A DNA stretch of 64,000 nt from Datnioides undecimradiatus (Eukaryota; Chordata; Actinopteri; Lobotiformes; Datnioididae): NCBI GenBank assembly GCA_008933995.1, contig WARS01000011.1, positions 15,378,016-15,442,015 on the forward strand, given 5' to 3'. Below the pieces are notes generated by a model, which had not been told where the DNA came from, made no database searches, and was given only the letters and a program-made list of their open reading frames with translations. Numbering within the stretch: the stretch's first letter is position 1; each line of letters opens with the position of its first letter. Position numbers and translations under genes: made by a program. Below, piece by piece: positions 1-64,000 of this stretch.

Positions 1-2029
1 GACAAACAAACAGGGGGACACATTAGCCCGCCTCTGGCCAAGACACAATCTGACCCAAAGTGCGTCTAAAGCTCTCTAATTAAAATGTTATATCTTGTTT
101 CTTAAAACCTAAATTAAAAAGTGACCAGTTGCGATTTTATACTTCTTCCCAGCCAGGAGCAATAACTTCCTGTTTGCCAGTGTAACCTCATGGTGGTGAG
201 AAAACTCTATTTTTATACTTTCTGGCAAATAAGATATAATCTAAAACACACTTTACTACAGGCTGTGTGCTAGGTGCTAAACGCGCCAAATGCCTTACAC
301 CGATGGGGATCATACAAGGTCGGTGATCTCACCCCTTCTTATTCCCGCCCCACGCCAACCAGCAGTTTGGCCGATAAGCCTTTTGTCTCAGAGCCGCGTG
401 TTGTTTTTGATGTTTACGCATCCCTGAGTGATTATCAGGCTCAGGGAGTCGCTCCGCACTCGCCAGACGCTTCCACAGGAATGCACTGAGTCGTGTCAGA
501 GGAGAATTAAAGGCGGATCCCGCTGATAAGATACGGAGGCCCGGTGAACTCTGGGACAAAGATTTAGAGTGATAACAACCCCTCCCAAGATTCCCTGACA
601 CTTCCCATTTTCTTAAAGAATGGGCTTCATTAAAAAAATAAGACGAGAGGGCTTTCAGGGGGGAGATTCTGACACAATCGACTTTTGGGTAGTTACTCTG
701 CAAAAGTGAGGGGAATTTTTTTTTTTTTTTTTGTTCCAAGTGGAAATCTGAGCCACGTGAAGCAGGTTGCATTAAATTTTACAAAAACGCCTACTGAATT
801 AAAATAAATGACAGCTATGGAGGAACGTAGGTGCTGTAATTAGAGCCCATAGAGGAGAAAAACGCTGTAACCACCTGGTTTAACAATTAGCTGAACGCAG
901 GACAGTGAACTGCAAAAACACTGAGTATGTTTTAATACAGAACAACTTTAGATCAGTTAGATTCCTGCGTGGCTGTAAGAGGTTGGGTAGGCCCTGACAT
1001 CAGCTGCAAGGTTTGCAACGGTGGATTTCAGTGCACTTGCCCTTTAAGAAAGAGAGAGGACACCGAGGGTAAAAAGTGCAGATTCAGAGTCGGATAAAGA
1101 GCCGGGGAGGCATGCGAGAGGAGGGATGGCAAGCAGAGTGAGGCGCTGATGTCTGCTGATTGCTGGGAGTCGTGACCAGATATGTTTCCAACATGGAAAA
1201 GATGACGAGAGACGAACGGAGGCAGCAAAAGAGAGGACGAACACTATTACGCTGTAAAGTCGGAAAAAGTGGGTGTTGCATTTAACGCGCTCGACCTTAA
1301 TCCTGCTCAAATCTGGATTGCTTGCTGTTTTTATTAAAGTTGTTCTGAGAAAATAATGCTGTCCGATTATTGTTCTAATATTACCATTGGTCATCAAAAA
1401 CACAGTCCTTGTGACTCTGTGAAACAACATCACCTTGTCATTAACCAAATCAAAAGGCAATAAACCTTTTAATTCATTAACTGATCCGTGTACACACATT
1501 AATTACACCCACACACACCAACCCCTAAGTGCCCCACTGCACTATTTTTTCTTTTTTTTTTTGTGGCTATGTAGGTATGAATTGCCAATTGCACACTACC
1601 ATCTAGTGGTAAAGAGGTGAAAACACCAGGATTCTAATGAGATTGATCTGCGCAGCCATCTATGGAGATCAAATTTAACCTCCCCGTGTGATCTCACCCA
1701 GAACGCAAATGTTAGCTTTCAGCAAAGAGATTTTCGGCTGCGCAGAACTGGGTCGAGCATGACCGGAGGATAATTCAGAGTCTGTGCGTTATAACCCCGT
1801 TTGTAAGGCCAACGAGGCAGGGCTTTGCTGCAGCAGGACTGCGTTTGGTGTGTTGTCAGTTCTTTGGTCCCACAGCAGCCTGTGTGTGGGCTCTTATCAC
1901 GTTATTAGACAATTTATCAATCAACAGAAAATGAAGATTTTGCATGTAAGTACTTTTTAAGCAAACACTGTGTTTCCAGATTTTCAGCAGTATTATTTTC
2001 TAGTCATTTTCAATTAGAGTCAACTAACT

Positions 2030-2160
2030 GTGCGTCAGGTCAGCAGAAATGAGACGTCTTCACGTGGCCCCTGTGAACTGGCGGTGGGCAATTTTTGATA
2101 ATTGCTGATGAGAAATTAATCAGCATGCGGCCCGGGCTGCTTGTTCAGAGGTTTGCTTGT
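2030..2160. promoter_or_regulatory. candidate conserved non-coding element
   Basis: Contains TTTTTGATAATTGCTGATGA and AAATTAATCAGCATGC next to a GC-rich half (GGCCCGGGCTGC). The mixture of homeobox-like cores and non-repetitive sequence suggests an intronic enhancer. Inference only. Confidence 0.25.
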
Positions 2161-2493
2161 TAAAACTGCCCGCAACATTTACTCTTTTCACGGCAAACTA
2201 TGAATTCCAAGTAAAAATGCTTTGATTTCAGAGCAAGTGCCCAAAAGAGTGACTTTAATCTTATGTAACTGTCCATAAAAATCTTTACTCTTTCACAACC
2301 CGGCAGAGGAAAACCTAACAGACTGTTGATCGAAACAGCCTGATGTTGAAACTGAGGCCAGTGACCTTTGACCTCTCCCCCCTCCGAGCCTGTCAGGCAG
2401 GCCCGCGCTGCTTTGATTGGCTCCGGTCTTGATCTCTTGGCCTGTGCATGAGTCAAGTCTGCAGAATCCACTTACAGCACAGCCAGATGGCTA

Positions 2494-2508
2494 GTGTGTG
2501 TGTGTGTG

Positions 2509-2540
<32 letters not shown>
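2494..2540. repeat. (TG)n microsatellite
   Basis: About 23 TG units with one C interruption, in ppm1h intron 3. Confidence 0.97.
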
Positions 2541-3311
2541 ACCTACAGCAACTAAATGGGAAAAGCACATCACCTCTTCTGGATTTGAGGCTGTTGGCTG
2601 CCTGACTGACTGACACCATATGCTCCTAGTTTGAGGGCAACAGTTAGACTTCACGGATTTAAAAGGTACTTGGAATATTAGTGTACGTGTGTATGTCTAT
2701 GCTGTTATTGGCCTTTTGTTGCAGTTTACTGTGCGCAAACACATTGCAACTTCATGGATTTGATGAAACATGTGCTGTGATGATAGAAAAACACCCATGG
2801 TTTCATAGTAGCTCAATCGTTTATTACAATTTGTCCAAATCCCACTCTTTGTGGCAATATCTCATGCAAATGACAAGTGTCTGGGGATTCTTCAAATAAG
2901 TAAACCTAAGTACTTGCTGTTGTCACATCACGGCAATGATGTGACAATGATGGAAGGTCGGGAGTTGAGAAACTGGGGTTTTGTGAGTTGGTGCAAACAT
3001 GAACTGAATGCAGGTAAGTACCTTTTGTTTGTTTTGTTGAAATTATAATTTAAAATTAAACATGTAATAGGTTTTTCTCTGTGGTGATTTTATGTAAATT
3101 GTCTCCTTGCTGAATTTACAGAAAATATGCTATATTGTGATATGTATCTTATATCATGTCCTATAACAGGATATGAGATTTTGTTCACATCGCACAGTCC
3201 AGGTGAGTTCATGTGGACTTGCAGCAGCACCCACAGTTAAGAACTAAAAACAACCTTGTGACTATCACACCTGACACTGCAATGTGGGTTTGACAGCTGG
3301 ATAAACTTTCA

Positions 3312-3347
3312 GATGGTGATACAAGCTGTGATGGTGATACAAGCTGT
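3312..3347. repeat. 18-bp tandem duplication
   Basis: GATGGTGATACAAGCTGT occurs twice head to tail without mismatch in ppm1h intron 3. Confidence 0.95.
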
Positions 3348-3539
3348 GTGGGACCCACTGAGGTCACGTATAGGCAGCAGAGATGTATATCACTGCTCGT
3401 TTGAGGGGGGGTTCTGTGGACGTTTGGATATATTTTGCAGCGTAAATTAAATTAATATAGATTTTGTTTATGGATTTTTGGAGATGAGACGCGTCCGTGC
3501 TATGCAGTGTACTGTGCGCGTCGTATCCACAGGTCAGCT

Positions 3540-3710
3540 TTAACAGGAAATGAGGGAGATGATTTGTGTGTTTATCTCTGCGAGCCTGCAGCAGGAAACG
3601 GCCAGGCCTGTGTGCATTTCGCTTGACCGTCTAATTACGGCGAATCAATATCAATTGACTTAGCGAGTAATTAGAGTTTAATGGATGGTAAGTGACCATT
3701 TTGACTCCTC
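3540..3710. promoter_or_regulatory. candidate conserved non-coding element in ppm1h intron 3
   Basis: A stretch with closely packed homeodomain-like cores: TCTAATTACGG, AATCAATATCAATTG (also a possible ONECUT-type site), GAGTAATTAGAG and TTTAATGG. It has balanced composition, no repeats and no ORF, which is typical of vertebrate enhancers. Conservation itself cannot be tested from one sequence. Confidence 0.3.
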
Positions 3711-4395
3711 AGTACAGACACGGATAAGTGCGGCAGCTCGTTGTGCAAGCGGGCAGGCGTTTGGAGACCCAGCACACAGCCTGGATCACTGTGCGGCAAA
3801 CGGCAAACGCACGCAAAGGAAAAACCTCGGCTCGAATGTTATTTGGATCGGGGCCTGAGAACATACATACGTTTTTGTGTCTTTTTTTCTTTTCTCCTCG
3901 CCTTCAAGCAATGCAGCTGGATTTGCTTGGGCGGAAAGAAAGGGCATCACCAGCCTTTTTCCACAAATATACATATAAGCCACAACCCTGAGTGGTTTGA
4001 CGGGGAGGGAAGGTCCAATGTAGTTCTGGGAATTATAGGAAATGTCTAACTGAAGTGACAGTACGCAAGCACGTCGAGGGAGGGTCTACACATTAAAACT
4101 ATCCACAAAATACTGCATTAGACATCATAAAATGCTATCATACTGTATCAGCTTGGGGATGCAATGCCTAATTTTCATATAGAGTAGAAAGATGACACCA
4201 GACCTCCAAATGTCTTAACTGTGAAATGCATTTGTTTCTTTAAGAATGTCTGAGGGTGGAATTGTGCTTTTCTTTGTGCAGAAAGAGGATAAGAAGAACC
4301 AAATTAACATGTTGTCTATGTTTAGTAATATTCAATAGTGTGTATAGTATTTACATTAACACACTTCTACTTCATACCGAGCACATGCCTCTTAC

Positions 4396-4752
4396 CATGT
4401 CTTTGAAAGCGTTCTCGATGGCTCCCATCACCAGGCTCTCGTGTGAAACTTTCTTCTCAGTAAAGAAGCGTGTGGGTGGGGTGCTGGGTGAGCCCGGAGC
4501 CCCTGCAGCGCCGCGGAGCGAGGCGGCCCTGGTGAGGGCGCGTTGGGATGTCGGGGTGAGGTGGTGATTGATGGGCTCCTCTCCCAGGCACGTAGGGGGC
4601 AGCAGGTTTGGAGTGCAGAGGATCTCCATCACCTCCTGAAGGTGGTGGGCGATGTGGTGATGCAGCATGCGCGATGCCACTACAGCCGCGCCGGTGCCAG
4701 CGTGGCCGTCGAACAACGCCCAGTAGTGCAAGGTTAGGTCTTCGGAGCTGTC
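4396..4752 (-). CDS. ppm1h: ppm1h coding exon 3 (PP2C metal-binding motif)
   Basis: Third coding exon, 357 nt, residues 134-252. The acceptor is ctaaacccag before 4752. The exon begins DSSEDLTL and then HYWALFDGHAGTGAAVVASR, which carries the DGHxG motif; Asp148 is the expected metal ligand. It continues through LPPTCLGEEP and the Ser/Thr-rich linker RALTRAASLRG and APGSPSTPPTRFFTEKK, characteristic of PPM1H, and ends GAIENAFKDM before the donor gtaaga (4395 downward). The catalytic half is incomplete here because the remaining exons lie to the left of the window. No frameshift or stop was seen in any of the three exons, so the gene looks intact. Confidence 0.95.
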
Positions 4753-6816
4753 CTGGGTTTAGATAAGAGTGAAACACTCATCAAACACAGACACATTCAT
4801 CAGTTGTGTCAGTACTTGCATCTGCAGGATGCAGCATGTAAGCAGAGCAGCTCTGTAACACCTTGCTTATACACTGATCAACCAACTAAGGACTGATTTT
4901 CCTGTTATTTGCAAAATGAATACAATTTCACAACTCGACATCTGTAATTACTAAAGTGTGAATGTGGGCTAACTGAAAGCTTCCTCTCTCCTTGCAGTTA
5001 TATAATGTACTGCTATGGTTCCCAACCTGAAGGGATCCACCAATTTGAAGGTAATGCAAATCTCAGGAAAATACATAAGAAAGAAAACATGTTGTTTTTT
5101 TAACGTTTCGCAAAAATTTGCATTTTTGTTTTGAAATACTGGATAATGTAACTTCATGAGCATTTAAAAACTCCTAAACAAGCTGAGAGGGAAACAACAG
5201 CTGATGCAACCGCTTGCAACTGACAACCTGCAGCAAGGGTCACAAACAGATCGACTGTGGAAGGACATGAGCCAAAAAGGTCGGGAACTACTAATGCACC
5301 GCTGTCCCAGTGACCAGAAAAATATAAGCCCTTGTGCAAAAAGCATACTGAACCAACTCTGAGCACTCAAACAGGAAGCTGTATGATCCAGATGTTAGAG
5401 CTGACTCACGCGGACATCAGTGCCTCGCAAATTGCCCAAAGTTAATGGCTAAAAGCTCCACGCTGCATTTAAATTCACCCCACATTGTAGGTGTTCAGTG
5501 TGAGAGCTTTGTATCATTAATTTATACACCGGGATCAATGCTTCAGGGTTTCAATAGACCGGGCGTGACGCACTGCGTGTCCGCACTTCCTTCTGAGTTT
5601 ACCTACAAAGTGTCATGTGCGACATAATAGATTAAAAGATTAGACAAAGTGTCTTGTGATCTGCTTCATTCACCGCACACCTTTGGGTTCGCCGCCTTCA
5701 AAAAGCGCACCAAACCCTGTGATCTCACACTCTGCTGGAACCGATGGTCCTGCTTTTCAAAGTCTGTTAGACACAAATGTAACTCTTAGTAATTAAGTCA
5801 CACGTAATAAAAGCGTAGACGCGGGGTTGCGCCCGCAAGAGAGGGCCGCCGACTTCTTCCGCAGGGTTCCCACTGCATTTTTCTGGTCACTGAGCGCGGA
5901 TCATTGCTAGCACATACTTCTGCACACTGATTTTCTAAACATAGTGCATGCAGCTTCTACAACACGAGCCTATGAAGCAAGCACGGCGCATTAGACAGGC
6001 TCTACAACACTCTTATTGGTCTAGTTTGACTGCAGTAGTGAGTCATGAGGTACTTGCATGAGTTTGCTGTAGGCTCTGGCTGGGCCTGAGTAAAGTACTG
6101 GTGGGCTGAGAGGAAATTTTAACAGCAGCATTTCTTTATATAGACACATATTGGTTTTGCACGTTTAAAGTAACAAAAGGGCTTTTTATGAACGGTGAAA
6201 GGTGAAAGAACGGGCAGGGAAAGACAAAGTGAAACACAGGAGATAGACGTGTTTACTCGTTTTCTTGCCTGAAAGCAAAAAAAAGGGGTCGGAGCTATCA
6301 CTGGGTGTCAGTGTACCGTTTACATTTCACAATTTTCCTTTGTATACGCTGTGCTGTATTTGCAGGGGTAACCTTAAAAAACCCATTGCGGGCGTTTTGG
6401 TGAGCAAATGCACTCGCAGTCACAGAGGCTGTCAGGAGCTGTTAAACGCCACTGTGGTGCGTAAAGGACGCTGTGCTGCACGCCCCAGTAAACTGCTGAT
6501 GGGACAGGATGAGGGGACAGCGGGCCCCAGGGACATTCAAGGACTACATCCACCCTGATCATTACCTGGATTTCATCACAGACTTAAAAAAAAGAAATAA
6601 ATAAAATGTACAAGCTTCTGTTGGTGAGAAGTAATAACATCAGTAAGGATGGTTCACCCCACTGGGTTCTACATTTTTGAGCTGAAGCATAAAATTCAGC
6701 TTTTATTTGTTCTTTAAATTTAAAATAAGGAGGAACAGGACTCGTCACTTCCTGTGGTCATATGAGTTGGACACTGGATATTTCCTAAAGGAACCAGACC
6801 CATTAGTTTGACTGAC
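4753..6816 (-). other. ppm1h intron 2
   Basis: Holds the hAT-like element near 5.1 kb. The rest is unique non-coding sequence without a recognisable gene. Confidence 0.85.
5011..5291. mobile_element. non-autonomous hAT-like element in ppm1h intron 2
   Basis: The ends resemble hAT termini: left GGTTCCCAACCTGAAGGGAT, right AGCCAAAAAGGTCGGGAACT, inverted and imperfect. The flanks TAATGTAC (5003-5010) and TAATGCAC (5292-5299) match at 7 of 8 bases, as expected for an aged 8-bp hAT target duplication. No transposase coding is present in about 280 bp. Exact edges are uncertain by a few bases. Confidence 0.6.
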
Positions 6817-6982
6817 CAGGCACTCCCGGAGCCCCAAACCCTCTCCGTTGGGCAGGGAAGACCTCCTGCGAGTCATGGGGGTCCGGTTGGGTGTGGAGCT
6901 TCCTGCAGGTCTCCTTTTGACCAAAAGCACCTCACAGCAGGCCTGGTCCTCATTTAATGTGCTCTTTCCTGCGTTGATCACC
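6817..6982 (-). CDS. ppm1h: ppm1h coding exon 2
   Basis: Second coding exon, 166 nt, residues 78 (last base) to 133. The acceptor is ctctccag before 6982. The exon begins with the G that completes Glu78, then VINAGKSTLNEDQACCEVL. This contains the NED motif that opens the PP2C catalytic domain. Next come a basic stretch with TPNR and RRRSSLPNGEGL, which matches the family and is typical of PPM1H/J/M. The best donor is gtcagt at 6816, after codon 133 (Leu). It is in phase 0, which matches exon 3. The last five residues and the start of exon 3 differ from the human sequence, so the exact 3' edge is slightly less certain than the 5' edge. Intron 1 is about 9.1 kb. Confidence 0.93.
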
Positions 6983-9149
6983 CTGGAGAGAGAGATAACA
7001 GCACACAGCAAACATTAAAATGCTTCACACACATATTACTAGTGTTAATGTATATGTTAAAGATATCCGGCAGTGCAGCTAGCAGCTAGCAGTGAAAAGG
7101 TGAAACAGCTAGCTCGATATATATTATATAAACTCACGTACAAAGCCTAAGGGATGAACCGTTTCCAAGACATCAGGTCACATGTCATCTCCACTCACGT
7201 CATTTCAATCACACCCTTGTGTCAAAACCAAAACCAGTCAAAGGAAGCAGCTGCATCTTGAATTCAACTTTTCAAAAAAGGCGATGGTGCCTTTTTCAAT
7301 TCGTCACGACAACGGGAGCGATTTCCTGCACGTAATTGGCGGCGATGATACAAAGCTCCGGGTCACTCGAGGGGTTCAATGTCTTCCTCGTGATTTCAAA
7401 TGAAACGGTGGCCTTTAATCCACTAGATGATGCGAGAAACTGCAAAAACCTTTCAAACTCACTCTCCGTGTAAGAGTTTCCCTTCCCGTTAGAAGGTTTT
7501 TGTTTTGTTTTTTTGCAGAAAACCAAGCGAGACAAACCAGGATAAAGTCAGCAGATACGTACTCTTTAAATACACCTTTCAATTTGAGGCCCACGCATGT
7601 AGGGCAGAGGACAGAGAGACACATAAATACTGCATTATACAACACCTGGCAGATGGTGCACTGCCGCTGCGAGCTGCTGTAGTCATGGACAAGCACACGC
7701 TGCTTAACAATACTCCAGGCATTCTCGATTTAGCCACACCGTAGGAGACATTAGGTCTGCAGTGGCCCTATTAAAACTGTGCATGTGGTAACTTTTGAAT
7801 TTAGACCTCATGAGACCAGATAAGCAAGAGGTGCACAGCAAGACAATGTGAAACATATCCATAAACGTGTACGTCTGTGGTATTCTGACTGCATTTCACT
7901 TGTTTCTGCTGCTGCCAAACAACTTCATCATTATGCTTAAAGGCGTAGCGGCTGGTGGCACGTCTCTGCAGCTTAAAGCGAAGTTTCAAGTGCAAATCAC
8001 ATTAAATAAATGAGCCACTACATGGCTACATGTTGATTCAAGAGGATCTGCAATGGGACCTTATGTAAATGATCCTAATTGGTCATGAGGATGAACATGC
8101 AGAGAGCAGGGATCCTCGGTCCCCAGCTAAGAAAACACTGTTGGTTGCAAACCTGAGAGGATATGGACTGGGCAGACCTCCACGGAGGATGATTGATTTT
8201 AATTGGGGACTTACACAATGGGCTGTTCACCACCTCCCTGTCATAAACACTAAAAATAGCACACTTCCTGGGGTGTGTCAATAGGATAGGTATAAAGGAA
8301 GCTCCTTATCTGCCTGCACGACAACGAAACCATGACCATGAATATGCGCCTAATGATAAAAGTGTGACGCATGGCGAGGTGCTCACTCGATGCTATAACA
8401 TCTGTCTTATGGAGTCGTTGGTGGGTTGTGGTCGCGTATTGCTGTTATATTGTGACACACATTTTTCAACATTAATATGACATTTTTTTGATCAAATACC
8501 TTCAATCGATTCAGTAAACAAAATAATCAACAAATAAGTTGATCACTTAATAAGTATGGATCCCGCTATTGATCATCCAGCGATTAAATAGGCCAATATG
8601 TGATCCTTGAACGTTACTGATAGGGGAAACCAATTGATGACGCACAGCTGTGAGACACTTTTCTTGCTGGGTTTGCGTCATCGCTGCATGCTCACTGACT
8701 ACTTCTACTGTTTAAGTGCGCGAGGCAGACGCAGCAGAGACAGGCGTCGTACCAGCTACAACAAAACTGAAAAATCAAATTTGAAAAACTACCACTGAAC
8801 TGCGATTGGCGGCAATAAACATCATCCCAAACTTCTACAACTTCTGTTATCCCTGCAACTGTTCCTCAGGGCAGTGGCTTTCAACCACGTCTCATGGTCT
8901 TCATAAACAACTGTGGGGGTTTTTGGTTTTATTGTACGTCACTGCAAAGCATTTTCTAGATCATACCTTCATGCCGGTGACTAATTATAGTGTTTTGTAT
9001 ATAATAACAGGTTTTCTTATGGTATAGTTTATACAGTGTATATGATATGTAGCCTGGGTTGGATAACATGTACAAACCCAACAGCGTTTCCTGTTAACTC
9101 TAACTTTTCCTAACTCCATCCAATGAAAAGAGGCCAGGAACGTCGTGCA

Positions 9150-9430
9150 CCACCATGCGTGTCCGAGACCAAAGCGCGCTGCGGTGAGTGACGTTCATTT
9201 GACCCCGCGAGATCACAAGATTAACAACAGTTGAGCTTTCGAGCCTTTCATGTCTGATATGAGAGGAGAAGCCATCCACACCCCGAGGCGCGAGCTGCGT
9301 CCGAGGGCGGCTCTGTCATACTCGGTTATCTCATTTCAGTTCCTCACTTTTGAGACAATGACGTGACCTTAATTACCTAACCAGAGCTCTAATCTGCGTT
9401 GAGCCTTCCTTTTCGGGAATTCTTTTTTTC
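9150..9430. promoter_or_regulatory. candidate regulatory block in ppm1h intron 1
   Basis: An unusually GC- and CpG-rich, non-repetitive stretch within an AT-rich intron. It is followed by TGACGTGACC (CRE/nuclear-receptor-like) and CTTAATTACC. It could be an enhancer or an alternative promoter. No ORF of note. Confidence 0.25.
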
Positions 9431-12400
9431 CCCCCAGTAACTCTTAAAACACTAACGTTTTGCTCCAAAGGCATTATTAGACTTCAGCGGCTCATTTTAA
9501 AAAGGAATATTATTATAAATGCGCTTAATGTCCCAATTCCACTCGACTGCTTTATCAGTTAATCAGCAGAAAGTTAAAAGAAGCAATTCTGACACAAATG
9601 TCTGGTTATAGCTTTTAAAATGTGAGGATTTGCTGCTTTTCCTTGTTTTATGTATCCAAAAATGTGTTACACTTCAGTTTTTGAGTGTTCGTCACACCTT
9701 CAGGCAACGTGTCTGCAAAAGAAACACGTGATGGCCATTCAATTCCTACTACTTTTAACATTTTGCATTATTCTGCAGAAATAATAGACAGATGGAAGTG
9801 TAATGGAAATCACTGTTATGCAGCCACATTTTGAAAATTGCATCCTCTCTCTGTTCTCAGTGATAAGCGATGGCAAAAAATAAAAACAATAGCCTGGAGG
9901 CAACAAATACTACAACGCTGTTCACATTACGCAGGTAATTACTGAACCACTACACTGTCTGTGCTGTAATATCTTCTGACCCTACGACACCCTGGTTGCA
10001 CTCGCTCTTATAAGGGCGCTCTAGTTGCTTTAACAGCAAACACCTGCAGTTGCTGTAGGATTTGCTTGAATGTTCGGGGTTGCATCCTGCTTGGAGAGCC
10101 ACGGGCCACTAAGAGGTATCAAAGCAACTTTTAGGTCTAATTCCTGAAAAGTGACTTAGGAGAAGAACTTCAGAAAAGGAAAATTTAAAAAAGTTGGAAT
10201 GGCCCAGACCTCAGTCTTATGGCGTACACGCAGAATGGTCATCTTTACACAGGAGATCCCCTTGCAGTTTGACTGAACTTATAATATAATTCCAAAGTCT
10301 AGATGTGCAAAGTTATTCACAATCACTTGCTGCTGTCATAACTGCAAAGGGTGCCTCCACAGAGCATTTGTTGTGCAGGGTGTGCAGACTTATGCAATCT
10401 ATAGGTATAGAAGTTTTTATATACACTTGTTTAATTTGTCATATTTTAATATATTTGTTCATTTACCGATTTATTTATTCACATTTGTAATTATTACCTT
10501 TTTATGTTTTATCTTTGTTAAATCCTTATTTTGCTGCCGTATGCTCCCGCCACTGTACTTCCTGCTGCATCATCTCTGGTTTTACAAACAGATTATATAA
10601 GAAAATGATAAAGATATATATATAATCATATATGATGTGATTATGGCAGCGCCTCACATGTCGTGCTCAAACAAGCCGTCGCTGAAAAGGAAACGAAGAA
10701 ACGCTTTTTTTTTTTTCTGCTTCAGAGCGACGCGCGGCGTTGATGCAGCAGAAACAACACAAGAACATGTGCTGCATCATGTGATTGAGCACTGGGAGGC
10801 TTTGTGTGTAAAAAGTCCTGCTCATGTGCTTCCTCTCCACAGCTGAATGTGACACTGACTTGATTTATTTAGCCTCCCAGACGACGGAGAAACATCCAAA
10901 AAGCAGCAGAAGTGGCTGCAGAAGATGGGTTTAAATGATGAACCAATAAAAATAGGAAGACAACATACATGTTTATGGCTTTGTGATGTTTTTTGGTCCT
11001 TATCTTCATTTAAAAACACTCGATTGACAGTGTCAGACAACCTGGAGGTGCTACTTCCTCATCCCTCGTGCCTTAACTTAAATATTAATATCAAGAATGC
11101 CCTCTCAGACATGCTTGCAGTCTGCTGAGCTGCAGACAAAACATACAAAGCGTATTGGTGGTGCTAGTGTTTAGCTTACAGACACGCGTATTGATCTGAC
11201 TGCTGCTGAGAATGCACGGGTATGCGTTATTGGTACCGGGTCAGTAGACTCGAGTTAGCGTGTGGGCTTGGACGAGTGGGAGGGAGAGCTTTTGTCACAG
11301 TGTATTCCCCATCCTCCTCTTTGCCACTTTTCTCCCATGCAAACAAGCAAAACGGGGCTGGGGATGAAAGGACAGACGTGGCAGAGAGGGGAAGTTCAGG
11401 TGAAGCATGTGACCTTGCAGTCTTCAAAGCTGGATCACTTCTGCTGATGAAGTGGCTCCAGCAGTTCTTAATAAACCTCCTCTTCAGGCTACTTTATTGA
11501 CTTTGGCATAATCAGTCTGATTATCAAGCTGAAGAGACCAGGAGCTATGGAAATGTAAAGGTTAACATGGTAACAAGTATAAAGGACGTGGCTTTAATAA
11601 CTCATGAACCTGGAGGCGGTGATGTAAGCCAGTACCATTACAAACAACTGTACCATAAATAATATAAGAACCGATGTCATAAAGGGAAATTGTCAGTGGT
11701 CGATAATGGCGTGTCCGTGATTTTGGATGCAGGAGAGAAACACATCAGTAAGTGTAGCCTGTCTGCGCTACTGAGGCCTGTAAAGTGGGCTGGAGAAAAG
11801 AGGGCGACACAAGTTAGAGTGAGCAATACCCACTGATCCATTCGAATGACCGTGCTCACTGGACCTGACAGTCAGCGCACCGACTCAGAGGCAGTGCGTC
11901 AGAAACCTCCTCGTGAAGCAGAACCGCTCGTCCCGTCTCCACGGGGAGCGGTAACCCAGGATAACCCCAGCGAGCCGAGAGAGGCCCACTCAGGCAGGCA
12001 GTGGGTATGTGGGAGAGAAGCATAAACTGCAGGGTAGCGGTATGCAAGATTCATCCCGCGTGATCGTACGCTTTCATTTTACGTTGCTAATGATCTGTAG
12101 CATCGTTAGACAGTTGTTCAACTAAAAGCTTTGCAGTCAGTCATAAATACTGCCTGTTACCTGATACCTAGTATGCGTATTGAATGTGTAACATGGGTGT
12201 ACAGTCACACCAGCAGATCTGTGACCTGGGTTAATATGCTAACATCAGAACTAAACTAAGGCTGATTTGTCCATTATGTAGGTTTTTGTTCATAAACCAA
12301 ATCTAATTTAGATTTTAATCGACCTGCTGATGCTAAAAAACACATAAATATGTCATTAGATGATAAGTCAGAGGTGTTTCTGCCTTCATCAGCTGTGGAC

Positions 12401-12915
12401 ACAGGATTTCTGTGCATTAAGTTATTACAATATGAATCAATGAGGTATGCAAAGCCATATGCAAACAGTAACTTCTCAAAAAGTGTGATTTTAATAAACT
12501 GGCATGATATATAAATTGTGAAATGAAAGGGTTCCCTTGAAAAGCGTGTTTTCTGCAAAGAGGCACATCTATGCCTTTTATATCTCTGATAGCCGGTCAG
12601 AAATACTTTATGTACATCCATTATGCATGTGGAATCTAATAAAAAGCAATAACTTTACAATAGCATCAGCTATAAGAGCGTTTTTTTACGATGCTCCCCA
12701 GGAAGCGGTGACCACCAAGTCTTCAGATGCGCGACAAGTATCTACCGTGGCGAGATCCACTAGTGTCTGACCCCGGCTGTGGAGCACGTCAGCTCGTGTG
12801 GACTCAGGTTTTCTCCGCTGACGGTGAGATTTCGCTACAACAAAGCCTGCCGGTCAGCCAGCTGTTGACAAATCCCCAGCGTGGTTCAGTCCTGGCTGAC
12901 TCTTTGCAAAGCTTG

Positions 12916-12935
12916 CACACACACACACACACACA
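12916..12935. repeat. (CA)n microsatellite
   Basis: Ten CA units in ppm1h intron 1. Confidence 0.95.
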
Positions 12936-14981
12936 TGCAAAAGCACTCTTGGCAGCAGCATCACCTCTCCTGATGAAGTAGGTCTGTACATTGAATCCTG
13001 TTTAATTATATATCTACTTTAAGTGTATTGATTTGTATAAGACACTGAAACTTCAGTATATAACAATAATAATATACCAATAAATGTCCTAAATAATGAA
13101 ATGCACAGTTAGCAAAGAAAATAAAAATAGGATTATCATTTCAACTCAAATTATGCAACAACCTACTTTAGAGCATCTCTGAGTGGGCGATGGTTTCACA
13201 GAAGCGAATTATCTCCCTTTCTTTTCCGCCTTGAGATTAAAAATTGTTCACGGCAGATTAGCATGAAGAAGCACAGAGGAGGGCGGGTTACGAGATCCCA
13301 ATAAAGATTTCCTCATTCTATATGAAGCGGGGACCCTATAGAGCTCTTTTAGTACTGAAGCGGTCAATCCATCAACTAGTTGACGGGCGGAAAATTCAAC
13401 AAAGAAAACAAGAAAAATTTGCATTAAATCAAGATAAATATGATATTTTTCTCTAGTTCCCGCTTCTTAAATGTGAGGAGTTGTTGTTTTTTTTTGTTAG
13501 CAAACTGAATGTCTTTGTGTTTTGGGCTGTATTGTCAGATGAAACAAGCAATTTAAGGACGTCACCTTGGGCTCTAGGAGTGCGCCCTTCAATACTTTCT
13601 CGCAGTTCATATTTCAAGCAACTGAAACTCTGCTCTTATCTGATATTGACAATCACAGTCCGGTGCAGCCCTAATCTCCCTTTTTTTCTGATCTTACTCT
13701 GTCTGATTCGTGTATATGAGCAACAATCGCCCGGGGTGAGCGAGGCTGAACCGGTCAGTTGTGTCGAGGCGCTGTCTGACTTGAGATGACACATTTGCAC
13801 ATCTAAATTGGGTTCCCAGCAGGGCGGCTGAAGTAGAAACATTAGATGCAGGGAGATAGGAGGGGTTCCTGCACGCAGCGTTCTCACCGAATGTCTAAAG
13901 TCATCGATTAAACAATTAAGTTCAAGGAAATAAGCGCTCTATCATAAAAGCCTATCATAAGCGTGAAGATAAGGCTTTATATGAGGGGGACAGACACAGA
14001 ATAAAATGAGCTCTTCTTTGCAAAGTCATGAATTCAGGGCACTAAACTGCTGCGTAACACGCTGTGTGGCGACGACTGCCTCAAGGACTGAACTGTGACC
14101 TCTGTAGTGATGAGACAGCCTCAGCAGCCACCGGGGTACTCTACGTGGGGCTGCATGAGCAGGAGCGAAAGTAACTATGTGCTCCCAGACGAAGACAGGA
14201 GAAAGACGGACACAAAAGTTGATCATGAGTCATCTCTTATCAAAGATAAAAGTGCTGCATGTGAAGTTAAAACTCAGCTGGCTTTGTTTGTGCAGGGCAG
14301 GTCTCGTTTTAACCTGAGGATGGGTACAGCAAGCTGCTCTTACCAGCATGCCAATGAAGCATTTCCTTATTTCTCTTTCCAGGTTGTTCAGATATTCCTG
14401 GCAAACATTTGCCTCTCGTCGACAGAACAGTATCAGTGTAAACCTTCTAACACGCACTGGTATGTAAAAACTGCACGCGGTAAAATGTTGGCGTCAGCAC
14501 AAATTTGTCTAAATAACATTTAACTGAAATATATTCTTAAATGTTTAAGAAACCAGCCTTCCGGGGAACTTTAGACAGTCGTATCGGTTCAAATCGGTGC
14601 ACAGTTCACATTGAAAAATCTGTTTTCATTTTAGTTGCCACATCAGTATTTTGTATTTTAAGGGCGGAAGTTGTATAGAGGCAATGTACCAAGTTTTCAT
14701 GAGTCAACCTGCTGCTCTAAATGATGTTTATCACATGTCATTTTAAAATACAACACAGCCGGTTTTATTGCAGCCTTGGCAGGAGGATGCAGGAAGCCAA
14801 ATGGATTCTGTAAGCCCAAACACAAGATGTGATATCAATAATACAGCGGCTGATCAGAGGTCCGGTTGCGATGCTGTTCTCGCTTGTCAGCGGGGGAGGA
14901 GGATGACTTTTAGTGTTTGACAAGGCAAACAGTGCACGGGCAAATAGACCAAACCTGCTATTCTGCAAATGATTACCCACG

Positions 14982-15346
14982 TACAGGTACTACTCGGAAA
15001 AATATCCTGAAAAAGTGCATGCATTTCTGTAACTCAACTTTAAAGGTGAAATGTACATATTATATAGACAAATAGTATGCGAATCAATATATTTCAAGCT
15101 TTTATTTGTTTTGATTTTGCTGATTAGGACTTGCAGCTTCAGAAAACCTCAAATTCAAAAACTCAGAAAATTAGAATATTGCTTGAAATCATAATCATAA
15201 TCAGCAAAATTACAACAAAAAATGCTTGAGATATCTCACTTTGCATGTAATGAGTCTATAAAATGTATTGGTTTCACCTTTTATGTTGGATTGCCTGAAT
15301 AAAACAACTTTTACACGATATTCTGATTTTCCGAGTAGCACCTGTA
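14982..15346. mobile_element. Tc1/mariner-like palindromic MITE in ppm1h intron 1
   Basis: A 365-bp element that begins TACAGGTACTACTCGGAAAA and ends with the inverse of TACAGGTGCTACTCGGAAAA (19 of 20 matching). TA at each outer edge agrees with a TA target site. The two halves are inverted relatives: AAAGGTGAAA occurs in the left half and inverted in the right, and TTTTGCTGATTA occurs at both sides of the centre. Phrases such as CAGAAAATTAGAATATT are familiar from the long terminal repeats of fish Tc1-like elements. There is no coding sequence. Confidence 0.82.
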
Positions 15347-15988
15347 TAAAGGGACGGGGTCAGGTTTGACTGGTGTCACACCGACATGAACAAAAAGCAA
15401 AACAATTCATATCAGGCTTTGACCACCAGATAGCAGTCAAACAGGCAAGGTGGTAAACCTGGCAACTGTCTGTGAGAGCTGTATTGCCCCACCTCATATG
15501 TTAGTGCCACTGAAACGTGTTTATGCTATTCAAAATAAAACTTCTTTAAAAGGTTTTTACTCTCATATCTCATAAAATCTCATAATAATAATAATAAAAA
15601 AACATTACAATCTGATCTTCTGTCTTACAGTGGGTCTGCACCAGTGGTGAGCTTACAGTGACCTTATTACAGCTACATTGTGGTGTTTTTCCATCCCCTA
15701 ACGCCATCACTGTAATAAAGTATTCCTCTATGTCTATGGAGACTAAATCAAAGCGACCATATCTGTTTCAATGGAGGTTTTGTTTATGTCCTGCAGTCTT
15801 GGCCTCAGTCATTGTAACGTGGGTTATCCCTGAAGGAATATATGTGCAAAGGCCAGCTGCTGCAGCTTGGCCTCAGATTAATGCAATATCCACGTTAAAC
15901 CTGCCACAGTAGTGAAGAAAAAATAGGCGCTGCTGGAGCTCGTGTTTACGCCTCGGTGGGTGATCTCAGTGGTCCAGGAAGGACGCGC

Positions 15989-16129
15989 TTACTTCCAGAT
16001 GATGCTGTGCGCCGTGCAAAGAAAAGATGGACGCATACAGGTTACTCACTCTGCGTAGCCGGTGGACCAGGGCAGCCGCTTGGTCTCCTTCAGTATGAGG
16101 ATCGGTCTCGCAACATGATCCGCCGAGCA
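15989..16129 (-). repeat. source copy of the 141-bp duplication (ppm1h exon 1/intron 1 junction)
   Basis: This is the original of the pair described at 19700-19840. It spans the exon 1 donor site of ppm1h. It is taken as the source because it lies inside the intact family-conserved exon, whereas the other copy is truncated on both sides. Confidence 0.85.
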
Positions 16130-16282
16130 CTCCACCTCGTCCGGCGACAGTCCAAGGAACTCCGGTCTGGTGTACGGGAATTTCAGCGGCAGATCCGAGC
16201 CGCCGGGATGGTCACCGTTGGATCCACCAGCCATCATACCTCCCATAAAATTGGCCACCGCCGATTTCACCCGCGTGAGCAT
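16050..16282 (-). CDS. ppm1h: ppm1h coding exon 1 (protein phosphatase 1H, N-terminus)
   Basis: First coding exon of the PP2C-family Mn/Mg-dependent Ser/Thr phosphatase PPM1H, known in mammals to dephosphorylate Rab GTPases phosphorylated by LRRK2. The exon encodes residues 1-77 plus two bases of codon 78. It starts MLTRVKSAVANFMGG, nearly identical to human PPM1H as I recall it, and contains the DLPLKFPYTRPEFLGL and ECSADHVARPILILKET segments. The ATG is at 16282-16280; the frame stays open further upstream, but the family start was chosen. The exon ends in a GA dinucleotide followed by the donor gtgagt (16049 downward), which joins in phase to exon 2 to give TGYAE-VINAGK. The 5' region is CpG-rich. 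The gene runs right to left and continues past the window's left edge. Bases 16050-16129 are duplicated near 19.8 kb. Confidence 0.95.
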
Positions 16283-16500
16283 GATCCTGCAGCAGCGTGG
16301 GTCCAGGCGATGCGATTGCGTGAGTTTCCCCCCCGCCCGACAGATCCCCGCACGGTCGCGCAGTTTCGCGGCGTGAAAGGCAGACACACGGCGGCCGTGA
16401 AGACTCTCATTCAGCTCGGCTCTCCCTGGGTGAACGCGGAAATAAAAGCCCTACACATACACGCGCGCGCGCGCTCACACACACACAGAGGCAGGCGGAG
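16283..16500 (-). promoter_or_regulatory. CpG-rich promoter / 5' UTR region of ppm1h
   Basis: The 200 bp upstream of the ppm1h ATG are richer in G+C and CpG than surrounding DNA and include a (CG)n tract next to a (CA)n tract. This fits a CpG-island-type vertebrate promoter. No clear TATA box was seen, and the transcription start is not determined. Confidence 0.5.
16462..16487. repeat. (CG)n/(CA)n alternating purine-pyrimidine tract
   Basis: A run of alternating CG dinucleotides (16462-16474) is followed after a T by alternating CA (16476-16487). Such alternating tracts are known to favour left-handed Z-DNA. It lies about 180-205 bp upstream of the ppm1h start codon. Confidence 0.9.
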
Positions 16501-16704
16501 TGCGCTGCACGCTAGTCATGTGACAAACCGGTTGCTGCTGGTGGATTTGGTCTCACTGGCATCTCAGTGAGCAGCTTACTGTTGACAGTGCTGGAGGTCA
16601 AAGGTGCATAATCCCGGAGTGACGATCAGCTCACGGGCAAGGTGCACCGCTGAATGTTGTCATCCAGGACCAGTCCTCTGAAAAGTGGACCCTCATTTAC
16701 CTAA

Positions 16705-16726
16705 ACACACACACACACACACACAC
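16705..16726. repeat. (AC)n microsatellite
   Basis: Eleven AC units upstream of the ppm1h promoter. Confidence 0.95.
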
Positions 16727-18004
16727 TGAATATAACATGTGAGCTCATCAGTCAGAATAGCAACTGTCCCTGTGTCTTAATGTCATGATGGGACGGGTCA
16801 TTGGTTTGGGGCTGTCCCACAGATTTAACTGCTGTGCGTTTAGACAGTAACATAAAGTGCAGAATCATTTTCTTTACGTCCAGCTTTATTAAAACTTATT
16901 AACTTATTAAAATCCAATATGGAGCCTAGGTAAAGCCCCGCCTTCACTCAAAACACGTTTATGTGCTCCAGGGGAATGTCTGAGCTTCACTGCACACTGA
17001 TGTATGTTACTAGAAAGCTTTTTTTCCCCATTGAACTGCTAAAAGTGAAATATCTGTGTCTGTGTTCACTGCAAAGACAGAACAGGCGTGCATACCAACA
17101 TGATCCTCGACCAGTTTGCAATTTATAAAGCTGAGGCCATCAGCGCACGTACACTGACAATGGATTTTACAGTGCAGTGGGAGACATCTTGTGTCCAACA
17201 GGGGGAAACCTTAGAAATAAGCAAAACATGCATAATCATTTATTTTGGAATTTGAATTAGGTACGGGGAGTGCAGTGAGATGCCTTTTAAAAGATCTGAA
17301 TGCTTTTTGGCCACACATTATTGCTCCGAGCAGACTAAATGTGAACGTATAGCTTCCCAACAGACCTGGTTTTCTTTGCTGATTTGATGAAGGTGGCGAA
17401 ATGCTTAAAATGAAACTGCCGCAAAACGTCATGTTAACATAAACCGTGGAAATGACACGATTTACGTGTTAAGTGGCATGTGCATCAACACGGTTCTTTT
17501 GATTGACAAAGTTGTTCACAGACGTGTGCAGTGTTGCATCTTTCACTTTGGAGTTGGGACTCAGAGAAGCTTAAATTCTATTTAAACCTGTCATCGTAAT
17601 CCAAAGCCAGGAATTTAAATAGGCTTATTTGGGATTTGGGAGGGATAGTAAAGTGTAGAAAATACTGTCAACAGATACATAGATGTGGAAATCCTCTGGA
17701 AACTTTCTGGAGTAGACTGTAAAATGTGTTATCAGCTGGGAAAAGTTATCAAAGTATTAAGCTGTTAAAACAATGTTGAGGATGTTTGTTGAGTTGTTAA
17801 AGAGGACCCGGTGTGGACCCAGGCTGCCGAACAGAAGATAAGGATTAACCCAAAATATAAACAGTTCCCTTGAAACAGCTTAATCTAATCCTATTTCTGT
17901 CAACAGTCACAGTCCCCGATCAATGTACCTCTCAAATAATGAAAACATACCTGTATAATACTTATTTGTTTTCACAAGACAGGGTACAATTAAAGGGGAA
18001 AGAG

Positions 18005-18042
<38 letters not shown>

Positions 18043-18052
18043 TACACACACA
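18005..18052. repeat. compound (CT)n(CA)n microsatellite
   Basis: Alternating CT changes directly into alternating CA, with one T interruption near the end. Intergenic. Confidence 0.96.
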
Positions 18053-18317
18053 AACCAAAAACAGGAAGACAGCGTGAGCGCAGTCAGCTGACTTTGGCTT
18101 GCTCTCCATACCTGATAAAACATCCATTGTAAATAAGAAGAGAGGACAACCAAGGCTTATTGATAAGAAAGCAAACAAGTAAATTATATATGAAGTGTAA
18201 CCCGAGTCACAGTAATAATGACGGCAACGGTAACAATATGAACATGGAGAGCAGTTTAAACGCAAATAACATGCAAGGAAATACTTGGAAATGCTACTTG
18301 TGTTGTACCTATTCCAT

Positions 18318-18360
18318 ATGCGCGTTGCTTTCGGATAAAAGCGTCCGCCAAATGACATCT
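18318..18360 (+). repeat. possible SINE-type tail fragment
   Basis: The bases GTTGCTTTCGGATAAAAGCG followed by TCCGCCAAATGACAT resemble a tail that recurs at many loci in teleost genomes, usually with TTGG for TTCG and CTG for CCG. Only about 40 bp is recognisable, so assignment to a specific SINE family is not attempted. Confidence 0.45.
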
Positions 18361-19699
18361 TCTGAAATGTTTTCAGAAGAGACAGAGACATGACACAGAC
18401 TGCAGCAGCCTCCTTTCCCGGAACTTTGTCCGCTGTGCAGTTTCAAAATGACACCAGGTCTCCAAATCACAGGTTCATGTAAGACCAGTGATATTACTGC
18501 AAAGATGCCACACACTATCAAATGCCATTTTTTTGTTGTTCCTTCGGTACTCGTGTTGTTTCGTGGTTTTTGTTTTCTTTTTTTTCAGTTTGTTCTGGTC
18601 TGTGAGTAGGTTTAAAATCTGATTGGCCGGCCTGGGCAGCCAACCCACCAGGATGTGCGTCTAGACTTCATGAACTTGCGGACCCACTTAAAGCTGCATT
18701 TCGGAGATGCAAACCTCACAGAAATGATTGGTTAACAATACCACAGTCTGCACACCAGCCAACCCACAGAGGAGACTCACAGACCTTTCTCTATTCACGG
18801 ACGGGCTGCGTCCAGAAGTGAACTTTAACATCACGGCAGCCTGAGAATGGAGAAGACTGTTACGAATTGGCGCTGTTAAACTCATCTGAGAAATGATTCA
18901 AATCCACTTGGTCCAAAGGTTCACTGGAAAATGTTGCCATTTGGATCGAGTCCACTTCCATCAACAACCCCGAAGTCAAGTTTTGCTTTAGTTTACTGAA
19001 ACCTGGAGGACGTCGATCGGCCTGCAGGAAGACGTGCGCATGTTCAGCATCACGATCCCAAACAGAACTGACGCCGATGACAGGCTATTTATATCACTTG
19101 TGATCAAGTTTCTAAGGCTTAACGTGGACGTTCATGCACGGTCTCTTTGTTAAAGTCACGTGCCTTTTAATAAATCTCCAGTTATGTGAGAATAAGTCTC
19201 AAGTCAAGAATGACCAGATTAACCTATGTTACCTTTGCTACAGGGCGTAATTTTACTATAAGCCACCTCAACCCAACAAACATCCCACCAATATAATGAA
19301 TTAATTGTACATGATTCTATTTTTACACATTTTTAAAAAAATAAAAACAGTGTGAGCCCAATAGAAACTAAAACATAAAGGTCTCAGAATTAGATTTTGA
19401 CGTAGGCCCCATCACGATCACCCTTTACTCCCAGTTTCATTTATCACATAAAAAATACATTTAATATATTAATCTTGAGCAAATGTCATGAACACAAATC
19501 ACGGACAGTTAACGCAGGCTTAAGGTCACGAAAAGATGTTTCCATTAGGTGTTGAAAGAGTAAACAGCGACATGATGTGTGAGATAATAAATGACACCTA
19601 CAGAAAGTCAGATGCTTCGTGAGTACAACCAAGCATCCAGCAAGCACCTTTCTCTTTCACACTACGTCCTGCTTTGGACCAGAAAACATTAACTGGATG

Positions 19700-19840
19700 T
19701 TACTTCCAGATGATGCTGTGCGCCGTGCAAAGAAAAGATGGACGCATACAGGTTACTCACTCTGCGTAGTCGGTGGACCAGGGCAGCTGCTTGGTCTCCT
19801 TCAGTATGAGGATCGGTCTCGCAACATGATCCGCCGAGCA
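19700..19840 (-). repeat. 141-bp duplicate of ppm1h exon 1 end plus splice donor
   Basis: Bases 19700-19840 match 15989-16129 in the same orientation with only two differences in 141, both C to T on the plus strand. The copy holds the last 80 bp of ppm1h coding exon 1 (from Cys52) and the first 61 bp of intron 1, including the donor gtgagt. On the minus strand an ATG at 19846-19844, formed at the junction, is in frame with the copied codons and the frame is open to the donor. The two substitutions would change Arg69 to Gln and Gly75 to Asp. Direct repeats AAAACAT occur at 19683-19689 and 19840-19846. It is either a recent duplication, possibly usable as an alternative first exon, or an assembly artefact. 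Confidence 0.85.
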
Positions 19841-21001
19841 AAACATATTACCATGTGAAGCTTAGTTGGATATGAAGTGACAGGTTTGCACTTTTCAGAA
19901 CTGAGTGTAAACGAACACCAGAAAGCACTGAGAAACTGTTCTAAACTAATGTTTTACATGGTGCATTCAGATCTCTTGCATAGCACTAAATCTTAATTTT
20001 TAAAGTCGTGGCCGTGACTCAGGACAAAAGCTCCCTGACGCAGCCCCCAAGTCTTTATGACCTCAGATGCCACGTAAACTGTGATTTTGGTTTTTACGTA
20101 CACATCAAATGTAAAATTTCACATGCGAAATGTCTGAAAGCCGCGTGAGTCAATCGCATATAAAATACCATTTTATATGTGGAAACACAGTTATTTATGC
20201 ATTGTTTATGATGGCGAACATGCGGCATGTTGCCCATTAAAACTGTGAGCTCACTCATTATACAGCACGTCTCCGGAGAAAATGAATGAACGCCACTGAA
20301 AGTAGAGTTGCCAAATTGGCAGACTATATCCAATCAATAATTCATGAGTTTGCCAGGAAGGAGCTCTACTGACCTAATTACACACAATAAAGCCAGTCTG
20401 AGCCGGGATGCTGGAGATGATATACTCTAACTTAGGTAGGCTCGAGAAATCGTCCACAATAAAAACAAGAGATTCTGGTTTGAATCCAGTAACCTGTGTA
20501 TTCTGCAGTGATCAATACATATTCCGTGTACAAGACATGCTTGCTGTACCAGCCGAGTAACGCACATGTGTGTAGAATAGTGTTCATCAATCACATTTCG
20601 GGTGTGTGCTTACTTTGTTCAGTGTCTGCATACTTTTGGCCGTGTGCCATGTACGTTCATCAGACAGGGGGACGGCCCATTGATGTTAAGGCTAAATATT
20701 CTATCTGACGCCAAATCATAACTGGGTCACCTTTGCTTTGAGAGAAACACTGTCTGAGGTGGTCTTGTAGAGAGAAACTGCGCGAGAGTGAGTGGGATGT
20801 AAAGTAAAGATAAATTGTGAGGAAGTGATCTGAGTCATCTGAGAACAATGGGCACCTTAAAATCAATTCTAAAGGCGGCTTCTGAGGAGATGTGCTCCTA
20901 AAAATAAATTAGTCACATTTGGAAGACAAATAGTCTAACCTCTGCGATGCGTCTGTCTTATTTGTCACAGGATTATGACAGTGACAGGATCAAGATATGT
21001 T

Positions 21002-21020
21002 TGTGTGTGTGTGTGTGTGT
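21002..21020. repeat. (TG)n microsatellite
   Basis: Short TG run, intergenic. Confidence 0.93.
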
Positions 21021-21175
21021 ATCTGTTTACATAGCTACGCTGCGGGTGCTCGAGTGCTGGGGAAAAAAATTCAATTTAAAGGTGAGGACTTAATTTAGGG
21101 TCAGGGTGGGACATGGAGTGGCAAGGTTTAGGTTTAAGTCTCCAAAAAAATGCATCAAAACACACCGTCTGTGTT

Positions 21176-21192
21176 TGTGTGTGTGTGTGTGT
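21176..21192. repeat. (TG)n microsatellite
   Basis: Short TG run about 150 bp from the preceding one; a CA run follows near 21,215. Confidence 0.9.
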
Positions 21193-22306
21193 AATCAACC
21201 AGCTCACCGACAGACACACACACATGGCTGCCCACACGCCCTCGTTAACCAGAGGATAATCTGGTGCTGTTGAGCATTGCTGTGAGTCAGGATGGTCCCA
21301 AAGGTTGGGTTCATGTCAGCTCTAATTAGTCTTTCTTTAACTGAAACACTGAGACGCATCAAGGTGAAGTACAATGCTGTTGTGGCACTTAAGAGTGTTG
21401 AGCGTTCAGGCCAATAGCAGCAGCGACTGAACGCCTTCGAGTTGTATTATTACTACCCTCAAATGCTCCTCTTCGATATCGAAGGGCACCAGCTGCACGC
21501 GGCTAGGTGCCAGACTCGATGCATTTATGGCGAGGCAGTTGCAGACTCAGATAAAGATCAAACTTGTTTCATTATATGACTCAGATTTACAATATAGCCA
21601 ATCTGTCACACAAACACATATCGACTAGAAGCACGCATGTATGATATCGTGTTCTCCTCTGGAAAGTCATTTTAGAGGGCTGTATATCATGGTTTCCTTC
21701 ACACTGGGTCCAAATAGAGGGCCATATATTTTATCTAAGATTAAGGCGACTAAGAGGACAATGTCGCAGCTTATGTCTGAGGCCTCAAGAGCTGCGTGCC
21801 CATGCATATACCACCGCTACTGCCGCTAACTTCAGCTGCAACCACTCCTTTTGTGCTGCTACTCATGCTATTGTGGAGTATTTTAAATCAAGGCACAACA
21901 TGTTAATACAGCTAATAGATCATCCCCCACCTGTTTTTTTTTTGTTTTGTTTTCTTTTTTTTAAATGTAGCCACATGCATCAGAGTGCAGATCTGTATTT
22001 GCACATCACCATGCTTTGCAAGCTCTGGCCTGCCGATGGCTAATCCACTCTCGAATCTGAGTCGCTTTGTTCTGTGCATTAACGTTCAGAGGCAAGTCAT
22101 GAATTGTGCACCCAACAACAAAGGCACTCTGCAGGCAAAGGGACTGCTTTATTATATTAATTATATGTTGTATTGATACTGGACATTGTCTGGCAGACCC
22201 ACATTTGAGTCATTATAAACTTTTTAATAATAGTGCTGGGTTAATATTATAATTAGACACTGGCCAAAGGTTCTCAAACATAAAATAACCCCTATTCTCC
22301 ATGTGC

Positions 22307-22310
<4 letters not shown>

Positions 22311-22344
<34 letters not shown>
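22311..22344. repeat. (GT)n microsatellite
   Basis: Seventeen uninterrupted GT units, intergenic. Confidence 0.97.
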
Positions 22345-22346
<2 letters not shown>

Positions 22347-22470
22347 ACTGTTTATTTGATCAGGTTTTTTTCAGAGAGCTTGTTGTTTTCATCTTTGACC
22401 AGCAGATGCCGCCAGCACACTGACAATCTTTTCAGGGAAACGACGCGTGTCCTCATGTGTTTATTGGGTT

Positions 22471-22500
22471 TGTGTGTGTGTGTGTGTGTGTGTGCGCGCA
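22471..22500. repeat. (TG)n(CG)n microsatellite
   Basis: Twelve TG units pass into GCGCGCA, another alternating purine-pyrimidine tract. Confidence 0.95.
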
Positions 22501-24479
22501 CGTTGCCTTCAGTATTTATACATATAATGCACATGGATCTGTGTTTCTGCAGTGAATATGTGTGCTGTCAATGTATCCAACACGCACATTCTGTATTTTT
22601 GTGTGATGCAGTTGGGGAATAACGCCGCACAGGTCGCACGCCATCAACAGGGCTGGGTGCTGCTTGTTGGACTGTGAATGTGTGTGATTTATGGGTGTTG
22701 ATGGACTCAGATTCCATTCCCATCTGGCCCATCCGATGGTTAAGATGGGGGTGGTCAGATGCTCTGACCATTTGTCTTTGTTATTGCCTTCCACACGTCA
22801 CGGTAGAGGGGGTAAACACCTTCCTTGAGCAAAGTTAAACTTCGTGTTTGCCAGTGGAAAAACAGGATAACTGCGCTGCTGTTGAAGTTATTTCACACAT
22901 GTACTATGTGTTGTTTTTGGAGAACAGCTTAAACAATCAAAAGCCCTGGTCTTACTTTGTTTTTATTACTGTAGAGGGATATTACTTATTGAAAAAAACT
23001 CTGTGATGTGCTAATAGCAAAAAAAAAAGATGTGAAATAACACTATTTATAAATAAATATACATATGTGAACACACAAGGACGTACATATAAAACTGCGC
23101 TATGTTTGCTCCTGCCCTTGAATGAAATGTTTTTGATCAGACGGGGCTTTTTTTAAATTCCACTGCTGCTTTAGATAAAATCACAAAACTGCCCACTTCA
23201 TCAAAAACAGTGGCTGAAACAGAGAAAATAACGTGGTTTTCTGTCTTCTATTATGCAAGTCACTCAAACTAAGATAGTGAGAAATCATAAAAAAGCACCA
23301 AAATGAAAGAAAATTACGAATTCATGAAATCGTTCAAGTGTTTAATGGAAATGACTTGCATCAAAAGCTCATAATAATATGGTGGAAAACCCATAGTTCA
23401 GCCTTTACAGGGCAAAGGATAACTGAAAACAACCTGTTAACAATCTGCAGGGCACAGATACAAAGGCGCTGAAATGCAGTTAGTCGCTCAACAAAGTGCA
23501 AAAAAGATGCATTCTCAATTGACATTCATGAGATGCCATTGAGTTTGCAGTTTTACGTTAATTAATAGAATGAATGAAAATGTGCTTTTTAGGAAAAGTC
23601 ACTCCCTGAACTTTCATTACATGTTATGCAACATTATCCTATTTATTCGTCAAACTGCAACTTAATTTCTAATAATCTGCACATACAGCACGTCGTTTTC
23701 ATACGCAGGACTGGGAAAAATCAATAACCACGTGACCCACCTGGCACATGTTTCATATGAACCGTGGTGTTTTTTTCACACGTCAGAGTGACACTGCACT
23801 GTATATATCACAGAACAGGAAGTGGGCTGCTGTTTCTCCACGGCACACATCTTTACAGTCGCGCTGGTGGTCGAAATGCACCCACGCACTCTGTGAAGGC
23901 AGATCTATGCAGTTGAGTTCACGGGACTCTCTGTGGTGCAGCACCTTTGTCACTTTGTGCCCTGTGCGTGTTCTGTCCAACATGAGCCTGCTGGTTAAAG
24001 ATTTAACACTGATATACTTTTAACAAACTCCCTCATATACACACTGTGTTTGCCGGATGTGCGCACATTTGGATACAGATGGGAGCTTTTATAGAAGCTA
24101 ATTTTCCAGATCTGCAACATTGACCATTAGCCATTAGTGATTTATTTTAATGTGTTTTTATTTTGGTCCTCCCAATGTCTGACTCAATATTTCGCATTTG
24201 GATTTGACAACTTTTTATTAATGGATACATGCAGACCTTCAGCAACATGCCAGCGAGTAAGCCTGCACCCAACCATCATTCTCTTACACTAAAGTCAGGT
24301 TGTGAAGAAGCTTGTCAGTGACGTTCTCACAAAAGAGAACTGACTAAGACTCAGTCAGCTGTTTTGACTTTTTAAAACTAATGTACATCGACTGTTTTGT
24401 TCCTTTTGTGCATAATGGCTTTTAACTTGACATTAAGCCAGAATACCCCGTTCTCTGTCTAACAGCGTACAGATGATAA

Positions 24480-24745
24480 AATCACAGACAGCATGTTTCT
24501 AAGAAGGCTCCCCTTTATCAGATGCTGGAACGTGCAGCATTAACCGGGCAGGGATGAATTAAGGGCAGCACCTCATCTCTCTCCGCTAGTGACAGTGCTG
24601 TGCACAAATAAGGCTTTCATAATTAGAGCAGGTCAGCTTTTCCCTGACCTGCGGGCTTAAGCAGCGACAACTATCGCAGTGACGCTTCATTAATCACTGT
24701 CCACAGAGCTAATTTAACCTGCTATTGGTTTCTAGGCAACAACTC
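24480..24745. promoter_or_regulatory. candidate conserved non-coding element between ppm1h and avpr1a
   Basis: Non-repetitive sequence with ATGAATTAAGGG, TTCATAATTAGAGC, CATTAATCAC, GCTAATTTAACC and a palindromic AGGTCAGCTTTTCCCTGACCT (nuclear-receptor-like half sites). Such clustering suggests an enhancer. Conservation is untested. Confidence 0.3.
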
Positions 24746-27700
24746 CGCCGTGAAGGCATCACACGCCACTCATATTTTAGTGGTTGTGGTGTTTGTCTGT
24801 GTGTCGGTCATTTGTATCTCAAATAATTGTGTGGAATAAAAACACAAATGCCTTGAATACGCGCATAAATATACTGAAATATACTGTATATTTGGTTTAC
24901 GGTGTATCTTGCAGCTATAGCATCAATCAGAACGTATTGTTGAGCACTTTCAGAAGCCGACAAATATGTGACCCATGAATGTTTTCACATATGCTTTGTG
25001 TTGTGTATGTTCTGTTTACCCTGGTATGACATATAGAGGCCAGCTGAAGGAGTAGATAACATGTCCAGCAGCCTCTCATCTCACCTCACTGGCTCTGCCT
25101 TTGATTCCCACCTGGTTTGGACATTCACAGAGCAAGTCTATCACGTGCGTGCAGCCTTCATATGACGCCATGCTGTGATCTTATGGCACACCAAAGCACA
25201 TGTTTGATTAATAGGATCTCGATGTGACCTTTCCGCCTTTTTTGAACGGAGGCTGAATAAGCTAATAGCTGCGTGAGCCAGAAAGCAACATTGTTGGATG
25301 AGTAAAAAAAAAAAAAGAAGAAGCATAGTTTCCTCTTTATTTTTAAAACAGGTTGGGTTTTTTTTTTGTAAATTAATAATTATATTGTTTGTGTACAGAG
25401 GCTAATTTCTTTTTGAGATCACTCCTGGGTCATGTTACCTGAAGACATGTCCTTCAAACAGTGCCCAAAAATACCCTCCCATCACATCTTTCTGACATCA
25501 TTATCATCTACTTCACAAGTTCGACAGTATGTGGAGGTGAAAAGTTAATATAAATACCTTTTTTTTGCTTTTTTCAGGTGTGAGGACACATTGTTTTCAA
25601 GTGTACCATGTTATCCAATCAAAATCTAGCTGAAGGACACACTGAAAGTTAGCTTTCTCGATTGGTGGGAGTCTCTAGCACGCATGGGTTGTTGTGGCCC
25701 ACAGAGTCTTTTTTCATCAGCGTAATTTATATTCCACAGGAAAGAGGGAAGTTTTTGGCTTCATGCACCACTGGGCAACTTTGAGAAGAATGAACAGGGC
25801 CATTCCTTCAACGCTCTCCTTTTTGCATTCATGCTCAACACAAACACAGGAACATCGGAGGATATCAGACATACGGCTGTTTGTCGCAGCAAGGAGATAA
25901 ACTTTGTTTCAGAGAAGGCAGAGCACTGCAAAACAAAAGCATAACATGCAAAATATTAATAAAAGGAGAGTTTGCGAATTCCCATATCAGAGCGCAGGTG
26001 ATGAAATGACTTTGGTCAAACAGTCTTCACTGACACAACACGGAGCGACCAATCGGTGGTCTCTCCTGTTCAGTCGAAACAAGGCATGAAGGACAAAGTC
26101 AGACTTCAACTCTTGGCTCAGCGCTACATTGTGCCTGTACATTCTGATTGCTAGTGTTGATATTGTGTTAACACGTCGACATACAGTACATGATCATTTT
26201 GGATCACAGTTATCATATTTTGACTTTTCATAGCATGAATATTCATTGATTTCTGGCAGGAAACTGTAGAAGCCAGGTTTCCAGGGTAAGAAGAACATTT
26301 CATATCACATCATCTTGACAACCAGCATAAAACACACGACTACAGTCAGCGACTTAGTGATTTATTGTGAGTTTTGTTCAACAGTTATTTGCATTTTCAC
26401 ACTCATTTGAGAGCAATTGCCTCTTGGCACACACGTTACAGTCACAATCTTGATTAGGTTTCAAATTCCTCCGGTCCGCCTTTCGAGGAACTCGGCAGCG
26501 AATGCCAGGAACGAAACCCTTTGCAAATAGGAAATAATAACTTATAGACACTGAGCCGACCCGCGAATTATGCTGACAGTCGAGACTGTACGAATTCTGC
26601 GAAGCAAAACAGTTTGGATGTCGGCACATTTCTAAAACAAAACAAAAAAAAAACTATACCGAGCCAAACTCTTCTGTGGAGACATGCGTTACAGAAAAAC
26701 CGTGGGAGCTATGTTGTGATTATAGTGATTTGTCTTTCCGATCTGATTTTGTGGCGCATTTTCCATCCGTTCTTTACATTTCTTTCTGTTCTGCCCTCCT
26801 CACTTGGCGACAAGGCCTCAACAATAACGCGTGATCTAGCCCCAGATTTTGTGTACCTGCTGGTTTGCCTGAAATGAAAGACCTCTGGGGAACAATTGCA
26901 ACGACACAATAGTAATAGAAATGTGTGTTATTTTCAAGGACGATGGAGGGAGAACAATGGGGCAGGAAGAGGGAGGTTGAATGTAATGGAGTAAGATATG
27001 CTGAGGGCCTCGTCTCAACCGACTCCTCTGATCAGAGTGCTGAAAGAGCTTCCTGTATTAAAGACCTGGTTGTGTCTATTTCAGATATCTATTCAATCCT
27101 ATCAGAATAGCGACTTTGTAAACACTTCTCTGGCTTTTTTAGCCTGTTTTGTTTATGCTGGCCGGCCAGAAACAGCGTCTGTATTGGGTTGAGGAAAGGC
27201 CAGGGTGTCAGGTGGAGGGAAGCCAGCTGTGGACACAATTGCAGAGATAGACAGAAAACAGGGTTTGTTTCCTGCGAGGAAAAGACGTTGGAAGTTGTTT
27301 ACTCACGAAGAACGGACGCACAGATCTTCTTAGAATTAGTCCCACGCCATGCACGATCCAAATGTTTTTCTTCTCTAAAGAGAGAGCGCCGATTTACAAT
27401 CTTGAATCTAACGCTACGTGATAAACATGTTTTCTTTGGGCGATGACATTCTCTCGGCTTCCTCAAATTCGCCTGGAAGGTGAACGGTTTCCCCAGGAAG
27501 CTTCAAAACATGAGTGACGTGTGTGTGAAGCGATTCTTCAGAGATGTACCAGGAAACAGTGACCTTCATGTACATGTGCAGCTCACAGCTAGGTTCGGTC
27601 CTGCCTCTTTGTTCGACCCCTCGCTTCCCTCCATCCGTGTTTTCGCCTGAGGTATAATACACCCAGCGAACATGACGGTCTTTGTTGCCATCACTCTTCA

Positions 27701-30454
27701 CAGAACCCTGTCAGATCTTATTTACTGCAGTACGTACGAGAGCCTAGATAGTGAAATAGATTTTCTGATTGATTTCCTATTTTTTTTTCCCCTACGGTGT
27801 CGTCACAAAATCAAAAAAACAGTATCAAAGTGCAAAGATGGCAATGCTCAAACTGACTGTGATTGATTTGTGCGACAGCTGATAGATCTTAGACACAGAA
27901 ATGTATTGAATGGAGTCTGGCATCTTCCCTGTTCACTACTTGTTTTATGATCCTTATAATGAGATCTGTCTGTTTTCTGGCTGCCTTCCTTGGAGTCATA
28001 GCTTCTCAAACCGTCTGGAGGAAGTCGACCACTGCCTCTTGAAGCATTCGCTTTGTCTAGACTCTGACTGGTGACCTTAGCCCAGATCATGTTAGCATGA
28101 CCAGCTGTACGGAGGCATGCTACTTCATGATTGGCATGTCTAATGAGACACAGAGCTAGTGCTGGACTGGGAATTTAAGATATGTCCATCAGAGCTACAG
28201 CACTCCTTCCATTCCACCTTAAGGAGAGATCTTAGCCGCCTAATCCCAGTTGATACCAGCCGGGATTGCCTGATGTTTGTTTTATTCAGTTTTTTTTATT
28301 GCTGACATTGAACACTGCTGTCCTTCATGGTATGTCTTTACTTTCTCCACCCTATTTGAAGGACTCACATAATTTCCTGTAGGGCTTCCGCTCCCATAAG
28401 GCTCTGTGATAAGACTACCAGACGTGTTATAGGGTCGGATGGTCAGAGATAAACTGAACCTCAGAGGATCGATGGGTTTGGAAGGGTTTAGTTATTGGTG
28501 AATGGTGAATATCATCAGTTCCTAAGAACTTTATGCATTACGAGAACAATGTGACGCGCTCGTATAATAATTATAACGTTAAAAGTGTTCCTCGGACTAG
28601 TTAATGATGCAAAAAAGGTGGATGAAGTGATATCACCACACTGTTACATCACGCAGTTGCGTTGTCTTTAGAGGTGCGACTCGTGTTTTCAGCAAGAAAG
28701 AAAGATTGTGATAACTCAGTTTAACAATAAAACCATGAAATAATCAAATGAAATGATGTTGAAGATGATTAAAGCATCAGATCACTTAAATTTCAAAAAT
28801 GTATTTCCACGTAACTCAAGTGGCATCCAGTTGTGAAGATTTGGTTTTATTTGCTCTGTATTTGATCCATAGCTTTGTAATATATAATACAATGAAGGTG
28901 GACTTGTATGTGGTGCTCAAGACTTTGTTAAACAAAGATTTAAATGTCAAAACACTCCTTTGAATGAAGCCCCACCAGCAAAATTCACCTCATCTGAACA
29001 GAAGTCAGGCAGATTCCTGCGTGGAAAAAAAGCAGCTGGCAGTCGTTCGCTCACAAAGAAAGCTGCTGATGAGGGGCTTCAGACACTTTGGCAGCAGCGA
29101 GCAGCACAATGCCAAGCCCAAGAGCGATGAGTTGAGACGTGTTTAACTTCATGCAGATTAGCAGCCACGACGCTGAAGCAGCAGCCGATTGCAGATTATC
29201 CTCCTGCGATGGAAATAAAGCTGAGACAGTTGGGATTTCTGGTAAGTTAGTGAGTCGGCTTTGCAGGGCAGGGAGGTGACTGTAAAAGCCAAAGACGAAT
29301 GTCAACCACGTGCTAATTAAGCTAGGTGAATTGGAAAGCATAAACACATGCTGCATTTCAGAATTAATATAGTGGTATGAGTGCTCAGCTGGCCTGCTCA
29401 GCAGCTCTACTACAAACTTGATACTGCCCACAACTGCACGTGATGTGTGTAGGGCTACTTGAGCAAACAAATAGGGGTTTGATAGGTTAACAAGGGTAGA
29501 TTTGAATTATTCTGCCAACAAAGGGGGAGCGGCATCGCGTCTCAACTGAACTGCTGGGGTTCTGTTGCGGCGGAGAGCTTTGACTAAGAAAGCCCTCATT
29601 AACGGCACTTCTTTTTCACATCATTTTGAACTGGATGGTCGTCCCAGAGTTTGGCAGATTGCAAGTGCTTTCGTTGGCTAAAGACGTTCGGTATTGCTCA
29701 ATTTAAAAAAAGATTTCTGTGGCTGTGTAGCAACTGAAGTATAAACAGTGAAATGATCCGCGGTTGTGAAAACAGGAGACAAAGTCAGTGTAATCGTCAG
29801 TGCATCAATATGTATATTTCAACATATATTTATAGGATATTTAGATTATTTTCAATGTGCACAAGCCATCACAGACAAATACAGTTCATGTTGGAAATAT
29901 TTACATATATTACTCCTATTTACAGATATTTGCTTGCCTTTTATGTACAAATATACTACACAGTCAGATGGAAATGCCTTGGTACATTGCAACATACATG
30001 GCTCTCATGCATGGGATTTTCATGGTGGTCTGACATCCGTTGCGGTGTTTCACAGAAGTGTGCAGAAAATTGTTTTTGTCTGGAGTGCAAATGAAGCCGG
30101 ATGCTGCAGGATGTCCGGAAAAAAAAAATAATTCAGGAAACATGTTGACGTCGAGCGCGTGGAATGTGCGGGCTTCTCCCCAAGATTTTGTGCAAGCCGT
30201 GGGAGGGGTCTGTGCATCGCTAGGTAGACCCCTCCAGCTGTGGCCAATCTCACTTCATCATAACTTTTGCCACATCCCCTTTAGGCTTAGGTTGAACGTC
30301 CTAATAGTTTCAAGGGGACAACATCTACAGAAATGAAAGCCACTCTTCAGGGATCCACATGGGGCTTCCTGCTGTAACGTGAAATAATTAGAAAAACGTG
30401 GATGCACGTGGGGGCGCAGCTAATAAATGCAGACTAACCACTGCACCTATTATT

Positions 30455-30460
30455 TTTATT
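30455..30460 (-). terminator. possible avpr1a polyadenylation signal
   Basis: AATAAA on the minus strand about 710 bp beyond the avpr1a stop, inside an A-rich stretch. It would give a 3' UTR of about 0.7 kb. Other signals may be used. Confidence 0.25.
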
Positions 30461-31171
30461 TTTTTTGTGACAGGCAACTGCTTTTCTGAAATTTTCAGGT
30501 CTTTTGACAAAAACCACACAAAGATCTAGTTCAGCAACAAAACTGGGAGTTTGCACAAAGGATGAAATGACTGCTTTGGGTACTTGGGATCTGGAAAAAT
30601 GGTTTTTCATCACCACACACCTCCTGGCTGCTGCGTAACTTGCATCTTTGTAAACAGTTTAACAGGGAAGGGTGTTTGGCAGTGCTGTGGGGAGACATAA
30701 CCACCAGTAAAAGCATCAGTATTCCTGGAAAAGGAAATAATCATGTCGGGACTCCACAATAGTGGCTTGACAACCTCGAGCTGTTTGATTTTCAAGTATT
30801 ACGACTAAATTCAACAAAATGCCATGTAAAGCACGCACACGTGTCAGCATCTAGTGTTTCTACAAACGACTGTGGAGACCTAAAAACATGAAAAGTTATT
30901 AAATTTTTTTTTTTTTTTTTTTTTTTTGCTGAGGTTTTGTGAAGAGGTCCAGCAAAAAGTCCATTTTTCTGTCCTTTTCTCGGTCATATGCCATATTTCC
31001 TCAGTTTTCTGTTCCATGCAAAAAAAAAAAAGTTGTATTTGCTTTATAGTTTTAAAACTTGCGGGGTCATGTCAATCACTGTCAGTCACTGTTAAAGTTA
31101 AGAGAAGTTGTGACTGTACGAGTACCTTGATGCCTCTGCCAGACATTTTTTAAATTCCCACCCCTGCCTGT

Positions 31172-31455
31172 TTACTCTGCCTGAATCGAGGACTTAGGAG
31201 AATTGTCCAGCTCTCTCCAGTTGCCAGAGCTGCCCGTAGGGCTCCGATTGGTCATCTTAGTCAGCAGCGTTGTTCTGCGCAGACTGCTGTCTGAGTCCTC
31301 CTTCTTGAAGTCAGTGTTTGCTTTGAGGCAGCAGGAGAAGCAGTGCACAAAATCCTGGAGGAGGTGGCCGCTGAAGATCATGTATATCCACGGGTTACAG
31401 CAGCTGTTGAGACTGGCAAGGAGCGCAGACAGAGTCACCGCTGTGTTCTCAGAAT
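31172..31455 (-). CDS. avpr1a: avpr1a coding exon 2: TM7 and cytoplasmic tail
   Basis: Second and last coding exon (284 nt; full protein 410 aa). The acceptor tctctag precedes 31455. The split codon becomes Asp317, giving [19 protein letters not shown] in TM7. The NPxxY motif is N337-P-W-I-Y341, followed by FSGHLLQDF (helix 8). Cysteines 355, 358 and 359 are the likely palmitoylation site. The tail ends with [11 protein letters not shown] and a Ser-rich stretch like other V1a receptors. Stop is TAA at 31174-31172. The single intron between TM6 and TM7 (32242-31456, 787 bp) is at the position known for vertebrate vasopressin/oxytocin receptors. Confidence 0.95.
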
Positions 31456-32242
31456 CTAGAGAACAGAGAGAGGAAAGAGGAAAAGGGTGATTAATCTGCA
31501 AAACATCTGCCGCAAGCTTGGCTGCGGAGATGCCTGCTAAGTCAATGCATCTGGTGTTGAAATGTAAAACTTCATTTGCCTTTAAACAGCAGAAAATCAG
31601 AGAAATGAGTTCAAAAAGTGAGTTTCTGTTGCAGATCAAATTTACTTCAAGTATTTTAGAATCGAGCTTCATATGTTGACCCTATCCGAGCAAAGTTCAT
31701 GAAGCGAATAACCTGAAATAACAGTTATTATGGTGTTTTTCTCCTTTGATAAAACTCTTCAAATATAAAGCTCGACTTGGAAGTGAATGACGGTGGTCCA
31801 TGTGAGAGCCCACAGCTGAAGAGGCTGAACTTCTGACAAAAGGAAAGAATTCAATTAAGATTTCAGAGAACCTAGATCTCAAAACAACTTTGAACTTCTT
31901 ATTTCTGCCTTGACATTTTAATCGTGAAGGCTGACAATGCTACACTGCCCACTTTTTGTAAATTAAGTGTCTTGTGAATGTTTTCTTTTTGTTATATTTA
32001 TCGTTTTCTTCCCCCACTATTACACTTCTTTAGTTTTAGGCACCAAATAAATCCGTGCGTACAGGCTGTGGGCACTTGGACGTGTCTTTACGCACGGTGA
32101 GCTTTTTCATTCGACAAGTGACCGAGTGCTTTCTTCTGAGCCGCGAGTTCTTCGGCTGTTTATCACATCATTCCTCAAACTGCCATAGTTTTGAATTCAG
32201 TAGTCGCTACTACATCGCTGGTTTCATTTCTTCAACACTCAC

Positions 32243-33191
32243 CAGCCCACTGGAAGTTTTCATCCCACACGGACCACATCTGTACTGTGAAAAACGGCGC
32301 CCAGCAAACAATGTACGCCAAAACTATCACGAAAGTCATTTTAACGGTCCTCAGTTTGGCTCTTGATATGGTTGTAACGCTGCTGACCGAGTGCTTCCCG
32401 ATCAGCCCGTTCTTTCCCGCAGCACCCGCCGTCGTTTTCCTTTTCTTGTATTTGATATTTTTCCATATGCTGTGGCAGATGAAGCCGTAGCACATCATGA
32501 GAATGACCACGGGCACGAGGAAGATGCCCACAGTTATCCAGGTGATGTACGCCTTGGCGCCCCATGGCTCGATAAAGTAAGCCCAACAGTCATAAACTTC
32601 CGAGCCGTTCTTGATCTCGCTCAGGGAGAAGATAAAGTACTGCGGAGTGCTGAGCACCAGGCTGCACATCCACGTGGAGACGATCATGATATAGGAGCGC
32701 TGGGTGGGTTGCTGGAGGGTTTTCAGAGGGTGGCAGATGGCAATGTAACGGTCCAGGGTCATCATCACCATCATGTAGGTGGACGCAAACATCCCCATCA
32801 CCTGGAGGTGCTTGACAATCCTGCAGAGAAAGTCTGGACCGTAGAAGCGGAAGGTGATCTCCCAGCAGAGCTGCGGCAGCACCTGGAAGAAGGCGACCAC
32901 CAGGTCAGCCAGGCTGAGGTGTTTGATGAAAAGGTGCATCCGTGACATCTTCTTCTTGGTGTTGTACATAGCCAGCAGGACGCTCACGTTGCCAATCACA
33001 GCAACCACGAAGGTGATGCTTAGGACCATGATCTCGATTTGGGCGACCTCCTCGTTTCGCGCAAACGGATCAGAACCGTTTGGGTGGACGGTGTCGTTCT
33101 CAGGTGTTCCCATCGTAAAGTCATTAGAGGGACTGAAAACCAGAGACTGGTTCCCTCCGCTCAGGAGCAGCGCATAGTCAGGAGTGTGCAT
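32243..33191 (-). CDS. avpr1a: avpr1a coding exon 1: V1a-type vasotocin/vasopressin receptor, TM1-TM6
   Basis: First coding exon (949 nt, residues 1-316 plus one base) of a class A GPCR for arginine vasotocin/vasopressin. In this family it couples through Gq to phospholipase C at the plasma membrane. The extracellular tail has N-glycosylation sites at Asn14, Asn32 and Asn38. Family sequences seen include [20 protein letters not shown] (TM2), the DRY motif at 147-149, HPLKTLQQP (loop 2), the conserved Cys123-Cys202 pair, and CWAPFF in TM6 at 296-301. The ATG is at 33191; Met27 is an alternative start. The donor gtgagt lies at 32242. Whether this is the aa or ab teleost paralogue cannot be decided here. 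Synteny with PPM1H supports V1a rather than V1b, V2 or oxytocin receptor. Confidence 0.95.
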
Positions 33192-33507
33192 GGCACTGCC
33201 CCTCTGTGCGCCCTAGCAGATACAGTGCCAGAGGGGCTGTGAAGTGCCTCTCCAATCCGTATATGGAGCTACCTGATGCTCACAGAGAAACACGTTGCTC
33301 TCTGACTTGTGGCTGCTGTCGCTGCTTTTTAAACTCGAATCAAATTTCAGACAGCGCGTGCTTGAAGCGCATACACTGCAAAAAACTACAACACCACAAG
33401 AAGCTGCATGGTTATGGGTTCCCAGAGCGCGTTTTTCCTTAAACAAAACACGCGCGTCCAGCAGATTATAAAAAGAATAAAAAGTTATTTAAAATGAATA
33501 TAATTGG

Positions 33508-33514
33508 ATTTATA
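33508..33514 (-). promoter_or_regulatory. possible avpr1a TATA box
   Basis: On the minus strand the bases read TATAAAT about 320 bp upstream of the avpr1a ATG, which would give a 5' UTR near 290 nt. AT-rich surroundings make chance matches likely. This is inference only. Confidence 0.2.
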
Positions 33515-34908
33515 GTGCAAAATGAAGTTGTTTGTAGATGCATTTACTTGTAATATGGCTGACTTTAGCGCCTAATTATCTGTAAAAACATTCTCCAGTG
33601 ACAGTCCTGGTTTTTCGTTCACCTTTCCTTCATTTTTGTCTGACTCACTTACTTATTTTTGAATTTTCAAGCCCAATGTGATGAACAAGTGCGTTTTGTT
33701 TTTTGTTTTTTTTTGCAGTGCACAGCCAAGCCCTTCCCCACGGTGAGCACAACCTCCACATCACCACAGTTCATCCCACTCATGGCATGGGCCACATGTT
33801 TAGAAAGCCGTTTTGCGCACATTTAAAAAGTAACACACACACTAAACTGCAAAATTCCAAGCAAGTTGAGTAACACACGGTTCAAACAGGCAGCTTATTT
33901 ACATTGGAAGTGCTGCATGAAGATATGACAAGACTTGTGACTTGTCCTTAGTTGTAGGGTTATCCACTTAATTTAATATTATTATATTTAGAACTCGGTT
34001 TTGCATTGAATTGCCTCATTTCCTGCGGTGCAAATGCATTGACCAACATGCTGGAATGTTGTTTGTGTTCACCGCTGCAGAGTGAGGCCTTGTGCAATGA
34101 TGAACTGTTTAAAATTGTTTATCAGAAGCGGTTTGCTCATAGAATCAGCACGCTTGATTCATTCAGGCTCAGTGCTTCCTATTTAAAGTCCCATTTCGAA
34201 CTGCAAGAAACTGGCACTGATGATAAATTAGGTGGTTCAGGGTGCTGGTTTGCACTAGTTGAATGCAAGCATGTGCTTGGGTTTCATTGGGTTTCACATG
34301 CATTCATTTGCTCTGAATACCAAGATCATTTTTAACATAGATTTGGTAATATTAGGCGATGTTTTAAGATCTCAGCCGTCGTCCTTAAAAACCCAGGTAA
34401 GCAGAATCTGGTTTGCAGTGCTCACAGCGAACCTACATCTAAAATATTCCACAGTCCATTTGGATTTATTTCCAAAAACACTGTCTCGGTCGTCTAGATA
34501 CTGCAAACAGTTTTCCTGGAAACTAAATAACATCCCTCTGTGAACCGTTCACATATTATCCACTATAACTGAGACAGTGCTTTGGAAAAAAGTTGTTGGA
34601 TTTTTTTAAAAATGTAATCATTCATCACTTTGAACGCCACAAAAACAAAGTTCACGCTAAACATTTTTGGTCGGGCAGCACAAATCTCAAATCTGGCAAA
34701 ATACTATTTGAATTATTCTCAATGCCTAGATCTCATTTGAAGAAGAAAGGGAGAGAACATTCATTTCTTGTAATTCAGATTAACTAAGCCTTTATCGTTC
34801 TTCTGTGAACTTTATGAAAGATCCCCAGCAGACATAGTTTAAAACATACACATATACTTTGCTTTTACACTTACCTACAAGTCCCTTCTTTGTGTATTTC
34901 CCCTAAAG

Positions 34909-35731
34909 CAGTGATTCCCAACCTGTGAGAGATCATCAGGTGTGCTGTGGGAAATGATCCAATTTCACTTAAATGGTCAGAAAATGATTATTTATTTACT
35001 GCAAATAATTTGTCTTTGTTTGTCTATTGTGACAGGCAGAACAATTAAATACTCTTCCACCAGATGGCAGAAGGTAGATAATAACCTGTGTATCTACCTG
35101 TTGCCATTCTAGCAACAGAGTAAGTCATGCTTCGAGTGAGACAGTGGTGATAGCGATGGATAAAGTATGAGTAGTATGAGCGGTGGTCAGAAGAAAGCAA
35201 CAAAGGTGAGCTCAAGACAATGCACTGAAAGTTATCTTTCCTTTGGAATTACTTGTACCTGGGGAATGTGCTTGGTTTGTGGGGGAAAAGCTGTCAAACA
35301 GTGCCGTGGTTCCAAGCCGTCTCCAAACTTAAACACCCGTCCCTTCAAAAGACAAACGCAGACTATTTTGTTCAACTGCGTGAAGAGTACTAGGAAACAG
35401 GCAGCTTTACTGAGGAGAACCACAACGATGAATGAGAGAGCTCTCAAGGCTGGCTACCAAGTTGCTGAACTCATCGCCAAATCGAAAGAGCCACACACCG
35501 TAGCAGAGGCAATGATACCGCCTGCCTGTAAAATCATCGTTAGTGAGACGTGTTCAACTTTGTGTTCGACTAAACAGGCTCATTTCACACTGAGTAAGTA
35601 AATTGTGAGTACACTGAGACTAGATGATCATCATTTCATTTTATATGCTTTTTTTTTCCTTTGGTGGTGTGCCGTGGGATTTTTATAATGTAAAATATGT
35701 GACATGGCTCAAGAAAGGTTGGGAAACAGGT
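34909..35731 (+). mobile_element. decayed hAT DNA transposon with BED/ZBED5-like ORF remnant
   Basis: The left end reads CAGTGATTCCCAACCTG and the right end, reversed, CTGTTTCCCAACCTTTC, a short imperfect inverted repeat of hAT type. Inside, 35167-35601 (plus strand) stays open for 144 codons and resembles the N-terminal part of ZBED5/FAM200-type hAT transposases. It shows a CLVCG zinc-finger start, then TTTMNERALKAGYQVAELIAKSKEPHTVAEA and PACKIIVSE, which in that family precede the catalytic region. The zinc-finger part is eroded and the catalytic domain is absent, so this is an internal-deletion or non-autonomous copy. No clear 8-bp target duplication was found. Confidence 0.72.
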
Positions 35732-36049
35732 TCCAGGCTAAAGGTTCCAGGTTTTCAAATACACTTAAGTTGCATTGGACTTGAGTGTGTCGGACCACGA
35801 TTGGGTCCCAAATCAGATTATGATGTCACGAAAGCATCCACATGTGCACGTCTTAAACTTAGATTAAAGATCAGTCCTCTAGTGTCAAACTCTACATACT
35901 TCTGCACAACGGAGGGCAAACAGTGACTAAACACTAAGCAGAACACACCTCACTGGAGAAATATTATGACTTGGCGTTTCCACCTTGCCGTGTGAACAGC
36001 CTACATGCTTTATCTGGGTTTTCTCTGCCTCTCCTCCCTTGTGCAGAGC

Positions 36050-36465
36050 ACCCTGCCAGCACCCTCCGCCGTTGCACACCCATCTAGCAGTTCTTTGCTC
36101 TCAGCATCTTCGGTGACGCCGCCTCAGTTTCCAAGCGAGCCGTAACAATGTAAATTGCTTATTACAGTTTCCATTGCGCGAGCGGATGATTACCAGCTGG
36201 CTGTGGGTATCCGGCGAGCTTTTCAGTTCATCTGATCCATGTGCTGATAGCAAAGAGAGTTATCTTTATTGTGCTCACTGTCCAGATCTCGTCTCTTTCA
36301 TTTCCGATGGCCCTTTAAGAGAGTGGGGCAAACTGGAGCCCCCTTCCTAAAATTTCCTGCTGGCAGCTTGAACAGGCTTAGTGCGATATAATGAAGTTTT
36401 CTCAATTATCGCTGTGTTAGTCTCTGCTAATCTTTCCATCAGGACCCCAGCCAGGGAAATTTCAA
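36050..36465. promoter_or_regulatory. candidate conserved non-coding element upstream of avpr1a
   Basis: A long repeat-free block 3 kb upstream of avpr1a with TGTAAATTGCTTATTACAG, GATGATTACCAGCTGG (E-box), AGAGTTATCTTTATTG (GATA-like) and TTCTCAATTATCGC. It has no ORF and is the best-placed candidate avpr1a enhancer. Inference only. Confidence 0.3.
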
Positions 36466-39400
36466 ATGCCGTGGGCTCCTGTTGAACAGCTAACCCTCCT
36501 CCCATGGGAGCCCTGTTATGTGTCTGATTTCTACCCCCTCCATCCCACTCTTCTTCTTGTCTTGTCTCGTCCTGGGAGGGGGTTCAAGGGCAGCAGAACG
36601 GATGTCTCTCTTCACGGTGGACTGAACCGCATTTACCCTCATCTCCTGTTTTTGAAGACGTTCACCTGAGATGTTCCACGCTGTTATTACAGCTCCAGGC
36701 TTAAGAACATGAAAACTCTGGAAGCCATCCTCAACTGCGGACGGTGCGTCTGGGCCCGGGAATCATGGGAATGAATGTTGTGTCTCCAGTAGCCTGAGCC
36801 GTGATGTTTTCCTTTAATTCACGGGTTTAGAGTTCTGTTTTGCGCTCATCGGGCTCTCTGGGAGTCTTCTCTTCATCCTTGGGGATAAAGCATCTCGTTA
36901 AGAAGTTTTCATCTTTAATAAAACAGAACGTCCCTCATGCACGCCTAAAATTTGTTATCAGAGTGGTTTGTGGGTATCAAAACATCTTCATTATACATTT
37001 TAATTGTAGCTTGATTAAAGTCAAAGTCTGGTATTCGGAGTGGACTTCTCAATCTTTTTACTTGTCGAATTCTCCTCAGATCACTATAATTTTTAATTTA
37101 CTGTGCAGGTGCAACAGTGGGCATTTTTAAATGTTCGTTATCACATCCGTCAATCTTTTAATTAGTGGAATATGTCAGTAAGGAATATTGGTTTTTTTTT
37201 TTTGGTTGAACATTATGTCTGAGGCCTTCAGACATTGTTTATATTAGTGTCATGTTATCTCGTACATGTTTAAAAATGTTTTTCTTTAATAAACTCCATT
37301 GGATGCATGCTTCCCATGCCTTGTCTGGCTTATATCATGAGTACCTCGTGCGTTATAATACCCCTTCAGTTCAACATGCTCCCTGTATGACATTCGCTGT
37401 GCTCTTGACATATACTGACTTCAAGAAGGAGCACCAGAAAAGTTGTTGGTTGAAAAAAAGGTGTAAAATAGGTGTCAAGTAGGACTGAAGCTGTCGAGGA
37501 GGCTCTTCTTGATGCAACACCAGACACTCTGTTTATCCTCTGATTGTCACACGTGTATCATAAGTGTGCCCAAATCCCTGATGTATATTTTCATTATGGA
37601 TCAATATGTTTACATGAATAGACACAGCAGTGCAGCTTAACCTGTGACATTCGGTCTTGCCTCATCTGCTGCCACTGAAGGTCGCCTGGGACATCAGCAG
37701 CTGTAGCTTTGTTCAAGGTGGCTTGGATTAAAAAACAACAACAAAAAAACACACAATGAATGCAACACACAGCAAAATGAGACATACAAGAAAACGGACA
37801 GAAAATCAGGCATTTGAACTAAAAATCACAAAACTTCTTCATCTCCATCCTCAACAGGGAACATAGTCCCAACTGTGACAGTATATATTTTCTATGTAAA
37901 TACTTCTTGGAAAATGATAAAGAGGCCACTTTAGAGACATGAATGGAGTAATAAAATATTGCCAAACAGGGTGAGTGTGTTCATTGCATACATTACATCA
38001 CATATATTTTATCTCTCTAAAAGGGTTTGTCTTATGTCAGATGTAGGAAAGGGGATCACAAGTGTGGCACATTTAAGCACTTAATCTGATTTACTGTTGC
38101 AAAGAAGACATGTTAGTAATTAGGACTGACTGCACTTTCAAGTGTATCTGATTAACTGTCTGATATACACTGTACTTTGTTGTACCCGCTGCCACAGCTA
38201 ATACAGTAAATGTACAAGAGAGCAACAGTCTGACTGTAGCTGCTCAGTCAAGTCATTTGCACTTTTATCCGTTGCGAACATCTGTTCTGAGGTGGGATCA
38301 TATTGTTCTCTTTGTGAATAACACCGCCACTATATTTCCTCGCAATGCGCTTTGAATGCGCTGCTGCAGTGAACATCAGTCAAAAAGAAGAGAGCGTTTG
38401 AAGATTGAAAGGTTTTCCGTGAACAAAGTGACTCTTACATCACCCGAACAGGAAGAAACGAAGAAACGGAACCTTGATCTTTGAAGCTACGTGTGAGGGG
38501 GGAAGAAAATGATTTCAGCAACACCTGATCCCTCACAGGTTGTTCCGATCGACTAATTTTGCACTCATGATCTGAGTGAGAAAATCCTGCATCAAGCAGA
38601 CGGTGTCAGGCGTTTTAAAAGGATATGCACGCGGCGTTGGTGAGAAAGTTGCACCCAATATAAACAGCAAGATAAGGCTGAGCTACTTAAATGAAGATAG
38701 ATTATCAGAGTGAGCTTTCTAATGCAGGCGTGTGGTGGTTCCTGCGGGTGCATGCGTGCGCCCTGCAGTCCGGGTTTATGGGAAACGACAAGATGCATCA
38801 TCTATCAGGAGAGCAGACAGCAATGTTCTCACTGCCGTTTCTTTGAATCCACACACTTTGACCCATTAACAGCGACCCTTGTGGAGGGCGGTCGGGCTTC
38901 CTCTGATCCCGTACATTAGTTTGGCAAGGATGGAACTGGACTGTTGAGTAGATTTATATAAAAATAAAAGCACAAACAAAGATTTCTGCCCTCTCTAACC
39001 TCTTATTTGTTTGCTCTTCTGAGACTCTTTGGAGAAATGTTTGCGAGGTTACTGCTGCCTATGACTGAGCATACGTTTTTGTATAAAGGAACTGATTCAT
39101 CAATAAAAAGAGACGTATGAATCAGACGCATTCTGAGCCTATATGGGTCACCATCTTGCTAAACATCCCCATTTTTGTTTACATTCTCTCAATCTCTATC
39201 TTTAAGAAACAGATGGGTCCATGCAGCCCACACAGTTATGGTACAGGCTCACACACACCCACGTAAGCACACACGGGCTGGTGTGTGTATGGTGCGTGCT
39301 GCCAGGAATACAGACACCAGCGACAGTTTCAATTCATTTTTGATGCAACTACTGCAGGAAGTGAAATTTCATACGAATTTAAGAATACCAGTCCCCCTAT

Positions 39401-39499
39401 TATCGTATCTTTCCTCTGGCCAGCCACCAAAGACACAGCAGATGTTGCCACTAAGTGAATTTCATCTGTTCATTTGGGGGCTAAATGGCCAGTTTTGAA

Positions 39500-39715
39500 T
39501 CCCATCTCTCTCTGGAGACATCCAGTGCAGTAGCTTCCTGCCTTAAGCCTGCGACGGCTCAAAGGAGAGCCATGAAAATATGGACACAGGCCAGGGGAAA
39601 ACCCCAAAAAGCGGGGGTATCAGATTGATGATTATTTTTCCTTTAGACGCTCCTGTATGTCATTTTTGAGGTTGCTCAGTAACCGGGGCTACTGGGGTGC
39701 TTTAATGAACACGTA
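39500..39715. promoter_or_regulatory. candidate conserved non-coding element
   Basis: Repeat-free block with CCATGAAAATATGGACACAG, a short palindrome GGGGAAAACCCC, and ATCAGATTGATGATTATTTT. It looks like vertebrate enhancer DNA. Inference only. Confidence 0.25.
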
Positions 39716-41708
39716 AATCTATACATTGAGAAAAAAGAAATAACATTGAAGGGACACACCACAGCCAGCGCAGCGATATAATGCAGCAAAATGGGACCTA
39801 CCACCACAAAACAGACGTAACAGGTAGTGCTTGTGTACATTTAGTGGGTGGCCTCAACAGCATGTTTCATAGCCTCCCCTTACCCAAAACAGGATGCTTG
39901 GAATTCCACGCTCAATCAGATAAAAGGATATCTAACAAATAAACGAAATTCCTATCTGTTTATATTTCTAATTCTTCTATTTCATTTGCACGTCATGCAA
40001 GTGGTACAGAAGGTGTTGGTTGCTTATCCTTCCATGCGATGCCCTGTTGAGAGAGCTGAAGGACAGACAGAAATAGACGTGTCCGAGTTTGAGGCCACCT
40101 TGCTGATAATGGCGCCCAGAGCACTCCAGCTTGGCCTTTTACCCTATGCAATCTCTGAATGCATGCGATTGACTCACTGCGTTGCCTCCTGCGTGCCATC
40201 TGTGGTAGTTGGAGTAAATATTAGACTGGTTTTGTGCGCCAACGGAAAGTCTTAGTGTTTATTCTTACAGCACATACAGAAGTGTTTAGCTCACGAGTAA
40301 CAAATCCAGGATTTGATACGTGCATGTTGCGGAGGGTGTTGTCAGAATCTGGAGTCCTAGTTGGAGCTGTAGACTTTCAGAAATGTCTCCTGGAATATTG
40401 TAATCTGGAGTTTGTAAAGACGGGAATTGCGGCCCAGCAGTCAAAGAGGTCGTCTCACTTGGATGTCCAGCTGCAATGTTTTTGTCCATATCATGTTTCA
40501 CAAATTAAAATGAGCAATCATGATTAAGGCAAATAAACTGCTATTTACTTGGATATAAACTTGGATAAAGTTGGGGGAAATTTGCATTTACATTTAATAA
40601 AAGTTGCACGTGGACCGAGTGACTGTGATGTGATGTAGACTCCATTCTCTCGCATGAAAGTCAGATTGCCTAGACACCCATTTGCCATCTTTCCTATGCA
40701 TGTTTCCCTACACGAAGGACACATTTCATCCCCGATTGGTGCTAAAGATCGGCAGTGAAAGTTAATTTGCGGGTGCAGATTCAGGTCACGGATCCTCAGG
40801 TAGCAGGTTGAAAAGGTCTGTAGAAGTGCGAGTGCTCTCAAACCCAAAGGACTCAGCAGCAATGTGAAGAAATGCATTTCCTGAAATGCCGAACTATCCC
40901 TAAAAAGCTTATTAGGGAGTTAGTAAGGAACAAAGTTGGGTATTTTCAGGAATGCGATTTAGTTGACAAGCGTGTCATCCTATAATTCTCAGCTATAGAG
41001 ATTCCTGTCTTTTAACTCCATCCAGGAGTCTCTCTATGCCCAAATTTGGATGTTGTTGGTCATCTAACTGAAAGTCTGCGGCATACAGTTTCAATAACAT
41101 GTATGGTGCTGACACGGGCAGCGTGTTTATGGGTTTTTTTTGCAGTCTTTGGTCTTTCGCTTTCTGGCAAAAGAAAAAAAATATCCACTGTGGAGGCTAG
41201 CCCCATTTGCTCTCTGTACATCTGTTCAACATGTGAGACAGTCATACTTCGGCAGCACATAAATCTGAAAGCACCCAGTGGGCCTTCTGTGACTGCGTTA
41301 GTGCTTGGTGATGAGTTGCTTTAATCGCCGGCTCAGCTGTTAACCCCACTTTACATTTAGATTTTGACATTTTAAATGTCCCTTTCTGCATCCCACCGAC
41401 ATTGTATTGTGTCCTGGACAATCGTAGCCCCATAACGACCAATCATGCTGGCGCGGCATTGCTCTTCTACTGATCGTAAAACACAAGACTAACGTGTTTT
41501 ATGTATTAAACTGCTGATTTATGAAGATATATATGCTTTCCAGTGATTTGTGTGAAACTGTAAATATGCTGGTGAGAGGCTGACTGAACCCAGGCTGGTC
41601 ACGATGACACTGCGCCCCCAGTGACTCTGCTTTCCGTCAAGGGTGACCTGGAGATCCGGTTCACAGAGGAAACTCAGTATTCACACCCCACATTGTCCTC
41701 AGAGGAGA

Positions 41709-41729
41709 ACACACACACACACACACACA
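41709..41729. repeat. (AC)n microsatellite
   Basis: About ten AC units, intergenic between avpr1a and the TIR gene. Confidence 0.95.
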
Positions 41730-42214
41730 TAGATACACATTGATGCACACACAACACTCAAATAGAGAAAAGACATCATCTTCTTTGGGAGGAATAAACT
41801 GTGGGATAACAAGACCAAGAGTCACATGAGCAGCACTGTGAGGCTGCACAGCTGGGCTTTGAGCTAAATGCTAAAGCCAGCGTGCCATCAAGCTCACAAT
41901 GACAATGCTAATGCTGCTGCGTGCAGGGTTTTATCATGTTTACCTTTGTGTGGACAGGATTTTTGCAGGTTTAAACTGCGTTTTTCCACCTGCCGATGAG
42001 GCAAAATGAAAAAAAATCAGATGATCCTAAACTTTACAAGTCACCCAGAAGTTGACATCCAATAGTTGCTTGTGTACTTCAGTTATAAACCAAAGCAGTG
42101 GGCTGAGAAACAATTACGCAGCGGCAGGTGGTCACCAACTCATCAAATGTCATTGTTTTTGTTTATTTTTCATTTAAACCCCCCAAAAATTGCTTTACTT
42201 TATTTTAATTTAAT

Positions 42215-42248
42215 ACTTTCCAAACTAAACTGACTTAGTTTGGAAAGT
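42215..42248. repeat. perfect 14-bp inverted repeat (hairpin)
   Basis: ACTTTCCAAACTAA, six bases (ACTGAC), then the exact reverse complement TTAGTTTGGAAAGT. It lies in AT-rich intergenic DNA with no gene near. It may be the core of a degraded palindromic MITE. Confidence 0.9.
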
Positions 42249-42381
42249 CAAAATGATATAAGTACAGTGTTTATTTTTTAAACTTTCACATCCTCCCCCG
42301 TCTGCCAGATGCAGACCTGCCACAGTCAGGTGACAAACCAGAAGCAGCATTTTTTTTTTCTGTTTCTACATCAGTCATGAA

Positions 42382-43040
42382 GTGAAGCCATTCCACTCGA
42401 GTGTTGTCTTCACTGCACTGCCGAGCAGATTAAGAGTAGCGAAATACGAGACAGGTCTTAGGTGTCACAGTCAAGATGAAGATTGGCATTTTTCAGGTAA
42501 CCACACAGAAATTCCTTTGAGCTGTCACAACATAATCTCAGCCCAGCGGCTTTACAATTATTGCTGTGCCTTGGCCATCACAGCCAAGAGGATATGTGGG
42601 ATCACTGATCACGTTGCTCCTTTGGTGGCGTCTGCCGTTTTGATCTGCAGCAGCCTGGCTTACTGCTGGATCAGTAGGCATTTCAGAGAGTGCCAGGAGA
42701 GTTTGACAATCCCTCTTTCACTCTGCTGCACCGCAGTTGTTGGACTCCTTGCCAGAGCGATTCCTTGTGAACCTTGGCAGCCATTTGGCCCCTTGACATC
42801 GCGTGGCTGTAGATTCCCAAAAAATGATAATGAAAAGCTGATGAGATGCACGTCATGCCAAGTGCTGTGCTGTTCTGCGGGACCGTGTAAGGACTTGATG
42901 TTGTGGGAGAACACAGCAACCGGAAAGCTAATGAATTACTACGTTCACTGTGTGCTCTAATTATCTAACCTTATCTGTCCACGCGGCTGCTGTTCTTCCT
43001 GCTTTTGTTTTTCAGAGCCAAACACTTTGCCTTATCTGCG
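42382..43040 (+). other. long open frame of unknown meaning, possibly conserved non-coding DNA
   Basis: Bases 42382-42960 are open for 192 codons on the plus strand, the longest frame not explained by a known gene or its shadow. The predicted product is Cys-rich with a weak hydrophobic stretch near residues 80-95 and no family resemblance. No splice signals, codon bias or neighbouring exon could be tied to it. The DNA is repeat-free and contains AAAAAATGATAATGAAAAGC and GCTCTAATTATCTAACC with GATA-like cores, so an enhancer is at least as likely as a gene. Confidence 0.25.
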
Positions 43041-46000
43041 GATAAGCCCTCTTAAGACCTTTCTCTGAGGGCACATTTTAAAAGAAAAACCCCATAATCT
43101 CTGAAATAAGATCTCAACACGACTGACCTGGCTTGTCTTGAACCACTAAATAGCTAAGATTCTTTGCCTTCACATTGCAACTGATCTACTACCTGTATCT
43201 GTGTACACCTTACATAATATGTCTGCGTTTAAAAGTTTAGCTCAGCGTCTATAAAACGAAATCTAAGCCGTGTCACAGGCATGATCAGACAGTCCGAGTT
43301 GTGTTTTCTTGGAGGAAATAATAATTGGAGGAGTGTTTATTGCCTCATCCTGCAGTTTTTGATGTGAAGTATCCTAAAAACTTTCAGACTGGATTAATTG
43401 TACAACCATTTCTCTGTGCTATCTCCAAATACTTTACACATCAAAAAGGCCTGATTTTCTTTTTATGAATTTTTTTTGGCCAGAATCCATGTTTTTATTC
43501 TGGCTTGTGTGTCTGGCGCGGGTAATGTCGATGGCTGGGAAGTGCTGAAAGGTGCCCATTCTTTCAGATTACACTCACTACTAACTGAGCATTACAGAGT
43601 GAGCTGCAGCATTAGGTCACTGCCAGTGTGGAATACATCTGTCGCTGCATGGACCAGCTCCCCAGTGTTGACTAAAGGGTCTGGACTCAGAACCGCCCCT
43701 CCTTCTCTGTCTTTTTTCAGCGTGGTTTTCTTTTAGGGTCTTGCAGGCAATGTCACTAGGTTCACAAGGCTGTCTGCTGATAAGAGATTTATTTTTTAAG
43801 GGGTGGGGCCGGGGTTTTGGTTTGCCCAGTCGGCTTGTATCTCGTCAAACCTCAGCTCAGTATCAGAGGTCTGATATATGTTGTTGGTTTAAGCTCCAAT
43901 TATTGACACAAGTGTCACAGTGCAAATTATATATGATAATGAAGATTTATGTAATGCAGATAGGAATGCTATAGATACATTAACGCAAAGCTCGCAAAGC
44001 ACACAACCTGTACTGAGAACATTTACACATGGATGCACACACTCTGTTAAAACACTAACCTCAGTGGCCTCTTTACACCCTGGCAATACCACGGTCATGG
44101 CTTCAGCATGGAAAACGTCCCTCGCAACATACTCGTAACATACTTACTACAAAAATGCATTGTTATTATTATTAATATTATTTATTCAGTTGTTCAATAA
44201 AGGCAATCCAAAATTAAAAAAAACAAAAAAACAATCACTGTTGGCACCAGTCTTGCCTTTTGCCTATCATGGCAACACAGGCAGCTTGTCACAGCATAGC
44301 TCGTATGGAGTGGCTCCTATTCTTGTCTCAGTTGACAGGGCGTGTTTCCTCAGAAGGCCACTTATCGTGTTTGTCTTGACATTCCAGACCCAAACAACAT
44401 GGCGAGGAGGCAGAAATACGGCCGCTTTAAAGTGGGGCGCTGTCTGCACCTGAAGGTCTACAGGTGATATATTTACTCAAATAATATACAATATAACGGT
44501 TTTAATGTTATAGAACTGTTCCCTGTGGGGTTTATGTACTAGTTCGAACCGCTTTTGGCGATCAATTCTACGTTCAGCTTAAAGGTTATGATAGGACTCC
44601 CATCTGTAAGTGGAGGCAGACACATAAATGAGTCAAAATCAACACGGCAGCAGATGAAATTAATATTTGTGGTGTTTGCTTTAACTACCCTTTTGATTGC
44701 AGCTTGAGTGAGTTGGCTTAGAAGAAACAGGTGTAGAAGAAAACAGGAGAAAAGCATGAGCTTATCATTGATTTAGCCTATAATGAAGACAGCAGGAGGA
44801 GGAGATTTACACAGGGGATCGTACTGTATGGAAACTGATAGTGCTCTGTCGCCATTATAATATGCAATAAACATTTCATAATAATTTAAAGCAAAAACAT
44901 GTCCTTTGCCAGTTTAAATACTGTTCCGAAACACCCACAGCAGAAGAAGATAAATTAGCATCAATTATATTTTTATTTTATCATATTTTGTCATATTGGG
45001 TAACTTCATTTTTCAAAATACTTTTTTTTTTTTTGAGCAGGCAGCCGGTTGTCGTTGTGCTTTGGTGAATCAGAGAGTGTCAGCTGCACTCCTATGAAGC
45101 CAGTCAGAACAGCTCCATGCAGAAATGGGATTTATAGGTGCCTTCATGAAGGCCGTGCCAGTGATTCTTCAGTGACCAAGTTGACTTCTAACTGAGCTGA
45201 TGCCTTTTAGCTGCCAACTTCCTTCTTCAAAAGGTGAAAATAATATTTCTTAAATGCAGTGAGTGGTGTACTGGCTTAAGAATTCACACTGAGCGCAGTC
45301 TCTTTGCTCTGCGGAGGAGAAAGCCGCACAACTTTGACTAGCTGCGTGTCTTGTCGTCATTGAGTGCGTCATTTTTGACACCAAAAAGAAAATCAACAAA
45401 ATGATAACAGACCAAGTAATTTGCTCGTGTCAGTCAGTTTATTAGTTCAGCAAGTCATTTTCCATCTGCTGTTTTTCTTTCATCTCTCCATATTGAGCCC
45501 CATTGCAGAAGAATGTTTTAATTAACTCCACTGAAATTCAAAACATGCCATAGTGTAACAGTAGCTAGCATGAGGCAGTTTTGAGAGCTAATTTAGAAAA
45601 CTACACAATTTCCAGCGCCCAGGGCTCATTGCACTTGAGAACAGAGCCATTTGCCTTGCTGTGATTTGAACACGGTAATAGCTGTTGTGGAGTGGGGAAT
45701 AATTGGATGTTGGAACATTGTCAAGAACACCTGCACGTGTAGTCGGACACATATGCAACGCTGTAATGTTGGGAACAAATAAAGCTTTAATAGATGTGGC
45801 GGAAGCGGAGGTGATTGAGCCAAAAGCATGAAAGTCACAGTGAAAGATCAAAAACATTGTACTTGTTATGACCGCTGCTAATGTGAACAATGACTCACAG
45901 CACTGCACTTCTCACATGCATGCGTGCAACATGATTATGTGGTAGCAAGGCACTTTTTTGTACCTAAGACATGTACGCTTGATCCATCGTAACTCAGTTT

Positions 46001-46786
46001 TAATTGAACTGTGGCAGACATTTCAACCTTTCACTGAGAATTTAATGTGTACAGTGTGACCCAGGCATCACCCAACAGACATGCAGTCCAGGTCTGGTTG
46101 ATATTCCCAGCCTTGTCTTTTTACCATTTGTTAGGATTTGTTGTTACAGACCCCCTCAGGCAACAGTGTTATGTGTCTGTTTCATATCCTGAATCCCGTC
46201 ACTGAGCGTCGTAAAGGACAGCAAATATTGATCCTTCTTGTGCGGTACACGGCAGCGCTCACATCTCAAACAGGTCTTTGTTTCTGATAAGGTGGCATCG
46301 ATGGGAAAGGTCAACAACATTTTGTCAAAAGAGCAACAGATAAGAGAATCTTACACCTGAGTCTGCCTTAAACCCTAGACCTGAAACAAATGAAAACATT
46401 ATGCAACTAGTAGGATTTATGATGTTCATGCCACAAAGTTAATGCGGACTGAGTGAAAACTGAAAGCTTAATCACTCTTGCTTGCTGAAAGTTAACCTGA
46501 AGGCAACTGTTTCAGAAACAGTTCAATAATGAAGTGTCACGTGGTATAGTGGCTGAGATGAATACAATCTCTATTGATACAACCTCAATGTTAACATAAA
46601 ATAAAGTTTAGAGATGACAAACAAAACAAGGAACCTTTCATGCACAATATACACACCAGATCCATTTTGTCATCAACAGATTTATGTAGGGATAATTCAT
46701 AAAAATATCCCTAAGAATGGTTTACCTTGATTCACTTCTGCCTTAATTGTAATTTGTATGTCTACTCAAAGTCTGTGCTGTTACTG

Positions 46787-48037
46787 CTATTGCCATTGGC
46801 CTGTACTCAGCTGCTGGGAGACATACTGACAGAAACACACTCCGCCCTCCAGGTGACCAGCAGAGCTGGGCTGGGGGAAGGGAAAGTGTCTTTTAGCAAG
46901 GCAGCAGGTGTAACCTGATGAGAAGAAGAGCAGAGCTCTTTGAAACATATCCTCAGCAACGACCTGCTCAGAAAATGTTTCTGCAAACTCCTGTTTGCAA
47001 CCATCCAGAGAAACATACACTAGGTAGATTTTGGAATTGGACTGACTGCCCATCAGCACCTTCTCCTCAGAGAGGATTACGTTAGCTTGACCTATAGCTT
47101 TCTGCATCTCCCTCACTATATATGTCCTTTCATCCTTTTTCCAGAGGCCAAGCTGAATGAATAGCCCCAATGAAACACAGATGAGACCAGAAATGAAGAT
47201 TGCCCAAAGATTTACACTCATGCCTTTGAATGAAGGTGTTTCTAACAAAGGGATGGTAACTGCCAAAATTCCAAAAAATACCATAGCAGCAAAAAGCATA
47301 ACTGCTCTAACCAAGGGTGTGTACCTGTTATTTTGAGAGACACTGTTGATCAGCCTCACAGCCTGCCTGTACTTCTCATGGTCTTCAATGATCAGGCGCA
47401 GTTGGTCTGGTACCTCCATATCACTGAACTGACCAGAATCAAATTTGTAGAGTGTCTCATCATTGGCAGCAGTCAAAGGCTGCAGGGCTTTCCCGTTGTA
47501 GATGGAGGGGGGCTGAAAGGGCACCACAGTGGACCCTTGAAGCTGCTGATTGGGGGTGCAGAGCACACTGAGCAGCTTATTCTTAAAATCAGGGTCGCTG
47601 GCCTCCAAGTAGGTGAGGTGGCAAAGGTGGAGAGGAACAGAGACTCCTGGCTCCAGCAGCACTGGGACGATGGGCTTCCTCTCCAGGCAGTCTCTGAACA
47701 TGGACATGTTGGCCTCCAGGAGACACCAGCGACTCCTCACAAACTCTGGGCTGAGAACCAGCAGGACCTTCTGGCTCTCCTGGATGCAGTCGGACATGTT
47801 CTCCAACACAGTGCGACCGGGAGTGAAGTCACGGTCGTGGTAGCAGACCTGCAAACCACAGGCCTCCAGATGATTGATGAGGGAGTGCGTCCACTTGTAG
47901 TCAGTGCTGCTGTAACTAATGAAGACATGGTGACTCTCACCGTCCCTCAGTGTGGGGGGATCACAAATAGAGGGAGACAATGGGGCAGCAGGCTGTGATT
48001 CAACATCTGCAGTCTCAGGGGTATTTATTAGATTCAT
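46787..48037 (-). CDS. TIR domain joined to a TMEM268-like (DUF4481) two-membrane-span protein
   Basis: Single-exon, 416-aa coding region with no signal peptide. Residues about 36-160 are a TLR-like TIR domain: box 1 FISYSS at 39-44, BB loop RDFTPG at 69-74, LVLSPEFVRSRWCLLE at 93-108 and TYLEA at 142-146. The box 3 FW pair is not conserved (FK at 151-152). Residues about 196-385 resemble TMEM268/DUF4481: a YKFD segment, a helix with VPDQLR, two hydrophobic spans at about 242-264 and 274-297 with a short loop, then a charged segment, KIYLVYVSLDGC, and an AEDMFQRALLFFSSGY block near the C-terminus. The middle insert of mammalian TMEM268 is missing. Both termini should face the cytosol. An acceptor tccttag ends at 48041, three bases upstream of the ATG. 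A role as membrane-anchored immune signalling adaptor is inference. The frame is fully open, so the gene is probably functional. Confidence 0.85.
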   Translation of the reverse strand: MNLINTPETADVESQPAAPLSPSICDPPTLRDGESHHVFISYSSTDYKWTHSLINHLEACGLQVCYHDRDFTPGRTVLENMSDCIQESQKVLLVLSPEFVRSRWCLLEANMSMFRDCLERKPIVPVLLEPGVSVPLHLCHLTYLEASDPDFKNKLLSVLCTPNQQLQGSTVVPFQPPSIYNGKALQPLTAANDETLYKFDSGQFSDMEVPDQLRLIIEDHEKYRQAVRLINSVSQNNRYTPLVRAVMLFAAMVFFGILAVTIPLLETPSFKGMSVNLWAIFISGLICVSLGLFIQLGLWKKDERTYIVREMQKAIGQANVILSEEKVLMGSQSNSKIYLVYVSLDGCKQEFAETFSEQVVAEDMFQRALLFFSSGYTCCLAKRHFPFPQPSSAGHLEGGVCFCQYVSQQLSTGQWQ

Positions 48038-48040
48038 TAT

Positions 48041-48889
48041 CTAAGGACAAAACAGAGGTAAGAACATCACAAACGTATATTATTAATGCTCTACAAGGAT
48101 ATCATTTACCATTTTGGTACATTTTTGTATATATTTTTTGACAAGTTAACAAAAATGCTTTAGATTAAAATGTATTTAATTTATTAAAATGCATCAAACA
48201 TATTTCATGGATTCAAAATCACAAAGATCAGATCAGATCAGACAGATACTGTCTGCTGTACTGTCGCTATCATTTTAAAATGCTGATAAAAGTGCATTAA
48301 ACTGGTTGCCAATCTATCTACACACAACTGACTAATGCAATCTTGTCATGTGGGTTCAGTTTTACTGAATTTGTCCTACTCTATTGTCACAACAATGTAT
48401 TTCGCTTAATGTGCCACTCTGTCCCTGTCTCCAGCCACTTCTTCTACTGAACACTCCATACTTGCCATTCTTCATCCATCCACCAGATGCCCTCAGTGTT
48501 TCCCATTGGTGCCAGTCACCTGACCCTGACCCACCTGCTTCATTGTTACTCAATCCCCAGTTACCCACCACAGAGTGATCTGCCTCAGCCTGCTTCTGGA
48601 CCTGAACATGAAACCAAATCTGTAACTGTATCTGCCCCTATCTTCCTGCCTGTCTGCCTGCCTGTTGTACGTTCTCCTGCCACATTCCTTGACCTATGGA
48701 TTATAAACTACCTCTGTTTTCAATTTGTCACTCTGGCTTGTAAGCCTTTTCATAATTTCATCATTCAATCACTGAACTGATCAAAACCGAATGGCAGATT
48801 TCAACATAACATTTACATTGAGCCCTTTTTACTACGCTGATGCCCTGTCAAATCAAATCAGCTATAAAACACATAATTCTTTCTCATAC
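48041..48889 (-). other. proposed 5' UTR intron of the TIR/TMEM268-like gene
   Basis: 849 bp between donor gtatgag and acceptor tttgtccttag. The centre (48380-48720) is strongly CT-rich on the plus strand with CCTGCCTGTCTGCCTGCCTG and may be an unrecognised retroelement tail. A short GATCA repeat lies at 48226-48243. Confidence 0.45.
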
Positions 48890-48985
48890 CTGTTGAAACA
48901 CATAAAGCTGTGCCGCAGTAGGTGGCTAACAACAGTATGAAGACCTTGGGATAATAAAAAAGAAACTTTGAATTTTATTAAAGGC
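48890..48985 (-). other. predicted 5' non-coding exon of the TIR/TMEM268-like gene
   Basis: A strong donor, CAG followed by gtatgag, sits at 48892-48884 on the minus strand. It pairs with the acceptor tttgtccttag ending at 48041, giving an intron of 849 bp. The exon start near 48985 is a guess from the TATA-like motif about 30 bp upstream. The exon contains one ATG (48903-48901) that opens a five-codon ORF closing just after the splice junction. The splice sites are seen in the sequence; use of the exon is inference. Confidence 0.45.
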
Positions 48986-49012
48986 GTATACTACATTGTC
49001 TTGCACGAGTGG

Positions 49013-49019
49013 CTTTATA
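49013..49019 (-). promoter_or_regulatory. TATA-like box of the TIR/TMEM268-like gene
   Basis: The minus strand reads TATAAAG at 49019-49013, about 28 bp before the proposed start of the non-coding exon and about 120 bp before its donor. The spacing fits a TATA-driven promoter, but no experimental start is known. Confidence 0.35.
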
Positions 49020-49759
49020 ACAAGCTGCAGCTTTAGTGACTGTACCTTTAATAACACTAACTATCAAGTGACATCATCCTGAACCTGCAAGCCTCAACCT
49101 GCCTGGCTAGTTGGTATATTTAACTTTCATTTCAGCATGTAGCTCTCACTGTACATGCACTAAAGTGATCAAATTCATCAGATTTGCTATAAAACCTTCC
49201 ATTTCAAATCTAATCAAATCTAATAATGTTCACAGTCGATTTACACTGGCAGAGAGGTGTTAATTTAACTCCATGACTTTATATTGAGCTTGTAGCTTTC
49301 AGTACTGTTTCAGAACTGGACTCCCATATCAGTCAGGCTCCATTCAATATAATATACTCCAGTACAACTTTGCCACTATGACCTTAAAAACAAACCATTA
49401 AAGTAGACAATATTAACAAAAATTGAAAAATGAAACTTTGTACAGTTGTCAATGTCGTCAGTGTGTCATCTTGGTTTCTTTCATAGTACTTTACCTAGCC
49501 TACTTACTAACTAAAGTCAAATATAAATACCCTTACTGGATTTTCAGAACTTTTTTAAAAAATATATATATACAGATCTGATATATATTCTAAGAATTCA
49601 TCTAATGAACTTCATTTCATATGCTCAATCCACCTGTGTCATGTATTTCAAAAGTTTTTTGGAAAAGCAATAGCTCCTTAAGAGTACTGAGATAACGTCT
49701 GAGCCCTGAAGTGTATTGCTGTAGTTTGTGAACTCTGTTGACGTGTGCTTTTGACTCAC

Positions 49760-50160
49760 AGGTCCCCTTTTCTGTGCTGGATGAGGTGAAGTGGCCTTGT
49801 TAAAAATAGCTGCAGACTAAGGTTCTAGAGGAAAGTCCAAAGATACCTCATATAAAGAAAAGCTTCATGATTCACATTCTCCAATCTCACTTGTGACTCT
49901 GGGGTCCTCCATCTCCAAGAGGAGTGACCCAATAAAGATCAGTAAGCAAGGCCCGTCTGTGTCAATGACCCAGGGCCCTTTTAATATCTGTGAGATATTG
50001 AAAACCGAGGGCAATTTAATTCATCAGCACCACCTTCCTCTCCCTGGCTGGCATTAAAGAACAATTTAGAGGATAGGAAATTAAACTGTGCCGTCTCTCC
50101 TCTGGCTTGTCTTCAGAAATTAGGTTGTCCAAATCATTACACTGAGACAAAGAGAAAGAG
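49760..50160. promoter_or_regulatory. candidate regulatory block upstream of the TIR/TMEM268-like gene
   Basis: Contains a MEF2-type site TTAAAAATAG (about 49800-49809), GGGCAATTTAATTCATCAGC and GGCATTAAAGAACAATTTAG (SOX-like ACAAT). It lies 0.8-1.1 kb upstream of the proposed promoter of the TIR gene. Conservation and activity are unknown. Confidence 0.25.
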
Positions 50161-50544
50161 GGAAAATATGAAGGCTCTTGACCTCAGGGGAGAAAAAACA
50201 TGTTTGAGGTTTTTTTTGTGTGTGTGATCCTGCTCAGCCTCAGTGTTTTCATACAGAATGGTGACTCTGTCTAATCTTTTGGTGACAGACCTGAGACAAG
50301 TGCTTCAGGGCAGCTCTAACAATGTAATGTAGCTGTAATCCAGACCAACCATCTGCAGCTCTCTTGATGCGCTCAGGCTGGAAGAGCACTGAGTGGATAG
50401 GATGCTGAACGCTTTACCGCCCTTCACTCAACTCAACCCCAGTAGGGAACTGAAAGTTATGAAAGGTCACAGAATGAAAGTCACTCCATGGACTGTATAC
50501 AGTGAGCACTAAGGGGTTTATCTTGGCCTATATATAGACTTTTC

Positions 50545-51816
50545 AATGAACCGTGAGGAACCTGAGAGTCATATTTGACCAGGATATGTCCTATCAGTCC
50601 CATATTAGGCAGGTCACTAGGACCGCCGTCTTTCACTTGCACAACATAGCTAAGATTAGGAGTCTCCTGTGACGCTGAAAAGCTAGTCCATGCATTTGTT
50701 ACCTCAAGGCAGGACTATTCTAATTCCTTGCTGTCGGGTTGTCCGACTAGCTCACTGCGAGGCCTCCAGCTCATCCAAAACACTGCTGCGAGGGTTCTGG
50801 TGGGAATTAGCAAGAGAGATCATATTTCTCCAGTTTTAGCTTCTCTTCATTGGCTCCCTGTAAAGTCCAGAATAGATTTTAAAGTCCTTCTCCTTACCTA
50901 CAAGGCCCTTAATGGCCAAGCTCAATTGTACTTCAATGAGATGCTAAGTCCCTATTACCCCAACAGATCACTTCACTCCCAGAGTGCAGGTTTGCTTGTG
51001 GTTCCCAGAATTTCCAAAAGTAGAATGGGAGGCTGAGCCTTTAGCTATCAGGCTCCTTTCCTGTGGAACCAGCTGCCAGTCTGGGTCCGAGAGGCAGACA
51101 CCCTCTCTACTTTTAAAGTAAAGCTTAAAACCTTCTTGTTCGACAAAGCTTACAGCTAGCTCTAGTTACTATGTGAACTACACCCATAGTCTAAACTACC
51201 CCTCCACGCCATCCCCTAGTTATGCTGCCATAGGCCGAGGCTGCTGGGGGACGTCCCATGATCGTCTCCACACTCTACCTCTCCCCTCTCTCTCCTCAAA
51301 CTCATTTTAACCATCACAGATTAACCATTAACTCTGTGTCCTCTCTCCCCTAGTGCTGTGCTTGTTTCTCTCTGGTCTCTCTCTCTGTACCTCTCTACAG
51401 ATTCCTGTGGCTCCAGAGCTGAACATCTGACCTGTGGCTCCACCGACCTGCCCCGTGTCCTCTTGTCATTATTCTATATTGTACTGTAAAGATGTATTTT
51501 CTCTCTCTCTCTCCCCCTCTTGTCTCTCTCTCTCTCCCCCTCGTCCCTCCAGTCTCTCTCTCTCTCTCTCTTTCCCCCCAACCGGTCAAGGCAGATGGCC
51601 GTCCACCTAGAGCCAGGGTCTGCCCGAGGTTTCTGCCTGTTAAAAGGAAGTTTTTCCTTGCCACTGTCGCCAAGTGCTTGCTCATGGTGGAACTGTTGGG
51701 TGTAACTAACAGTAATGAGTGTGGTCTAGACCTGCTCTGTTTGTAAAGTGCCCTGAGATGACTTTTGTTGTGAATTGGTGCTATATAAATAAAACTAAAT
51801 TGAACTGAATTGAATG
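50545..51816 (+). mobile_element. L2-like LINE, 5'-truncated 3' end with decayed reverse-transcriptase C-terminus
   Basis: Non-LTR retrotransposon remnant. From about 50545 the translation gives degenerate fragments of the RT C-terminal part (NLRVIFDQ, SYQSHIRQVTRTA, HLHNIAKIR), with stops. A longer open stretch at 50728-51036 carries LQLIQNTAARVLVG, KRDHISPVLASLHWLPV and RIDFKVLLLTYKALNG. A frameshift then breaks the conserved continuation (LWNQLPVWVREAD in the family). The 3' UTR has a CT-rich microsatellite (about 51498-51571). It also has the block GAGGTTTCTGCCTGTTAAAA, common in fish L2-type tails, and the end GTGCTATATAAATAAAACT followed by TTGAA-type repeats. It is inactive. A related RT family with the same tail cannot be excluded. 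Confidence 0.88.
51498..51571. repeat. (CT)n-rich tract inside the LINE 3' UTR
   Basis: Repeated CTCTCT blocks separated by C-runs. It lies within the L2-like element and probably expanded after insertion. Confidence 0.9.
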
Positions 51817-52329
51817 AAGGAGAAGGTGTAGATGTAGTTTAATTTGAAATGAAATCTGCTTTAATGCTTTAAAGACTGGTTATAAGCCTATAATGCTTTG
51901 TCTCTTGTCATTTATCACCTTCTTGGAAAGGTTTGCAGAGAATCCTGACCAAATATCCATTTAGCAGGGTCGATGGGAAAATGTAGAAAATACATTCAGG
52001 ATTTAATAACATGACAATAACACTGCATCATACTGATCTATCAATAATTAGCAAGTCATCTGTTAATTATTACTAGACATAAAAAAGTAGCTGCAAACTC
52101 TACAAATCACCATAGATTTGGGTCACAACTAAAAAAATTGGTTTATTCCTGCCAGATTGTTCACATAGTACATCTACAGAGAGCCGATCAAGTATGAAGG
52201 CTCTCTAATAAATGCCATCTCAGTTTAGATCCTGAGTTAACCCAGCCCACAACCTGCAGCAAACACCTCCACGGCTTCATATCATACACTCAAGCGAGAT
52301 TTTCCACTTGCATAAGCTTATAAATTTCA

Positions 52330-52720
52330 GGTCCCACCGTGCATAAACCATTATTCATGCAGTTTTTAACTGTGGCTGTGACAAAGGCAGTGAAACTATT
52401 CATTAGATGTGACAGTTTTAGGACAGGTAGGGGTAAGGAGAAGATTGAGGAGGCAGTGGAACATTCTGCATGCATGCGTCTGTGTTTGTGTCGGCGTCTC
52501 CAGGTTAGTTTTAGGCATTATATATTACGGCGTCTGAGCTGGGAGAACGAAAAGTGCAGTTGGACCTGCTGAACATAAATTGATTTATTTCAAGACTGCT
52601 GTGGTCTCCTTTGTTTATGTGCCAGCTGAAACTCAATTAATGATCTTCTCCTGCATTGTCAGGTATTGGTGACGTGGCTGACAGATTTATGGAGCAGTAT
52701 TAATATATGTTATTATTTTT
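52330..52720. promoter_or_regulatory. candidate conserved non-coding element
   Basis: Repeat-free stretch with CCATTATTCATGCAG (octamer-like), AAATTGATTTATTTC, ACTCAATTAATGATC and CTGCATTGTCAGG. It sits just 3' of the LINE. A chance open frame of 77 codons overlaps it and has no recognisable domain. Confidence 0.25.
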
Positions 52721-54300
52721 CTACATGCATTTGAATGAGCATTGAAGTATACCCTTTTACAAATGAAACAATGATTTGTTTTTTTTGGTTCCGACTGATG
52801 CCTTCAAATTTGTTACAGATAATATCTTAGCTTCAGGATTAATTGCAATAATTTTAATCAGTGTTTGTGCACTTGCATGGAACAGGTTTGTGCCTTTAGT
52901 CCTGTTTAAAACAAAAACACAATTCTAAGAGGAATAACTGACAGCTTTTGCATGCATGGGTGATTTCATAATATACCAAAAATCCTGCGTATTTTCATCT
53001 GTTCCCACGTGATTTTGTCTCGGAACTGCAAAAGCGAAGTGAGTGCTATTTACTGTTATTGTACCATTTTTTTCATTTGTGTGCATTAGTTACAGATTGT
53101 TTTAGTGTAACTGTCTTTTTATGGGCATGCCAGTCATCTGCAAAACACTTCCCTTACTTCTGTGGAAGGTGTCGGCGTTTGGCGCTCACACTGACGTCAC
53201 AATAAATGAGGTCAAAGCCTCAGCTAGTGACGTGGCTTCATTAATGGCAAAGCATGTTCCATTGTTTTTTCTACCAATGCAGTAATTGAAGTATTCAGAT
53301 ATTTGCATATCTTAATTCAATATATGTGACAGAGAGGTTTTACTCAGCTGGGTCACCGGAAATAGGTTTTTGCGCGTACAGATGATAAGATTGCATTATC
53401 CCATTAAATCCTTTGACAAACAGAGTATATAAACAAAGCTGATATTTAACCTTCATCTTGGTGCATAATCAGTCACTTGGCCCAGATCATGAAGTTTATT
53501 TAAGGATATGTATTGATTTAAGGGATATTAGAAGGGACAGGTGTGAACAGGCTGCGCTGGGTGGTGGAGGGTTGTGTTTTATATGGAAATTTGACAGAGA
53601 TAGAGAGAGAAGTCGCATGAAGGGTTTTTTTTTTTGAAAAAGTGGACAAAGTGGAAACTGTGAGAGCAGCAGAGGGAAAAAGGAACCCCCATAGATTAAG
53701 ATCTTCTGAAGAAGTGGTGGCAGGTCTTAAAAGAGTCTTTACTAGCACGTCTGGATCTCCGTGCACACGCGTGTTTAGAGATATAGCATTTTTAGCGGCC
53801 CTGAAATTTCCAGGAAGGCCTAAAGAAACAAAACACATAGACGGATATGTGAAAACAAAGAAACCTCACCGATGCAGACGACCTGACTGACTTCCACTGC
53901 GAAGGACAAGCATTACATTTGTATCTTAAAGAGGCTCTAAGAGCAATTCAAGTCATACAGTTATGTTTGAGTCTCCACATTTGCTTAGTACTTAATTATT
54001 TGCCTAATTATGTTAATGTTATGTTATGTTAATTTCAGGCAACAAAATCACTTTGGTTGACTTGAACATAAAACAGTTGTATGTTACTTTACCAGCACCA
54101 AACGGTGAATGGATGGACAAATGTAATCAAGTGGCCAGAAACAAGCAGATGCATGTTCTCACGTATCTGCAGGTTGTGTAAATAGGCCAGTTTCCTTTAT
54201 AATGTCTTTATATGTCACTATTGTGTTTTCTCTCGCCAGGTGGCCACAGATTAATTTGACCATGTTTTCATAACCAGTACAAGCCAAAAACTGATTTGGC

Positions 54301-54517
54301 TACACCGTAGCCCATAAAGTTGGAATAAAATATTTTTTATTACTCTTCTCATGAAATGATTGTGACAATGTGATTTATTCTTGATAGATAAAGTGTATAT
54401 CTTCTCAAAACCCATCATTGCACCTGGTCAAAGGTGATTACTGATGTCTATAAATAGGAATAAAAAGAGGAATGTGTCTGAAAACAAAATTATTCCAACG
54501 TTATGGGCAACAGTGTA
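54301..54517. mobile_element. short Tc1-like MITE
   Basis: A 217-bp element with long terminal inverted repeats. The left end TACACCGTAGCCCATAAAGT and the inverted right end TACACTGTTGCCCATAACGT continue to match, about 25 of 28 bases overall. Both outer edges are TA. The interior is AT-rich and non-coding. It belongs to a family different from the MITE in ppm1h intron 1. Confidence 0.75.
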
Positions 54518-56023
54518 TATATTAACAATCTTGTTAAATAAAACCAAAATGTGTGTAAAACGGTTGGACCTATTTTGAATGACACCAGCTTCCCAAATAA
54601 TCTGCTGACAGAGGAGGATCTAGTACATGCAGATCATTAACCTTTCAGAGGTAAACAATTAAGATTTATTTTTTAAAAAAAAACAACAAAAAACATATGC
54701 ACTGCAGACAAAAAGCAAATCATCCAGAGCACAATTATTTTCAAATCCAATTAAAACAAAGACATTTTCAAAGACGTTCCCAGTGGGATCTTCACCAGCC
54801 GAATACAGATACTGGAGCGCTCGCGTCTATTTCTTGAAAATCAGTACACTTCCAGTACATGATCTAATTGAATGATAACATATTGATGAGTAAACAAACG
54901 GCCAGTTTGATCTGTGCCAGACACTACGAAAGCTACAGAACATGTATGCTTGTGTTCACTGGCGCGTGTACTGTGCAAATACATTATGGTAATCTGTGTT
55001 GACACGGGGAATACGCAGACAGGTGAGGGCATTATTTACCCAGTTTTAAAATAGATCAGCTGAGGGTGCCACAGTAAAGGACCACAGCATGGCCAGATCT
55101 TCAAATATTTAATATAAAAAGTAATGTCATAGCATAAAGGTGGTATAAAGGAAAGACATAGAGATCCACGTTGAGCCTGGACACTGGTGACGTAGAGTCA
55201 GCTTTGCTGGAATTGGAACAACATGACTCAAGATTTCTTCAGTATTGATTTTTAGCATTTTTTCCTTGTTTTGCCCATTAATTAAATTGCTAAGTTGTGA
55301 CTTTAATATTAAGCTGCTGAGGCGAAATTCAAATTCCCTGAAGCATCCTGAAGCGCGAGTGTCTTAAATATACTGTTGAATGGCCTTTTCAAGGCAGTAC
55401 GAAATTATGAAGGAACCTCTCAGAGTCGCTGGCTGTTCATTCATCCTGTGGGTATGTTGATTCGTATCGATCAGTGCTGGTTTCACATCGGTACCTTTAA
55501 AAGATTGCTCTGTTGATTTAGCTTTGCTCTGCAGGACAAACAATGAACAGTTAACAGAAATGATTCAGTCGATGTAGCAGAACCAGATACATCGTCTTTG
55601 GTATCAAAGCTTTCTTCTTCGTCAACAACTGGCTTCATTGCTCACAATGCAACTCAGGTTCGGCATGCAAGTGGCAGCTAATGTACCCTCAGACAGCTGT
55701 GAGGAGTGAATTATAGGCATCTGGTAATCCAAGTCTGACCCCACAACTCCAGATTTGTTTCACGTTACAACTTGTTGTCTTCAGCCCAAATGACACTGAC
55801 TCACATGACATCACTTGAGGCAATTTATCACAACTCAACAATTCTTTTCTTATTAATACCCGTTGTGCTCTTCTTCTGCATCGTGTGCATCGTGTTTCTT
55901 TAGGATTTTTTACATGCTGGCACTTCTGGTATTTATGAATACAGCACTGTGATAATTTGTGCAAATCCTATAACTCAAGTTAACTCCTGCATACCTCTGT
56001 GTCAAATCCCTGACCCGCCTGTC

Positions 56024-56190
56024 CAGAGGTTTCCTCCATTTATTTTATTTTCAAGTTTCTTTTAGGAGTTTTCCCTTGTCCTCTGAGAGCTCAGGCTGGA
56101 TCAGGCAGCTGTGCTATTGTGGGCCTATAAAGCCCTTTGAGACACCATTAGCGAAACTGAGCTGTACAAATAGACTTGACATGACTTGAC
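56024..56190 (+). mobile_element. LINE/SINE 3' tail fragment
   Basis: About 170 bp with the familiar teleost retroelement 3' module: AGAGGTTTCCTCCATTTATT, AGGAGTTTTCCCTTGTCCTC, GGCTGGATCAGGCAGCTGTG, CCCTTTGAGACACC, and a terminal pentamer-like repeat (GACTTGACATGACTTGAC). It parallels the tail of the LINE near 51.6 kb but belongs to a different subfamily. No coding remnant is attached, so it could be a severely 5'-truncated LINE or a SINE that shares the tail. Confidence 0.65.
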
Positions 56191-58023
56191 CACTTCCTGA
56201 AACCACCAAAACCATACAAGAGTGAGCCAAAAGCATTAAAAGAAAACATCGATCAAGAATTAGAAGTCAGACTAGGGAAAGTTTCATTTTTATTTCCACC
56301 TGCAGGATATTTATCGTAATATTAACCTTGTTTGTTATCCTGTACCAATCTTTACTACAAACCATGGTCTCTGGCTCTAGCACAACCTGCAGACAAACTG
56401 CACATTCACCTGTGTCCACATGGACTTTATCACACGTTCCAATATTGCAATATAGAGTCTAATAAATATTTAAATAAATCCATCGACATTTGCTTGACCC
56501 ATTAATGTCTGCAGCTGTATTTCTAGTCTTTTTTCTGTATTTTTGTGACTAATGCTCAACTACAGCATGATAGAGAAATCTCAAAAACCACCAGTGTTTA
56601 ATCAAATTCTTCGTACCATTAGATGGGCCAAATTAAACAATGTTAACCAAATGAATTATCTGGATGACACCTCTTAATCCTCCATACATGCCTTGCTCCT
56701 GAGGATCTACACGGTTCCACCTAATGTGATCCACGTGCAATGCTTAGAAATTCACCTAGCAGCAACATTTGATTGCTGCTTGTGTTTTCCTTCTATTTTG
56801 TTGTGCAATCAAAGGGAATGGTACATCCTGAGGGGTAAATAATACAAGGGAATGTGTTTGTATTGTTTAATCCTATATTTCTTTCGCTCCAAAGTGCAAT
56901 TTCCTGCTCTATTGGAATGACACATCAGACACAATGAGTCACACAAGTAAATTAATAACTACGGATGTTCAGATTTAATCATCCATTGGTAGCGCCACAT
57001 ATTGATTCACTGAACATGCTCTATCTGCTGCACGTACCGGAGAGAGCGTGCAGGCGTCCACCAAGAGTGTAAAACATGCGTAGAACATGCTCCGAAGAGC
57101 TACGACTGTAAGAATAACAACGCATGTGTTCAGAGTTCCACTTTCAAAATACTGTCATCTGCACTTTTAAAGTGTTTAAACCCTCCGTCTCACCAGAAGT
57201 GCTTAATCGTAGCGTTTGTATTGAAGTGTTAATCTGTGGGTAAGTGTTATTGCACTTTGCTTGCCGTGTGGCAAGACCAATCAGCCTCTAACATTTCAGA
57301 TATGTAAACGGAACCAGGGTGAACTCTGTGTTATGGGCTGCAGGGTCGGTGTGTTCAAATATTTTTATGAGCTGTAACGCTAACATGACACGCGAGTATG
57401 CGAACTATACGAATTTGGATGTACGAATTTGATTGTCTTCAGGGACCATAACAGCCTGATGCTGGAATGCTGAGTGCTCGATTATGGGAGGAGAAGAAGA
57501 ATCAGTGTGCGTTTAAAAAAAGCATTTGAATATCTAAACGCGTTGATTTATCCAGATGTTGCCAATACAGCATATCCCACCACATTTACTCCATCCTATT
57601 GGCTTTGACAAGTTCACACACATCATGACCGTTCCACAGTCGTTCTCCCCTTGCCTTCCTCTCCCATGTAAAAGGCTCCAGTAGACCAAAAATGGAGAAA
57701 AATGGATTAAATCTGAACAATAGCCAAGGCTGAGATAAGCATAAAAACACAGACAGACACTGGTTTTCAGTGTCTGTATGAGCTGAGCATTAATACTTAC
57801 ATTTTCACTTAAATTCCTGGAAGTAATGGATCACAATCACAAAAATAACGCACACGTGCTCATGTTTTCAGCGTGGTTGGTTCGGTATCATTTTACATTA
57901 AAGGTCACCATGAAGCTGGTTCTGTCCGCCAACTCACATGGAAAAGATTATTTTGTGACTATAGTATCTATACAGCATGCATGTTTATGCTCTGACCCCA
58001 CAGGGAAACAGCACACAGCAGAA

Positions 58024-58055
58024 TGTGTGTGTGTGTGTGTGTGTGAGGGGGGGGG
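58024..58055. repeat. (TG)n followed by a G-run
   Basis: Eleven TG units, then A and a run of about nine G, intergenic. Confidence 0.93.
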
Positions 58056-61000
58056 TGATAAACGTCCCTCCCAGGTGGATGCTACAGGGTGCAGGCTTGG
58101 CTTTTGAAGTGCAATATGAACATCAGCGCTGGGGACAGCAGCATCAGCAAATGACAGCGTAGCTTTCAAGTAAGTGGTGTGGCAGCAGGCGCGCAGCAAC
58201 GGAGGTAATGGAACTGGTTAATTACACTGCAGCGATAAAAAGGGTGCACTGGATATACCTTACTGTATGTGGGAAGCCTTACGCCATATGACTGCGGGAG
58301 GCACTGCTTGGGGATGAAAAGCAACCACATCAAACCTGATTTGGTTTGGTCTGTTTGGTCTAAAGTAAAATTGATGAACTGATTTTTCTGTTGTTAGTCT
58401 AATCCTGCTTTTGAAGCACGTTTGTGCCAAGGATCTGGTTTTGCACATAGGTTGTGTGTTTTTTTTTTTAAATGTGCTATTTGCATAAACATATTACATA
58501 AAAGACAAGTGTTAAAAAAAAGTCTAATTGCCCCAATACACTGCAGCACGATGTAGCACATACCAAAAAAAAAAAGCCATGAATACAATATTGGCGCACA
58601 TCACATTACGGAGACATTTCATGCATATTTGGCCGTGGCAGTGGACAGTGAAATGCTGCAATTTGATCCATGAAACATTCGAGGCCTTGAGGGCCTTGTT
58701 GAGACTGGAATGCATGAGGACGATGAGCCAAACTGAAGAACCAGCATTGAAACAAGGAAACGTGCCGAGGTACAGTTGCAGACTTCAGTGGGATTTATTT
58801 ATTGACCGCTCTTACCTGAAATGGGTTTTTGTAACTACTATATCGTACATTAATGCTTAATTAGTATGACACTAAGAATGAGACAGAGAAGAAGAACATA
58901 CATGAATCTTATATCGAGTGGATGTTTCTTTATTGGTGTTATTTAACAGTGCATCAATAAGCCCAGGAAACGTCAGAACCCGGGCTGCTTTTCATCTCAG
59001 GAAAACTTCACCTTTTGTTTTTTGCCAAGTTTTCCTTGATGTCAAGCCAAAGAAATATCATGCATCACCGAAATGCACACAACGCGCCTCGGTGAAAGCG
59101 CACGCAGCTGTAGATATTTACAGCTATATACACAAACCCTCATTAAATTCCATAGTGTGTTTTACATTCAAATATATTCTTACTTTAAAAGGTATAAAGA
59201 GTCCTTCAGGTGACGTGCAGTGACTTGCTGTCCTGTCTCACACAAGACAGGAAAAAAGAAGCATGTGACCTTTTCCAGAACTTGTTTTCTTTCTCATATT
59301 CAGCGAGAGTGTTAATCATCAAGGCCTAACAACACAACTGAGATAGTCTGATGCCCCGTGAGAATGGTCAACCTTTTTCAAAATCCAATAAGCTTGTAAA
59401 GTATTTACTTTTTTTTTAGTTTTGTCTTTGTGTGTGGATGCATCTGCAAGCTAATGACGGGGGTTATACACACAGTCTGGCTTCTGATAGCATCTCATTT
59501 GTTGTCTCTAAAGCGGTATTATTAGAGAGCACGCATTCATTTGTTGCCTGCTACACTTTTGTCTTCATTAAAAATTGTATTGCCTTGTGATAAAAGCTGC
59601 GAACAACAACCGAGAGGAGATGGGACACGGACAGTCCCTCATCTCCCCATGAGTCAGTGCGGATGCTGTAATTGATCCAATCAGTTTTCATTACACTCCC
59701 GATGTGAGGGCTGCAGAGGACAAAGCGTTCATGTCGTGTTTTTAAAGTTCTGGCTGAGCGTTACTTGTCCTGTCGTTTGTTTCAATGGAGTCATTTTACG
59801 ATTGGTACATTTCAGGGGAGCTGTGAGATATAGCAATACTGGGCCTGGTTATGTTGAAAAGTAAACTAGAGGTAAAACAAAAGTTCTTTTCGTGACAGTA
59901 AATTAAACTTTGGCCAAACTGCAATTTTACATGACATATTTTATTAATTAATGCTGGCCATTGGTTACCAAACTGGGCTTCAGAGCTGTAAGTCTCTAAG
60001 AACTCAAATTCCAAAGAGAACATCAAAAAAGAGCTAAGATAATAAAAAAGTCTACAAAATGACAATCACTCTGTTTCCCAGAAACATGTTTTTGCATCTG
60101 GGAAACAGATCCCTGCCCACGGTCAAACGTAAAACTCCTACATCTTTTTGATTTATGGAAACAATGAGCGCTGCTAGCAGTAGTCTAATCATGAGTGATC
60201 AGCGATGGCGTGATGGTCATGATTCTTGGCACGCGTGCAGTTTGCAATGCTGCAGATACGTGAACCAAAGCACATTGCACCCATAAAGTTCATGCATCCA
60301 GTATTTAACACTTTCTGTTTGCTGCTGTATGTTCAAAATAGAGCACAGTAGGTCACAGTAGGCCATTTGTTGACCATATGAGTTATTTACAGCTATATTT
60401 TATTGAAATTTGTTTTGTTGCATGCTTTTGTTGTTTACAGCGTGGAGTACACGGTTTCTGGGCAGACATGACGGATTAAACAATTAATAATAACTACATT
60501 ATTCAACGAAAATATAGAGATTCATGTATCATGTGCTAAAAGGCTGAGGCCACAGCTGCATGTCCTGACAAAAAGTCTGCATTCTCACGAGCTGATGATC
60601 CATGTCAGAGATTTATGATTCTACTTAAGGAAATAGCATTGTTCTTAAATTGCAGTTTAAGTATAACAAGCAAATAATGTTAGATCGGGCTGGCTAGGTG
60701 TTAGGTTATAAAGTAAGTCTTTTGGTTGCTAAGCTTGTTTTTTAAATGCATAAGAACAGGCTTTCAAGATGTGGACGAGCCGGCGTGGCAAGCAAGCAAA
60801 ATGGCTTCTCAGTTAACTTCGCTTTGATTGAACGGTCCCATTGAAAGGGAAAAGTTTAGGGCACAGTTCATCATGGGTATCTAAGATTTATCTCATCAAT
60901 GATTTAGACTTTAGACCTGAATTGTCAGAAGCAGCCACGTTTGGCAAAGTGTCCAAAAACTAAAACTGAATCTGTTCAGTGTTTGGGGATGGGTCGTGTG

Positions 61001-64000
61001 GTGGATGGAAACCAACGACTCTCAGTTAAGGAAGCTTAAATTTATAATAAATATTCCTAATGTTGTCTATGTTCGGTGCGTGTTACATAACAGTCTCTTT
61101 CTAAAATGCCTTTCAGATCACACTTAAACCCTCAAATCAGTCCAATCAAAAAGCACAATAACTTTTAGTGGTTCTGCGTAACCTACACCATGAGCTGCAC
61201 CCAAAATAAAATCCTTTGAAATGGCGTAATCCATAACTTTTATTGACCTCTGCGTTGCAACAAAGTCAACAGGTGTCTGGCACAACCTGTTTTTGATCCA
61301 AATACTTAAGTCACAGTTTCACAATACTGTGACTGATGTGGTGAAATGCTCTACAGCAGAGAGTTATCAGGAAATCAGTAAAATCTGGTGAAGACCGACT
61401 ATTTCGCAACACTTGCTAATAAAATGCATTTTGTCATTTGCTTTTTTTGGCTTGAGAACATTTGCATGAGAGCGCTTCTTCCAAACACACTGTGAGTTCA
61501 GACAGACAATGGTCTCAGCATCTGGCAAAACAATCACTCAACAGTCCCTGTTATTGATCAGTGACAAACAATCCCATCAAACCATCAGCGTGCGTATTAA
61601 AGTGTGTTCCCTACGAGAAAAGGATAATTCATTGCAGTTTCCAATTTATATAGGCAGAAAGACAGTTATTGTCAAGCACATGCTGAATTTCACGCACTCT
61701 TGACGAAAATCATCAGAAAATGACCCCAGATAGTTTTGGCAAATGCCTGTAAAAAGAGTAATAATTCAGGCTTTGTTGGACAGATTTACTATATTCTCAT
61801 GGAACATTCAGCAGGCAAGCACATCAGCTACCAAACTGCTGATAGACGAGAGGCTTCATCAAAACCAGATTTTTCATTCGTAGCCAAATTTCAGTTTCGT
61901 CATCGATCTTCACCAGGGTTCTGTTAGTGATCAGGAACAAAAGCTTAAAAGAAAGCGACAGATGAGTTTTTGTTCTGCAGGATTATCTAAACTCGGTGGC
62001 AAATTTCATATCTGATCCAATTTCCAGCAAGAATACTTTTAAAACTTAATTCAGAGGGAGTTTCTTGGGTGTGCATGGTGTTGTACAGCAGAACTTATTA
62101 AGTTACCCAACTGCCCATTCAATAACCCCCTTGGTTATCCAATCATAGCCTTAGCAACGGTCACCAGGCACAGCAAGTCTGTCGAGCTTTAGACTTCTCC
62201 GCGTTGAAATAGCACGCATGTTGTAAGAGCGCCATTCGCCATTTAAAGATTGTTGGGTGATGGTTTTTCTTCCTGGCCTTTCCAAAACCAAAAACACAAG
62301 AACTAAAGTGTGAAGAGTGGACAGAACAGTGCGTTTATCTGCTCTGATGTGAGCTGAAATCTCTCCATCTAATCTCTACCCATCTTACTGGAGTAAGCCT
62401 GACCTCCAAATCAGCACAGCACGTCTTTAACCAATTACAGTAGAGTTACAGGTTATGTATAAAAACTTTTACTGCTTATTCTAATTTAACTTCCCCGAAA
62501 CCCCAGCCAACATTACCCAAGATGACGTTACATTTGACAAACGTGCTTAAAAAGCCTTTAATGGTATTCTTGAAAAGTTAAAAGTGAAAACATATGACAA
62601 CAAACAGCTGCATAGGCTAAGAAGCCAAACTTGATTATGATGGATTGAAAAGATCATGAAATAAGGGGTTTGCACTGTAATGCAACAGCAGTGCTCTTTA
62701 TATACGTTCAAGTCTTCTCCAAGGTTCATCAGCTGCTGAGGAGGCTGACTTTAGCTCAGTGCATGCAGCTTTAGACTCGATCTTTAAGCATGCTAATTCA
62801 ATACTTTTAAAGATTCATGCACTACAGTGGAACGTTTGGCAGACCTAGGAACAGTAACTTAGGGGGGCGGGTCTTAGAAAACTGCCATTTCTCACTTGAT
62901 GTATTCAATACAGTCGTTCTACAGAAGCAACAGAGGGTCACTTATTACATTCTTGGTCAAACCTCAGGCAATTATGAGTTACCCAGCAAAGAAAAACATG
63001 TATATTATTTCAAGTGATGCATTTCATTACTGGGCCCCCCTCCGGCATCAAGAGTAATGAACTTGAATGTGATAGACTTTTACGTAGAGGCCCCGCACTC
63101 CAGTGTAAAGTAATTATTATTTGTTTTACACTGGACAAAGTGACCACAGAATGTTTCCTGAAGTGGTTGGTGAATTTGAATTGCACTGCGTTTTTACATG
63201 TCACATCAACAAGTTCAGGCAGTAAAACTATTAGGTTCTTTCTGCACTAGTAGTTTTTCTAAAGATCATTTTTGGATAAGTAAATAGAAACTTTAAAAGG
63301 CACTTACCAGCATTTATGGACTAATAAAACAATTTCCTATAGAAGTCCTGTAGACGTCTGCTGCACCCTTGCATGTCTGTATAATTTGCTCTTGATCTGG
63401 GAGAGGGTTTAAAAGTTAAACGTTTTGGAGATTGTTTTACAGTGACAGTATGCAGGACTGTCAGCACATGATGCTGCATGTGAACACAACTCTCAGTGCA
63501 CATTGTGTGTGGACAGACAGATGATCTGCAGTCTGTTTCTTTTACTGTCAGATAAAAGGCCAAACTAAGTGGAAACATGCCTCAGATGACGAAAAGGACA
63601 CCAACCTGGCATGCCATCCTCTTCACCTATACTCCCTCTTAATCCCTGCCTGCTCAAGTCAAGCATCATTCCAGATGAGTTGTCTGGAGGAGACAGGAGC
63701 TGTCTTCAGTGCAATGGTGCTACAAGTGCAGGACGCAGTTTAAGAGTTTACCTTTTAGGTCCGCTTCATCAGGAGGATTTTATGCCTCTTTCTTTCCTGT
63801 GTCTCCTGCACAAAGTCAATTTACCCTCATTTGTATGATGATTGAACACTGGTTGTGCCGAATGCACTCAAGAAAAGAGCAACAGAGACATTTAATATGG
63901 TTAAAGTTGGATTCGAACTGGGCTTTTCTTGGGTCTTTCTTCCACTCCTACGAAAGGCTGAGCCCCACAGGCAATGCAAATTTATGATATTGTGAGTTTG

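Follow-up and report, generated by a model that had tools for sequence, protein, structure and literature searches.

The question raised by this locus is whether one fish gene joins a TIR domain of the Toll-like receptor type to a membrane module descended from TMEM268, and what such a protein might do. Known vertebrate TIR proteins are, to our knowledge, receptors, a few adaptors, SARM1 and scaffolds. The frame in question lies in the window, i.e., the whole stretch of 64,000 nucleotides of Datnioides undecimradiatus DNA analysed here:

46787..48037, minus strand: TIR-TMEM268-like open frame; 416 amino acids from ATG to stop, intron-free.

That this single frame carries a TLR1-type TIR followed by a TMEM268-derived two-span module is, judging from its sequence, close to certain. 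As a whole, the explanation that we consider best, and rather probable, is a chimeric gene for a hairpin-anchored cytosolic TIR that would tune MyD88-type signalling. If true, the joining of TIR to TMEM268 would bring a TIR to a membrane by a route that is new.

An earlier note on this DNA had read a TLR-type TIR at residues 36-160 of the frame, and the Pfam searches bear this out, both families scoring above their curated cut-offs: PF13676 (TIR_2) matches residues 38-148 with 78.5 bits (E 7.8e-22; cut-off 28) and PF01582 (TIR) matches with 53.9 bits (E 2.5e-14; cut-off 21.3).

47558..47932, minus strand: TIR domain, about residues 36-160, closest to TLR1 (Pfam, PDB matches, tree and model).
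47816..47833, minus strand: motif RDFTPG, residues 69-74, the BB loop; intact, with the conserved proline kept.

The FW of box 3, together with about a dozen residues before it, is absent from the fusion. WCLLE occupies residues 104-108, and its glutamate (E108) sits at the catalytic position of NADase TIRs. Weak matches of the fusion TIR to bacterial defence TIRs (retron and Thoeris models) were also obtained; these models pick up the TIRAP-like frame of this genome about equally weakly.

The nearest PDB sequences to the TIR are those of TLR15, TLR1, TLR6 and TLR2 (E 4.7e-21 to 1.7e-16), with TIRAP structures also among the matches. When the fusion TIR is aligned with 11 other TIR pieces from this genome, identities are 26-41%, including 38% to L027, which is labelled TLR1 via its PDB matches (E 3.9e-62), 38% to L026, and 41% to the shorter piece L036. 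By local alignment score L027 comes first (203), ahead of L025 (180), L026 (177) and L036/L037 (176). The first TIR tree, of 11 rows, grouped the frame not with TLR1 but with the TICAM-like L054. A nine-row tree, from which L054 and the TIRAP-like L041 were left out (their branches in the 11-row tree were very long, at 7.24 and 5.75, respectively), groups the frame with L027 with support of 89/87. Because the branch of the frame is itself still long (2.42), this grouping is only moderate, and so we place the fusion TIR as kin to the TLR1 of its own genome with moderate confidence. With L041 (contig C463) and L054 (contig C476) as TIRAP-like and TICAM-like TIR frames, ordinary TLR adaptors seem to be present in this genome alongside the fusion.

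Two hydrophobic spans, which the earlier note had seen after the TIR in the same frame, are found by Kyte-Doolittle hydropathy (19-residue windows above 1.4) at residues 239-270 and 270-300. One extra window, at residues 123-141 (1.42), falls inside the TIR.

47240..47308, minus strand: first predicted membrane span, about residues 244-266; hydropathy, ends by eye.
47141..47215, minus strand: second predicted membrane span, about residues 275-299; hydropathy, ends by eye.

In the AlphaFold model, computed from an alignment of 12 rows from which the tmem268 exon rows, too short to be placed correctly, were excluded, a helix at residues 211-266 (confident only from about 241) covers the first span and another at 275-315 covers the second. 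The mean pLDDT is 60.7; means per ten residues are 74-92 over the TIR (31-160) and a moderate 67-79 over the spans (241-290), and values fall below 50 at residues 166-220 and 346-404. The model is in keeping with a TIR plus a hairpin and says nothing safe on the C-terminal domain. Since the loop between the spans is short and the sequence KKDER follows the second, the pair is predicted to form a hairpin whose two ends both face the cytosol; for the C-terminus of the fusion, it is KKDER that points to this side.

The membrane module was compared with the DUF4481 family (PF14800; profile length 293, Pfam cut-off 25 bits).

46820..47500, minus strand: TMEM268/DUF4481-like module, about residues 180-406; PF14800 and alignment, the start near residue 180 being set by the MAFFT alignment only.
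46961..47065, minus strand: DUF4481 piece 1, residues 325-359, with IYLVYVSLDGC inside; profile positions 147-181.
46820..46957, minus strand: DUF4481 piece 2, residues 361-406, with FSSGY and CFCQY inside; profile positions 247-292.

The whole protein matches the profile in two stretches with 16.3 bits (E 0.0066), below the cut-off, and residues 189-416 give 16.6 bits (E 0.0053). Residues 327-416 reach 20.9 bits (E 2.6e-4), the best stretch being 361-406 at profile positions 247-292, and residues 301-416 reach 21.3 bits (E 2.0e-4) in two colinear stretches, about 322-359 and 361-406. When the last segment is halved, each half still falls at its right place in the profile (12.3 bits with E 0.11, and 12.2 bits with E 0.12), corresponding to a single-family E of about 5e-6 per half (division by 24,736), the family having been named beforehand. 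The second piece ends at profile position 292 of 293, the last but one. Reversed (one) and shuffled (nine) versions of residues 301-416 gave DUF4481 in none of the ten cases, the best match of any family among them having an E of 0.095. Residues 189-326, which hold both spans, gave no DUF4481 match against Pfam.

The likeness to TMEM268/DUF4481 had been proposed in the earlier note, with a Pfam search named as its test. The distant homology holds, in the form of two colinear PF14800 pieces and the match at E 2.0e-4, but every score stays below 25 bits, so that the module is better described as a divergent relative than as a formal DUF4481 member. The boundary that had been drawn at FSSGY (376) proved too short, as the match continues through CFCQY to residue 406. 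Other weak Pfam matches were set aside as sub-threshold and biologically unfitting: Caa3_CtaG, DuoxA, and Fimbrial_CS1 (15.3 bits, E 0.022), which outscores DUF4481 in the upstream half alone and was taken as noise.

A second line of evidence is the genome's own tmem268. All seven PF14800 matches in the genome lie in one stretch of contig C480, as seven exon pieces, and the ordinary tmem268 is therefore a gene separate from the fusion. Searched one at a time, six of its exons hit PF14800 with E values from 8.6e-6 to 1.2e-15. The reference used for comparison was the joined exons (346 amino acids), in which the beginning of exon 1 and the splice acceptor used for exon 6 are uncertain. Against it, residues 166-416 of the fusion give a Smith-Waterman score of 75, where shuffles average 36.6 ± 6.0 and one of 5000 is as high; for the post-membrane parts only (fusion residues 301-416), the score is 53, attained by 14 of 5000 shuffles. 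With the TIR half as a control, 478 of 5000 shuffles are as high. BLASTP of fusion residues 166-416 against the same reference yields E 0.003 with 26% identity over 141 columns (composition correction off, single-sequence target). A single-sequence genome search with residues 197-416, up to E 10, did not find the own tmem268, a gene that came up with the PF14800 profile only; besides the frame, it returned a single weak match (E 1.31) that contains a stop.

The two proteins share, in the same order and at similar spacing, a two-span hairpin, a VY[VW] strand followed within a few residues by a cysteine, a helix running from A[EQ]D to [FY]S[SA][GA]Y, and a C-terminal C[FL]CQY. With these landmarks, all chosen by eye, the end of span 2 (F293) lies 47 residues from VY[VW] (V340) in the fusion versus 49 in tmem268; A[EQ]D (A361) lies 11 residues from [FY]S[SA][GA]Y (F372) in both, and the latter lies 29 residues from C[FL]CQY (C401) versus 34 in tmem268. 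The exception is the interval from VY[VW] to A[EQ]D, which measures 21 residues in the fusion versus 130 in tmem268. About 109 tmem268 residues are thus absent, most of them coded by exon 6. This exon (L019, 4904-5218) codes most of the acidic, serine-rich stretch that the fusion has lost. TMEM268, for its part, is without a TIR, whereas the fusion has no introns, lacks these residues and scores below the Pfam cut-off.

The six tmem268 exons searched map to PF14800 profile positions 36-71, 73-121, 122-158, 159-180, 165-246 and 250-293. The exon border at 158/159 falls inside piece 1 of the fusion (147-181), and the border near 246/250 coincides with the start of piece 2 (247-292); those at 71/73 and 121/122 lie in stretches aligned by MAFFT only. 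In the genome as a whole, 7 of the 18 PF01582 matches are within open frames of 795-1055 amino acids. Such long TIR frames and the intron-free fusion frame suit an origin in which a TIR exon was united with a retrocopy of TMEM268, and the TMEM268 part was perhaps acquired in this way. Intron loss, instead of retrocopying, could also lie behind the intron-free frame.

Is the frame a real gene? In the assembly that holds the window (581,297,614 bases in 497 contigs), nine protein matches were found among the best candidates scored, of which one is full-length (the frame itself) and eight are TIR-only. Codon usage was scored with a training set of 14 frames or exons of the same genome. Of the frames in the window that stay open for 50 codons or longer, the fusion ranks first, with 35.9 bits, ahead of the receptor exon that belonged to the training set (34.2 bits). 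The TIR part accounts for 26.8 bits, and residues 196-416 score only a little above zero (8.7 bits, 0.04 per codon). In this latter region the two remaining sense frames score -15.3 and -21.0 bits, one antisense frame scores 0.03 per codon (versus 0.04), and the last 31 residues of the fusion score -0.8 bits. A 250-codon stop-to-stop frame on the plus strand (47246-47998; 4.3 bits) runs antisense to most of the gene and is probably a shadow of the coding strand.

Signals for transcript processing were sought on either side:

48041..48066, minus strand: strong splice-acceptor-like tract ending in AG, three bases ahead of the ATG; prediction only.
46041..46046, minus strand: possible polyadenylation signal ATTAAA; another at 45999-46004.

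An equally good pyrimidine tract precedes 1.5% of the 4075 AGs on the minus strand of the window. The predicted acceptor makes an upstream 5′ exon likely and suggests, as a predicted acceptor only, that the entire coding sequence of the fusion resides in a single exon behind it. No AATAAA occurs within 1000 nt downstream of the frame. The 3.5 kb upstream contain one NF-κB, no ISRE, three GAS, one AP-1 and no PU.1 motif, these being counts with no background control. None of eight minus-strand frames searched upstream in the window has a Pfam match that would indicate an ectodomain (one was searched at E up to 1 and seven at E up to 0.1), though small exons could escape such a search. Whole-frame searches of viral and prokaryotic collections returned 5 and 10 stretches, respectively, that fit the pattern, none of them a confirmed relative.

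With TLR1/TLR2-type receptors the fusion shares TIR kinship (38% identity to the own TLR1) and the BB loop, but its TIR is N-terminal, it has two spans instead of one, and no leucine-rich ectodomain preceding a single span is seen in the frame or the eight upstream frames. TIRAP/MAL and TRAM/TICAM2 likewise hold a TIR at the membrane with neither ectodomain nor death domain. Their attachment is through lipid binding or myristoylation, whereas the fusion would use a hairpin, and its TIR is closer to those of the receptors. SIGIRR/DIGIRR offer the likeness of a membrane TIR acting as a brake; they differ in possessing an immunoglobulin ectodomain and a single span. Precedents for linking a TIR to some other part in a layout unlike that of TLRs are the transmembrane TIR proteins of Hydra (PMC6043800) and the metazoan TIR-STING fusion (PDB 6wt6, 6wt7). 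In the titles and abstract openings of the papers listed, no TIR-TMEM268 protein is described, and 'TMEM268' and 'TIR domain' co-occur in no paper of the open-access collection; protein databases may already list the architecture for fish. We know of no TMEM268 part in the Hydra proteins or in TIR-STING.

On TMEM268 itself, PMC6748091 places the human protein in the endoplasmic reticulum and plasma membrane, and has it bind ITGB4 via residues 104-342. In mouse phagocytes, according to PMC11169502, TMEM268 protects CD11b from endosomal-lysosomal loss, binding via residues 1-152, and septic knockout mice have higher serum cytokines; the authors' hypothesis, as given there, is that these rise via enhanced TLR signalling through CD11b. 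A natural fusion of the two would point directly to joint action of the TMEM268 and TLR routes. CD11b, for its part, is said to promote the degradation of MyD88 and TRIF (a finding attributed to Han, 2010).

We infer the expression, topology, location, partners and sign of effect of the fusion from its sequence and these parallels. The N-terminal part would be a TLR1-type TIR freed of a ligand-binding ectodomain, and the C-terminal part would descend from TMEM268 (DUF4481) in shortened, intron-free form. With the two spans folded as a hairpin, the TIR and the C-terminal TMEM268 part would both lie in the cytosol, and the hairpin would tether the TIR to TMEM268 membranes, i.e., the endoplasmic reticulum and the plasma membrane, beside integrins and the endosomal route. 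Via its intact BB loop the TIR could then enter the assemblies that TLR1/TLR2-type receptors form with MyD88 or TIRAP through TIR-TIR contact, thereby tuning MyD88 signalling at those membranes. Action through TIR-TIR contacts seems to us the likelier mode. A brake or sink is favoured over an activator, because there is no death domain or effector part and the box-3 FW with its dozen or so preceding residues is lost; that the net effect is inhibitory is nonetheless a tentative proposition, falling somewhat short of an even chance. More doubtful is the broader idea that a TLR1-type TIR and a retrocopied TMEM268 together constitute an undescribed vertebrate regulator coupling integrin or phagocytic membranes to MyD88, a membrane-tethered TLR1/2-type switch.

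Several other readings compete with a hairpin-anchored TIR that tunes or dampens signalling. The protein might be a positive sorting adaptor, its TIR platform at the membrane helping MyD88 to reach the receptors as TIRAP or TRAM do. These two have no effector parts and act through membrane placement; TIRAP structures are among the PDB matches, and the retained BB-loop proline allows recruitment but does not show it. The TIR is, however, nearest to the receptor TLR1 and not to the adaptors, box 3 is lost, and no sequence feature favours activation, and we regard this reading as rather unlikely. Somewhat less likely still is a TMEM268-like integrin or trafficking factor first and foremost, which the TIR brings to phagosomes or activated receptors, coupling integrin stability to TLR engagement. 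The binding and stabilisation of ITGB4 and CD11b by TMEM268 (PMC6748091, PMC11169502) speak for it; on the other side, the binding regions are without residue-level definition, and the module of the fusion is shortened and divergent. At about 26% identity the integrin-contact surfaces of TMEM268 may have been lost.

It is improbable that the frame is a functionless retrogene chimera, either untranscribed or in decay: the missing AATAAA within 1000 nt and the weak codon score of the second half would suit it, but 416 codons are open with the best codon score of the window, the C-terminus is kept to its end, and a predicted acceptor stands before the ATG. The glutamate of WCLLE (104-108) and the weak matches to bacterial defence TIRs could point to a membrane-anchored NAD-cleaving effector, a reading that becomes highly improbable given the kinship to TLR1 and the equally weak retron and Thoeris matches of the TIRAP-like frame. 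WCxxE is common to TLR TIRs, which are not regarded as NADases. Least credible, by a hair, is a chance resemblance of an unrelated two-span half to TMEM268. A sub-threshold Pfam score, a silent span region and a single-sequence search that misses the own tmem268 would be expected of it, but not two colinear pieces of a family named beforehand that end at the last profile position but one, with empty controls and a spacing similar to that of the own tmem268.

Among the neighbouring loci, a short plus-strand frame (L058: 7995-8228) about 34 kb upstream of the fusion has no significant Pfam match; it reads like what we take to be the start of an ANKRD26-type ankyrin protein. In the other direction, some 13.6 kb downstream from the TIR frame and on the same strand, lies a receptor gene:

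31175-31681 and 32235-33212, minus strand: vasopressin/vasotocin V1-type receptor, two exons (7tm_1 E 4.3e-45; V1R_C E 4.8e-16).
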